A DNA stretch of 42,799 nt from Anaerolineales bacterium. GTDB lineage: Bacteria > Chloroflexota > Anaerolineae > Anaerolineales > UBA4823. The stretch lies in assembly GCA_020061105.1 (NCBI GenBank), contig JAGUYW010000015.1, positions 1 to 42,799 of the forward strand, read 5' to 3'. The notes under the pieces are model-generated. The model saw only the letters and a program-made list of their open reading frames with translations. It had not been told where the DNA came from and ran no database searches. Numbering within the stretch: the first letter of the stretch is position 1; the number at the start of each line of letters is the position of its first letter. The position numbers and the translations under genes were made by a program. Positions 1-42,799 of the stretch are shown in pieces.

Positions 1-58
1 CTGCGTGATGGCGAGGCAATTTTACGCGCCGAAGATATTCAAGCAGTCGAATAAAGCC

Positions 59-1255
59 ATGGCTCTTGTTCAAAAACTGCGCCGTTCGCCCCTGGCGGTG
101 ATTTTCATCAGCATCTTTCTGGATGTCTTCACGTACGGGATTATCGTACCGCTGCTGCCTTTCTTTGTGATCCGCTACGGCGGCGGGGCTGTGCTGGCAG
201 GTATGTTAAGCTCCTTGTACGCCCTGATGCAGCTATTGAGCGGACCGATCCTGGGGCCGCTTTCCGACCGCTTCGGGCGTCGTCCTGTGCTGTTGGGCTG
301 CCTGGCAGGCACAGCGCTGGCTTATGCTTTGCTGGGGTTTGGTGGATCGTTGGGGTTTCTCTTCCTGGCGATTATGCTGGATGGCCTGACTGGCGGCAAC
401 CTGACCACTGCCCAGGCTTATGTAGCCGATATCACCCCTCCTGAAGAACGCGCCCGCGGCATCGGGCTGGTAGGCGCAGCCATGGGCCTGGGGATGATGA
501 CCGGCCCAGCCCTGGGCGGGATTTTGAGCACAATCGATTTGAAGTTGCCAGCCCTGGTGGCATGCGGCGTGGCTATCGCGAATATTGCTTTTGGGCTCGT
601 GTTCCTGAAAGAATCGCTGCCCGCCGCGCAGCGCGCCCTGGCCCTCAACCTGCGCTCGCTGCACCTGGCCGCGCAACTGCGCCTGGCCTGGAGCATTCCA
701 GGTCTGCGCCGTCTGATGGCGACGCTCTTTACGCTCAACCTGGCTTTCGCCGGTTTGCAAAGCAATTTTCCGCTCTTTAGCCGGGCGCGCTTCGGCTGGG
801 ATAGCATGCAAAACGGCCTGCTTTTTGCCTTTGTAGGCGTGTGCGCGGTGATCACACAAGGATTCTTGGTCGGCAAGTTCATTCCGCGCTGGGGAGAACG
901 ACGTTTGGTCATCGGCGGCTTATTATTGATGAGCATCCCCCTGGCAGGGATCGCCCTGGCTGGTCATGGCTGGCTGCTCATCCCGCTGGTTGGGCTGGCG
1001 GCAGTAGGAAGCAGCCTGAGTATCCCCTCGCTCACCAGCCTGATCTCGCGCCGCGTCGACCACAGCCAACAAGGGCGTGTGATGGGCGGCATGCAATCGC
1101 TTCTCAGCCTGACCGCCATCCTGACGCCGGCATTGGCAGGCGTGGCGTTCGAAGGTATCGCCATCAGCGCGCCGTATTGGCTGGGCAGTTTCTTCGGTTT
1201 TTTGGCGTTGGGGATCGCACTGTCGGCCCGCTCTACGCGGCTGGAGAGTTTGTAG
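59..1255 (+). CDS. MFS transporter, TetA/drug-efflux-like
   Basis: This is a proton-coupled efflux permease of the major facilitator superfamily, about 399 residues with alternating hydrophobic segments consistent with 12 membrane helices. The start at 59 gives the usual TetA-like N-terminus, with a first helix containing DVFTYGIIVPLLPFF. It is followed by the family loop 2-3 motif GPLSDRFGRRPVL, the signature of DHA1 drug:H+ antiporters. The frame is open to the left edge and another ATG lies at position 5, so the true start could be there or outside the window; no clear ribosome site is visible for either. Its 3' end overlaps the convergent glycosyltransferase by 23 bases. The substrate is not predictable. 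Export of the product of the neighbouring glycosyl/methyl transferases is possible but is inference. Confidence 0.88.
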   Translation: MALVQKLRRSPLAVIFISIFLDVFTYGIIVPLLPFFVIRYGGGAVLAGMLSSLYALMQLLSGPILGPLSDRFGRRPVLLGCLAGTALAYALLGFGGSLGFLFLAIMLDGLTGGNLTTAQAYVADITPPEERARGIGLVGAAMGLGMMTGPALGGILSTIDLKLPALVACGVAIANIAFGLVFLKESLPAAQRALALNLRSLHLAAQLRLAWSIPGLRRLMATLFTLNLAFAGLQSNFPLFSRARFGWDSMQNGLLFAFVGVCAVITQGFLVGKFIPRWGERRLVIGGLLLMSIPLAGIALAGHGWLLIPLVGLAAVGSSLSIPSLTSLISRRVDHSQQGRVMGGMQSLLSLTAILTPALAGVAFEGIAISAPYWLGSFFGFLALGIALSARSTRLESL

Positions 1256-2534
1256 AAGCGCCTTCGATCACTTTCTCAATCCATTCAACCGCCCGGCCTG
1301 CGCCATCTTCCTGGCTCAAAAGCGCCCCCAGCCTGGCTGCGCGCGCTCGCATGACCTGATCTTCGGTCAGGGCTTGCAGCATCGTAGCCAATCTCTCACC
1401 TGTCAGGTTGCGTTGGGCGATGGCTGGCGGGCCTGCTCCCAAGGCTGCCACACGAGCGCCCCAGAAGAACTGATCGATCCCAACCGGAACGATGGCAGTG
1501 GGCAAACCAGCCCGTAAACTGGCGCCCGTGGTGCCCGCCCCGCCATGATGCACCGCCGCCCGGGTATGCTGAAACAGCCATGCATGGGGCGCTTCATCCA
1601 AAAAGAACAGTTCTCCGGTTGACTCCAACCTGTCAGCCAATCTCCCCACTCCAACCACAGCCTGCACACCTGTGCGCTGCACCGCCTGGCGGATCACTTC
1701 CAAGGTCCTTTCGGGCTGCTGCATGCTGCCAAAACCGATATAAACGGGTTTTGGGGCGGTCTCCAGAAAACGCAGCAGCGCGCCAGGTGGTCGCCATTCT
1801 TCAGGCAACGGTAAAAACCAATAGCCCGCCATGCGATGGCCGGAGGGCCAATCGGCTGGGCGCGGCGCCACCGCTTCACTGAAGCCATAAATAAAGGGCA
1901 CGCCCTGCCGGTAGTATGCCCCGAAAGGGCCAGCCAGCGGCAGCTCGGGCAGTTGCAGAGTACGCCTGCGCCAGGCGTTGATCTCGCCGCGCCAGGCCTG
2001 CCACAGCATTTGTTCAGCAACCAGGTGACTCAACTGGTTGTAGCAGCGCCCCCAGGAAGCCGAAAAAGGCTGCAAAGCGCTTGGGTAAGCGCTGGTGCGC
2101 GTCAGGGGCTGCAGCGGGCAAACGGAAGCCGGGACGCCCAAAGCTTCGGCAATGCTTACCCCCCATAAGGTGGGCAGCCCGACAACCACCAGGCCCGCCC
2201 CCTGGCAGGCCTGCCAGGCGTTGTGCAACATCTCCCGGTAGAATGGCTTTGCCTGGCGGAGGAAAGACAAAGAAGCGCGCAGACTCTGCCAGGGCTTACC
2301 GCTGAAAGTGAGCGGCATCGCTCCCGGACGGTTGAGCAAGTCGTTTGGGTTAGCACCCAAATCTCGAAAGGGGATTTGCGCTGCCTGTACCAATTCTTGA
2401 AATGCAGCATGGGTCGCAATCGTCGCAGCCCAGCCGCGTTTTTGCAAAGCCTGCGCCAACGCCAGGTAAGGCTGCACATCCCCGCGCGTGCCACTGGTAA
2501 GAATCACTACGCCGCTATTTTTGTCCATTTGCAT
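1233..2534 (-). CDS. UGT-type glycosyltransferase (GT1/GT28-like)
   Basis: A nucleotide-sugar-dependent glycosyltransferase of GT-B fold, 433 residues, resembling sterol 3-beta-glucosyltransferases and macrolide/rhamnosyl transferases. The N-terminal domain opens with LTSGTRGDVQPYLALA, the hallmark of the sterol-glucosyltransferase-like group. The C-terminal donor site contains HHGGAGTTGASLRAGLP followed by VPVGIDQFFWGARV, matching the PSPG-like donor-binding motif. It probably glycosylates a lipophilic acceptor at the cytoplasmic face. The start could be 2534 or the ATG at 2528; there is no good Shine-Dalgarno sequence. A TATACT element at 2549-2554 on this strand would start transcription close to the ATG. 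It diverges from the methyltransferase with about 29 bases between starts. The acceptor is unknown. Confidence 0.88.
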   Translation of the reverse strand: MQMDKNSGVVILTSGTRGDVQPYLALAQALQKRGWAATIATHAAFQELVQAAQIPFRDLGANPNDLLNRPGAMPLTFSGKPWQSLRASLSFLRQAKPFYREMLHNAWQACQGAGLVVVGLPTLWGVSIAEALGVPASVCPLQPLTRTSAYPSALQPFSASWGRCYNQLSHLVAEQMLWQAWRGEINAWRRRTLQLPELPLAGPFGAYYRQGVPFIYGFSEAVAPRPADWPSGHRMAGYWFLPLPEEWRPPGALLRFLETAPKPVYIGFGSMQQPERTLEVIRQAVQRTGVQAVVGVGRLADRLESTGELFFLDEAPHAWLFQHTRAAVHHGGAGTTGASLRAGLPTAIVPVGIDQFFWGARVAALGAGPPAIAQRNLTGERLATMLQALTEDQVMRARAARLGALLSQEDGAGRAVEWIEKVIEGASTNSPAA

Positions 2535-2556
2535 CCATCATGCAAACCAGTATAAT
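2529..2556 (+). promoter_or_regulatory. Promoter of the methyltransferase, predicted leaderless
   Basis: TTGCAT (2529-2534), a 16-base spacer and a perfect TATAAT (2551-2556). The expected start point, about seven bases after the -10, is 2563-2564, exactly at the ATG at 2564. The element lies inside the 5' end of the open reading frame if the upstream ATG (2540) is used, which argues for the downstream start. Confidence 0.6.
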
Positions 2557-2563
2557 CTTCTTG

Positions 2564-3412
2564 ATGAAACAAAAGCCCGTTTCCAGCGAACAAATCGCCG
2601 AGTATTATAATCGCAACACTCTGCGCTTCTTGCGCCTGGGAGGCAGCGGCGAAACCATCGCCGCCATTCACCGTCAGGTCTGGGCGCCAGGCGTCAAAAC
2701 CGCCAGGCAGGCCTTTGAGACCCTCAACCATCTGGTAGCAGAAGCCATATCACCCACCCTGCAAACTTCAGAGGCTCGCCTGCTAGACCTGGGCTGCGGC
2801 ATTGGCGGCACCGCCACCTGGATTGCCGAGCGCTTGCAGACCAGTGTGGTGGGCGTCACTCTAAGCTCCGAGCAAGCCCGCCTGGCAGCCCAACGAGCCG
2901 CCCGCATGGGCTTGGGCGAACGCTGCCAGTTCATCGAGGGCGACTTCCAGGATTTACCAGACCTGGGTCTGTTCCAAGCTGCCTGGGCAATCGAGGCCTA
3001 CATTCACGCCCAGGCGGCGGAGCGTTTCTTCCAGCAAGCCTCCAAGAGTCTGCTGCCTGGCGGCAGGTTAGTCATCGCAGACGACTTTCTATCACACGCC
3101 TCTCCACCCAACCAGCGAGCCGCCGGTTGGCTGCAAGCCTTTCAATCTGGTTGGCGGCTTCCCAACTTAGCAACCGTTGAAAATGCTCTTGGGCATGCAG
3201 AAAAGGCCGGGTTTCGCCTGCTGGAAAACCACGATCTCTCGCCTTACCTGCGCGCCATCCCAGCCTGGGCGATTTGGATTAGCTTTGCGTTCTTGAAACT
3301 ACCCATTCCTTCCGTATTTTGGGAAAGCCTGCGCGGCAGCACAGCCCTGCAAGAATGTGTGCGCTGCGGCTGGACTTCGTATCATTTGCTGGTCTGGAAG
3401 AAAATATCCTGA
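2564..3412 (+). CDS. SAM-dependent methyltransferase (UbiE/tocopherol-methyltransferase-like)
   Basis: A class I methyltransferase of 282 residues. Motif I is LLDLGCGIGGTATWIAE, the SAM-binding glycine-rich loop. It is followed by a typical motif II region (QFIEGDFQDLP) and a post-motif helix-strand (LLPGGRLVIADDFL). Together with the N-terminal helix carrying YYNRNT this resembles gamma-tocopherol, sterol and small-molecule methyltransferases (COG2230/UbiE type). I chose ATG 2564 over ATG 2540 because a good -10 box occupies 2551-2556, so the longer form would begin upstream of the predicted transcript. It converges with the PlsC-like gene (8-base gap). The substrate is unknown; action on the product of the adjacent glycosyltransferase is inference. 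Confidence 0.87.
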   Translation: MKQKPVSSEQIAEYYNRNTLRFLRLGGSGETIAAIHRQVWAPGVKTARQAFETLNHLVAEAISPTLQTSEARLLDLGCGIGGTATWIAERLQTSVVGVTLSSEQARLAAQRAARMGLGERCQFIEGDFQDLPDLGLFQAAWAIEAYIHAQAAERFFQQASKSLLPGGRLVIADDFLSHASPPNQRAAGWLQAFQSGWRLPNLATVENALGHAEKAGFRLLENHDLSPYLRAIPAWAIWISFAFLKLPIPSVFWESLRGSTALQECVRCGWTSYHLLVWKKIS

Positions 3413-3420
3413 GACGCGGC

Positions 3421-4320
3421 TCAAAAGCCAGGTGTTTCAAGATCCACCGGCTGCCACTTACCAGGCCAATTTTCCAACAGCCGGCGCGCCTGAGCAATAA
3501 TTTCTCTTGAAATTTGCGTTGCATTCAGGTTTTTTGCCAGCAGTTCGGCAGCCAGGACAGGTGCTGCAAACGCCACATGAACCTGGTTGCATTGGTAAGG
3601 CGGCCAGATGATTTGCAAAGCCGCCGCCAACAATTCTCGTTCGTGCGGCTTACGCCGTAAAAGCGTCACTGGGTTGCGCAGCGCAGCCGGGGTATAAACG
3701 CCGCCCACGATAGCAATAACGATTTGCAGCTGGGGGACCAGGCGAGCAAACAGACCGATGCTTTCCGACCAGGTTTGCAGCGATTCAATCGCCCCGGGCA
3801 ATACCAACGGATCTGGCTCAATTTGTCCGGCAGGGAAGGTCAGCGCCGCGCCGCCCTGGCGAAGATATTGCGCCACCTTGCGCGTGATGCTCGCTCGCTG
3901 GGCTGGATCATCTGGCAGCATGAAGATTCGAGCAGAGGTATTCGGCAAAGCCCGTAAAAAAGGCCGGTCCAGCCCGATCACTCGTAAATCGGGACGCGGA
4001 ATAGCAGAGAAGAGGGCGATGGCATCGGAGAGACCAGGATGGTTTGACAATACCAATAACGGCCCTTGTGCAGGCAGATGGTGAAGCCCATTCACCATGA
4101 CCCCACCTGTATGGCGTTTGCACAACAACTGCCCGCCGCCTTTTAGCTCTGCACGCCCAACCGCCTGGTCGAAATCTGCAATCTGGCGGGCGAAACGCAC
4201 CGAGGGCCAGCGCGCCAGGGCCCGCCAAAAACGCTGCCCAAAACGCAACTGCTTTAAACCCCAGGCGCTCAGCAAATCATCAATATTGATTTCAACTAAC
4301 TCATCGAAGGCTACATCCAT
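3421..4320 (-). CDS. PlsC-like glycerolipid acyltransferase
   Basis: A 299-residue member of the lysophosphatidate/glycerolipid acyltransferase superfamily, which moves an acyl group to a lipid hydroxyl at the membrane. Visible motifs are SNHPGLSDA, giving the catalytic H94-x4-D99 pair, and a later FPAGQIEPD segment corresponding to the FPEG-type glycerol-phosphate-binding motif, here with Ala replacing Glu. Around 70-80 residues precede the catalytic domain. It lacks an obvious strong N-terminal transmembrane helix. The start ATG at 4320 is preceded by GGGAG about 10 bases upstream. The altered FPxG motif suggests an acceptor other than lysophosphatidate. Proximity to the glycosyl- and methyltransferases fits lipid tailoring, an inference. 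Confidence 0.78.
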   Translation of the reverse strand: MDVAFDELVEINIDDLLSAWGLKQLRFGQRFWRALARWPSVRFARQIADFDQAVGRAELKGGGQLLCKRHTGGVMVNGLHHLPAQGPLLVLSNHPGLSDAIALFSAIPRPDLRVIGLDRPFLRALPNTSARIFMLPDDPAQRASITRKVAQYLRQGGAALTFPAGQIEPDPLVLPGAIESLQTWSESIGLFARLVPQLQIVIAIVGGVYTPAALRNPVTLLRRKPHERELLAAALQIIWPPYQCNQVHVAFAAPVLAAELLAKNLNATQISREIIAQARRLLENWPGKWQPVDLETPGF

Positions 4321-4399
4321 TAGCGTTCATCTCCCAAGAGTCAATTTTACTGCATGAGCTGTTTTTTGTAGAGAAATTCTCTCCATGTGGCTGCTCCAA

Positions 4400-4408
4400 T
4401 GCTATAAT
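4400..4408 (+). promoter_or_regulatory. Extended -10 promoter of dCMP deaminase
   Basis: TGC followed by perfect TATAAT (4403-4408), an extended -10 element. The expected transcript start near 4415 is 29 bases before the chosen ATG at 4444 and leaves room for the GGAAAGGG ribosome site at 4425-4432. A convincing -35 was not seen. Confidence 0.5.
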
Positions 4409-4443
4409 TGCGCAATCTTACTTTGGAAAGGGTAATCGATGGC

Positions 4444-4878
4444 ATGAGACCGGATTGGGATACCTACTTCATGAAAATTGCTCACGATGTCGCCGCTCGC
4501 AGCACCTGCGACCGGGCTTATGTGGGAGCGGTGCTGGTGCGTGAGAAACGCATCCTGACGACTGGCTTTAATGGGTCGCCGGCAGGGCTGCCACACTGCG
4601 ATGAAGAAGATCACTTAATGATCGATGGGCACTGCGTACGCACTATCCACGCCGAAGCCAATGCCATTATCCAGGCCGCACTGCATGGGGTTCTGACCAA
4701 AGGGGCTACCTGCTATGTAACCCATTTTCCATGCCTGTCTTGCACCAAGATGTTGATCAACGCCGGTATTGTCCGCATTGTTTACGAAAACTCATACCGG
4801 ATAGATGAGAACGCATTGCAATTCTTAAGGCGGGCAAACGTAGAAGTTACCAGCGTTTCCCCGCAAGCATCTACCTAA
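4444..4878 (+). CDS. dCMP deaminase (ComEB-like)
   Basis: A zinc-dependent cytidine/deoxycytidylate deaminase of 144 residues that converts dCMP to dUMP for dTTP synthesis. The zinc site is clear: HAEANAI (H69, E71 as the proton shuttle) and PCLSC (C97, C100). The segment GFNGSPAGLPHCDE matches the deoxycytidylate deaminase substrate-binding region. The reading frame extends upstream to a TTG at 4408, but that codon is part of the -10 box. ATG 4444, behind GGAAAGGG, gives the family length of about 145 residues. It is monocistronic between the PlsC-like gene and the TetR gene. A ComE-operon role in DNA uptake is not supported by the context. Confidence 0.9.
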   Translation: MRPDWDTYFMKIAHDVAARSTCDRAYVGAVLVREKRILTTGFNGSPAGLPHCDEEDHLMIDGHCVRTIHAEANAIIQAALHGVLTKGATCYVTHFPCLSCTKMLINAGIVRIVYENSYRIDENALQFLRRANVEVTSVSPQAST

Positions 4879-4926
4879 AAAGCACCGTTTCATTCCAGGC
4901 ATCCAGGGCAGGGCTGATTGATTGCC

Positions 4927-4954
4927 TTGACATTTCGACTATTCGGTGTAGAAT
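4927..4954 (+). promoter_or_regulatory. Promoter of the TetR-SDR operon
   Basis: TTGACA (4927-4932, a perfect -35), a 16-base spacer and TAGAAT (4949-4954). The expected start point near 4961 falls inside the palindromic operator at 4956-4973, an arrangement that would let a bound repressor block open-complex formation. Confidence 0.75.
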
Positions 4955-4955
4955 C

Positions 4956-4973
4956 ATACCGACCGGTCGGTAT
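4956..4973. promoter_or_regulatory. Palindromic TetR-family operator
   Basis: A perfect 18-base palindrome, ATACCGACCGGTCGGTAT, between the -10 box and the ribosome site of the TetR gene. The core ACCGACCGGTCGGT is a form seen in TetR-family operators. Its position over the transcript start indicates autorepression of the regulator and its cotranscribed SDR. Confidence 0.75.
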
Positions 4974-4985
4974 TTTAGGAGCATG

Positions 4986-5576
4986 ATGCAAAAACGCAGC
5001 CAAGAAACCCGTTCCAACATTCTGCAAGCAGCCCTGGCGCTGTTTGCCAATACTGGCTACGACGCTGCCAGCGTGGCTGAAATTTGTCAAGCCGCCGGGG
5101 TCAGCAAAGGCGCCTTTTATCACCACTTCCCCAGCAAACACGCTGTCTTCATGGAGATTCTGCAAAACTGGCTGGCGCTGCTCGAGCAGCAAATGGTCGC
5201 AACCCTTCAGGAAGCACAAGACGTCCCCCATGCCCTGCTGCATATGGCTGACCTGATGCAGCATATTTTTGAGCAAGCCAGCGGGAAAATGCCCATGTTT
5301 TTAGAATTTTGGGCGCAAGCCAGCCGCGATCCGGAAGTCTGGCAAGTAGTAATTGCCCCATACCAGCATTACCAGCAATTTTTTGAAGCCCTGGTGCAGC
5401 GAGGCATGGCGGAAGGCACGCTGGAGGCGCACAACTCTCAGGTTGCAGCGCAATCGGTCACTGCCCTGGCGCTTGGTTTGCTGCTGCAAGGAATTCTCGC
5501 TCCCACACAAGCAGATTGGAGCACCCTCCCTAAACAAAGCATCCAAATCCTGCTCCAAGGATTGGCAAAAAAGTAA
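4986..5576 (+). CDS. TetR/AcrR family transcriptional regulator
   Basis: A one-component repressor of 196 residues. The N-terminal helix-turn-helix is typical: RSNILQAALALFANTGYDAAS, then VAEICQAAGVSKGAFYHHFPSK for the recognition region (roughly residues 10-55). The all-helical C-terminal domain would bind a ligand and dimerise. Two ATGs are adjacent (4983, 4986); AGGAG at 4977-4981 leaves one or four bases, so 4986 is preferred. An 18-base palindrome overlaps its transcript start. The SDR gene follows after 15 bases, so the pair is probably co-regulated and the SDR substrate or product is a candidate inducer. The ligand is unknown. Confidence 0.9.
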   Translation: MQKRSQETRSNILQAALALFANTGYDAASVAEICQAAGVSKGAFYHHFPSKHAVFMEILQNWLALLEQQMVATLQEAQDVPHALLHMADLMQHIFEQASGKMPMFLEFWAQASRDPEVWQVVIAPYQHYQQFFEALVQRGMAEGTLEAHNSQVAAQSVTALALGLLLQGILAPTQADWSTLPKQSIQILLQGLAKK

Positions 5577-5591
5577 AACGATAAGGGATCT

Positions 5592-6596
5592 ATGCAAACC
5601 TACAAAAATTTAGTCACCGGCGCTACCGGGCATATTGGCAATGTATTGGTACGTGAGTTGATCGGGCGCGGCGAACTCGTGCGCGCTTTGACGCTGCCGG
5701 GCGAAGACTGCACTTCACTGGATGGGTTAGATGTGGAACAGGTGCAAGGCGATGTACTCGATCTAGATGGACTGCAACAGGCCATGCTAGGTATGCAGCG
5801 CGTCTATCACCTGGCAGGAATTATTTCGATTATGCCTGGCAAAAACCGGCTGGTACGAAAGATCAATGTACAGGGTACCCGCAATGTGGTGCGCGCCGCG
5901 CATGCAGCTGGCGTAGAACGCCTGGTGTACACCAGTTCCATCCACGCCCTGCACCGTGCCCCGCATGGCGTCGTCATCGACGAGAACATCCCCTTCGACC
6001 CAGAAGGCGCCATCAGCGCCTATGATCAATCCAAAGCGGAGGCGTCTTTATTGGTGCAAGATGCAGCCTGCCTGGGATTGGATGCGGTCATCGCCTGCCC
6101 GACCGGAGTGATCGGGCCGTATGATTTTCGGCTTTCGGAGATGGGCAGTTTGATTCTGTCGGCCATGAAAAAAGCGCCGCAGCTTTACATCGACGGCGCT
6201 TACGATTTTGTCGACGTGCGCGATATCGCCCATGGCCTGATCCTGGCCGGCGAACATGGGCGGCGCGGCGAAAGTTATATCCTGTCAGGCGAACAAATCA
6301 GCATTCAACGCGTGATCCACCTGGTGCAAGAGTCCCTGGGACTGCGCAACAAGTTGCTCAAAGTGCCGCTCGGTCTGGCGCGCTTTGCAGCGTTATTCGC
6401 CCCGGCGTATTACCAACTGGCGCGCCTGAAACCGCGCCTGACGCCATACGCCATTGCCACAGTGACCAGCAATTCGGTCATCAGCAACAGCAAAGCGCGC
6501 CGCGAACTTGGCTATTCACCGCGCCCGCTCAACATGACCATTCAGGATACCGTGCAATGGTTCTGTGAACACCTCGGTTTCAAGCAAACCCAATAA
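5592..6596 (+). CDS. Extended-SDR NAD(P)-dependent epimerase/dehydratase-like protein
   Basis: An extended short-chain dehydrogenase of 334 residues. The Rossmann motif TGATGHIG is at residues 9-16 and the catalytic Y144-x3-K148 (YDQSK) is present, with TSS (S115-S116) upstream to supply the catalytic serine. The family includes dihydroflavonol-4-reductase-like and 3-beta-hydroxysteroid-dehydrogenase-like enzymes that reduce or oxidise hydroxyl/keto groups of sugars or small molecules. AAGG sits five bases before the ATG. It is the second gene of a two-gene unit with the TetR regulator, so its expression is probably ligand-controlled. The exact substrate cannot be told. Confidence 0.87.
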   Translation: MQTYKNLVTGATGHIGNVLVRELIGRGELVRALTLPGEDCTSLDGLDVEQVQGDVLDLDGLQQAMLGMQRVYHLAGIISIMPGKNRLVRKINVQGTRNVVRAAHAAGVERLVYTSSIHALHRAPHGVVIDENIPFDPEGAISAYDQSKAEASLLVQDAACLGLDAVIACPTGVIGPYDFRLSEMGSLILSAMKKAPQLYIDGAYDFVDVRDIAHGLILAGEHGRRGESYILSGEQISIQRVIHLVQESLGLRNKLLKVPLGLARFAALFAPAYYQLARLKPRLTPYAIATVTSNSVISNSKARRELGYSPRPLNMTIQDTVQWFCEHLGFKQTQ

Positions 6597-6607
6597 AAGA
6601 AATACCG

Positions 6608-8818
6608 CTACAGATTCTGTAAGAAAAAGTCGCAAATGCGCTGTTCCATATAAACCCGATCGGCTAATTTGCGCGGCGAATGGCGTTCATCGGGGAAGAG
6701 CAGCAGGTCATAATTCTTGCGCGCCGCAATCAAGGCGTTGATCAAGCGCGCTGTGTGGCGAAAGTGCACATTCTCATCGATCAAACCATGCACCAGCATC
6801 AATTTCCCGGTCATGTTTTTTACATGACTCATCACACTGCTATTTTGGTAGCCTTCCGGGTTGCGCTGGGGTAAACCCATATAGCGTTCGGTATAGTGCG
6901 TGTCATACCCATCCCAAGCCGTCACTGGCGCGCCGGCAACCGCCGCTCGAAACGTCTCAGGCGCCCGCGCCAGGCACATGGCCGCCATATAACCGCCATA
7001 GCTCCAGCCATAAATTCCCACCCGCTGCGCATCCGCCAGGCCTTGTTCCACCAACCAACGCACGCCATCCACCTGGTCTTCCACTTCGTATTGCCCCATA
7101 TCGCCCTGGATCGCGCCCTCAAACAACAGGCCACGCCGGGCGCTGCCGCGATTATCGAGGGCAAAGACCAGGAAGCCAAGACTGGCCAGGTATTGAGCGC
7201 GCATCCGCACGGTGTAGCCCCAACTGTTGGCAACCTGCTGCGAGCCAGGCCCGCCATAAATATGCACCACGGTCGGGAACGGCCCCTCGCCAAAGCTTGC
7301 CGGCGGGCGATAGACCATGCCATATAACATATCGCCATGACGATTCTTCAGGCTGACCAGCTCTGGAACCGGCAGCGAAAAAATCTCAAGGCGCGGATCT
7401 AGCGGCTCGAAGATTGTCGCCAGAAGTTCTCCGTCTTTCAACGAACGCAACGTCACCGCGGGAGGCTTATCCAGGGCGTGACGCGTATCCAAGAAGGTCT
7501 GGCAAGTATGGTCGATGACCACCTGGTGCATGCCTGGCTCTTGCGTCAGGCGCTGCGGGCGACCTCCGCTGAAGGTGATGACATACAGGTGAGATTCTAA
7601 CGGGCTTTCCAGGGTGGCGGTGAAATATACCCGTTCATTTTTCTCGTCAACCCCAACCAAAGCATCTACCATCCACTCGCCGCTCGTCAACGGGCGCAGC
7701 ACATTGCCGCCAGCATCCAGCAAATACAGGTGGCGGTAACCGGTGCGCTCAGAAGCCCAGATCAACAAGCCGCTCTGTTCCTCATAAGGCTGCTGCAGCG
7801 GGCGAAAAATATCGTGCAGGTTAATCCAGATTGGGCTGGTCTCGCGCAAGAGCAACTGCCCCTGGCCGGTTTGCAGATCAAAAACCATCAAATCCAACTG
7901 GGTTTGCTGGCGGTTTTGAATTTGCGCAGCCAGGCGCCCATCCGGCAGCCAGTGGACACGCGCCAGATAAATATCTTCGTCTTTCCCCAAATCCATCCAA
8001 ACCGGCTCGCCGCCTTCGATTGAGATAACCCCCAAGCGAACTTTGGCATTGGGCTGCCCGGCAAATGGATAGCGGTGATCTTCTTGGGCCGCCTCGCCCA
8101 GGGCGTCTTTACCCTGGTGTAAAATGCGATAAACCGGGATATGGCTCTCATCCACTTCGGTGAAAGCCAACCAGCGGCTATTTGGCGACCACCAGGCGCC
8201 TTCACGCCGGTGCATCTCTTCCTGGGCGATATACTCCGCCAGGCCATGGGTCTTCCCCGCTTCGCGCGCCCCAAAGGTCAATTGGCGAGGCTGCCCACCT
8301 GCGACTGGCAGGAGATGCAATTCGGCGTCTTGTACATACGACACCCATTGACCATCGGGCGAAAAACGAGCCTCTAAGATCGGTTGTCCGGGGGTTGCTT
8401 GCACCAGGCAGCGCCAGGGCTGAAAAGGTTCATCGCAGATATATAACGCCCCTTGCAGCGGGATCAAAATGCGCTGCCCGTGCTTAGCCCAGGCGTATTT
8501 CGTCACCCCGGTTTCCATCTGGCGCATTCGCTCGCGCAGTAATGCCTCTTCCAAGGAAACATTTTCTTCTGTCACCCCTGGAAGGTCTGGCGCGGCGAAA
8601 ATCTTGAGTTCGCCGGTCTGCAGGTTATATCCAAACAATTTACGGGTCAGGTTGCCTTCCGGGCTGTATAAAAAGGTCGCCAGGCGATCATCTGGGCTGA
8701 ATGCCAGGTCGCCCGGAATGGCCATGCCGGGTAAGGGAATTTTGGCGACTTCTTCAAGAGAGATGGGGGATTTGATTGGGTTGGCTGGTAAGTTGGGGGA
8801 AGGCTGATCCTGGCTCAT
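6608..8818 (-). CDS. S9 family peptidase (dipeptidyl peptidase IV-like)
   Basis: A serine peptidase of 736 residues with an N-terminal beta-propeller (about 30-490, DPPIV_N-like repeats) and a C-terminal alpha/beta hydrolase domain. The catalytic triad is visible: S606 in GWSYGG, D681 in HGLIDENVH and H713 in DERHSPR. DPP IV-like enzymes remove N-terminal dipeptides, often X-Pro. No signal peptide is seen with this start, so a cytoplasmic location is likely. The frame extends to 8887, but I chose ATG 8818 because GGAG lies seven bases upstream and the extra 23 residues are basic and unconserved in look. It is divergent from the NDUFA9-like SDR, with interleaved promoters. Confidence 0.88.
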
Positions 8819-8866
8819 CGAAATGCTCCAAAGCGGTGGTCTTGGTAGAGCACGGCGGCGCCGTAC

Positions 8867-8895
8867 TTGTCCATTCCATTCTACCATGTTACACT
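8867..8895 (+). promoter_or_regulatory. Promoter of the SDR-GNAT-racemase operon, predicted leaderless
   Basis: TTGTCC (8867-8872), a 17-base spacer and TACACT (8890-8895). The predicted transcript start, 8902-8903, coincides with the ATG at 8903, and no Shine-Dalgarno sequence can fit. The longer reading frame would start inside the -35 box. Confidence 0.6.
8878..8886 (-). promoter_or_regulatory. Extended -10 promoter of the S9 peptidase
   Basis: On the minus strand, TGG followed by TAGAAT (plus-strand 8878-8886). The start point would be near 8871, giving a 5' leader of about 50 bases before ATG 8818. It lies within the spacer of the divergent plus-strand promoter, so the two promoters cannot be occupied at once. 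Confidence 0.45.
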
Positions 8896-8902
8896 AAGGC
8901 CG

Positions 8903-9826
8903 ATGATCCTGGTCACTGGCGGCACTGGCTTTATTGGTAAAGCGCTTATTCGCAACCTGGTTGAGTCGGGTTATGAAGTGCGCACTTTGATACGCCCGTC
9001 TGCAAAATCACCCGGCTTGCCGCGCGGCGTGGCTGTGGACGTGGCGGTCAGCAGCCTGAATGACAGCCGCGGCTTACGCGCCGCCATGGTCGGCGTGGAC
9101 ACCGTTTTTCACCTTGCCAGCGGCGAATTCTTCGGCCCGCGCGCCAACCTGATGCAGATCGATATTTTAGGCACGCGCGCCGTGGTGGATGCCGCCCGCG
9201 ATGCGGGTGCAAAACGTATTTTTTACCTGAGCCACCTGGGCGCAGACCGCGCTTCCGCCTACCGGGCTTTAAAAACAAAAGGCATCACGGAGGAATTCAT
9301 CCGCCGCAGCGGGTTGGAATACACCATTATCCGGTCAGCCATCGTTTACGGCGAGGGAGATCACTTCACGACTGGCCTTTTGCGAATCCTGAAACTCTCC
9401 CCGGGCCTCTTCCTGATGCCTGGCGATGGGCGCATGCAGCTGCAGCCGTTGTGGGTCGAAGACCTAGTCACCTGCCTGACATGGTCAATAGAAGACCCTG
9501 AAACCAACCAACGCACCATCGAGATTGGCGGGCCGGAATACCTGTCTTTGAACCAAATTGTTGAAATCATCATGCAAAAGACCGGCATTACGCGTTGGAT
9601 CACCCCCATCCCAGCCGTCTACCTGCGCGGCCTGACAATCCTTCTGGAATCGATCATCCCCAACCTGCCCGTATCGATCTATTGGCTAGATTACCTGGCC
9701 GTCAACCGCACCACAGCCCTGGATACCATGCCGCGGGTTTTCAATCTCATGCCAGGGCGGTTCTCGCACCACCTCGATCATCTCCAACCTGCCGTCCGGC
9801 AACGCAGATTACAACAATCCGCGTAA
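8903..9826 (+). CDS. Atypical SDR, NDUFA9-like NAD(P)-binding protein
   Basis: A 307-residue Rossmann protein opening at once with MILVTGGTGFIGKALI, the NAD(P)-binding glycine motif. The pattern of a short N-terminus, absence of a canonical YxxxK site, and HLSHLGA-type central strand segments resembles the NDUFA9/complex-I-accessory atypical SDRs (COG0702), which bind NADPH and act in ubiquinone- or quinone-related and isomerase roles. I chose ATG 8903 rather than the frame's TTG 8867 because the latter is a -35 hexamer. It is the first gene of a plus-strand run with the GNAT (23-base gap) and the racemase-like enolase. The catalytic role is unknown. Confidence 0.83.
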   Translation: MILVTGGTGFIGKALIRNLVESGYEVRTLIRPSAKSPGLPRGVAVDVAVSSLNDSRGLRAAMVGVDTVFHLASGEFFGPRANLMQIDILGTRAVVDAARDAGAKRIFYLSHLGADRASAYRALKTKGITEEFIRRSGLEYTIIRSAIVYGEGDHFTTGLLRILKLSPGLFLMPGDGRMQLQPLWVEDLVTCLTWSIEDPETNQRTIEIGGPEYLSLNQIVEIIMQKTGITRWITPIPAVYLRGLTILLESIIPNLPVSIYWLDYLAVNRTTALDTMPRVFNLMPGRFSHHLDHLQPAVRQRRLQQSA

Positions 9827-9849
9827 AATCCAGCTAATCGAGCAATCAA

Positions 9850-10797
9850 ATGACAAGCAGCCTTTCGCCACGATTTCAACTGCATATCCTGGAAACCCCC
9901 GCTGAGATGAACGAAGTGGAAGATTTGCAGCGCCTGGTGTGGCCTGGCGATGAAACCGATTTGGTGCCCGGGCATTTGCTGGTGACCTCCGCCCATAACG
10001 GCGGTCTGGTAATTGGCGCTTATGACCTCGAAAGCAGTCACGCAGGTCGTCCACGCGGCGAGTTGGTGGGCTTTACTTTTACATTTCCTGGGGTAATTGA
10101 AACGCCGCAAGGTTGGCGTTTGAAACACTGTTCGCACATGCTGGGGGTCAGGCCTGACTACCGCAACCACGGCCTGGGATTTGCGTTGAAGCGCGCCCAA
10201 TGGCAAATGGTGCGCCGCCAGGGTATCGATCTGATCACCTGGACTTACGACCCCCTGCTCAGCCGCAACGCGCACCTGAACATTCAGCGCCTCGGCGCAG
10301 TATGTAACACCTATATGCGCGAGGCGTATGGCGAAATGCGTGACAATATCAACACCGGCCTGCCCTCCGACCGTTTCCAGGTGGATTGGTGGGTCAATAC
10401 CAGGAGAGTCGCCTCACGCCTGAGTAAACGCCCACGCCCTCGACTCGACCTGGCGCATTTTCTCGCGGCCGAGACGCCAATCCTGAACCCTACCTGGATC
10501 GACGAAAATAACCTGCCCCGCCCAACGCCAGAAGCGCAAATTCAGCAGCGCACTCTTGACCCACACAACATGCCGCTGGCGCTGGTTGAAATTCCCTCCG
10601 ATATTGACGCCCTGAAAGCTGCCGACCATGACCTGGCTCTAGAATGGCGCTTGCACACGCGTTCCTTGTTCCAGGAATTGTTCAGCGCCGGTTACCTGGT
10701 GACCGATTTTATCTACCTGCCTGCGACCCACCCGCGCAGTTTTTACGCCCTCAGCCACGGCGACAGCGAACTTCAGGCGATCGCCAAAGATGAATGA
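9850..10797 (+). CDS. GNAT family acetyl/acyltransferase, COG3375-like
   Basis: A 315-residue protein with a GNAT core in its first half. The acyl-CoA-binding motif A is visible as LGVRPDYRNHGLGFALKRAQ near residues 98-117, and a conserved WTYDPLLSRNAHLNI segment follows. This layout fits the COG3375 predicted acetyltransferases. Members of that group are often encoded beside N-succinylamino-acid racemases, and a GNAT succinyltransferase is the first step of the D- to L-amino-acid N-succinyl pathway described in Geobacillus kaustophilus. Here the racemase-like gene lies 31 bases downstream, which supports an N-acyltransferase for amino acids. The donor and acceptor are inferred from context only. 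Confidence 0.8.
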   Translation: MTSSLSPRFQLHILETPAEMNEVEDLQRLVWPGDETDLVPGHLLVTSAHNGGLVIGAYDLESSHAGRPRGELVGFTFTFPGVIETPQGWRLKHCSHMLGVRPDYRNHGLGFALKRAQWQMVRRQGIDLITWTYDPLLSRNAHLNIQRLGAVCNTYMREAYGEMRDNINTGLPSDRFQVDWWVNTRRVASRLSKRPRPRLDLAHFLAAETPILNPTWIDENNLPRPTPEAQIQQRTLDPHNMPLALVEIPSDIDALKAADHDLALEWRLHTRSLFQELFSAGYLVTDFIYLPATHPRSFYALSHGDSELQAIAKDE

Positions 10798-10828
10798 TTA
10801 ACTTTTGATCCACACGGAGAAACTCATC

Positions 10829-11941
10829 ATGAAAATCAAACAAATCGACCTCAAACATTTGCGCATGACCCTGCGTACGCCATTTGAAACCTCATTTGGG
10901 AGAATCAACACGCGCGACTGCATCTTGATCGAAGCTCACAGCGCTGATGGGCTGGTTGGCTATGGCGAGTGCGTCGCAGACCGCGACCCGGGCTACTCGT
11001 ATGAGACCGCCGCCACCGCCTGGCATATCATCAGCGAATTCCTGGCGCCGGCGATTCTGGATCAAGAACTAAAAACGCCCCAAGCGCTGGGCAGTTATTT
11101 GAACTTCGTGCGCGGCAACCCCATGGCAAAGGCCGGGTTGGAAATGGCGCTGTGGGACTTACATGGCAAACAGCGGGGAAAGTCGCTCAAGCAATTATTG
11201 GGCGGCGTGCGTGATAAAGTCGAGGTCGGCGTATCGATTGGTTTGCAAGCTTCTCCGGCTGCGCTGGTCGAAACGGTTCAGGGATACCTTTCGCAAGGCT
11301 ACACCCGCATCAAGATCAAAATCAAGCCCGGCCGTGATACCGGCGATACAGAGGCGGTGCGCCAGACCTTCCCCAACTTGCGTTTGCAAGTCGATGCCAA
11401 TTCGGCCTACACACTGGAAAACGCCAGCGCCTTACTGCCTTTGGACGATCTCAACCTGCTGCTAATCGAACAACCCCTGGCTGAAGACGACATGTGGGAT
11501 CACAGCCGCTTGCAAAAAGATTTTCGCACGCCGCTGTGCTTGGATGAAAGCATCCTTTCAGAACGCCACGCCCGGCAAGCGCTTGAAATGCAAGCCTGTC
11601 GCATCATTAATATCAAAGCCGGGCGGGTTGGCGGCTTGAGCCAGGCGCTTGCAATCCACAATCTGTGCTATGATTTAAATGTCCCGGTTTGGTGCGGCGG
11701 CATGCTGGAAACGGGCGTCGGCCGGGCTGCCAACCTGGCCCTGGCCTCCTTGCCCGGTTTTTGCCTGCCCGGCGATATTTCTGCTTCCGACCGTTATTAC
11801 GCCGAGGATATTACTGAGCAGCGCTTTACCCTCAACCCAGACAGCACCATCGATGTACCTGACCAGCCCGGCCTGGGTGTGACCATCGACGCCGAGGCCT
11901 TGCAAAAAGCCACCATCAACCAGAGTACAATCAGACCATAG
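10829..11941 (+). CDS. N-succinylamino-acid racemase / o-succinylbenzoate synthase-like enolase
   Basis: A muconate-lactonizing-subgroup enolase-superfamily protein of 370 residues. The catalytic set is complete: the KxK strand (IKIKIKPG, K162/K164/K166), metal ligands D189 (VDANSAY), E214 (IEQPL) and D239 (CLDES), and the second base K263 (NIKAGRVGG). Spacing matches the bifunctional NSAR/OSBS enzymes. It either racemises N-succinylamino acids or dehydrates SHCHC in menaquinone synthesis. The GNAT neighbour and the absence of other men genes favour the racemase. ATG 10829 follows GGAG by nine bases; the frame extends to a TTG at 10805 without support. A desuccinylase is not seen in the window. 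Confidence 0.87.
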   Translation: MKIKQIDLKHLRMTLRTPFETSFGRINTRDCILIEAHSADGLVGYGECVADRDPGYSYETAATAWHIISEFLAPAILDQELKTPQALGSYLNFVRGNPMAKAGLEMALWDLHGKQRGKSLKQLLGGVRDKVEVGVSIGLQASPAALVETVQGYLSQGYTRIKIKIKPGRDTGDTEAVRQTFPNLRLQVDANSAYTLENASALLPLDDLNLLLIEQPLAEDDMWDHSRLQKDFRTPLCLDESILSERHARQALEMQACRIINIKAGRVGGLSQALAIHNLCYDLNVPVWCGGMLETGVGRAANLALASLPGFCLPGDISASDRYYAEDITEQRFTLNPDSTIDVPDQPGLGVTIDAEALQKATINQSTIRP

Positions 11942-12021
11942 AAAATCTACGGATTCCTTTTGCTCGTATGATCACCCGTTTTTGCTAATTCATGCTTTAG
12001 AAAAAATCCGATGGAGGATGA

Positions 12022-12660
12022 ATGCATATTTACGATATTTCCCTGACAATTTCGGAGCAACTGCCCGTTTGGCCTGGCGACCCGCCGATCCGCCTCCAAC
12101 GCCTGCAGAAGATGGAAGAGGGAGATTCTTGTAATGTCACCCATCTGAATATGGGAGCGCATGTGGGTACGCATGTCGACGCTCCATTTCACTTTTTGGG
12201 AGGCGACAGCGCCACCGTCGAAAGTCTGCCGCTCAATCTGTTAACCGGCAGGGTATATGTCGCTCAGTTCCCTGATGACGTGAGCCAAATCGACGCTGCG
12301 ATCTTACAAGCCGCCAACATTCCCCCACGCACCCGCCGCCTGCTATTCAAAACGCGCAATTCAGCGTACTGGGAAAACCAGACGCCTGAATTTATGACCG
12401 ATTTCGTGGCGCTGACACCCGATGGGGCAGAATTTCTCATCCATCGCGGCATTCGCCTGGTGGGCGTCGATTACCTGTCTGTAGCGCCCTTCGCAGACGG
12501 TACCCCAACTCACCAGGCGCTGCTTCAGGCCGGGGTCATTATTTTAGAAGGTCTGAATTTGTCGCAGGTAACTCCGGGCCGCTACAGCTTATACTGCCTA
12601 CCGCTCAAGATCGATGGCGCAGACGGCGCGCCGGCGCGCGCCATCCTGATTGGCGTATAA
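12022..12660 (+). CDS. Cyclase family protein (kynurenine formamidase-like hydrolase)
   Basis: A metal-dependent hydrolase of the cyclase/KynB family (COG1878), 212 residues. The family signature is intact: H47-x-GTH51-x-D53-APFH57, plus the N-terminal YDISLTI and PVWPGDPP segments. Family members include N-formylkynurenine formamidase and isatin hydrolase. GGAGG at 12013-12017 is four bases before the ATG. It follows the racemase-like gene with an 80-base gap and may belong to the same unit. An amide-hydrolysing role on an N-acylated amino acid is conceivable from context but is not shown by the sequence. No tryptophan-degradation genes are nearby. Confidence 0.87.
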   Translation: MHIYDISLTISEQLPVWPGDPPIRLQRLQKMEEGDSCNVTHLNMGAHVGTHVDAPFHFLGGDSATVESLPLNLLTGRVYVAQFPDDVSQIDAAILQAANIPPRTRRLLFKTRNSAYWENQTPEFMTDFVALTPDGAEFLIHRGIRLVGVDYLSVAPFADGTPTHQALLQAGVIILEGLNLSQVTPGRYSLYCLPLKIDGADGAPARAILIGV

Positions 12661-13491
12661 CTAAGCGCCTGTTTGGGGTTCATCATGATTTAGGGGCTTT
12701 GCCTGTTCCCAATCCCAGGTTACACCTTGAATCGGCAGGGCGTAACCTCCATCCACAATGATGACCTGACCGCAAATCATCACGGCCTCCGGCGAACACA
12801 AGAAAGCCGCTACCCCAGCGATATCTTGAGGGGTGACCAGCCGCCCAGCCGGGGTGAGCGAAGCTGCCCGCTCGATCAGGTGATCATCCTGGCGCAATGC
12901 ATCAAAGTGCTTGAGCGCCTCGGTCAAAGCCATACCCGGTGAAATGGCGTTCACAACAATCTTTTTGGGCGCCAATTCAACCGCAAGATATCGAGTGACC
13001 GCCTCCAGAGCCGCTTTGCTGGCGCCTACCACCACATAATCAGGCAGCACTCGTGTAGAACCTTGCGACGAAATGCTCACAATCGCCCCACCGCCGCGCC
13101 GTTCCATCAACGGCGCCGCTCGCTGCGCAGCGAAAAGCAGCGATCGGGCGTTGATGTTCATTGTCCAATCCCAGCCCTTCGGCCGTTGCGCCATCACCGG
13201 GCGGTTATAACCCGAAGCCGCATTGCAAATCAAGAAATCCAGCCCGCCAGCCAGGGCCTGGACCTGGTCGAACAGGCGCTCAATCTCGTCAATTTTCCCG
13301 ATATCTGCCTTCACCAGCCAGGCCTGCCGCCCCAGGGCGTGTATCTCATCCACAGTTGCCTGAGCAGAAGCCCGGTTGCGGAAGAAGTTTACGAACACAT
13401 CTGCCCCCAGGCTGGCAAAATGCAAAGCAATAGCCTTGCCAATGCCGCGCCCAGAACCAGTAACCAGAGCGATCTTACCTTTGAAATCCAT
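12661..13491 (-). CDS. fabL: Enoyl-ACP reductase III, FabL-like SDR
   Basis: A 276-residue short-chain dehydrogenase that closely resembles Bacillus FabL, the NADPH-dependent enoyl-[ACP] reductase of fatty-acid elongation. It has TGSGRGIGKA (residues 11-20), NAASG, WDWTMNINARSLLF, and the enoyl-reductase spacing Y152-x6-K159, unlike the Y-x3-K of keto reductases. TRYLAVELAPKKIVVNA and GQVIIVDGG also match FabL. A FabG-like role is the alternative. It begins eight bases after the stop of the GAF hybrid kinase with no Shine-Dalgarno sequence, which suggests translational coupling. FabH and FabF lie 9 kb away. The end abuts the convergent cyclase gene. Confidence 0.8.
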   Translation of the reverse strand: MDFKGKIALVTGSGRGIGKAIALHFASLGADVFVNFFRNRASAQATVDEIHALGRQAWLVKADIGKIDEIERLFDQVQALAGGLDFLICNAASGYNRPVMAQRPKGWDWTMNINARSLLFAAQRAAPLMERRGGGAIVSISSQGSTRVLPDYVVVGASKAALEAVTRYLAVELAPKKIVVNAISPGMALTEALKHFDALRQDDHLIERAASLTPAGRLVTPQDIAGVAAFLCSPEAVMICGQVIIVDGGYALPIQGVTWDWEQAKPLNHDEPQTGA

Positions 13492-13499
13492 CGCGCAAT

Positions 13500-15659
13500 C
13501 TAACCCAGCAATTCGGCTAATTCTTGCGCAGAATACGGCTTGAGCGCCACATCTCTCACGCCGATCTGCAAATAAGCGGTCACGGCCTCGACTTTTGGTG
13601 CAGCGGAAACCACCAGCGTTTTGCGAGCCACTCCTGCGCTTTGTAAGGCCTCCAAAACATGAAGCGTTGCAGCGCCTCTCAAGGCATCATCGACCAGGAT
13701 GCGATCAAAGTCGAGATAGCGCTGCGCATCTCCGGCAAGCAAATCAAAAGCGGCTCGCCTCTCAACCGTCTTCCCTGCCGCAGACAGAAGATCAGAAACA
13801 AAGCCCGCCCAGGCGTCATCATCATCAATCAATAAAATCCTGTCCGGCGTAAATTCAAAACCGGCCTCTTCAACCGCCCATGGGTTCGCCGGCAGTAAGA
13901 TGGTCACCTTGGTTCCCTGGCCAGGTTCGCTTTCCATAAAAATCTGCCCGTCAAGCTGAGAAATCACATGCAGGCATGCCGGCAGCCCCAGGCCGTGGTG
14001 CACGCTGCCTGGCTGGGCAGTTTTCGTGGTGAAGAAGGCTGTCCAAACCTTCTCCTGGTTTTCTGGGGCAATTCCCTCTCCATTATCTTCCAGGCGCATA
14101 ACAACATAACCGCTCGCTTCTGCCGGTAAAATTTCGACAGAAATTTTGCTTGCCCCGGCCTCCAGAGAATTTTGCAGCAAATTTCCAAAGGCGCGCACCA
14201 GTTGCGTGCTATCGCCCAAAGCAAAGGTTACTTCTTTTTCAATCGTAATCGAGAAGCATTCGATAGGCGTCTGCCGCTCGTGGGCAGCTACCTGCCACAG
14301 GTCTGCCAGCAACACCGGGCGCGGATTTTGATCGCGCGTCGCCCCCAACAAGTTCTCCTTGATTTCCATAATCTGGTTGGCGCTGTGAGAAATCATGTTC
14401 AAGTCATCCAGCAACGACTCAAGCACATCCAGCTCTTGGCTGCCTTTCAGCGTTTCAGCCTGCAGATCGTTTTGCATGCGCGCCGCCGCTGTGGTGATCG
14501 GCAAGGCTTTATTGCCCACCCAATGCACCGCCTCAGTCGTGGCCATCGCCAGGGCTTCGTAGGTTTTTGTGCGCAATAACTCAGCATGGGCGCGTTTGAG
14601 CTCGCTGAGCAGTTGTGCGTTGCGAATGGCAATCGCCAATTGGTCGGCCATGGTTTGCAGAGTGGTAATATCATCTTTGCTGAAGGCGCGCTCTTCGATG
14701 CTCTGCACGGTCAAGGCACCCAAGATCATATTGCCGACCACCAGCGGCAAAGCCATTTCGGAACGTGTGTACGGCAGATGGGGGTTTTTGAAATGCACCG
14801 CCTCAGCCCCCACATCCAGAGCGATGCGCGCTTCTCGCAAGTAACTCGCTGCCCCAATCATCGATTGCCCCCCCACCGGCAATTGATGCCCTTCTGCCAG
14901 CAACGCTCTACCTGCCTCACCGCGCCCGGCGCGCAAAACGGCCTGGTCGCCCTTTTCGTTGATCAAAAAGATTCCGGCATAATAAAAGCCATAGGCGTCG
15001 CAGATCACATCTACCATCGAAGGCAATAATTGCTCCAGGTCTAAAATCGAAGTTACCTGGCGACCGACCTCATGCGCCGCCTGCAACAGACGCGCCTGGC
15101 GTTCCATCTGGCGCAGCAAAGATTGATTTTGGCGATGCAACGTGGCGTTCATAATTGCCGCTGCCAGTTGGTCGGCCATCGATTGCAAAACGGCGCTATC
15201 TTCCTGGGTAAAGGCGGCCTCTTCTACACTCTGAACGCTCAGCGCGCCAATCGGTTGGTTGCCGAAGATAAGCGGCAGCGCCATCTCAGAACGGGTGTAC
15301 GGCAGATGAGGGTTCTGAAAATGCACTGCCTCTTCACCAATATCAAGGGCGATGCGGGCGCGCTGCTCGGCGATGCAAGCGCCAATCATCGAATTGCCGC
15401 CGACCTTCAGGCGATGCCCGTCTGCTAACATGATCAAACCGGCCGACCCGCGACCAGCCCGCAAAACCGCCCATTCGTCCGTGGGGTCGAGCAGAAAGAC
15501 GCCAGCGTAGTAAAAACCAAACGCTTCACAGATTGTATCGACCGTTTTTTGCATGAGCCGCTCTGGGTCAAGCACGGTCACCACCGACCTGGCAACCTGG
15601 GCGGCTGTATCTAGCAGAATGATGCGCCGTTCATCCGAAGTGTGTTTGGGAAGCGTCAT
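13500..15659 (-). CDS. GAF-GAF histidine kinase with C-terminal receiver domain
   Basis: A cytoplasmic hybrid kinase of 719 residues. Two nearly identical GAF domains occupy about 35-175 and 212-352, each with FYYAG, RAGRG, SMIG and NPHLPYTRSEMALPL. A short helix then carries H379-W-V-G-N383, which fits the H-x3-N phospho-acceptor pattern. The ATPase domain has an N-box NLLQNSLEAG (493-502) and DNGEGI (525-530). A receiver domain from about 606 has acidic residues D612-D614, phospho-acceptor D657 and K707. No membrane helix is seen. It is third in a minus-strand set after another hybrid kinase and a lone receiver, and directly upstream of fabL. The ligand is unknown. Confidence 0.9.
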   Translation of the reverse strand: MTLPKHTSDERRIILLDTAAQVARSVVTVLDPERLMQKTVDTICEAFGFYYAGVFLLDPTDEWAVLRAGRGSAGLIMLADGHRLKVGGNSMIGACIAEQRARIALDIGEEAVHFQNPHLPYTRSEMALPLIFGNQPIGALSVQSVEEAAFTQEDSAVLQSMADQLAAAIMNATLHRQNQSLLRQMERQARLLQAAHEVGRQVTSILDLEQLLPSMVDVICDAYGFYYAGIFLINEKGDQAVLRAGRGEAGRALLAEGHQLPVGGQSMIGAASYLREARIALDVGAEAVHFKNPHLPYTRSEMALPLVVGNMILGALTVQSIEERAFSKDDITTLQTMADQLAIAIRNAQLLSELKRAHAELLRTKTYEALAMATTEAVHWVGNKALPITTAAARMQNDLQAETLKGSQELDVLESLLDDLNMISHSANQIMEIKENLLGATRDQNPRPVLLADLWQVAAHERQTPIECFSITIEKEVTFALGDSTQLVRAFGNLLQNSLEAGASKISVEILPAEASGYVVMRLEDNGEGIAPENQEKVWTAFFTTKTAQPGSVHHGLGLPACLHVISQLDGQIFMESEPGQGTKVTILLPANPWAVEEAGFEFTPDRILLIDDDDAWAGFVSDLLSAAGKTVERRAAFDLLAGDAQRYLDFDRILVDDALRGAATLHVLEALQSAGVARKTLVVSAAPKVEAVTAYLQIGVRDVALKPYSAQELAELLG

Positions 15660-15660
15660 G

Positions 15661-16077
15661 TTAGCCTGTCCTTTGCAAAATTTGATTGACCAATTCCACC
15701 AACCCTTGCTCGCGGCCTTTCACCAGGTACCCTTGCGCGCCGCTGGCGACCGCTTGCCTGGCGCGTCCCACATCATCATAAGCGCTCAACATCACCACCG
15801 GCAACTCCGGGCTGCGCGCCATCAAGCGGCTGAGCAATTCCAGGCCAGCGCCAGACGTATCGCCAGGCTGCAAACCGGGCATGTTGATATCCAAAATGGC
15901 AAAGCCAAAAGGAGCCGCGCTTTCTTGAGCGCTTTCGAAAAGCGCCCACGCCTCCGGGCAGCTGGCAGCAGTTTCAACTTCGAAACCCGCCCGCAGCAAG
16001 GTCTTTTGCATGCTGCGCCGCACCAGGTCTTCATCATCAGCCAACAAAATTTTTATTGGGTCAGGCATGGTGGTCAC
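15661..16077 (-). CDS. Stand-alone response-regulator receiver protein
   Basis: A single REC domain of 138 residues without an output domain, a likely phosphotransfer intermediate. Acidic residues ADDED, phospho-acceptor in ILDINMP, the MLSA switch position and the conserved Lys (YLVKG, with Gly in place of the usual Pro) are visible. Start GTG at 16077 or ATG at 16068; AGGAGG at 16081-16086 leaves three bases to the GTG and twelve to the ATG, so the start is uncertain. It lies between two hybrid kinases, and its end is one base from the downstream kinase start, so all three are probably one transcription unit and one relay. Confidence 0.88.
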   Translation of the reverse strand: MTTMPDPIKILLADDEDLVRRSMQKTLLRAGFEVETAASCPEAWALFESAQESAAPFGFAILDINMPGLQPGDTSGAGLELLSRLMARSPELPVVMLSAYDDVGRARQAVASGAQGYLVKGREQGLVELVNQILQRTG

Positions 16078-16150
16078 TCTCCTCCTAGCCGAATCGATTC
16101 ATCAAATTGTATCCGAAAAGTTTTCCCAGGCAAGGCCAACTCGGGGCGCT

Positions 16151-18070
16151 TTAGCCTGCAACCTGGGCGATGGGAAGCACCACAAAGAAGGTTGCCCCAT
16201 CGCCAGGTTGGCTTTGTACCCAAATATTGCCGCCCGCCTGGCGCACAATCTCCATGCAAGAGAACAAGCCCAATCCCGTGCCGCCGCGCCCCGCTTTGGT
16301 GGTAAAAAATGACACCCAAATTTTATCCAACATGTCGGGTGGAATTCCTGGGCCGTTATCTTTGACCTGGATTTGGACAAAGTCTGGATCCCGCGCCGGG
16401 AAAGCAGATACCCAAATCGTTGGGTCAGGCCTTCCCTCCAGTGCTTCCCAGGCATTCTTGAGCAGGTTATTGAAAACATTGCCCATCTGCCGGGCGTCTG
16501 CATACACCGGCGGCAGGTTGGGAGCAAAATCGGTTTGCACCACCCCAGGCGGCCAGGCCATCCCAGTAACGACTTCTTGCAGGAAAGGCTCTAAGTACAG
16601 AAGGTCAGGATGCGCCAGGCGCGCCGGTCCGATCATGTCTTCTTTGATGGAAAGAATCACATCTGCACTGCGAGAGATAATATCCAGGTCTTCCAGGATC
16701 GAGCCAAGCCCACCAAAAGACTGGAGTTGGCGTTCAGATAAAGACGCCAGCCGCGTGGCGCGTTTCTTCAGATCAAGCCCTTGCGCCTGGACTTCCTGCA
16801 AGGCAGCCTGCCATATTCTCCAGTATGGAGCGGCGGTTCGCTGATCGTCCGGCAGTTCCAGCAACGCTTCAACCACGGCAATCAGGTCGACGATATCTTC
16901 ACGCACCCGCTCAGCCGCCGGCATGACCGGCGCGGCTTTGTTGCCCACCCAGTGGATGGCTTCGCCAGCCGCAGTAGCAATTGCTTCAAAGGTTGTCTGG
17001 CGCAACAACTCACGATTAGCCGCATCCAAATCTTCTAAAAGCTGCGCGTTCTGAATGGCGATTGCAACCTGGTCTGCCAACACCTGCAAAGCTGTCAGGT
17101 CATCTTCGCTAAATGCGTTCAGCTGCTGGCTTTGCACCGTCAGAGCGCCCAAGACATGCTCTTTGACAATCAGGGGCAAAGAGACCTCGGATCGGGTTTC
17201 GAACAGCAAAGGATTGCGGAAACGCCCTGGCTCCTGGTCGACATCCAGCGCGATATGCGCTTTGCGATCGACAACCGCTCGCCCGACCATGGAATGACTA
17301 TTGATCGGTAAGCGGAAATCGTTTTTCAACATCGCTGCTCCGGCAGCGCCGCGCCCTGCTTTCAACACCAACCACTGTCGAGCGTCATCAATGAAGAAAA
17401 TGCCAGCGTAATAAAACTCGTACTCTTCACAAATGATATCGACCGTTGTACGCAATAAGGCCTGCAGGTCGAGAATCGAGGCAATATTATGAACCACCCG
17501 GGCTGCGCCTTCCAGCAAGCGCTGGCGCCGCTGAAGTTCGGCGATAATGACCTGGTTATGCTCATGCAGAAACTGGTTGCGATCAGCAATTTTGCTGAGT
17601 TCGCGGACTTTCGTCTCCAAGCGTTCCACAATTTCAGCCTGAAACAGCTGCACATAACGGGCAGAATCCGGTAGCGTTTCTCGCTTGCCTTGTAGATAGG
17701 CTCGGATTTGCTCTTCGAAGGTGTCGATCACGATCGGCTTGGTGAGGAAACCCCAAAAGCCTGCTGCCAATGCTCGCTCGCGCGCCCCAGGGGAGGTATC
17801 GGCGGTCAGCGCTACCAAAGGGGTATCTGGCAATAAAGAACGCAAGCGGGCGGCAATTTCTCGCCCGCTCAGGTCTGGCAAATTAATATCTAACAGAATC
17901 AAATCGGGATGGGTGTCCAACGCCAATTCGATGCCGCTCAGGGCATCTTTAGCTTCCAACACCACAAAAGCATGCGAAAGCAAGCGCTGCACCAACAAAC
18001 GCGACTCAAGTGTGTCTTCCACATACAGAACCTTGGGTAAGGTTTTCGGGTCGATCGGAACTGAACTCAT
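16151..18070 (-). CDS. Receiver-GAF hybrid histidine kinase
   Basis: A 639-residue cytoplasmic protein with an N-terminal receiver domain (about 12-125; phospho-acceptor D61 in LLDINLP, K111 in LTKP), a coiled-coil linker, one GAF domain (about 205-345), a helix with H373-WVGN, and a C-terminal ATPase domain (NVFNNLLKNAWEA, KDNGPGIPP, GTGLGLFS). The GAF and H-box region closely match the downstream kinase, so the two are paralogues. ATG 18070 was chosen; the frame continues to 18145 and ATG 18076 is also possible. Order REC-GAF-kinase suggests that phosphorylation of the receiver tunes the kinase. First gene of the phosphorelay unit. Confidence 0.88.
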   Translation of the reverse strand: MSSVPIDPKTLPKVLYVEDTLESRLLVQRLLSHAFVVLEAKDALSGIELALDTHPDLILLDINLPDLSGREIAARLRSLLPDTPLVALTADTSPGARERALAAGFWGFLTKPIVIDTFEEQIRAYLQGKRETLPDSARYVQLFQAEIVERLETKVRELSKIADRNQFLHEHNQVIIAELQRRQRLLEGAARVVHNIASILDLQALLRTTVDIICEEYEFYYAGIFFIDDARQWLVLKAGRGAAGAAMLKNDFRLPINSHSMVGRAVVDRKAHIALDVDQEPGRFRNPLLFETRSEVSLPLIVKEHVLGALTVQSQQLNAFSEDDLTALQVLADQVAIAIQNAQLLEDLDAANRELLRQTTFEAIATAAGEAIHWVGNKAAPVMPAAERVREDIVDLIAVVEALLELPDDQRTAAPYWRIWQAALQEVQAQGLDLKKRATRLASLSERQLQSFGGLGSILEDLDIISRSADVILSIKEDMIGPARLAHPDLLYLEPFLQEVVTGMAWPPGVVQTDFAPNLPPVYADARQMGNVFNNLLKNAWEALEGRPDPTIWVSAFPARDPDFVQIQVKDNGPGIPPDMLDKIWVSFFTTKAGRGGTGLGLFSCMEIVRQAGGNIWVQSQPGDGATFFVVLPIAQVAG

Positions 18071-18177
18071 TACCATACGCCAGACCAGGGGCTTACCTGG
18101 AACAATTCGCAGCGACAGTCGCCAACAAGCGCTACCTGCGAACACCGGTAAGCAGGAGATTTCTCAACAATGAATAG

Positions 18178-18206
18178 ATTATACAGGAGGATTTCAATAT
18201 TCACAA
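18178..18206 (-). promoter_or_regulatory. Promoter of the phosphorelay operon
   Basis: On the minus strand TTGTGA (18201-18206), a 17-base spacer and perfect TATAAT (18178-18183). The transcript would start near 18171, with a leader of about 100 bases before ATG 18070; the leader contains a CCTGC/GCAGG stem. The -35 region abuts the T-tract of the preceding terminator. Confidence 0.55.
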
Positions 18207-18207
18207 A

Positions 18208-18254
18208 AAAACCTGGCAAGCCCAAGACCCAAAGATCTTTGCTTGCCAGGTTTT
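18208..18254. terminator. Terminator after the SHOCT-like gene
   Basis: A perfect 14-base inverted repeat (18208-18221 and 18241-18254; core ACCTGGCAAGC) around a 19-base loop. Reading on the minus strand the stem is followed by a run of seven T residues, so it should terminate transcripts of the gene ending at 18305. The plus-strand side ends in only TTTT. Confidence 0.8.
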
Positions 18255-18304
18255 ATGCGAAGGTTTTCCAGGCCCATTCGCTCGAGCAGATGGCAATCGA
18301 TCTG

Positions 18305-18751
18305 CTATTCGACAAAAATCTCTACGTGTTCTCCGTCTTCTTCGTCGATCACATCGATCAATTTACCTTCAACACCCATTCGCAGCATTTCGCTGACCTG
18401 CTCCAAATCCACATCATTGTCGGGAGCATAGCGCGCCCCGATTTTCAAGCCCCAATCCACCAGGCCAATCGGCAGTGTGATGCTGGTTTTACTCTTACCG
18501 GTGGCCAGATCGGTAATCCGCACCTTGAACCAACGCGGGCCATTCGAGACCTGTCGGGGCGGGCGTTCTACAGGCGCCGCTCGTTCGACTTCCGGCGCCG
18601 TATCAACCACGGGCGGTTTGGGCGCTGCGGGCTGGCGTTCACTGGTCAAGGCCGAAAGCAGGGCTACCCCTTCACTGGCTAAGATTTTTCCTTCTTCCAC
18701 CATGCGCAAGATCTTCATGCGCTCATCTTCAAAAGATGCGTTATCCATCAT
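18305..18751 (-). CDS. SHOCT/YvlB-like small protein
   Basis: A 148-residue acidic protein. The N-terminal 30 residues (DERMKILRMVEEGKILASEG) look like the SHOCT-like helical module found at the ends of YvlB and related bacterial proteins, usually an oligomerisation or targeting element. A Pro-rich linker (about 38-70) leads to a C-terminal domain with FKVRITDLATGKSK, a beta-rich segment also seen in DUF4097/YvlB-associated proteins. No membrane helix. AGGAG lies eight bases before ATG 18751; another ATG follows at 18748. It is a single-gene unit with a consensus promoter and its own terminators. The function is unknown; a stress- or envelope-linked role is only by analogy. Confidence 0.78.
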   Translation of the reverse strand: MMDNASFEDERMKILRMVEEGKILASEGVALLSALTSERQPAAPKPPVVDTAPEVERAAPVERPPRQVSNGPRWFKVRITDLATGKSKTSITLPIGLVDWGLKIGARYAPDNDVDLEQVSEMLRMGVEGKLIDVIDEEDGEHVEIFVE

Positions 18752-18791
18752 TTCACACACTCCTGCAAAGCCGTATTTGTTTTCCTTATTT

Positions 18792-18819
18792 TATTATACA
18801 CATAATATCAAGAATGTCA
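18792..18819 (-). promoter_or_regulatory. Consensus promoter of the SHOCT-like gene
   Basis: On the minus strand, perfect TTGACA (18814-18819), a 16-base spacer and perfect TATAAT (18792-18797). Start point near 18785, leader about 34 bases. The surrounding 18765-18864 is strikingly AT-rich relative to the rest of the window, as expected for a strong or UP-element-assisted promoter. Confidence 0.8.
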
Positions 18820-18864
18820 ATATCTATTTTAAATTTTATGATATTAGCTTCACGATTAAATAAT

Positions 18865-18909
18865 AAGCGGCGGGGTTTGTGCGAAAAAACCCACACAACC
18901 CCGCCGCTT
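18865..18909. terminator. Hairpin terminator between ygfZ and the SHOCT-like gene
   Basis: A 13-base perfect stem, AAGCGGCGGGGTT (18865-18877) with its complement at 18897-18909, extended by a GTG/CAC pairing after one bulged base. Reading on the minus strand it ends the YgfZ transcript and is followed by an AT-rich tract. There is no long pure T-run, so efficiency is uncertain. Confidence 0.7.
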
Positions 18910-18930
18910 CACGGTTTCAGGCTTGCGAAT

Positions 18931-19893
18931 TTACTTGAAAGGCAGTGCTGCGACCACCGCCGGCAAAGACGCCTGCTCCGTCTCGCCCACCCACAAGTTG
19001 GCGCCCGTCTGGTGATGCGGGCGTTTCACGATTGCCAGGGCAATATCGCCAAAGCGCGGCGAGCGCCCAGAAGATGTAATTACTCCGACCTGCCGCCCTT
19101 CCACCCACAACGGCGTTCCAGCTGGCGCAGCAGCAGCCAACTTCACCCCGCACAACTGCTGAGTAACTTTATCGTAATTCGTTTGGCGGGCGATCACCTC
19201 TTGCCCAGTGTAGCAGCCTTTACTGTACGATATTGCCGTCGCCAGCCCGGTCTCCAGAGGAGTATATTTCTCGGTCAATCCATGCTCTGCGGTTGGCTGA
19301 CCGGCTTCGATATTCAAAAGCTGGTATAAGGGCTCATCCAAAGCAATCATGCCGCTTTGTTCCAGAATCTGCGTGATGGATGAAAAACTCGCTGCAGGGA
19401 AAAGCAGGCGATAGCCCAGTCCCAGCCTGCCAGCAGTACGCCACAGGCGCACAGTCTCGTCAGCAAGCTGTTGAACCACCAGAGCCTCTTCTGAACCGGG
19501 TAGTTCGATCCCCAGCCGCTTTAAAAGGGTGTCCACCTGGCCCCCCAAGAGCTCAACTTGGGCGAACGAGGCGCTGACGTCTTCCAGCAAGACTTTATCC
19601 ATGAAGAAGATGCGACTCTGCAAGAAAGCCAGGGTGGCTGCGCTGCGACCAGGCAGCGACGCTACCCTCAGGGCATCATCATCAACAAGAAACACATAAA
19701 AAACATCCAGGATGCGAGCAGTAGGCGAAGTAAGCACATTCAACTGCGTTTGACCTGGCAACAGGGCTTTCAAATTATTGGTGGTCTGGCGCTGGAGAAA
19801 GTCTTTCCGGTCTGCCCCGGAGACATAGAAAAAACCGCTTTGCGGTATCAGGTAAAACCCGGCTTGGTCGATGGCGAACTGATAGGCGTCCAT
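18931..19893 (-). CDS. ygfZ: Folate-binding YgfZ/GcvT-fold protein
   Basis: A 320-residue member of the YgfZ/CAF17 family, a GcvT-like tetrahydrofolate-binding protein that helps assemble or repair certain iron-sulfur enzymes. The diagnostic KGCYTGQE motif followed by ARQTNYDK is present, with the essential Cys. N-terminal segments FFYVSGADRKDFLQRQTTN and C-terminal beta-barrel fit the family, and length is normal. ATG 19893 was chosen over GTG 19899; neither has a strong ribosome site. It lies just downstream of ftsH on the same strand, behind a T-tract terminator, so it may depend on readthrough or on a promoter I could not identify. Confidence 0.9.
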   Translation of the reverse strand: MDAYQFAIDQAGFYLIPQSGFFYVSGADRKDFLQRQTTNNLKALLPGQTQLNVLTSPTARILDVFYVFLVDDDALRVASLPGRSAATLAFLQSRIFFMDKVLLEDVSASFAQVELLGGQVDTLLKRLGIELPGSEEALVVQQLADETVRLWRTAGRLGLGYRLLFPAASFSSITQILEQSGMIALDEPLYQLLNIEAGQPTAEHGLTEKYTPLETGLATAISYSKGCYTGQEVIARQTNYDKVTQQLCGVKLAAAAPAGTPLWVEGRQVGVITSSGRSPRFGDIALAIVKRPHHQTGANLWVGETEQASLPAVVAALPFK

Positions 19894-19901
19894 TTTCACT
19901 T

Positions 19902-19936
19902 AAAAAAGATGTGTGCTGTGGGATACACAGCACACA
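19902..19936 (-). terminator. Rho-independent terminator of ftsH
   Basis: An 11-base perfect stem (19910-19920 and 19926-19936; TGTGTGCTGTG with CACAGCACACA) with a five-base loop, followed on the minus strand by six T residues (19902-19907). It sits between the ftsH stop and the ygfZ start. Confidence 0.85.
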
Positions 19937-19951
19937 CGCTATCGTAAGAAC

Positions 19952-21814
19952 TTAAACAGCAACCGGCATCGGCGTACCGCCATTTTTAGGAGAAGGCGGC
20001 GGAAAGATACCTTCGAACTCGTCACGAGTAATCGTTTCAACTTCCAGCAAGCGTTGAGCAACCGCGTCCAAACGGTCACGGTAGTCTGTGAGGATCTGGC
20101 GAGCGTGGTTATAGGCCTCGTTTACGAGCCGGCGCACCTCACTGTCGATCTCTTGAGCAACCGATTCAGAGTAGTCTCGCTGTTCGGAAATTTCGCGTCC
20201 CAGAAAGATCAGTTCTTCCTTCTGCCCAAACACCATTGGGCCAAGCTGGTCGCTCATTCCCAGGCGAGTGACCATGGCGCGCGCCATGCGGGTCACGCGC
20301 TCGAGATCGTTGGAGGCGCCGGAGGTAATGTCATCAAAGACAATTTCTTCAGCCGCTCGACCACCCAGCAAACCGACCATATCGGCCAGAAGCTTTTTGC
20401 GCGCCATAAGCGTACGATCTTCCTCAGGTAGAGCCAGGGTGTAGCCACCCGCCATCCCACGCGCAATGATCGATACTTTATGCACCGGGTCAGCCTGCGG
20501 CAAGACATTCATGATCACGGCATGACCGGCTTCATGATAAGCCACAATGCGCTTCTCTTCTTCGCTGATCAAGCGACTCTTGCGCTCAGGACCAGCGATC
20601 ACACGCTCGATGGCTTCTTCCAATTCCGGTTGGCCGATGGTTTTGAGGTTTCGCCGCGCAGCCAGGATGGCGCCTTCATTAACAAGGTTTTCCAGGTCTG
20701 CCCCAACAAAACCGGGGGTAGAACGAGCCAGCACAGCCAGGTCGACATCTGGGCCCAAAGGCTTGCCTTTGGTGTGTACTTTCAAGATGGCCTCGCGACC
20801 GCGCATATCAGGGCGATCCAAGACCACGCGTCGGTCAAAGCGGCCGGGGCGCATCAAGGCCGGGTCCAGGATATCGGGACGGTTGGTGGCCGCCATGATG
20901 ATGACATTCGTATCGGTATCGAATCCATCCATCTCGACCAACATCTGGTTAAGGGTTTGTTCTCGCTCGTCGTGGCTGCCACCCAAACCAGCGCCGCGCT
21001 GCCGGCCAACCGCGTCGATCTCATCCACGAAAATTATACATGGCGAGTGACGCTTGGCCTGTTCGAACAGATCGCGCACGCGGCTGGCGCCAACGCCGAC
21101 AAACATCTCGACGAATTCGGAGCCCGAAATGGAGAAGAAAGGCACGCCTGCCTCACCCGAAACCGCTTTGGCGAGCAAAGTCTTCCCAGTACCGGGGGGG
21201 CCAACCAATAAGACGCCCTTCGGGATGCGCGCCCCTAAGGAAATAAATTTCTCAGGTTCGCGCAAAAATTCCACCACTTCTTTCAACTCTTCTTTGGCTT
21301 CTTCAACCCCTGCCACATCCGAAAAGGTCACTGAAGGTTGATCGCCGGTGAACATGCGCGCTCGCGATTTTCCAAACGAGATGGCGGCGTTATTGCTGCC
21401 CTGGGCCTGGCGAAACACAAACCAGAAGACAGCAGCCAGGATGATGAAAGGCAGGATATATCCCAAAGCAGTGATCACACCCAACCAGGTGCTGGGCGGT
21501 TTGATCTCCAGTTTGATGTTTTTCGAGCTCAGTTGCTCGGTCGTCACTCCCAACGCTTTGAGCTGCTCGACCAACGAGGAAGATCCATCCATGTGTGAAA
21601 GCATTTCACCGCCATCCTTGAGGATGATGCGCAGGCGGTTATCGTCTTCTACAATGCGCTCGACTTCTCCCTTTTGAATCTGTTCAGCCACCTCATTAAT
21701 CGCTAAGGTGCCTTGCGTGGTAGAGGACTGCTGAAAATTGACCACCAACAGGGTAATGATGGCAAGAAACAGCAGCAAATATACAATTGATGAACGGTTG
21801 CGAACTGGGTTCAC
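19952..21814 (-). CDS. ftsH: ATP-dependent zinc metalloprotease FtsH
   Basis: A membrane-bound AAA+ protease of 620 residues. Two transmembrane segments (about 9-26 and 108-128) flank an extracytoplasmic domain. The AAA module has GPPGTGKT near 202-209, [11 protein letters not shown] and the arginine-finger region PGRFDRR. The M41 peptidase has HEAGH at 427-431. It degrades misassembled membrane proteins and some soluble regulators as a hexamer. Start is GTG 21814 with GGAGG four bases upstream. It has its own promoter and terminator although fabF-fabH lie just upstream on the same strand. In other bacteria FtsH controls lipid-synthesis enzymes; adjacency to fab genes is suggestive only. Confidence 0.97.
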
Positions 21815-21858
21815 AGTACCTCCAATTCAGATAAAATACCGCAGATTAGCAAAGGGGA

Positions 21859-21887
21859 ATTATACCAACCATTCAACTGACTGGTAA
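21859..21887 (-). promoter_or_regulatory. Promoter of ftsH
   Basis: On the minus strand TTACCA (21882-21887), a 17-base spacer and perfect TATAAT (21859-21864), also with an upstream TGG extended -10. Start point near 21852, leader about 38 bases. Confidence 0.7.
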
Positions 21888-21961
21888 GTATCCGTGGTAG
21901 AAAATGGAGATTTCTAACAACGTTCTAAGAATCCCCCTGCTTTCTCAAACACAGGCGCTCG

Positions 21962-23077
21962 TTAGAGATCCTCCCGATAGCGACCCAACACGAGGGCGTC
22001 CAAACGGCGTAAAATGCGCCTGGCGAGTGAACGGAACCGTGCATAGAGACGAAAACGAAATGGCAGCACCTGTCGCACACCCGGGAAAGGCCCCCCCCAC
22101 TGCACCAACGCCGCGCCCCAGGTCAGGCCGGCGCCAAACCCCACAAAGACAACTTTGTCGCCCGCTTTCAAACGGCCGTTTTGAATGGCTTCGCAAGTAG
22201 CAATTGGAATGGATGCCGTTGAAGTATTGCCATAACGCTCCAAATTGATCACACAACGATCCATCGAAATTTTCAAAGAACGTAAGGAGGCTTCGATAAT
22301 GCGCTGGTTAGCCTGGTGTGGCACGATGAGATCGATATCTTGCAAGGTGAGGTTGGCAGCCTGGACTACTTGCTCGGTAGCCTGGGCCATGACGCGCGTG
22401 GCAAAACGAAAAACTTCACGCCCATTCATCTGGATATAGTGCAGGCGTTGTTTGACGGTTTCTTCGGAGGCTGGCAGCCGGCTGCCGCCAGCCGGTAAAT
22501 TGAGCAAGTCTCCGCCCGAGCCATCCGAGCGCATGACAGCCGACAACACCCCACTGCGCTGCGGGCCGGCCTGCAGCACAAAGGCGCCAGCGCCGTCGCC
22601 GAACAAAACGCAGGTATTGCGATCAGTCCAATCCACCAGCCGCGAAAGTGTTTCGGCGCCAATCACCAACACATTCCGCACCGAGCCCGAACGAATCGCC
22701 TGGGCGCCCATATTAAGCGCAAAAATAAATCCGGTGCAGGCTGCCAATAAATCAAAAGCGCCCGCGTTAGTTGCCCCAATACGGTCTTGAACCAGGCAAG
22801 CAGTAGCCGGGAAAATATGCTCGGGAGAGGAGGTTGAACAAATGATCAAATTGAGATCGTTGGGATGCAGCCCGGCAACTTCCAAAGCGTTCAACGATGC
22901 CTGCACAGCCAGCGAGGCAGTGCTTTCTTCATCGCTGGCAATATGGCGCTGCTGTATCCCTGTGCGCGATTGGATCCACTCGTCGCTGGTATCGACCAGC
23001 TTCGCCAGGTCATCATTGGTCATCACCCGTTCGGGGACTGCCATACCCCATCCGGTGATATGCGCGTATGGGCTCAT
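21962..23077 (-). CDS. fabH: 3-oxoacyl-ACP synthase III with C-terminal extension
   Basis: Beta-ketoacyl-ACP synthase III, 371 residues, the initiating condensing enzyme of type II fatty-acid synthesis that joins acyl-CoA with malonyl-ACP. The triad is visible: C114 (LLAACTGF), H254 (VPHQANQR) and N284 (ERYGNTST). The normal C-terminus is reached near residue 327 (GAALVQW). About 44 more residues follow, rich in Arg and aromatic residues, an unusual tail. The tail begins at a run of eight G, so a frameshift was considered; neither alternative frame looks better. It shares one base with the fabF stop (TGATG), so the two are translationally coupled. Confidence 0.94.
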   Translation of the reverse strand: MSPYAHITGWGMAVPERVMTNDDLAKLVDTSDEWIQSRTGIQQRHIASDEESTASLAVQASLNALEVAGLHPNDLNLIICSTSSPEHIFPATACLVQDRIGATNAGAFDLLAACTGFIFALNMGAQAIRSGSVRNVLVIGAETLSRLVDWTDRNTCVLFGDGAGAFVLQAGPQRSGVLSAVMRSDGSGGDLLNLPAGGSRLPASEETVKQRLHYIQMNGREVFRFATRVMAQATEQVVQAANLTLQDIDLIVPHQANQRIIEASLRSLKISMDRCVINLERYGNTSTASIPIATCEAIQNGRLKAGDKVVFVGFGAGLTWGAALVQWGGPFPGVRQVLPFRFRLYARFRSLARRILRRLDALVLGRYREDL

Positions 23078-24336
23078 CAGATCGCCTGCCCGGATGAAAG
23101 TTCAAAGCTACTGAGAATGATGGTGGCGTTATGGCCGCCAAAACCGAAGGAATTTGACATAACATGTCGCGCTTTCAATTGGCGGGCAGCATTAGGGGTG
23201 TAATCCAAATCGCACTCCGGGTCAGGATTTTCATAATTGATTGTCGGAGGGATTACCTGGTTTTGCAACACCTTGACGCACAACAACGCTTCAACCGCCC
23301 CTGATGCGCCCAGCAAATGCCCGGTCATCGATTTGGTTGAAGAGATGGCTACCTGGTGAGCCCGGTCGCCAAAGACGGTTTTTATCGCTGCCGTCTCACT
23401 CTTGTCGTTCAAAGGTGTGCTGGTGCCATGTGCATTGATATAGTCAATCTGCCCGGCAGTCAGCCTGGCTTCGTCAAGGGCCATCTGCATACAGCGCGCC
23501 GCTCCGGCGCCATTCTCGGCTGGCGCAGAGATATGGTATGCATCGTTCGTCACGCCATAACCGCTCAGCTCTGCCAAAACCGCCGCGCCGCGCTGGGTCG
23601 CAGACTCGAGACTTTCCAACACCAACACCGCCGCGCCTTCGCCCATAACAAATCCATCGCGCTGCAAATCAAACGGTCGCGAAGCACGCTGCGGATCGCC
23701 GCTGTAAGCAGACAGCGCCCCCATCACGCTCAGGCCAGCCATCGCAATCGGCACAATCGCCGCCTCGCTGCCGCCAGCCAACATGATATCGGCATGTCCA
23801 CGACGAATGATCTCAGCGGCTTCACCCACTGCGTTGGTGCCAGTTGCGCAGGCGGTGACGACCGCCAGGTTTGGCCCCCGCACACCCAGGTGAATGGCAA
23901 TCGTCCCTGCTCCGGTATCGGGCAACATCATGGGCACCAAAAAAGGGCTGACCCGCATCGGCCCTCGCTCAGTGAAAACCTGCATTTGCTCGAACAGCGT
24001 ACTCAATCCCCCAATCCCCGTCCCAATCACCACGCCTATCCGATCTCGGTTGGCATCACCAATCACCAGCCCAGAATCGTACACCGCCTGCATGGCGGCA
24101 GCCAGGCCGAATTGCGTGAATCGATCCATGCGCCGCGCCTCACGGCTGCCAAAAAGCGCCTGCCCATCGAAATCTTTCACCTGAGCAGCAAAACGGGTTT
24201 TATATTGGCTGGCGTCATAATGTGTAATCCAGTCGACGCCAGAATGTCCCCTCAGGGCATTCTGCCAGGTGGTTGGCGCGTCATTACCAAGCGGGCTAAC
24301 GCAACCTAACCCGGTCACCACGACTCGTTTACGCAT
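23077..24336 (-). CDS. fabF: 3-oxoacyl-ACP synthase II
   Basis: Beta-ketoacyl-ACP synthase II, 419 residues, which elongates acyl-ACP with malonyl-ACP. Catalytic C163 lies in VTACATGTNA, the first His in NAHGTSTPLND and the second in GHLLGASG, all standard. The start at 24336 follows GGAGG by five bases; the longer frame to 24360 is not supported. A CCTCCA/TGGAGG hairpin (24379-24398) precedes the gene by about 43 bases and may be the end of the upstream HAD-DinB transcript or a leader structure. fabF-fabH form an operon without fabD, fabG or acpP in the window, so the rest of the pathway must be elsewhere. Confidence 0.95.
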   Translation of the reverse strand: MRKRVVVTGLGCVSPLGNDAPTTWQNALRGHSGVDWITHYDASQYKTRFAAQVKDFDGQALFGSREARRMDRFTQFGLAAAMQAVYDSGLVIGDANRDRIGVVIGTGIGGLSTLFEQMQVFTERGPMRVSPFLVPMMLPDTGAGTIAIHLGVRGPNLAVVTACATGTNAVGEAAEIIRRGHADIMLAGGSEAAIVPIAMAGLSVMGALSAYSGDPQRASRPFDLQRDGFVMGEGAAVLVLESLESATQRGAAVLAELSGYGVTNDAYHISAPAENGAGAARCMQMALDEARLTAGQIDYINAHGTSTPLNDKSETAAIKTVFGDRAHQVAISSTKSMTGHLLGASGAVEALLCVKVLQNQVIPPTINYENPDPECDLDYTPNAARQLKARHVMSNSFGFGGHNATIILSSFELSSGQAI

Positions 24337-24437
24337 ACTCACCTCCAGAATGGGTTTCACTCATCAACGGCTATAACACCTCCAAATGAAAATGGAGGCG
24401 AATCGAGGGTGGCACAATGGATTGGCTAATCAAAATC

Positions 24438-25661
24438 TCAGGAGAGTAAGGCGACTTCGCGGATCACATTTTTGATCTGTCGCAAGTGCAACCGGTCGTG
24501 GCTGGCGATAATGCCCACCATTTCCACCAGGTGGGTGGGGCCAAAAATGGCGTGTCGAAATGGGCGTTGCCAATCGTCGGGCTTCAAAGATTCCAGGATA
24601 TCCAACAGTTTCATACGCGTCCGCATAAAAAGGTGCAGCGCCTGCGCGCCATCTTGCTGGATGTAGTTGCGCTGTTCCGCCCATGGATCCGTGTCTTGCC
24701 CGGGCAAAAAGGGGTAATCTTCCTCAATAACCTTGTGCAGGCGCGGCAGGTTAACTTCCTGCTCGACATCCCTGAAATGGCAGAGCAGCTCAGTAAAACA
24801 CCATTCGTCCGATTGGGGGCGCAAGCGCCATAAGCTGGTTGGCGTAGTCTGGGAAAGGCTTTGCAAAGCTGCTGGTGTGGCGCGCAAAATAGCTAAAATA
24901 GCCGCCGGCGTCAGGTAGTTGGGTTTTGAGTCGCTTTGTAGCCACTGATCCAGCCAGGGCAGGATGTCTTCCAGTTGCCCACTCTGGGCAGGCGCTTTCA
25001 AATTATCTAAACCGGGCAATTTTTGCGGGGAGTGTCCGCTCAACCAAAAAGTCGCCAGCCCAACCCGATTGGCTGAGGCGATGTCCAAATTGAAATCATC
25101 CCCCACCATCACCACCTGACCTTCAGGCCATCCCATCTGAGCCAGCATCTCAGTAAAATAGGCCGGATCCGGTTTGGCAAAATGGAAGCTTTCATAGCCG
25201 GGCACCAGTTCGAAGGGATATTTTTCAACCGGTAAGTTAGCCCATTCCAGGCGCTGAAGGATAGCTGTTTTGGGAAAAAGGGGATTGGTAGCAATCGCCA
25301 CTCTGTAGCCTCGTCGAAAGGCCTCTTCCACCAGTGCCACAGCGTGTGGGCGTGGACGGGTAAGCGAGCGCAGAGAAGGGAAAACCGTTTCGTAGAACTG
25401 GGCGGCGATCTGGTGAAAATGTTCCGCATCTACCGGTAATTTGGCAAAGAATTTTTCCTCAAACACATCTTTCAATGTGCAATCCGGTCGGCGGTTGACC
25501 GTCATATGCCGGGTACCCAATAGCAAAGCGTCGATAAACTGCTGAGGATCGACCTCGTTGGCAACATGGCGACCAAAAGCGCTCAGATAACCTGGCACAA
25601 AGGTATCCATATTGTTCTCTAACAGTGTGTCATCCAGATCCAACAGCAGTGTAATGCTCAC
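24438..25661 (-). CDS. HAD hydrolase fused to a DinB-like domain
   Basis: A two-domain protein of 407 residues. Residues 1 to about 235 form a HAD phosphatase-like domain: DLDDTLLEN (nucleophile and acid Asp), ATNP (motif II) and VGDDFNLDIASANRVGLATFW (motif IV). The remainder, from about 250, is a four-helix DinB/YfiT-like domain with the expected His positions (LLCHFRDVE; IASHDRLHLRQI), which normally bind a metal. The start is GTG 25661, with AGGAG seven bases upstream and a GTGA overlap with the preceding gene. I know no established function for this fusion. Each domain appears intact. Co-transcribed with the Cys-rich protein and probably efp. Confidence 0.82.
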   Translation of the reverse strand: MSITLLLDLDDTLLENNMDTFVPGYLSAFGRHVANEVDPQQFIDALLLGTRHMTVNRRPDCTLKDVFEEKFFAKLPVDAEHFHQIAAQFYETVFPSLRSLTRPRPHAVALVEEAFRRGYRVAIATNPLFPKTAILQRLEWANLPVEKYPFELVPGYESFHFAKPDPAYFTEMLAQMGWPEGQVVMVGDDFNLDIASANRVGLATFWLSGHSPQKLPGLDNLKAPAQSGQLEDILPWLDQWLQSDSKPNYLTPAAILAILRATPAALQSLSQTTPTSLWRLRPQSDEWCFTELLCHFRDVEQEVNLPRLHKVIEEDYPFLPGQDTDPWAEQRNYIQQDGAQALHLFMRTRMKLLDILESLKPDDWQRPFRHAIFGPTHLVEMVGIIASHDRLHLRQIKNVIREVALLS

Positions 25662-25993
25662 GATGAGTCTCCTAAGAAAATGGGCGGCAGTTGGTGACAC
25701 TCGCCGCAGCCAATGTGAGGGTCGAAATCGCGCCCTTTCGATCGCTCACAAGCCGTGCGAATCTCTACCTGGCGCTTAATAAACGGGAAAGGCCGCGTCA
25801 GGCGCGGTTCTAATACCATGTGCGGGCAGGCGTTTGCCATCAAGATCGCCGGAACCGGGCAAGTCTTGCAAAGCTCGGCAGACCACAATAAAGCCGGGCG
25901 CGCGCTCTGCAACAACCGGCATTCTTCTTGGTTGCGGCCGCGGTAATAATCCCCATAGAAATACCGGCATTCCTTACCGGCTGGCGTTTTCAT
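25658..25993 (-). CDS. Cysteine-rich conserved-looking small protein
   Basis: A 111-residue soluble protein starting MKTPAGKECRYFYGDYYRG. It has eight cysteines including ELCKTC, an NACPH segment and a final GCGEC motif, a pattern suggesting a zinc or iron-sulfur site. I do not recognise a named family with certainty. The reading frame continues upstream to 26110 into efp, but the protein-like part begins at ATG 25993, 34 bases after the efp stop. The stop overlaps the GTG of the HAD-DinB gene by four bases (GTGA), strong evidence that it is real and co-translated. Function unknown; possibly a partner of the HAD-DinB protein. Confidence 0.75.
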   Translation of the reverse strand: MKTPAGKECRYFYGDYYRGRNQEECRLLQSARPALLWSAELCKTCPVPAILMANACPHMVLEPRLTRPFPFIKRQVEIRTACERSKGRDFDPHIGCGECHQLPPIFLGDSS

Positions 25994-26027
25994 CGTTAGA
26001 TTCAGGAAATCCGTTGCCCGAGTCGCA

Positions 26028-26585
26028 TTAAACTCGAGTGATGTAACTACCATCAGTGGTATTGACGCGGATGACATCCCCAACCGCGACAAAACCAGGC
26101 ACCTGCACATGCAAACCGGTTTCGGTAGTTACCCGCTTGGTGACCCCAGTAGCTGTATCGCCGCGCACCGACGCCATTGCCTCAGTAACTTTTAGATCCA
26201 CGGTAAGAGGCAGTTCGATATCCAACGCCTCACCTTCGTAGAAGGTCAGTTTACATTCCATACCTTCGAGCAACATTTGCGACTGATCGCCAACCAGGCT
26301 TTCGGAAATCGCCGGCTGCTCGTAAGTATCCATATCCATAAAATAGTAAAACTGGCCATCGAAGTATAAAAACTGAACGGTGTGGTAATCGAGCCGCACA
26401 TCCTGCACCCGATCGCCCGACGTAAAGGTCATATCGAGATTGGTGCCAGAACGTAAATTCTTGGCCCTAATGCGAATGGTGGCATTACCGCGTCCAGGTT
26501 TGTGATGCGAATATTCCAGCACCCGGTACAGGTTTTTATCCATTTCAAAGGTTACGCCTTTGCGTAAGTTATTAACGTCGATCAT
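26028..26585 (-). CDS. efp: Translation elongation factor P
   Basis: EF-P, 185 residues, which rescues ribosomes stalled at polyproline. The three beta-barrel domains are present: an N-terminal KOW-like domain with the HHKPGRGNA loop, a central OB domain (YLYF-like FLYFDGQFYYFMD) and a C-terminal OB domain ending in the VPGFVAVGDVIRVNT signature. The loop-tip residue is Arg32, not Lys, so lysylation by EpmA is not expected. ATG 26585 follows GAGG by five bases; the frame extends six residues further without support. It heads a minus-strand unit with the Cys-rich and HAD-DinB genes. Confidence 0.95.
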   Translation of the reverse strand: MIDVNNLRKGVTFEMDKNLYRVLEYSHHKPGRGNATIRIRAKNLRSGTNLDMTFTSGDRVQDVRLDYHTVQFLYFDGQFYYFMDMDTYEQPAISESLVGDQSQMLLEGMECKLTFYEGEALDIELPLTVDLKVTEAMASVRGDTATGVTKRVTTETGLHVQVPGFVAVGDVIRVNTTDGSYITRV

Positions 26586-26676
26586 ACTTTCCTCACTAAA
26601 CAATTTTATTGGATTATTTATAATGGAATCTCATCCATCACGATCTTTCAGGCAGCTTCCTGTGAATAACTTTGAG

Positions 26677-26705
26677 ATTATAGCCTGTTGACAAAGGCGT
26701 GACAA
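26677..26705 (-). promoter_or_regulatory. Promoter of efp
   Basis: On the minus strand TTGTCA (26700-26705), a 17-base spacer and perfect TATAAT (26677-26682). Start near 26670; the leader of about 85 bases ends at ATG 26585. Confidence 0.7.
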
Positions 26706-26715
26706 GGGCTAAGTG

Positions 26716-26724
26716 TGGTAAACT
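26716..26724 (+). promoter_or_regulatory. Extended -10 upstream of the receiver gene
   Basis: TGG followed by TAAACT (26719-26724). Start near 26731, about 26 bases before ATG 26757. The same TGG-TAAACT string occurs before the M55 peptidase gene at 42189-42197. No good -35. Confidence 0.35.
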
Positions 26725-26756
26725 TAATTGATATTCAGTCTCAGGAGAAGGACACA

Positions 26757-27143
26757 ATGAGCCGAGAAATGCCGCGGGTGGTTTATATCGAAGATGAACC
26801 TGAAATGATCGATTTGGTTAAGATCATTCTCTCTCGCAAGCACTACGAAGTAATTGGAGCTTCGGGCGGCCGGGAAGGGTTAGACACCGTCCGGCGTGTT
26901 TCTCCGGATATCATATTATTGGATTTAATGATGCCCGATATAGATGGTTGGGAAGTTTACCAACAGCTAAAAGCTGATGAGGCTACCCGAGCAATCCCGG
27001 TAATTGTGGTCACGGCAAAGGCTCAGAATATCGACAAAGTCCTGGGGTTGCATATTGCCAAAGTGGACGACTACATCGCCAAGCCATTCACACCGAAAGA
27101 ATTGTTGGATAGCCTGGAAAAAATTCTAGAGAAGCAAGCATAG
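26757..27143 (+). CDS. Single-domain response regulator
   Basis: A stand-alone receiver domain of 128 residues: YIEDEPE acidic pair, phospho-acceptor in LLDLMMPDIDGW, VVTA switch Thr and AKPF Lys. No output domain. The start ATG 26757 follows AGGAGAAGG by five bases; the frame runs 14 residues further upstream but that part is non-coding in look. It is the first gene of a unit with DUF192 and the LysM/M23 protein and diverges from efp. The partner kinase is not adjacent. Confidence 0.92.
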   Translation: MSREMPRVVYIEDEPEMIDLVKIILSRKHYEVIGASGGREGLDTVRRVSPDIILLDLMMPDIDGWEVYQQLKADEATRAIPVIVVTAKAQNIDKVLGLHIAKVDDYIAKPFTPKELLDSLEKILEKQA

Positions 27144-27148
27144 AGCCA

Positions 27149-27523
27149 ATGCAGCAAGTTGTAATCGAAAACCTGACCAGTGCCCTAACTACCCCTATTA
27201 CCGCCCATTATTGTGTTTCTTTCCTCTGCCAACTGCGAGGCTTAACTTTTCGGCGCAGTTGGCCTGTTGAGCGGGGGTTGTTGTTGGTGCAAAGCCGCGA
27301 TAGCCGGTTGGATGCCGCCATTCATATGATGTTTGTGTGGATCGATCTGGCTGTTGTCTGGATCAACTCAGAATACCAGGTTGTCGATGTCAAGCTGGCG
27401 CGCCGCTGGCGCCCAGCATATGTCCCCCAACGCCCGGCGCGTTATATTCTGGAATTAGCAGCGGAGCGCTTCCAGGATTTCCAGATCGGTGACCAGATCA
27501 GGCTTGAAAATGCGCCAGATTAA
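27149..27523 (+). CDS. DUF192 family protein
   Basis: A 124-residue DUF192 protein. The family core is visible: RLDAAIHMMFVWIDLAVVWI, then VVDVKLARRWRP, YVPQRPARYILEL and a final IGDQIRL. Family members are small beta-barrel-like proteins of unknown biochemical role, often exported in other lineages; here no signal peptide is seen, so it probably acts in the cytoplasm. It starts five bases after the receiver gene and its last codons overlap the start of the LysM/M23 gene, so all three are co-expressed. Confidence 0.83.
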   Translation: MQQVVIENLTSALTTPITAHYCVSFLCQLRGLTFRRSWPVERGLLLVQSRDSRLDAAIHMMFVWIDLAVVWINSEYQVVDVKLARRWRPAYVPQRPARYILELAAERFQDFQIGDQIRLENAPD

Positions 27524-28940
27524 GCAGATCGTTCTGGCTTTGCTGCTGGTGATATTGATCAGCACACCAGCCTATTGGGGGCATGCCCAACAGGCCGAAA
27601 TCGACGGGCCGATCTACATCGTGCAAACCGGCGATACGCTGTGGGGCATTGCGGTGCGTTTTCGCGTCTCAGTAGACGACCTGGCACGCGCCAACAACAT
27701 CTCCGACCCCGGCCAGCTTCGGCTGGGCGCTCGCCTGGTAATTCCAGGCCTGGATGGCATTCAAGGCTTATTAACGACCAGCAGCGTGGCCTATGGCGAT
27801 ACCCTGCGCAGCCTGAGCCGCCGCTATCAAATGCCTGCCGAAATGCTGGCGCGTTTGAACCATCTCACCAGCCCAGACGAATTCTACGCTGGCAACACAT
27901 TGGTGCTTCTGGAACAAGAACAACCCATCCACACTCGCCGCATGATGCTCGCCCCAGGTCAATCTTTGCTTGAACTGGCAATTATCGAAGGCGGTAACCC
28001 CTGGAGCCTGATCCATGACAACTCCCTGGCTGGTTCATGGGCAGCCATGGCAGGTGAGGTTTTACATACTACCACCACTGAAAGTTCTCCAGACCTGCCG
28101 CCCGGCCCGAGCGCTGCGCCAGGTTTGATTGAAGAAATTCGATTGGCGCCTACTTTCCTGGTGCAAGGCAAAAGCGCTGTCTTACGCATCATCGCCCCTC
28201 CAGGGCTGTCCTTGACCGGCACTCTTGACCAACGCCCCTTGAATTTCTTCCCCGATCCAGATGGCGGCTACACCAGCTTGCAAGGCGTGCACGCCATGGT
28301 TGAACCGGGCGCTTACCAGCTCTCGATCCAGGTCACCCTGCCGCCAGAACCGCCTCACAACGGCGCACCATACGCCTTTTCACAAACGGTAATTGTGCGC
28401 AGCGGGAATTACCCCTTCGACCCGGTATTAATCGTCAAACCAGAGACCATCGACCCGCAAGTCACCGGGCCAGAAGAAACCCAATGGTTTGAGTTAGCCA
28501 CTCCCGTAACGCCAGAGAAACTGTGGCAAGGAATATTTCAGAGCCCGATTGGCCCCCCATTCAACGATTGCTACCCTTCCAAGTTTGGAAACCGGCGTTC
28601 GTATAACGGCAGCGCCTACTCTTTCTTTCACACCGGTTTAGATTTCTGCGGGGGCGTCGGCGTTGATATCCTGGCGCCTGCGGAAGGCGTTGTGGTATTT
28701 GCCGGCGCGCTTACAGTGCGTGGTAACGCCACCATGATCAACCATGGCTGGGGCGTCTATACCGGCTATATGCACCAATCTGAAATCCTGGTAAAAACAG
28801 GCGATAAAGTTCAAGCTGGGCAATTGATCGGCAAAGTCGGTGAGACAGGCCGGATCACCGGCCCTCACCTGCACTGGGAGTTATTCGTTGGCGGCATCCA
28901 GGTAGATCCCCTGGATTGGCTGACGCAGATCTTTCCTTAG
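27510..28940 (+). CDS. LysM-domain M23 metallopeptidase, exported
   Basis: A 476-residue cell-wall peptidase. A signal peptide (about 1-29, hydrophobic core VLALLLVILIS, cut near HAQ) precedes two LysM domains (about 37-80 and 88-133, the first with YIVQTGDTLWGIA) that bind glycan. A linker and beta-sandwich region follow. The C-terminal M23 domain has HTGLDF (HxxxD) and HLHWE (HxH), the complete zinc site, so it should be an active endopeptidase. ATG 27510 overlaps the DUF192 stop; a GTG at 27489 is an alternative. Role: peptidoglycan crosslink cleavage during growth. Confidence 0.92.
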   Translation: MRQIKQIVLALLLVILISTPAYWGHAQQAEIDGPIYIVQTGDTLWGIAVRFRVSVDDLARANNISDPGQLRLGARLVIPGLDGIQGLLTTSSVAYGDTLRSLSRRYQMPAEMLARLNHLTSPDEFYAGNTLVLLEQEQPIHTRRMMLAPGQSLLELAIIEGGNPWSLIHDNSLAGSWAAMAGEVLHTTTTESSPDLPPGPSAAPGLIEEIRLAPTFLVQGKSAVLRIIAPPGLSLTGTLDQRPLNFFPDPDGGYTSLQGVHAMVEPGAYQLSIQVTLPPEPPHNGAPYAFSQTVIVRSGNYPFDPVLIVKPETIDPQVTGPEETQWFELATPVTPEKLWQGIFQSPIGPPFNDCYPSKFGNRRSYNGSAYSFFHTGLDFCGGVGVDILAPAEGVVVFAGALTVRGNATMINHGWGVYTGYMHQSEILVKTGDKVQAGQLIGKVGETGRITGPHLHWELFVGGIQVDPLDWLTQIFP

Positions 28941-28959
28941 CCAGATGCAGCCGGTGCAT

Positions 28960-29280
28960 TCAACCATCATTTTCGCCCGGTTCTTCTGGAGTCAAATCAT
29001 CTGCTTCTGTTTCGGTCAAGTCAAAATCGTTGTCATAATACGCTTGCAAAACCTTGCGTGCATATTCGACCTGGCCATCCGGCACCAGCACCTGATTCGT
29101 TCCCAATGGGCCTACCACAAAACCATGCACCCGACCGACGCCTTCCATGGCAATCCTTACCGTCAATCCCTGGGATGTCAAAAAACCGCGGATGATTTCC
29201 GCCTGAAGCGCCCCCGCCACTTCATCAACAACCACCCACTGGTGGCTGATAGGTTCAAGTTCATTCAATTCACTATTCAT
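28960..29280 (-). CDS. DUF2007-like small protein
   Basis: A 106-residue acidic protein. The core ALQAEIIRGFLTSQGLTVRI followed by a VLVPDGQVEYARKVL helix resembles the DUF2007 putative signal-transducing fold (ferredoxin-like), found in many bacteria with no set function. The tail is an Asp/Glu-rich segment (about 88-106), probably disordered. GGAG lies about ten bases before the ATG. It converges with the M23 gene and diverges from the 29571 gene. Family assignment is by pattern and moderate. Confidence 0.7.
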   Translation of the reverse strand: MNSELNELEPISHQWVVVDEVAGALQAEIIRGFLTSQGLTVRIAMEGVGRVHGFVVGPLGTNQVLVPDGQVEYARKVLQAYYDNDFDLTETEADDLTPEEPGENDG

Positions 29281-29336
29281 CGGATGGTTGCTCCCTGGAA
29301 AATCATTTGCTGTAAAGACAACCTGAAAAAATATAT

Positions 29337-29367
29337 TTTACAACCTGTCCTTAACATAGAGTATAAT
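29337..29367 (+). promoter_or_regulatory. Promoter with long leader for the 29571 gene
   Basis: TTTACA (29337-29342), a 19-base spacer and perfect TATAAT (29362-29367). Start near 29374 would leave a leader of about 197 bases. The 29281-29570 interval has no gene; it also holds an ACAACCTG direct repeat (29318, 29340) and a weak ACAACGA/TCGTTGT inverted repeat (29449-29485). A second -10-like TATAGC near 29511 may give a shorter leader. Confidence 0.4.
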
Positions 29368-29570
29368 AGTACTAGCTTAAAAGGCGCAGATTTACGAAAT
29401 GATGGCAGGCGCCAATACAGATTACCACTTCAGCAAGCAAGCAACTGCACAACGAACTCGCTCAAGAACACAGCAAGGTCGTTGTTTTGTCGCGCTGATT
29501 CAATATTATTATAGCCGATTGAAGAAGAAAAAGGTCTTTTTGACGCCGAACTAACGCTGTTGAGGATTTT

Positions 29571-31157
29571 ATGGTCATAGCAAAAACATTTATGGACGAA
29601 GAATATTGGGAAAGCTTCGCCCTCACAGAAGAGGATATTGAGTTTCTCTATAACCACTTGCTGGAATTAGAAACCCCGCTGACTTCGAAGGAAATGGTTG
29701 AAGCGCTGGTTGCCGAACGGATTCGCAACCACAAACAGGCCCTGGAAAAACAGCGCACATCGGGCGGAGATATCTACCAGCCTAAAGAGAATTTTTCCCT
29801 GAATCAGGAGTTGATCTTCCCACAATTAGATTGGAAGCATGGGAAAGTGGTCAACATTCGCCCTGGGCTGAACCCAGAAATAGCGGCCTTCAAAGTAATC
29901 GAAGTCCAGTTTGAAGAAGGCGCCCATAAAGAATTTGCCGCCGAGTTGGAAGATCACCTCCTCAACCAACCCATCCAGATTACTGACGACCAATCCTCGA
30001 TCGATGCTGCAATCGTTATTGAAGATTACTATGAAGACCTGGTCGCTACTCTGGAAGATGAACTGGAAACTAATCCGGGTTTTGTGCGGATCGCGGGACG
30101 CTGGTTCCCACGCTCCTTGCTTGTTGACATCAACGTAGGGCATCTGAACCTGGTAGAAGCCGTGCTCGATATGGCAGCCGGCGGGCCGATCTCTACCGAA
30201 GAACTACTTAAGCAAATCGAATTTCCGACCGATGTCAACACAAAGTTAGTGGAATTCTCGATGGATTTAGCGCTGGACGAAGATCAGCGCTTTGATGAAG
30301 TAGGACCTGCGGGAGATGTCTTATGGTTTCTCAAGCGGCTGGAGCCAGCCGAGGTGCTGGCGCCGCCAGTCTTTCTGCGTTACGCCGGAATGGAGACCGA
30401 TCGCTCCGTATTAACCAAAGAGATGCTGGCGTTGGAAAGCGAATTAGACGATGAACTTTCGCCGCTTTCCAGTAAGCACCTGAATCTATCAGATGATATC
30501 GATATCCGCCTGATCTTCCCTCACTGGCGTTCGGGCACCTTGCCTTTAGGCAGGCGAGTACGCCATCTCTTTCCAACCGCTTACGAAGCGCCCCGCATTC
30601 GTTTCATGTTGGTAGACGGCGAAAGCGGCGCAAAATTCCCGGGTTGGGTCGTGCGCGAAAAACGCTATGTATATGGGCTGGAGGATTGGTATTCGCAACA
30701 CGGTGTCATGCCAGGCAGCGTCATCCGGGTCCAGAAAGGCACGCAACCCGGCGAAGTAATCGTTCACACCGACAGCCGCCGCCCCAGCCGAGAATGGGTG
30801 CGCACGGTGTTGATCGGATCGGACGGCGGCGTGGTATTCGCGATGCTCAAACAAGTCGTGTCGACGCCCTTCGATGATCGCATGACCATCGCCATCCCTG
30901 ACAAGGAAGCCGTTGACCAGCTTTGGAATCATCACGCTCGAGAAGGCGCCGTCTTCGAACGGCTGGTGACCAACACGGTTCGTGAGTTGGCTAAGCTCAA
31001 TCCACAGAGCCATGTACACGCCAGCGAATTGTATGCAGCCATCAATATTTTACAGCGCTGCCCCCCCGGGCCAATTCTCAGTTTATTGGCCTCAAAATCG
31101 GCCTTCAATCACGTGGGAGATTTACACTTCCGGTTGAGCAGCGTGGATTATGATTAA
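29571..31157 (+). CDS. Unrecognised protein with possible winged-helix modules
   Basis: A soluble, acidic 528-residue protein that I do not recognise. Three segments look like winged-helix or HARE-type modules: about 15-55 (LTEEDIEFLYNHLLELETPL), about 205-235 (VEAVLDMAAGGPISTEELL) and about 465-520 (RELAKLNPQSHVHASELYAAI). The middle third (about 90-200, 310-450) is mixed alpha/beta, with a DWKHGKVVNIRPG segment. No membrane helix, no signal peptide, no catalytic motif. GAGG is five bases before the ATG. It is followed after 42 bases by a 138-residue gene with a similar C-terminal helix pattern. DNA or protein binding is an inference. Confidence 0.8.
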   Translation: MVIAKTFMDEEYWESFALTEEDIEFLYNHLLELETPLTSKEMVEALVAERIRNHKQALEKQRTSGGDIYQPKENFSLNQELIFPQLDWKHGKVVNIRPGLNPEIAAFKVIEVQFEEGAHKEFAAELEDHLLNQPIQITDDQSSIDAAIVIEDYYEDLVATLEDELETNPGFVRIAGRWFPRSLLVDINVGHLNLVEAVLDMAAGGPISTEELLKQIEFPTDVNTKLVEFSMDLALDEDQRFDEVGPAGDVLWFLKRLEPAEVLAPPVFLRYAGMETDRSVLTKEMLALESELDDELSPLSSKHLNLSDDIDIRLIFPHWRSGTLPLGRRVRHLFPTAYEAPRIRFMLVDGESGAKFPGWVVREKRYVYGLEDWYSQHGVMPGSVIRVQKGTQPGEVIVHTDSRRPSREWVRTVLIGSDGGVVFAMLKQVVSTPFDDRMTIAIPDKEAVDQLWNHHAREGAVFERLVTNTVRELAKLNPQSHVHASELYAAINILQRCPPGPILSLLASKSAFNHVGDLHFRLSSVDYD

Positions 31158-31199
31158 TGATTTGATGATTCAGGAGGGGTCTAACGACCGAAGCAGCGG

Positions 31200-31616
31200 A
31201 TGAGTCTGGTCAAACCTACCTTACAAACACCCTATCACATCGATTTCGACTGGTGGCGTCAAAATGACCGAGACTGGCGCGTCTACTTGCGTAATTTTCT
31301 ATGCCCAGAACACCAACGCGCCTTTGCGAACCTGGACTTCACAGAAAAGGTGGATTGGATCGATCCCAAAACGGCTGAAGTGCAACAGGTGGACGGCTTA
31401 CAAAACATTTTGATCACCCATTGCGCCCGCCAGGAGGTTTTCACTGCCCAACAATCCACCCTGGTGGACTCGGTATTTCGCATCTTCCTTTCAAACGGCA
31501 ATACCCCACTGAGTTCGGAAGAGTTGGCGGCCCAACTTAATCGCGATTCGATGACCATTTTAAGAACACTATCTGGCAAACGGATCTATAAAGGTCTGCG
31601 CCCGTGCCTGGATTAG
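31200..31616 (+). CDS. Unrecognised 138-residue protein, partner of the 29571 gene
   Basis: A soluble protein starting MSLVKPTLQTPYHIDFDWW. Its last 50 residues (VDSVFRIFLSNGNTPLSSEELAAQLNRDS) resemble the helix-turn-helix-like segments of the upstream protein, with the same PLSSEEL/PISTEEL turn, so the two may be related or interact. Central CPEHQ and THCARQEV segments give three Cys and some His but no clear metal site. AGGAGGGG is present but 22 bases before the ATG, with a GGTC-TAAC-GACC stem between; no nearer start codon is possible because an in-frame TAA lies at 31182. Function unknown. Confidence 0.75.
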   Translation: MSLVKPTLQTPYHIDFDWWRQNDRDWRVYLRNFLCPEHQRAFANLDFTEKVDWIDPKTAEVQQVDGLQNILITHCARQEVFTAQQSTLVDSVFRIFLSNGNTPLSSEELAAQLNRDSMTILRTLSGKRIYKGLRPCLD

Positions 31617-31625
31617 TTCGCTTAT

Positions 31626-31698
31626 GCCCCCGTAGCTCAATGGACAGAGCAGTAGCCTTCTAAGCTATTGGTTGTGGGTTCGAGTCCCGCCGGGGGCG
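31626..31698 (+). tRNA. tRNA-Arg (UCU anticodon)
   Basis: A 73-base tRNA. Acceptor stem GCCCCCG pairs with CGGGGGC (31691-31697); the discriminator is G and CCA is not encoded. The anticodon stem GTAGC/GCTAT holds a seven-base loop CTTCTAA with anticodon TCT at 31659-31661, which reads AGA (and AGG). The T arm contains GGTTCGAGTCC. It lies between two plus-strand genes and is probably cut from their transcript. Confidence 0.95.
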
Positions 31699-31727
31699 CC
31701 TACCTGGGTTGGAGAGAAGAAACAAAA

Positions 31728-32054
31728 ATGATGCGCCCATACACCTGGAGACCAGCTACCGATGTTTACGAGACCGATGAAGCGGTCATTGTGCGCGTTG
31801 AAGTGGCCGGAATGCGCGAAAGTGATTTTAGTCTGCAAATCAAAGGCCGGCATTTCGTCATTCAGGGTATTCGCTCCGATATTCAGGAGCGGCGCGCTTA
31901 CCACCAGATGGAAATCCGCTTTGGGGAGTTCGAAATCGAATTAGAACTGCCACACTCTATTGACGCAACCAGAATCGAAGCCTTGTACGAAAATGGCTTC
32001 TTACGTGTAACATTGCCCAAAGCTACGCCACGCCAGATATCGATCACATCATGA
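31728..32054 (+). CDS. Small heat-shock protein (Hsp20/alpha-crystallin)
   Basis: A 108-residue holdase chaperone. The alpha-crystallin domain fills almost the whole protein: YETDEAVIVRVEVAGM at the start, FEIELELPHSID in the middle, YENGFLRVTLPK at the end. The QISITS tail carries the I-x-I oligomerisation motif. The usual N-terminal arm is reduced to about ten residues, so large oligomers are doubtful. Two ATGs are adjacent (31728, 31731). The open frame upstream runs through the tRNA and is not coding. Located directly before lon, a fitting heat-shock pair. Confidence 0.9.
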   Translation: MMRPYTWRPATDVYETDEAVIVRVEVAGMRESDFSLQIKGRHFVIQGIRSDIQERRAYHQMEIRFGEFEIELELPHSIDATRIEALYENGFLRVTLPKATPRQISITS

Positions 32055-32084
32055 AACATCCACTCTTTCTCTTAAGGCTCAAAA

Positions 32085-34682
32085 ATGCCAGCATCGCGTT
32101 GGAATTCTAGCATCCTTGAAATGCTTAACTGGCTCTATGAAGAGCAAAATGGGCTCGAGGAATTGATCGCGCATCCAATTATCCCACGGGTGGTGCAAAA
32201 CGAGCCCGAAACGCAGGGTGAGGCCGATTCACCAGAAGAATTACGCCTGCAAATCCCAAAAATCTTGCCTGTGCTGCCGTTGCGCGGCCTGGTTGTTTAC
32301 CCGCATACGGCTGTACCTTTGACAATCGGCCAAAACAGGTCCATCAAGTTGGTAGACGATGTAATGGATGGCGACGAACGTTTAATTGCCCTGTTTACAT
32401 CACGAGACCCCGAGTTGGAACTCCCTGGACCGGAAGACCTGTACACCATTGGAACGGTTGCCATGGTACACCGCCTGTTTCGCGCCCCTGACGGCACCAT
32501 GCGCCTGGTCGTGCAGGGGTTGGCGCGCTGTCGTCTGCAAGAAGTCGTTCAACAAGAGCCTTACTTAAAAGCGGTGGTCGAACTGGCTCCTGAAAACGAC
32601 GAACGGGGGCTGGAGTTGGAAGCCATGGCCCGCAACGCCCGCAGCCAGTTCGAACATATCGCTGATATGGTGCCTTCCATCCCGCGCGAATTGGTGACTT
32701 CGGTCGTCTCTTTGGAAGATGCGCTGCAAACCGTCTATACCATTTCGAATTTCCAGCGCATGGAACTGGAAGAGGCCCAGGCGCTCCTGGAACTGGACTC
32801 GATCTCGGATAAACTGCACCGGCTGGTTTCGATCCTGGCGCGTGAAGTGGAAGTGTTGGAAATCGGCCAAAAAATTCAGAACGAGGCGCGCTCCGAAATC
32901 GATAAGGTGCAGCGCGAATATTTCTTGCGAGAACAACTGAAAGCCATCCAACGCGAACTGGGCGAAGTGGATGAGCAGGCCGCCGAAGTTGAGGAATTCC
33001 GCCAAAAAATCGAGGCAGCGGGAATGCCAGAAGAAGCCGGCAAGCAAGCGCGCCGCGAGGTAGATCGCTTGAGCCGCCTGCCTGCTGCCGCCGCTGAGTA
33101 TGGCGTGATTCGCACCTACCTGGATTGGCTGGTTTCGCTGCCTTGGGCAGAGTCCACGCTCGATAATCTGGATATCGCTCATGCCCGGCAAGTGCTCGAC
33201 CAGGATCACTATGGGCTGGAAGATGTCAAAGAGCGGATCCTCGAATTTCTGGCGGTGCGCAAACTGCGCAAAGAGCGCGCCATTGAATTCAGCCAGGAAT
33301 CCTTGGATGAGATCCACCGCATCCGCGAAGGCGTGATCTTATGCTTCGTTGGCCCACCCGGCGTTGGCAAAACTTCGTTAGGCCGTTCCATCGCCCGAGC
33401 GCTGGGGCGAAAATTTGTGCGTATGTCCCTGGGAGGCATGCGCGACGAAGCAGAAATCCGCGGCCACCGCCGCACGTATATCGGCGCCATGCCAGGTCGC
33501 ATCATCCAGGCTTTGCGACGCATCGAAACCCGCAACCCTGTGTTTATGTTGGATGAAGTCGATAAATTGGTCTTCGATTTCCACGGCGACCCAGCCTCGG
33601 CGTTGTTGGAAGTTCTGGACCCTGAGCAAAACGTTGAGTTTCGCGATCATTACATGGAAGTACCTTTCAATTTATCCCAGGTCATGTTTATCACCACAGC
33701 CAACCAGCTTGAGCCGATCCCAATCGCCCTGCGCGATCGCATGGAGATCATCCATCTCTCCGGTTACACCGAGAGCGAGAAAATTTCCATCGCCAAAGGC
33801 TACCTGATTCCTCGCCAATTGATTGAAAACGGGTTGCGCACAGATGAAATCACTTTTAGCCAAGCAGGCCTGGAAACGATCATCCGCTCATTCACACGCG
33901 AAGCTGGCGTTCGCAACCTGGAACGCGAGATCGGCTCTATCTGTCGCAAGGTGGTGACCCAAATTGCGGAGGCGAATGGGAATTCAGAGTCAACGGAAAG
34001 CGCTCCGGCTACCGTGATTGACCCGGCAAAAGTATTGGAATTGCTTGGCCGGCCGCGCTTCTTCGAAGATGAAGAAATTGCCCGGCGCACCTCCATCCCC
34101 GGTGTGGCGACGGGACTGGCTTGGACGCCCGTAGGCGGGGATGTGTTATTTATCGAAGCAACCCGTATGCCCGGTAACAAGGGATATCAGATCACCGGAT
34201 CGATCGGAAACGTCATGCAAGAATCCGCCCACGCTGCCTTGTCTTATGTGCGCGCCAAAGCCGAAAGCCTGGGCCTGGATGCTGAATTCTTCGAAAAGGC
34301 TGACATCCACCTGCATATCCCCTCCGGGTCGCAGCCGAAAGATGGACCATCGGCTGGCGTTGCCATTGCAACCGCCCTGGTATCGCTGATCTCGGGCCGG
34401 CCTGTTAAACCCGACGTAGGCATGACAGGAGAAATCACGCTGCGCGGCCAGGTGATGCCGGTGGGAGGCGTGAAGGAAAAAGTGCTGGCAGCCCACCGTT
34501 CCGGCTTAAAAACAGTCATTTTACCCACTTTAAACGAGGCCGATCTGGATGACCTGGCGCCAGAAGTTCGCCAGGCGATTCACTTTATTTTTGCAGACTA
34601 TATCGAAGATGTCATTCATGCCGCCCTCGAACCGGCGCCTACCGAACTTGCCCCTGAACAAGATGTGAGCGAGACAAAATGA
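32085..34682 (+). CDS. lon: ATP-dependent Lon protease
   Basis: A cytoplasmic AAA+ protease of 865 residues that degrades unfolded and regulatory proteins. The LonN substrate domain begins near residue 60 ([14 protein letters not shown]); a coiled coil follows; Walker A GPPGVGKT is near 424-431; the peptidase has catalytic S756 in PKDGPSAG and K799 in GGVKEK. The N-terminus is about 55 residues longer than Escherichia coli Lon, so ATG 32121 or a later start cannot be excluded, but AAGG lies seven bases before 32085. The last four bases overlap the next gene (ATGA). Downstream of hsp20. Confidence 0.97.
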
Positions 34683-35041
34683 CAAAAGTTTTTTTGGTCG
34701 AGGACGATCATACGATGTTGACCTTGCTCAGCACGTTGCTGCGATTCGAAGGTTTTCTGGTCTTGCAGTCGCCGGCGGATGATCACCTGACATCTGTATA
34801 TGAATATATTCAGCAAGAAAAACCCAACCTGGTTTTATTGGATGTTCACCTGCGCCAGTTCAATGGATTAGAACTTCTGAACCTGATCCGGGAGAACGAA
34901 GAATTATCATCCATGAAAGTGATTATGTCCTCCGGAATGGAATTACGCGAGCGTTGTATGGAAAATGGCGCCAGCGATTTCATCCTGAAACCTTATATGC
35001 CCGACGAACTGATTCGAGTGATTCACAAGGTCGTCGGATAG
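34679..35041 (+). CDS. Single-domain response regulator coupled to lon
   Basis: A receiver domain of 120 residues with no output: VEDDHTM acidic pair, phospho-acceptor in [15 protein letters not shown] switch Ser and LKPY Lys. Its ATG overlaps the lon stop (ATGA), so its synthesis is tied to lon translation. No cognate kinase is adjacent; the nearest are the GAF kinases 17 kb away. It could regulate Lon or serve a distant relay, inference only. Confidence 0.92.
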
Positions 35042-35080
35042 AAGCGGCAAGCATGCCGACAGAAAGACAGAGATAATATC

Positions 35081-36844
35081 GTGGCAAAGAAACGAAACCG
35101 CGCCCCCGTGCAGTGGCACATGATTGACGTGCATTTACATACCCCCGCTTCCAGCGACTACCAACAGCCGGGGATAACCTTTTTAGATATTTTGCACCGC
35201 GCCGAGAGTCGCGGTTTGGAAATGATTGCCTTCACCGACCATAACACGGTCGCTGGCTATCGCAAAATCCAAGAGGAGATCCAACAACTCAAGCTGCTCG
35301 AAAATTTGCGTCGCATCTTGCCTGAAGAACAGGCCCGCCTGACAGAATACCGCCGTCTGATGGATAAAATCCTGATTTTACCGGCCTTTGAATTTACAGC
35401 CACCTTCGGATTTCACATCCTTTGCCTGTTCCCACCCGAGAAACCGGTTCGAGAAATCGAACACATCTTACTCGATCTCAATATCCCCCCGGATCAACTT
35501 GATTTGGGATCGGCAACGGTGGGAGCGACTACAGATGTGCTGACCGCCTACCGTACTGTCGTTGAAGCGGGTGGATTGGTAATTGCAGCGCACGCTAACT
35601 CCAGTAATGGCGTGGCGATGCGAGGCTTCTCATTTGGCGGGCAGACGAAAATTGCTTACACGCAAGATGAAAACCTGCACGCTTTGGAAGTGACCGACCT
35701 GGAAAACAAGGGCAAACACGCCACAGCCGCGTTTTTCAATGGCACCAAACCGGAATATCCCCGGCGAATGCACTGCATTCAAGGCTCCGATGCGCACCGG
35801 TTGACGACTGACCCGCAGCGAAAAAAGAACCTGGGCGTCGGCGAACGCGCCACCGATGTCTTGTTACCAGAGATCAGTTTCGAAGCTTTGAAGGAACTCT
35901 TCGAGAGCAACGATTTCGCTCGCACCCGGCCACACCGCCATATTGCCGAACCCGCCTTCGATTTCATTCACGCTGCCCAAGAAGAAGGTCCCAACATTAT
36001 CCAGGATTTTCACGAAAACATGGCAGTGCGGGGCGGCAAACGCTACTCCATTATCGCCGATGTATGCGCCTTCGCTAATGCCAACGGCGGAACGCTTTAT
36101 ATCGGCTTGCAATCGGACCCCAAGAAACCGATCCCAGGGGTCTCGGAACCAGAACATAGTATCAACCAGTTGGAAAAAGATCTCGACGACCGCATCAGCC
36201 CGCCTTTGCCTGTTACCGTGGATATTCATGAGGTAGCCGGCAACAAGAAAATTATTCGCATCCTGGTGCCACGCGGCGCTGAACCGCCCTATGCGGTAGA
36301 CGATAACAAGATTTACGTAAGGGCAGAGGCGGAGACCGTGCTGGCAGTGCGCGATGAAATTGTCGGGTTGGTGATGCGCGGCGCAAGCCGCCTGCCATCG
36401 GTCGCCGAAAGCCAGGTTGAAAACCCGCTTAACATCGCAGCCATCCCTCCCAGCCAACCAACAGATGAGAGCGGATTCGATGAAGCCGCCCTGGCCCCGC
36501 GCACTGGCGTCGAGGTAGTTGCGGTTGAAGAGCGCAACCAGGCGCGTTATTACACCCTGCGCGATCTACGCAATGGAAACGTGGTCAAAAACGTTACGCG
36601 CAATTCGGCGCGCCGCCTGTGGCACTATGCTCTCACCAGCTTCGACAAGCTGCCGTCGGATGTTTCGCAAGCGCCCATTCAATGGCAAAGCAACTTCGGA
36701 TTGATCCAGCGCCAGAAGCAGGGCAAGATGGTGCGCTACGATTTAATTCAACACGTTTCAGACGGCTATCGGTTTTATTTTGGCGTTACAGAAGACGGTA
36801 TTCATGGGCCGTGGAAAATGTTGGTAGGACAGGATGACGATTGA
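35081..36844 (+). CDS. PHP phosphoesterase fused to AlbA_2 (Schlafen-like) domain
   Basis: A 587-residue three-part protein. An N-terminal PHP metallo-phosphoesterase domain (about 13-290) has HLH (18-20), FTDHN (H54), a later H112, H171 (AAHANSS) and GSDAH (237-239), the set expected for a trinuclear metal site. An AlbA_2-type domain (about 310-425) has [15 protein letters not shown], the signature of Schlafen AlbA_2 modules that bind nucleic acid. A C-terminal domain (about 470-587) is unrecognised. Start is GTG 35081 with weak ribosome site. It overlaps the next GNAT by 11 bases. A nuclease or nucleic-acid phosphoesterase role is plausible but not shown. Confidence 0.85.
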
Positions 36845-37298
36845 AAGTTGGCCGCAACCGCCCACAAATATTCGCACATTCAAGTATCCTGACGATTTCC
36901 CAGCCGTAATTCACTTATGGTCAACGGCTGGCCCAGGAGTCCACGTTGGTCGCTCAGATGAAGCACGGGAAATCGAGAAAAAATTGCAGCGCGATCCCGA
37001 TCTGTTCCTGGTAGCTGAACAACAGGGTGAAATCATCGGCACAGTGTTGGGCGGCTTCGACGGCCGGCGCGGGCTGGTGTATCACCTGGCCGTGGCGCAA
37101 AACCAACGCCAAAATGGCCTGGGCGATCAACTGATGCAAGAATTGGAACGCCGCCTGCACAGCAAAGGCTGTATTCGTTGTTACCTGCTGGTGACGAAAG
37201 ACAACCAGCCGGCGATCAATTTTTACGAAAAACGCGGCTGGGAACGCATGCAGCTGTTCATCTATGCGAAAAATATAGGCGAAGAAGCGACCCGATGA
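36834..37298 (+). CDS. GNAT acetyltransferase (YpeA-like)
   Basis: A 154-residue N-acetyltransferase of the GNAT fold resembling YpeA. Visible are LFLVAEQQGEIIGTVLGG (beta strands 2-4), the acetyl-CoA motif VAQNQRQNGLGDQLM and a NFYEKRGW terminal motif. YpeA-like enzymes acetylate small molecules or protein lysines; the substrate is unknown. It overlaps the PHP-AlbA_2 gene by 11 bases and the mogA-like gene by four (ATGA), so these are translationally coupled. Confidence 0.88.
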   Translation: MTIESWPQPPTNIRTFKYPDDFPAVIHLWSTAGPGVHVGRSDEAREIEKKLQRDPDLFLVAEQQGEIIGTVLGGFDGRRGLVYHLAVAQNQRQNGLGDQLMQELERRLHSKGCIRCYLLVTKDNQPAINFYEKRGWERMQLFIYAKNIGEEATR

Positions 37299-37801
37299 CA
37301 ATCCGCGTGGCTATCTTAACCGTTTCCGACCGCTCGGCGCGCTCCGAACGCCCTGACGCATCTGGCCCCGCCCTCGAACAGGCAGTGCAAGCACGCCAAT
37401 GGCTGGCGGTGCAGCGCGCCATTGTGCCCGATGACCTGCCCGCCATCCGCGATCAACTGGCGGCGTGGTGCGCCACAGGCGAGATCGATCTCATCCTGAC
37501 CACCGGCGGCACAGGCTTTAGCCCTCGTGATGTTACCCCAGAAGCCACCCAGGCCATCATCGAGCGCCCGGCGCCCGGATTGGCTGAAGCGATGCGCGCC
37601 GCCAGTTTTAAGGTTACACCCCACGCCGCCCTGTCACGCGCCACGGCTGGCATCTGCAAACGCACACTGATTGTCAATCTGCCAGGAAGCCCCAAAGGTG
37701 CGCTGGAAAACCTGGAAGCAATTGTAATTGTGCTGCCGCATGCGGTAGAATTATTGCAAGACGACCCAGGCGCGGAGGCCGGTCACGGCCGCGCCGGATA
37801 A
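37295..37801 (+). CDS. MogA/MoaB molybdopterin adenylyltransferase-like protein
   Basis: A 168-residue MoCF-binding domain protein, which adenylylates molybdopterin in molybdenum-cofactor synthesis. It has AILTVSDR at the N-terminus, the LTTGGTGF motif, RDVTPEATQ and PGSPKGALENL, all diagnostic. The longer frame to 37178 overlaps the GNAT and is rejected; ATG 37295 overlaps the GNAT stop. No other moa/moe genes are in the window. MogA and MoaB cannot be separated here. Confidence 0.9.
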   Translation: MTIRVAILTVSDRSARSERPDASGPALEQAVQARQWLAVQRAIVPDDLPAIRDQLAAWCATGEIDLILTTGGTGFSPRDVTPEATQAIIERPAPGLAEAMRAASFKVTPHAALSRATAGICKRTLIVNLPGSPKGALENLEAIVIVLPHAVELLQDDPGAEAGHGRAG

Positions 37802-37805
37802 CCCT

Positions 37806-38396
37806 ATGGATCAATTTTTTACCGAATCGTACCCAGAACCACTTCCTGAAGAGCAATCAGGAGGCCTGAAAGGCTTTGTGGTTGACATTCTCCAGACTTT
37901 GCTGCTGGCCTTGCTGCTTTACCTGGCCATCAACGCTACCACCGCCCGCATTCAGGTTCGTTCCGTGAGTATGCAGCCCACCCTCTTCGAGAAAGATTAT
38001 GTGCTGGTGAATAAGCTGGCCTTCCGCTTTGGCGAACCGCAACGTGGCGATATCATTGTGTTCAATCCGCCCCTGGATAGCGAAACCGAGCCATATATCA
38101 AGCGCATCATCGGCTTACCAGGAGATACGGTGACAATCGGCAACGGCCAGGTGACCGTCAACGGTTCCGTATTGCAAGAGCCCTACCTGAACACCGCCTC
38201 CAACGGCGCCGGCACGTGGGTGATTCCCGATGGACATCTATTTGTGATGGGCGACAACCGCAACAACTCGTCCGACTCACGCCAATGGGGCATGGTCAGC
38301 CTGGAGGCTGTGCTCGGAAAGGGAGAATTTGTCTATTATCCCTTCAACCATTGGAAAAGCCTGCACCCGCCATCCGCAGCGGCTGCCAGCCCATAG
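37806..38396 (+). CDS. lepB: Signal peptidase I
   Basis: A type I signal peptidase of 196 residues that cleaves Sec signal peptides outside the membrane. One membrane anchor (about 23-42, rich in Leu). The catalytic Ser is S55 (VRSVSMQPT) and the general base K99 (YIKRIIGLPGD); the box E motif GDNRNNSSDSRQWG is intact. A single-anchor, short form typical of non-proteobacteria. It ends the plus-strand block, four bases after mogA, with a hairpin terminator 45 bases downstream. Confidence 0.95.
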   Translation: MDQFFTESYPEPLPEEQSGGLKGFVVDILQTLLLALLLYLAINATTARIQVRSVSMQPTLFEKDYVLVNKLAFRFGEPQRGDIIVFNPPLDSETEPYIKRIIGLPGDTVTIGNGQVTVNGSVLQEPYLNTASNGAGTWVIPDGHLFVMGDNRNNSSDSRQWGMVSLEAVLGKGEFVYYPFNHWKSLHPPSAAAASP

Positions 38397-38441
38397 CCCA
38401 ACTAACCAGCCTTTTTTGACCAGCGATCTTTGTATGTGACA

Positions 38442-38474
38442 GAAGCGACGCATCGAAACCGGGTGCGTCGCTTC
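38442..38474. terminator. Bidirectional terminator between lepB and acyl-CoA dehydrogenase
   Basis: An 11-base perfect stem, GAAGCGACGCA (38442-38452) and TGCGTCGCTTC (38464-38474), with an 11-base loop, between two convergent genes. T-tracts on both sides are short (TTCTTCG on plus), so strength is moderate. Confidence 0.65.
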
Positions 38475-38482
38475 TTCGTAGC

Positions 38483-39622
38483 TTAAATTACAGACCTGGC
38501 AATCACCATGCGCTGCACCTCGCTGGTGCCCTCGCCAATGGTCATCAGGCGCGCATCTCGGTACATGCGCTCGACCGGATACTCACTGCTGTAACCATAG
38601 CCGCCATGGATCTGGATGGCGTTGCGACACACCCTTTCTGCCATTTCAGTGGCAAACAACTTTGCCATGCTGGCCGCCTGGGTATAAGATCGCCCCTGAT
38701 CTTTCAACCAGGCTGCCTGGTAAATCATCAAGCGCGCCGCATGGATCTCGGTTGCCGCGTCGGCCAACATCCATTGGATGGCCTGGAAATTCGCAATCGG
38801 CTGTCCAAATGCCTGGCGTTGGCGAGCATACTGCAGCGCTTCTTCATAAGCAGCCTGAGCCAGCCCAACGGAAATCGCTCCAATGCTGATGCGACCGCCA
38901 TCCAGCGTGATCAAAGTCTGGCGCATGCCATGCCCCTCTTGCCCAATCAGATAATCGGCTGGCACGCGCACATTCTCGTACGTGACAGCATGGGTGGGCG
39001 ATCCTTTCAAGCCCATCTTTTTCTCCGGCGCGCCGATATGCAAGCCGGGGGCGTCGGTGGGTGTAATGATCATACTCAATGATTTCGAACCGCCCTGGGG
39101 ATCGGTGCGCGCCAGGGTGATGATATAGTCGGCGATGCTGGCATTGGTGCACCACATCTTAGCGCCGTTGAGCACCCATTCATCGCCTTGCTGCTCGGCG
39201 CGAGTGCGCACACCTTGCAGGTCGGAGCCAGCGCCCGACTCGGTAAGCGCCAGAGCGCCCAGCTTGCCCTGCCCGCTGGCCACTGCCGGCAGCCAGCGCT
39301 GCTTCTGCTCGTCGCTGCCAAACAGCGCAATGGGGGTGGTTCCCAGCCCATTATGGGCGGCAATTGCCAGCGCCGTGCTACCACAACCCCAGCCTAATTC
39401 CTCCATCGCAATGGCGGCGCTAATTGCATCTACCCCCGCTCCGCCATACTCTTCAGGAATGTTCAACCCCAACAAGCCAAGCGAGGCCATTTTACGCGCC
39501 GCCGGCCAATTGAACTGCGCCTCTTCATCGACCTGGCGCGCCTGAGGTTTCACTTCGCGAGCGACAAAATCGTGCACCGCATCTCGCCACATCCGTTGTT
39601 CTTCAGTCAGTTCAAAGTTCAT
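38483..39622 (-). CDS. Acyl-CoA dehydrogenase
   Basis: An FAD-dependent acyl-CoA dehydrogenase of 379 residues, the first step of fatty-acid or branched-chain acyl oxidation. It has the family signatures GALALTESGAGSD, WVLNGAKMWCTNA, QAFGQPIANFQ and YGYSSEYPVERMYRDAR, with the catalytic Glu364 in IGEGTSEVQR at the place used by medium- and short-chain enzymes. The start ATG 39622 follows AGGAG by eight bases. It lies 67 bases after the NAGPA-SH3 gene. Chain-length class cannot be told; electron-transfer flavoprotein genes are not here. Confidence 0.94.
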   Translation of the reverse strand: MNFELTEEQRMWRDAVHDFVAREVKPQARQVDEEAQFNWPAARKMASLGLLGLNIPEEYGGAGVDAISAAIAMEELGWGCGSTALAIAAHNGLGTTPIALFGSDEQKQRWLPAVASGQGKLGALALTESGAGSDLQGVRTRAEQQGDEWVLNGAKMWCTNASIADYIITLARTDPQGGSKSLSMIITPTDAPGLHIGAPEKKMGLKGSPTHAVTYENVRVPADYLIGQEGHGMRQTLITLDGGRISIGAISVGLAQAAYEEALQYARQRQAFGQPIANFQAIQWMLADAATEIHAARLMIYQAAWLKDQGRSYTQAASMAKLFATEMAERVCRNAIQIHGGYGYSSEYPVERMYRDARLMTIGEGTSEVQRMVIARSVI

Positions 39623-39689
39623 CTTCGCTGCTCCTCTTTGCGTGGACTCCCGTTTCGCCATTCAACCAAACACCCGGCAGGCCTGGCGG

Positions 39690-41222
39690 CTATGGCGCTT
39701 TGACCAACCATTCCTCACTCACCCAACCCTGCACCTGCTCAAAAGAAACTTTCCACCAGTTCGAACCAGTTGCCAGCACACCATTTAAATCATGCGCTGC
39801 CACAACCGCAGCCTGACCGAACAGGGTATTGGCAAAAGCAGCGTAATTCATCCCCGGCCCTAATCGCAAGGTGGTATTGGCAGTAAACTGCACCCGTTCG
39901 CCGGCCGTAAAGCGGATAGACTGTTGGCCAGGCTGCGATACCACCATCATCAGACCATTGGCCACCGCTCGTTCCACCGGCTGCCCGGCAAGATTTGCGT
40001 CTTGCACTTCGGTGTTCGGACGGTTTTTCAGCTGCCCATTCACGACCATCGTCGATGAGCCGCCGCCGTCCAAGGCTGCGCCCCAGGTCGCCCCCAACTG
40101 GGTGCGCGCAAAAACAGCCAGCTCTACCATGCTCATCCCCAGGCTGTGCAGTGGGGCGCGTCCATCGACCACAATGAAATACACATAGCGGTCATTGTAT
40201 GCCACTGCAGTGCGCGGCGAACGCAGTAAAGGCGCGGTGACGGTAAACTTTTGCACCACCCCATCTCTCAGAAAGATAAAACTGGCCCCGATGGCGCTGT
40301 AGATTTTTTCCCAGTTGACGGAGTGAGGGGTGCGGCAATCCGCCTCGAAGTGGCGCAATTCTTGAGAAAAGCCCAGCTGCGTCCCAATCTTCACCCGCTG
40401 ACGCAGCGCATCTGCCGCCTGTCCCCGCGCTGACAAAACCAGGTGATCGAAAGGCAGCGCCATACCACCCTCGCCTTGCAAAATATCTCGCACCACGCCG
40501 GTGATCATCGCCGGGGTGGGCGAAATCAGAAACGGGCGGCTCAGTTCGACCAGCACCTCCAGGCTGCCCGGCGCGGCGGGGGTAGCTGCGCCAAACTGGG
40601 GTGTGTAGACAACCAGGGTATTCTCGTTCGTTAGCGGGTTAATGGCAGCAAAAGACAGGCTTTCGCCTGAATCCAGGAAGGTCACGATCTGACGGTTGGG
40701 TGGATGCGTCACGCAGCCGCCGATGAATATCCTGCCGTCCAGAGTCCAGGCCAGGCCGCTGCCACTCTGCAAGTCATCAAAACGCCTGGCGTACCAGCCC
40801 GAATGCACCTGCCCGCCTTGCGGAAAGCCTGTTTCAGGGTCATAGAAAAAGCCGTTAATCGCCACTACCACCTGGTTGCGCGCCCCCCAATTGCCTCCCC
40901 AATAATTGATTGCCTGGTCGTAACGAGCTGCCATCTGGCGCACAGTTTCCAACCCGGCGCCCAACGCCCCTTGCGAAACGGCGCTCTCCAGGGTAACGGC
41001 GGGATTGCCACGTTCCATGCGCGCCACGTAAACTCGATTGGGAGTGGGAAGAAAGAACTCGCGGTAGGCAATCCCCGGCGCGGCTTGCTGCCAGGCTGAA
41101 GTCACTTGAGTAGCAGACGCCAGCGATGGAGCAGCCAACCAGGAATGCGTAACCGGTTCAAACCCCATCGTCGCCAGGACCACCAGCCCTGCCAACACAC
41201 TCCGCCAGAAGGTTACTATCAT
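39690..41222 (-). CDS. Exported NAGPA-domain phosphodiester glycosidase with SH3 domain
   Basis: A 510-residue secreted protein. The signal peptide (about 1-38, core VLAGLVVLATMGF) is followed by a DUF2233/NAGPA domain: AINGFFYDPETG, the SPRTAVAYN strand and LDGGGSSTMVVNG, motifs of phosphodiester alpha-GlcNAcase-like enzymes. A C-terminal bacterial SH3 domain (about 447-507, NTTLRLGPGMNYAAF to GWVSEEWL) probably binds the cell wall. Substrate could be a teichoic-acid-like or exopolysaccharide phosphodiester. It starts six bases after the DUF1295 gene stop. Confidence 0.88.
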   Translation of the reverse strand: MIVTFWRSVLAGLVVLATMGFEPVTHSWLAAPSLASATQVTSAWQQAAPGIAYREFFLPTPNRVYVARMERGNPAVTLESAVSQGALGAGLETVRQMAARYDQAINYWGGNWGARNQVVVAINGFFYDPETGFPQGGQVHSGWYARRFDDLQSGSGLAWTLDGRIFIGGCVTHPPNRQIVTFLDSGESLSFAAINPLTNENTLVVYTPQFGAATPAAPGSLEVLVELSRPFLISPTPAMITGVVRDILQGEGGMALPFDHLVLSARGQAADALRQRVKIGTQLGFSQELRHFEADCRTPHSVNWEKIYSAIGASFIFLRDGVVQKFTVTAPLLRSPRTAVAYNDRYVYFIVVDGRAPLHSLGMSMVELAVFARTQLGATWGAALDGGGSSTMVVNGQLKNRPNTEVQDANLAGQPVERAVANGLMMVVSQPGQQSIRFTAGERVQFTANTTLRLGPGMNYAAFANTLFGQAAVVAAHDLNGVLATGSNWWKVSFEQVQGWVSEEWLVKAP

Positions 41223-41228
41223 GCGCTG

Positions 41229-42026
41229 CTAACCGCCCGGTTTTTTACGCTTTGGAAACCACGGGAAGAAAGCATTGGTAGATTCCATATATTCCTGGTA
41301 GCCGGGCTTGCGATTGGCCATACTTTTTTCTAACAATGCAACGCCAGAAACGTTGCGCAGCAAATAGGTCATGATCAACGGGCTGTAGATTGTCCACCAC
41401 CCACCAGCGGCCAATGCAAACACGTAAAAACCCCACCATTGCGCTGCGTCGCCGAAATAATTGGGATGGCGAGTATAGCGCCACACCCCGGTATTCAGCA
41501 GCTTGCCTTTGTTTTGCGGGTCAGCTTTGAAACGGGCTAACTGCCAGTCGCCCACCGCCTCGAAATAGAAACCAACCGCCCAAATCAGCGCCGCCAGGAA
41601 ATCCAACCAGGTCAGGGTCGCCGGCGCCGGGCTGAACTGGGCTGCCAGGAGAGGAATGGAAATCAGCCACATCAAGACGCCCTGCAATAAAAAAACCTTA
41701 AAAAAGCTAAACCACCACCACCGGGCGCCTTCTTCTTCGCGCCAGGCGCGATAGCGGAAATCTTCCGCCTTGCCCCAATTGCGGCGCAGGATATACAAGG
41801 AGAGGCGCAATCCCCAGGCGGTTACCAAAATGCTGATCAACAGTTTGCGGGCCGCAAATCCGTCTGGCGAGAGGGCGTAATAGATCCAGTTGGTCAACAC
41901 AAAGCCCGCCCCCCAAAAGATATCGACGATGCTGGCGTTGCGCAAAGCCAGGCTGAGCAGCCAAAGAGCCGTCATCATACCCAATACACACAACCCTGCT
42001 GTTAGGTAAACTGACCAGAAATCCAT
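41229..42026 (-). CDS. DUF1295 membrane protein (steroid 5-alpha-reductase-like)
   Basis: A 265-residue integral membrane protein with about six hydrophobic helices. The C-terminal half has the DUF1295 pattern: FKADPQNKGKLLNTGVWRYTRHPNYFGD, then a final GYQEYMESTNAFFPW. This is the fold of 3-oxo-5-alpha-steroid 4-dehydrogenase and isoprenylcysteine methyltransferase families, so it may reduce or methylate a lipid. AAGGA precedes the ATG by eight bases. Together with NAGPA-SH3 and possibly acyl-CoA dehydrogenase it forms a minus-strand unit. Substrate unknown. Confidence 0.9.
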   Translation of the reverse strand: MDFWSVYLTAGLCVLGMMTALWLLSLALRNASIVDIFWGAGFVLTNWIYYALSPDGFAARKLLISILVTAWGLRLSLYILRRNWGKAEDFRYRAWREEEGARWWWFSFFKVFLLQGVLMWLISIPLLAAQFSPAPATLTWLDFLAALIWAVGFYFEAVGDWQLARFKADPQNKGKLLNTGVWRYTRHPNYFGDAAQWWGFYVFALAAGGWWTIYSPLIMTYLLRNVSGVALLEKSMANRKPGYQEYMESTNAFFPWFPKRKKPGG

Positions 42027-42082
42027 ACGATTTTTCCTTTACTAGCTGATCTGTTTGGGAAAAAGTCAAGGCCTCTTCAGAA

Positions 42083-42091
42083 ATTATAGCA
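42083..42091 (-). promoter_or_regulatory. Extended -10 promoter of the DUF1295 operon
   Basis: On the minus strand TGC followed by perfect TATAAT (plus 42083-42091). Start near 42076 and a leader of about 50 bases before ATG 42026. No convincing -35, as expected with an extended -10. Confidence 0.55.
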
Positions 42092-42188
42092 CGAGTCGAT
42101 CAAAACCTGCCGCGAAGGCCCTGGCGCCTGCAAACAAGCCGCTTTTCGCTGCTACGCCATCAACAGCCGTCGTGAAGGCTAGAAATCA

Positions 42189-42197
42189 TGGTAAACT
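42189..42197 (+). promoter_or_regulatory. Extended -10 upstream of the M55 peptidase gene
   Basis: TGG followed by TAAACT (42192-42197). Start near 42204, a leader of about 58 bases that contains a GCCTGT/ACAGGC inverted repeat (42200-42222). Confidence 0.35.
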
Positions 42198-42261
42198 TTG
42201 CCTGTCAAAGCCTGAAACAGGCATGCCGATTTTTCCTGATCATGGAGTGAAAAAACAAAAT

Positions 42262-42799
42262 ATGAAAATACTAATCGCAGCAGACATGGAAGGGATTACG
42301 GGCGTGGTGCATTGGGACCATGTTGCTCCCAATCACGCTGAATATCCCCGTTTTCGACGCCTGATGACCGCCGATGTCAACGCCGCCATCCGCGGCGCTT
42401 TCGAGGGGGGCGCGACAGAGGTGGTTGTGTCCGATGGTCACGCTTACGGGCGCAATATCCTGATCGAAGAATTGGACCCCCGGGCGCGCCTGAACAGCGG
42501 CACGCCCTCGCCGCTTTCGATGGTGCAGGGGGTAGACCTGGGTGTCAACGGCGTGATATTTATCGGCTACCACGCTCGCATCGGACAGGCCTACGCCATT
42601 TTGGAACACACCTGGTCGGATGAACGCGTAGCCAATGTATGGATCAACGGCGAATTATTCGGCGAGATCGGGCTGAACGCGGCCGTGTGCGGGCATTTCA
42701 GCGTCCCGGTGATCATGATCTCGGGCGATCAGACAGCCTGCGCCGAAGCGACAGCGCTGCTGGGACAGGTTGAAACTGCGGTTGTGAAGCAAGCCAGCA
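42262..42799 (+). CDS. M55 family D-aminopeptidase (DppA-like), 3' end outside window
   Basis: The first 179 residues of an M55 peptidase. The dinuclear zinc ligands of Bacillus DppA align by number: D8 and E10 (ADMEGITG), H60 (SDGHAYGRN), H104 (IGYHARIG), with a further Glu in the NGELFGEIGLNA segment. DppA-type enzymes release N-terminal D-amino acids from small D-peptides such as D-Ala-D-Ala and act as a decameric ring. The gene runs off the right edge with no stop, so length and C-terminus are unseen. GGAG lies 14 bases upstream, a little far. Role: recycling of cell-wall D-amino acids. Confidence 0.88.
   Translation, partial: MKILIAADMEGITGVVHWDHVAPNHAEYPRFRRLMTADVNAAIRGAFEGGATEVVVSDGHAYGRNILIEELDPRARLNSGTPSPLSMVQGVDLGVNGVIFIGYHARIGQAYAILEHTWSDERVANVWINGELFGEIGLNAAVCGHFSVPVIMISGDQTACAEATALLGQVETAVVKQAS

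Follow-up and report, generated by a model that had tools for sequence, protein, structure and literature searches.

Two adjacent genes in the genome of an Anaerolineales bacterium (contig JAGUYW010000015.1) raise the question of what a pair of proteins may do that is matched in nearly all related genomes sampled, although both members score below the curated cut-offs of Pfam and NCBIfam. Both genes lie in a stretch of 42,799 nucleotides, referred to as the window, on the same strand with a gap of 42 bases, and probably form an operon (Table 1). An earlier note on this DNA had given their positions and protein lengths exactly, and had found them to be free of known catalytic motifs, which agrees with our searches of Pfam, NCBIfam, PADLOC and PHROGs: PADLOC gave zero hits for the pair and PHROGs a single one, at chance level, with the small protein (E 0.22). 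Phages and plasmids searched with the large protein yielded no match, and nothing among viral structures matched it at E ≤ 0.001. Profile searches of PDB sequences with four profiles returned no reliable match and Foldseek found no PDB match for either protein at E ≤ 0.001. Within a partial coverage of titles and abstracts, we found no published work on either gene or on B3 domains of Chloroflexota.

Table 1. Features of the gene pair and its immediate surroundings, with positions in the window.
Feature	Position	Strand	Basis
TAGAGTATAATA, probable promoter element (-10) upstream of the pair	29357..29368	+	upstream motif, genome counts
Large protein gene, 528 aa	29571..31157	+	ORF; match in 58/61 genomes and 275/298 class genomes
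Residues 8–66, N-terminal helix-turn-helix-like unit	29592..29768	+	AlphaFold2
Residues 67–133, SH3-like barrel	29769..29969	+	AlphaFold2; structural row for residues 74–125, Z 6.3
Residues 145–259, helix and winged helix, RNA polymerase delta-like shape	30003..30347	+	structural rows, Z 7.7 and 7.6
Residues 306–404, predicted B3 DNA-binding fold	30486..30782	+	first 20 structural rows, profile test, charge
Residues 405–441, two long strands	30783..30893	+	AlphaFold2
Residues 442–526, C-terminal winged helix	30894..31148	+	AlphaFold2; forkhead-like rows, Z up to 6.8
Small protein gene, 138 aa	31200..31616	+	ORF; match in 58/61 genomes; adjoins large gene
Residues 35–75 of the small protein, with C35, H38, H74 and C75 as probable metal ligands	31302..31424	+	alignment
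Residues 85–138 of the small protein, winged-helix-like	31452..31613	+	AlphaFold2; weak matches
tRNA-Arg(tct), frequent neighbour in the order, outside the unit	31626..31700	+	

Conservation and surroundings of the gene pair

The 61 genomes counted in Table 1 comprise 60 relatives and the assembly of the window itself, with a completeness of 54% and one match per gene. In the wider class sample (Anaerolineae, Chloroflexota), nearly always one match per genome was obtained for the large gene, and 182 of the 189 high-quality genomes carry it, with 7 of 189 lacking a match. A scan of contigs with the large family confirmed at least 501 places, the best 80 of which were used as named loci; these are partly the same contigs as those of the 61-genome set, and the two sets are thus not independent. 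Titles among the named loci include Longilinea, Levilinea, Leptolinea, Thermanaerothrix and Anaerolinea thermolimosa, itself a member of the Anaerolineae, Chloroflexota. Since records of the cultured strains Longilinea arvoryzae KOME-1, Levilinea saccharolytica KIBI-1, Anaerolinea thermolimosa IMO-1 and Thermanaerothrix daxensis GNS-1 are found here, the pair can be tested in cultured organisms.

In 79 of these best 80 of at least 501 places, the large gene is immediately followed by the small one, on the same strand and at a distance of 6–148 bases, and in the lone exception the sequence stops 102 bases past the large gene. Twenty wider loci, one from the order itself and 19 from orders elsewhere in the class, showed the pair in 17 cases and, judged by coordinates, also in L180 and L185, which amounts to 19 of 20; in the last one, L190, the contig end cuts the locus. 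In the loci sampled, both genes thus occur together and side by side, in line with the pair supposed earlier.

As had also been described earlier, the pair precedes tRNA-Arg(tct), an hsp20 gene (ORF 31668–32054, a match to PF00011) and lon (Lon-like ORF 32085–34682). The neighbours were counted in the 79 two-gene loci, each time in those with enough flanking DNA, and all order-level figures refer to the best 80 of at least 501 places. In 63 of 73 order-level loci, tRNA-Arg(tct) is found at most 500 bases downstream, lon and hsp20 lie within 5 kb downstream in 48 and 42 of 56, respectively, a LysM/M23 gene is located upstream in 48 of 69, and a DUF2007 gene is present in 24 of 69. In the 20 wider loci, whose flanks are unequal in length and whose labels covered genes of the window, neither hsp20 nor lon was labelled (0/20), and tRNA-Arg is adjacent in six. 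Since hsp20 and lon are frequent in the order and unlabelled in the wider loci, their arrangement resembles common synteny, which fades as relatedness decreases; the conserved unit is the pair. The possible role in stress that the earlier note had drawn from hsp20 and lon, and with it the reading as a stress operon, was therefore abandoned.

Further features were noticed around the pair. The listed hsp20 ORF begins within the tRNA-Arg gene, so that the real start codon of hsp20 is probably located later. At positions 35081–36844, the window encodes a protein of 587 aa that combines a PHP-like N-terminus, below the cut-off, with a Schlafen AlbA_2 domain (E 7e-17), and relatives of this protein are found downstream of lon in many order-level loci. 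A divergent small gene at 28960–29280 possesses a near-cut-off match to DUF2007 (25.3 bits; cut-off 25.7).

Upstream of the large gene, the motif GTATAAT is present in 77 of 77 upstream regions, and the longer form [AT]A[AG][AG]GTATAAT in 55 of 77 and just once elsewhere in 1.19 Mb, which at first made it look gene-specific. In seven whole genomes, TARRGTATAATW occurs 33 times, six of these before the large gene, compared to 18 occurrences of the backwards control. Among 30 TARRGTATAATW sites, 26 are followed on the same strand by an ORF of at least 200 codons starting within 400 bases downstream (109 of 300 for random places), and five of 30 fall within a long open frame (220 of 300 for random places). 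As the sites occur elsewhere in the genomes and mostly ahead of ORFs, a pair-specific operator was rejected in favor of a promoter form: the TARRGTATAATW element of the window looks like a strong form of the -10 promoter element that is common to many genes, although TARRGTATAATW may also represent an operator common to a small regulon.

A predicted B3 fold in an acidic multi-domain protein

AlphaFold2 models were obtained with 63 and 64 aligned sequences for the large and the small protein, respectively, and reached a mean pLDDT of 89.5 (pTM 0.75) for the former and of 89.0 (pTM 0.82) for the latter. The three helix-turn-helix-like modules that had been assigned to the large protein reappear in its model as winged-helix-like folds at about residues 10–63, 189–255 and 445–522, and the similar module of the small protein at about residues 88–135. 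The list of modules was incomplete, as the B3 fold at residues 307–404 and an SH3-like barrel at about residues 74–125 had been overlooked; a linker joins the helix and delta-shaped winged helix of residues 146–255 to the B3 barrel, which is modelled at residues 309–399 and followed by two strands reaching residue 430. The turn described as shared between both proteins could also be traced in the form P[ILM][ST][ST][EK]E[LM], which is found in the large protein at positions 36 and 206 and in the small one at position 103; the narrower P[IL]S[ST]EEL of the earlier note occurs once per protein. The wider pattern is absent from 705 other mechanical ORFs of at least 200 aa (291,803 aa in total), and none of 20,000 shuffles (0/20,000) yielded three matches or more, counts that are descriptive because the pattern was widened once the sites were known.

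For structural comparison, VIA-align 2 was employed on the 1000 best PDB chains of Foldseek. The 20 best rows are all filled by B3 proteins, LlaJI and At1g16640 among them, with Z scores of 8.0–10.9 over 91–103 residues. VAL1 (6j9a) leads with Z 10.9 and an rmsd of 2.8 over 97 residues, and is joined by ARF1 (Z 10.9), FUS3 (10.8), LlaJI (9.1) and RAV1 (8.4), while the restriction enzymes NgoAVII (Z 7.4) and BfiI (6.9) follow below the first 20. The model is well defined in this region, with mean pLDDT values of 80–97 for the ten-residue blocks of residues 311–410. Taken together, the modelled structure supports a B3 pseudobarrel fold for residues 307–404.

We then compared a profile of residues 298–412 (78 members) with six plant B3 sequences from PDB chains by hhalign, which resulted in a score of 29.6, a probability of 58.6% and a single-comparison P of 9.5e-5. 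This score exceeds those of all 200 column shuffles (mean 11.7, maximum 22.9), of the reversed profile (13.8) and of windows of the large protein starting at or before residue 241 (at most 14.1). On their own, seven relatives from other classes matched the plant B3 sequences weakly (probability 1.5%, P 0.035) in a sensible register, and matched the B3 region of the large protein with P 3.5e-10. At the level of sequence profiles, a relation to known B3 domains thus receives moderate support. With the Pfam B3 model (PF02362), 18 members remained without a hit even at E values up to 1, and none of 199 class genomes (0/199) had a match above its cut-off, so the B3 domain is a divergent one, and the membership we claim is that of the B3 fold and superfamily, not of the Pfam family PF02362.

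The B3 region is also set apart by its charge. Averaged over 78–80 family members, the large protein bears a net charge of -24.1, to which the N-terminal helix-turn-helix contributes -5.5, the SH3-like barrel -2.0, the delta-shaped part -10.8 and the linker -7.4, whereas the B3 region amounts to +5.0, the two strands to +0.1 and the C-terminal winged helix to -0.9. B3 is thereby the sole clearly basic part of an acidic protein, and the winged helices, being acidic or neutral, are not the likeliest part to contact DNA. The earlier description of a DNA- or protein-binding pair is still the best reading of both genes, yet it had missed B3, the most informative domain. R.CglI and R.NgoAVII are reported to bind their recognition sequence by B3 domains (PMC4267653), and in plant B3 domains, which display a positive surface, the N- and C-arm loops touch the major groove (PMC9391945). 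By analogy, these reports support the notion that the large protein may work like a B3 DNA binder.

Barrel folds are versatile, and a B3-like barrel might instead bind RNA or protein in a complex devoted to translation or RNA handling, to which the tRNA-Arg gene so often found downstream at order level (63/73 among the best 80 of at least 501) would be congenial. As this gene adjoins the pair in just six of the 20 wider loci, and the barrel is basic with a profile similarity to B3, we judge this reading to be very improbable. The rows of LlaJI, NgoAVII and BfiI could likewise hint at a restriction or defence protein that has decayed or been domesticated, as restriction enzymes are where bacterial B3 domains are known from, and an ancient domestication is conceivable. 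The pair is, however, without a PADLOC hit and without a nuclease, helicase or methyltransferase in Pfam, the large protein matches no phage or plasmid, and it is spread class-wide at about one match per genome, all of which makes such an origin most improbable.

The best rows other than B3 belong to RNA polymerase delta (8x6g_E being delta), with Z 7.7 and 7.6 for residues 188–342 and 186–265; for winged-helix rows such as these (Z 6–8), a Z below 8 in VIA-align 2 may reflect a common arrangement. PF05066 (HARE-HTH) gave no hit in the large protein or the family members tested, and homology to HARE-HTH by sequence was rejected, since the hhalign score of 15.3 against Bacillus subtilis delta lies within those of the shuffles (up to 25.4). 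The B3 window scored 19.2 against delta, above the delta-shaped part itself, which we attribute to the noise of single-sequence comparisons. HARE-HTH was found above its cut-off in four of 61 genomes, in open frames of 304–525 codons, and the two carriers examined (L249, L250) look like restriction endonucleases. These data bear on the idea that the protein stands in for delta, its winged helices binding RNA polymerase and its B3 domain steadying DNA without sequence choice. The two delta rows at about residues 186–265, the acidity of this part, the rarity of HARE-HTH and the near-universal presence in the sampled genomes, as expected for a general factor, speak for it; the sequence score, which exceeds neither the shuffles nor the B3 window, and the far bigger size of the large protein compared to delta speak against it. 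We regard a delta stand-in as possible, if rather unlikely.

The small protein and the spread of the modules

The secondary structure of the small protein model fits a winged helix. Its best structural row is FAM91A1 with Z 4.4, followed at lower values by the winged-helix rows of LexA, Rex, ArsR and DR2539 (Z 2.0–2.9), which may reflect a common arrangement, and below the Pfam cut-off WH_GDS1 appears in six of 17 members (best E 0.0019). As Foldseek yielded no match, the N-terminal part of the small protein is left without an assigned fold, which is not to say that its fold is new. We do not claim common ancestry with the winged helices of the large protein (hhalign score 28.3, probability 7%, 33 columns). 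In an alignment of 151 rows, in which the small protein of the window is counted twice, the positions C35, H38, H74 and C75 read CHHC, CCCC or CCHC in 126 rows. As to C35 and C75, 131 rows retain the two together and 18 have lost the two together, with two rows retaining C75 only and none C35 only, and the rows without them are scattered over many loci. Four cysteine or histidine positions that are mostly kept or lost together probably constitute a structural metal site, and a disulfide is less likely.

Homologues of the small protein are also found outside the class (L199–L218); ten of them gave no Pfam match above cut-off, and they often carry CxxC...CC in place of CxxH...HC. Their neighbours vary and include ruvC/ruvA, pheT-moeA and mobB. 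An accessory complex of DNA repair or recombination would be in line with ruvC or ruvA adjoining the small-protein gene in L204 and L213, which lie outside the class and concern the small protein only, with a YebC-like gene nearby in seven of 20 outside-class loci, and with the capability of SH3-like, winged-helix and B3 folds alike to bind DNA. Other neighbours are met elsewhere, such as the MoeA family in six of 20 loci and pheT in L205 and L211, and we consider this alternative quite improbable.

Beyond the class, both parts of the pair go separate ways. A profile of the C-terminal half (B3 and winged helix) matched in 73 of 301 genomes of the phylum, 35 inside and 38 outside the class, a few of them marginally, and outside the class mostly in open frames of about 540–960 codons. 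Seven proteins from other classes align with residues 130–516 of the large protein (P 9.2e-27) and differ at the N-terminus; together with the match of their B3 region, this argues for winged helix-B3-winged helix as an old unit. The small protein is matched in 74 of 301 phylum genomes, 37 of which lie outside the class. There, matches to the C-terminal half and the small protein coincide in one genome (G563), in which the small match is marginal (E 0.003). In other Chloroflexota classes, winged helix-B3-winged helix is thus retained, but the small gene is absent in nearly all cases. In four loci (L090:3083-9922, L091:1-5383, L092:3700-10003 and L093:420-5518), the other-class B3 relative is followed by a HEAT-repeat protein, labelled as such by Pfam for L090 and L091, and by further genes that resemble PIG-L, FemAB-like and MurF genes.

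The opposite reduction was encountered within the class. Weak hits to the large gene stem from 17 class genomes of six families, and in 16 of these the C-terminal half had no match, with one weak match in the remaining genome. In two of the 17 that were examined, from different families (L095:3617-4849 and L096:5214-6389), the large gene consists of the N-terminal half only (about 250–266 aa) and is directly followed by the small gene, and it hence appears that in other Anaerolineae the N-terminal half has been retained together with the small gene. These two cases point to the N-terminal half as the partner of the small protein. Since the B3 half and the small protein each accompany the delta-shaped or N-terminal part in the absence of the other, the N-terminal half is the likely junction between them, and since 16 of the 17 genomes with a probable N-half-only gene show no match to the B3 half, contact of B3 with DNA cannot be the whole function.

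A bolder proposal is that of an ancestral Chloroflexota transcription or chromatin factor with a B3 domain. The winged helix-B3-winged helix protein would predate the split of several Chloroflexota classes and would in Anaerolineae have been joined with the widespread metal-site winged-helix protein of the phylum, giving a general factor of two subunits that resembles TFIIE and links RNA polymerase to B3-bound DNA. We hold this scenario to be unlikely. No B3 regulator is known to us outside of plants and restriction enzymes, and the factor, if real, would be the first of its kind and bear on the origin of plant B3 factors.

A candidate core regulator and its known counterparts

The reading we prefer is that of a core DNA-binding regulator that is specific to the lineage of the Anaerolineae and normally present as a single copy, and we give it about an even chance of being correct. 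The large protein would grip DNA through its basic B3 domain by inserting two arms into the major groove, as do plant and restriction B3 domains, perhaps aided in holding the DNA by the C-terminal winged helix. The acidic N-terminal half with helix-turn-helix, SH3-like barrel and delta-shaped winged helix would serve as the protein-binding half, which may dock the small, putatively metal-stabilized winged-helix-like protein and most likely also a constant cellular partner, e.g. RNA polymerase. The latter is favored because delta provides the nearest structures other than B3, because HARE-HTH is rare (4/61) and because the pair is widely present. Such a complex would have a global role, as a factor of transcription or of the nucleoid, and would not be a local switch.

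The literature treats B3 as a transcription factor domain specific to plants, to which the parts of restriction enzymes that bind DNA are related (PMC6599366, PMC4267653). A basic B3 domain in a core gene of a bacterial class, accompanied by a fixed partner, would extend B3 to bacterial housekeeping regulation and would provide two genes that are highly conserved but unannotated with a function open to testing. None of the folds is new in itself, but to our knowledge the way in which they are combined, their core status and the partner are.

When compared to RNA polymerase delta, residues 186–265 are acidic and resemble its winged-helix outline at a level (Z 7.7 and 7.6) that may reflect a common arrangement, whereas significant sequence similarity is lacking and the part is embedded here in a multi-domain protein. 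TFE consists of paired winged-helix subunits, one of which has a metal site, so that our pair, as a putative two-subunit set of winged-helix-like proteins with a probable metal site in one of them, resembles TFIIE/TFE in some of its parts, and the TFIIE-beta core is found among the structural rows (Z 7.5, rmsd 6.5). Profile searches of PDB sequences revealed no sequence similarity to TFIIE/TFE, and we know of no counterpart of the B3 or SH3-like parts in them. With R.NgoAVII/R.CglI, BfiI and LlaJI, the large protein has in common the B3 fold within a bacterial protein, but it is without a nuclease domain in the Pfam search and is encoded by a core gene of its class instead of a patchy defence gene. 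Plant B3 proteins differ in that their domain is flanked by AP2, zf-CW or ARF domains and not by winged helices and an SH3-like barrel, and the bacterial domain described here scores under the B3 cut-off of Pfam; with VAL1, FUS3, LEC2, ARF1/5 and RAV1 it nevertheless shares the same fold over 97 residues and, in the hhalign alignment, the core yv-x-GL-x-x-W/F ... L-x-x-G behind an FP stretch.
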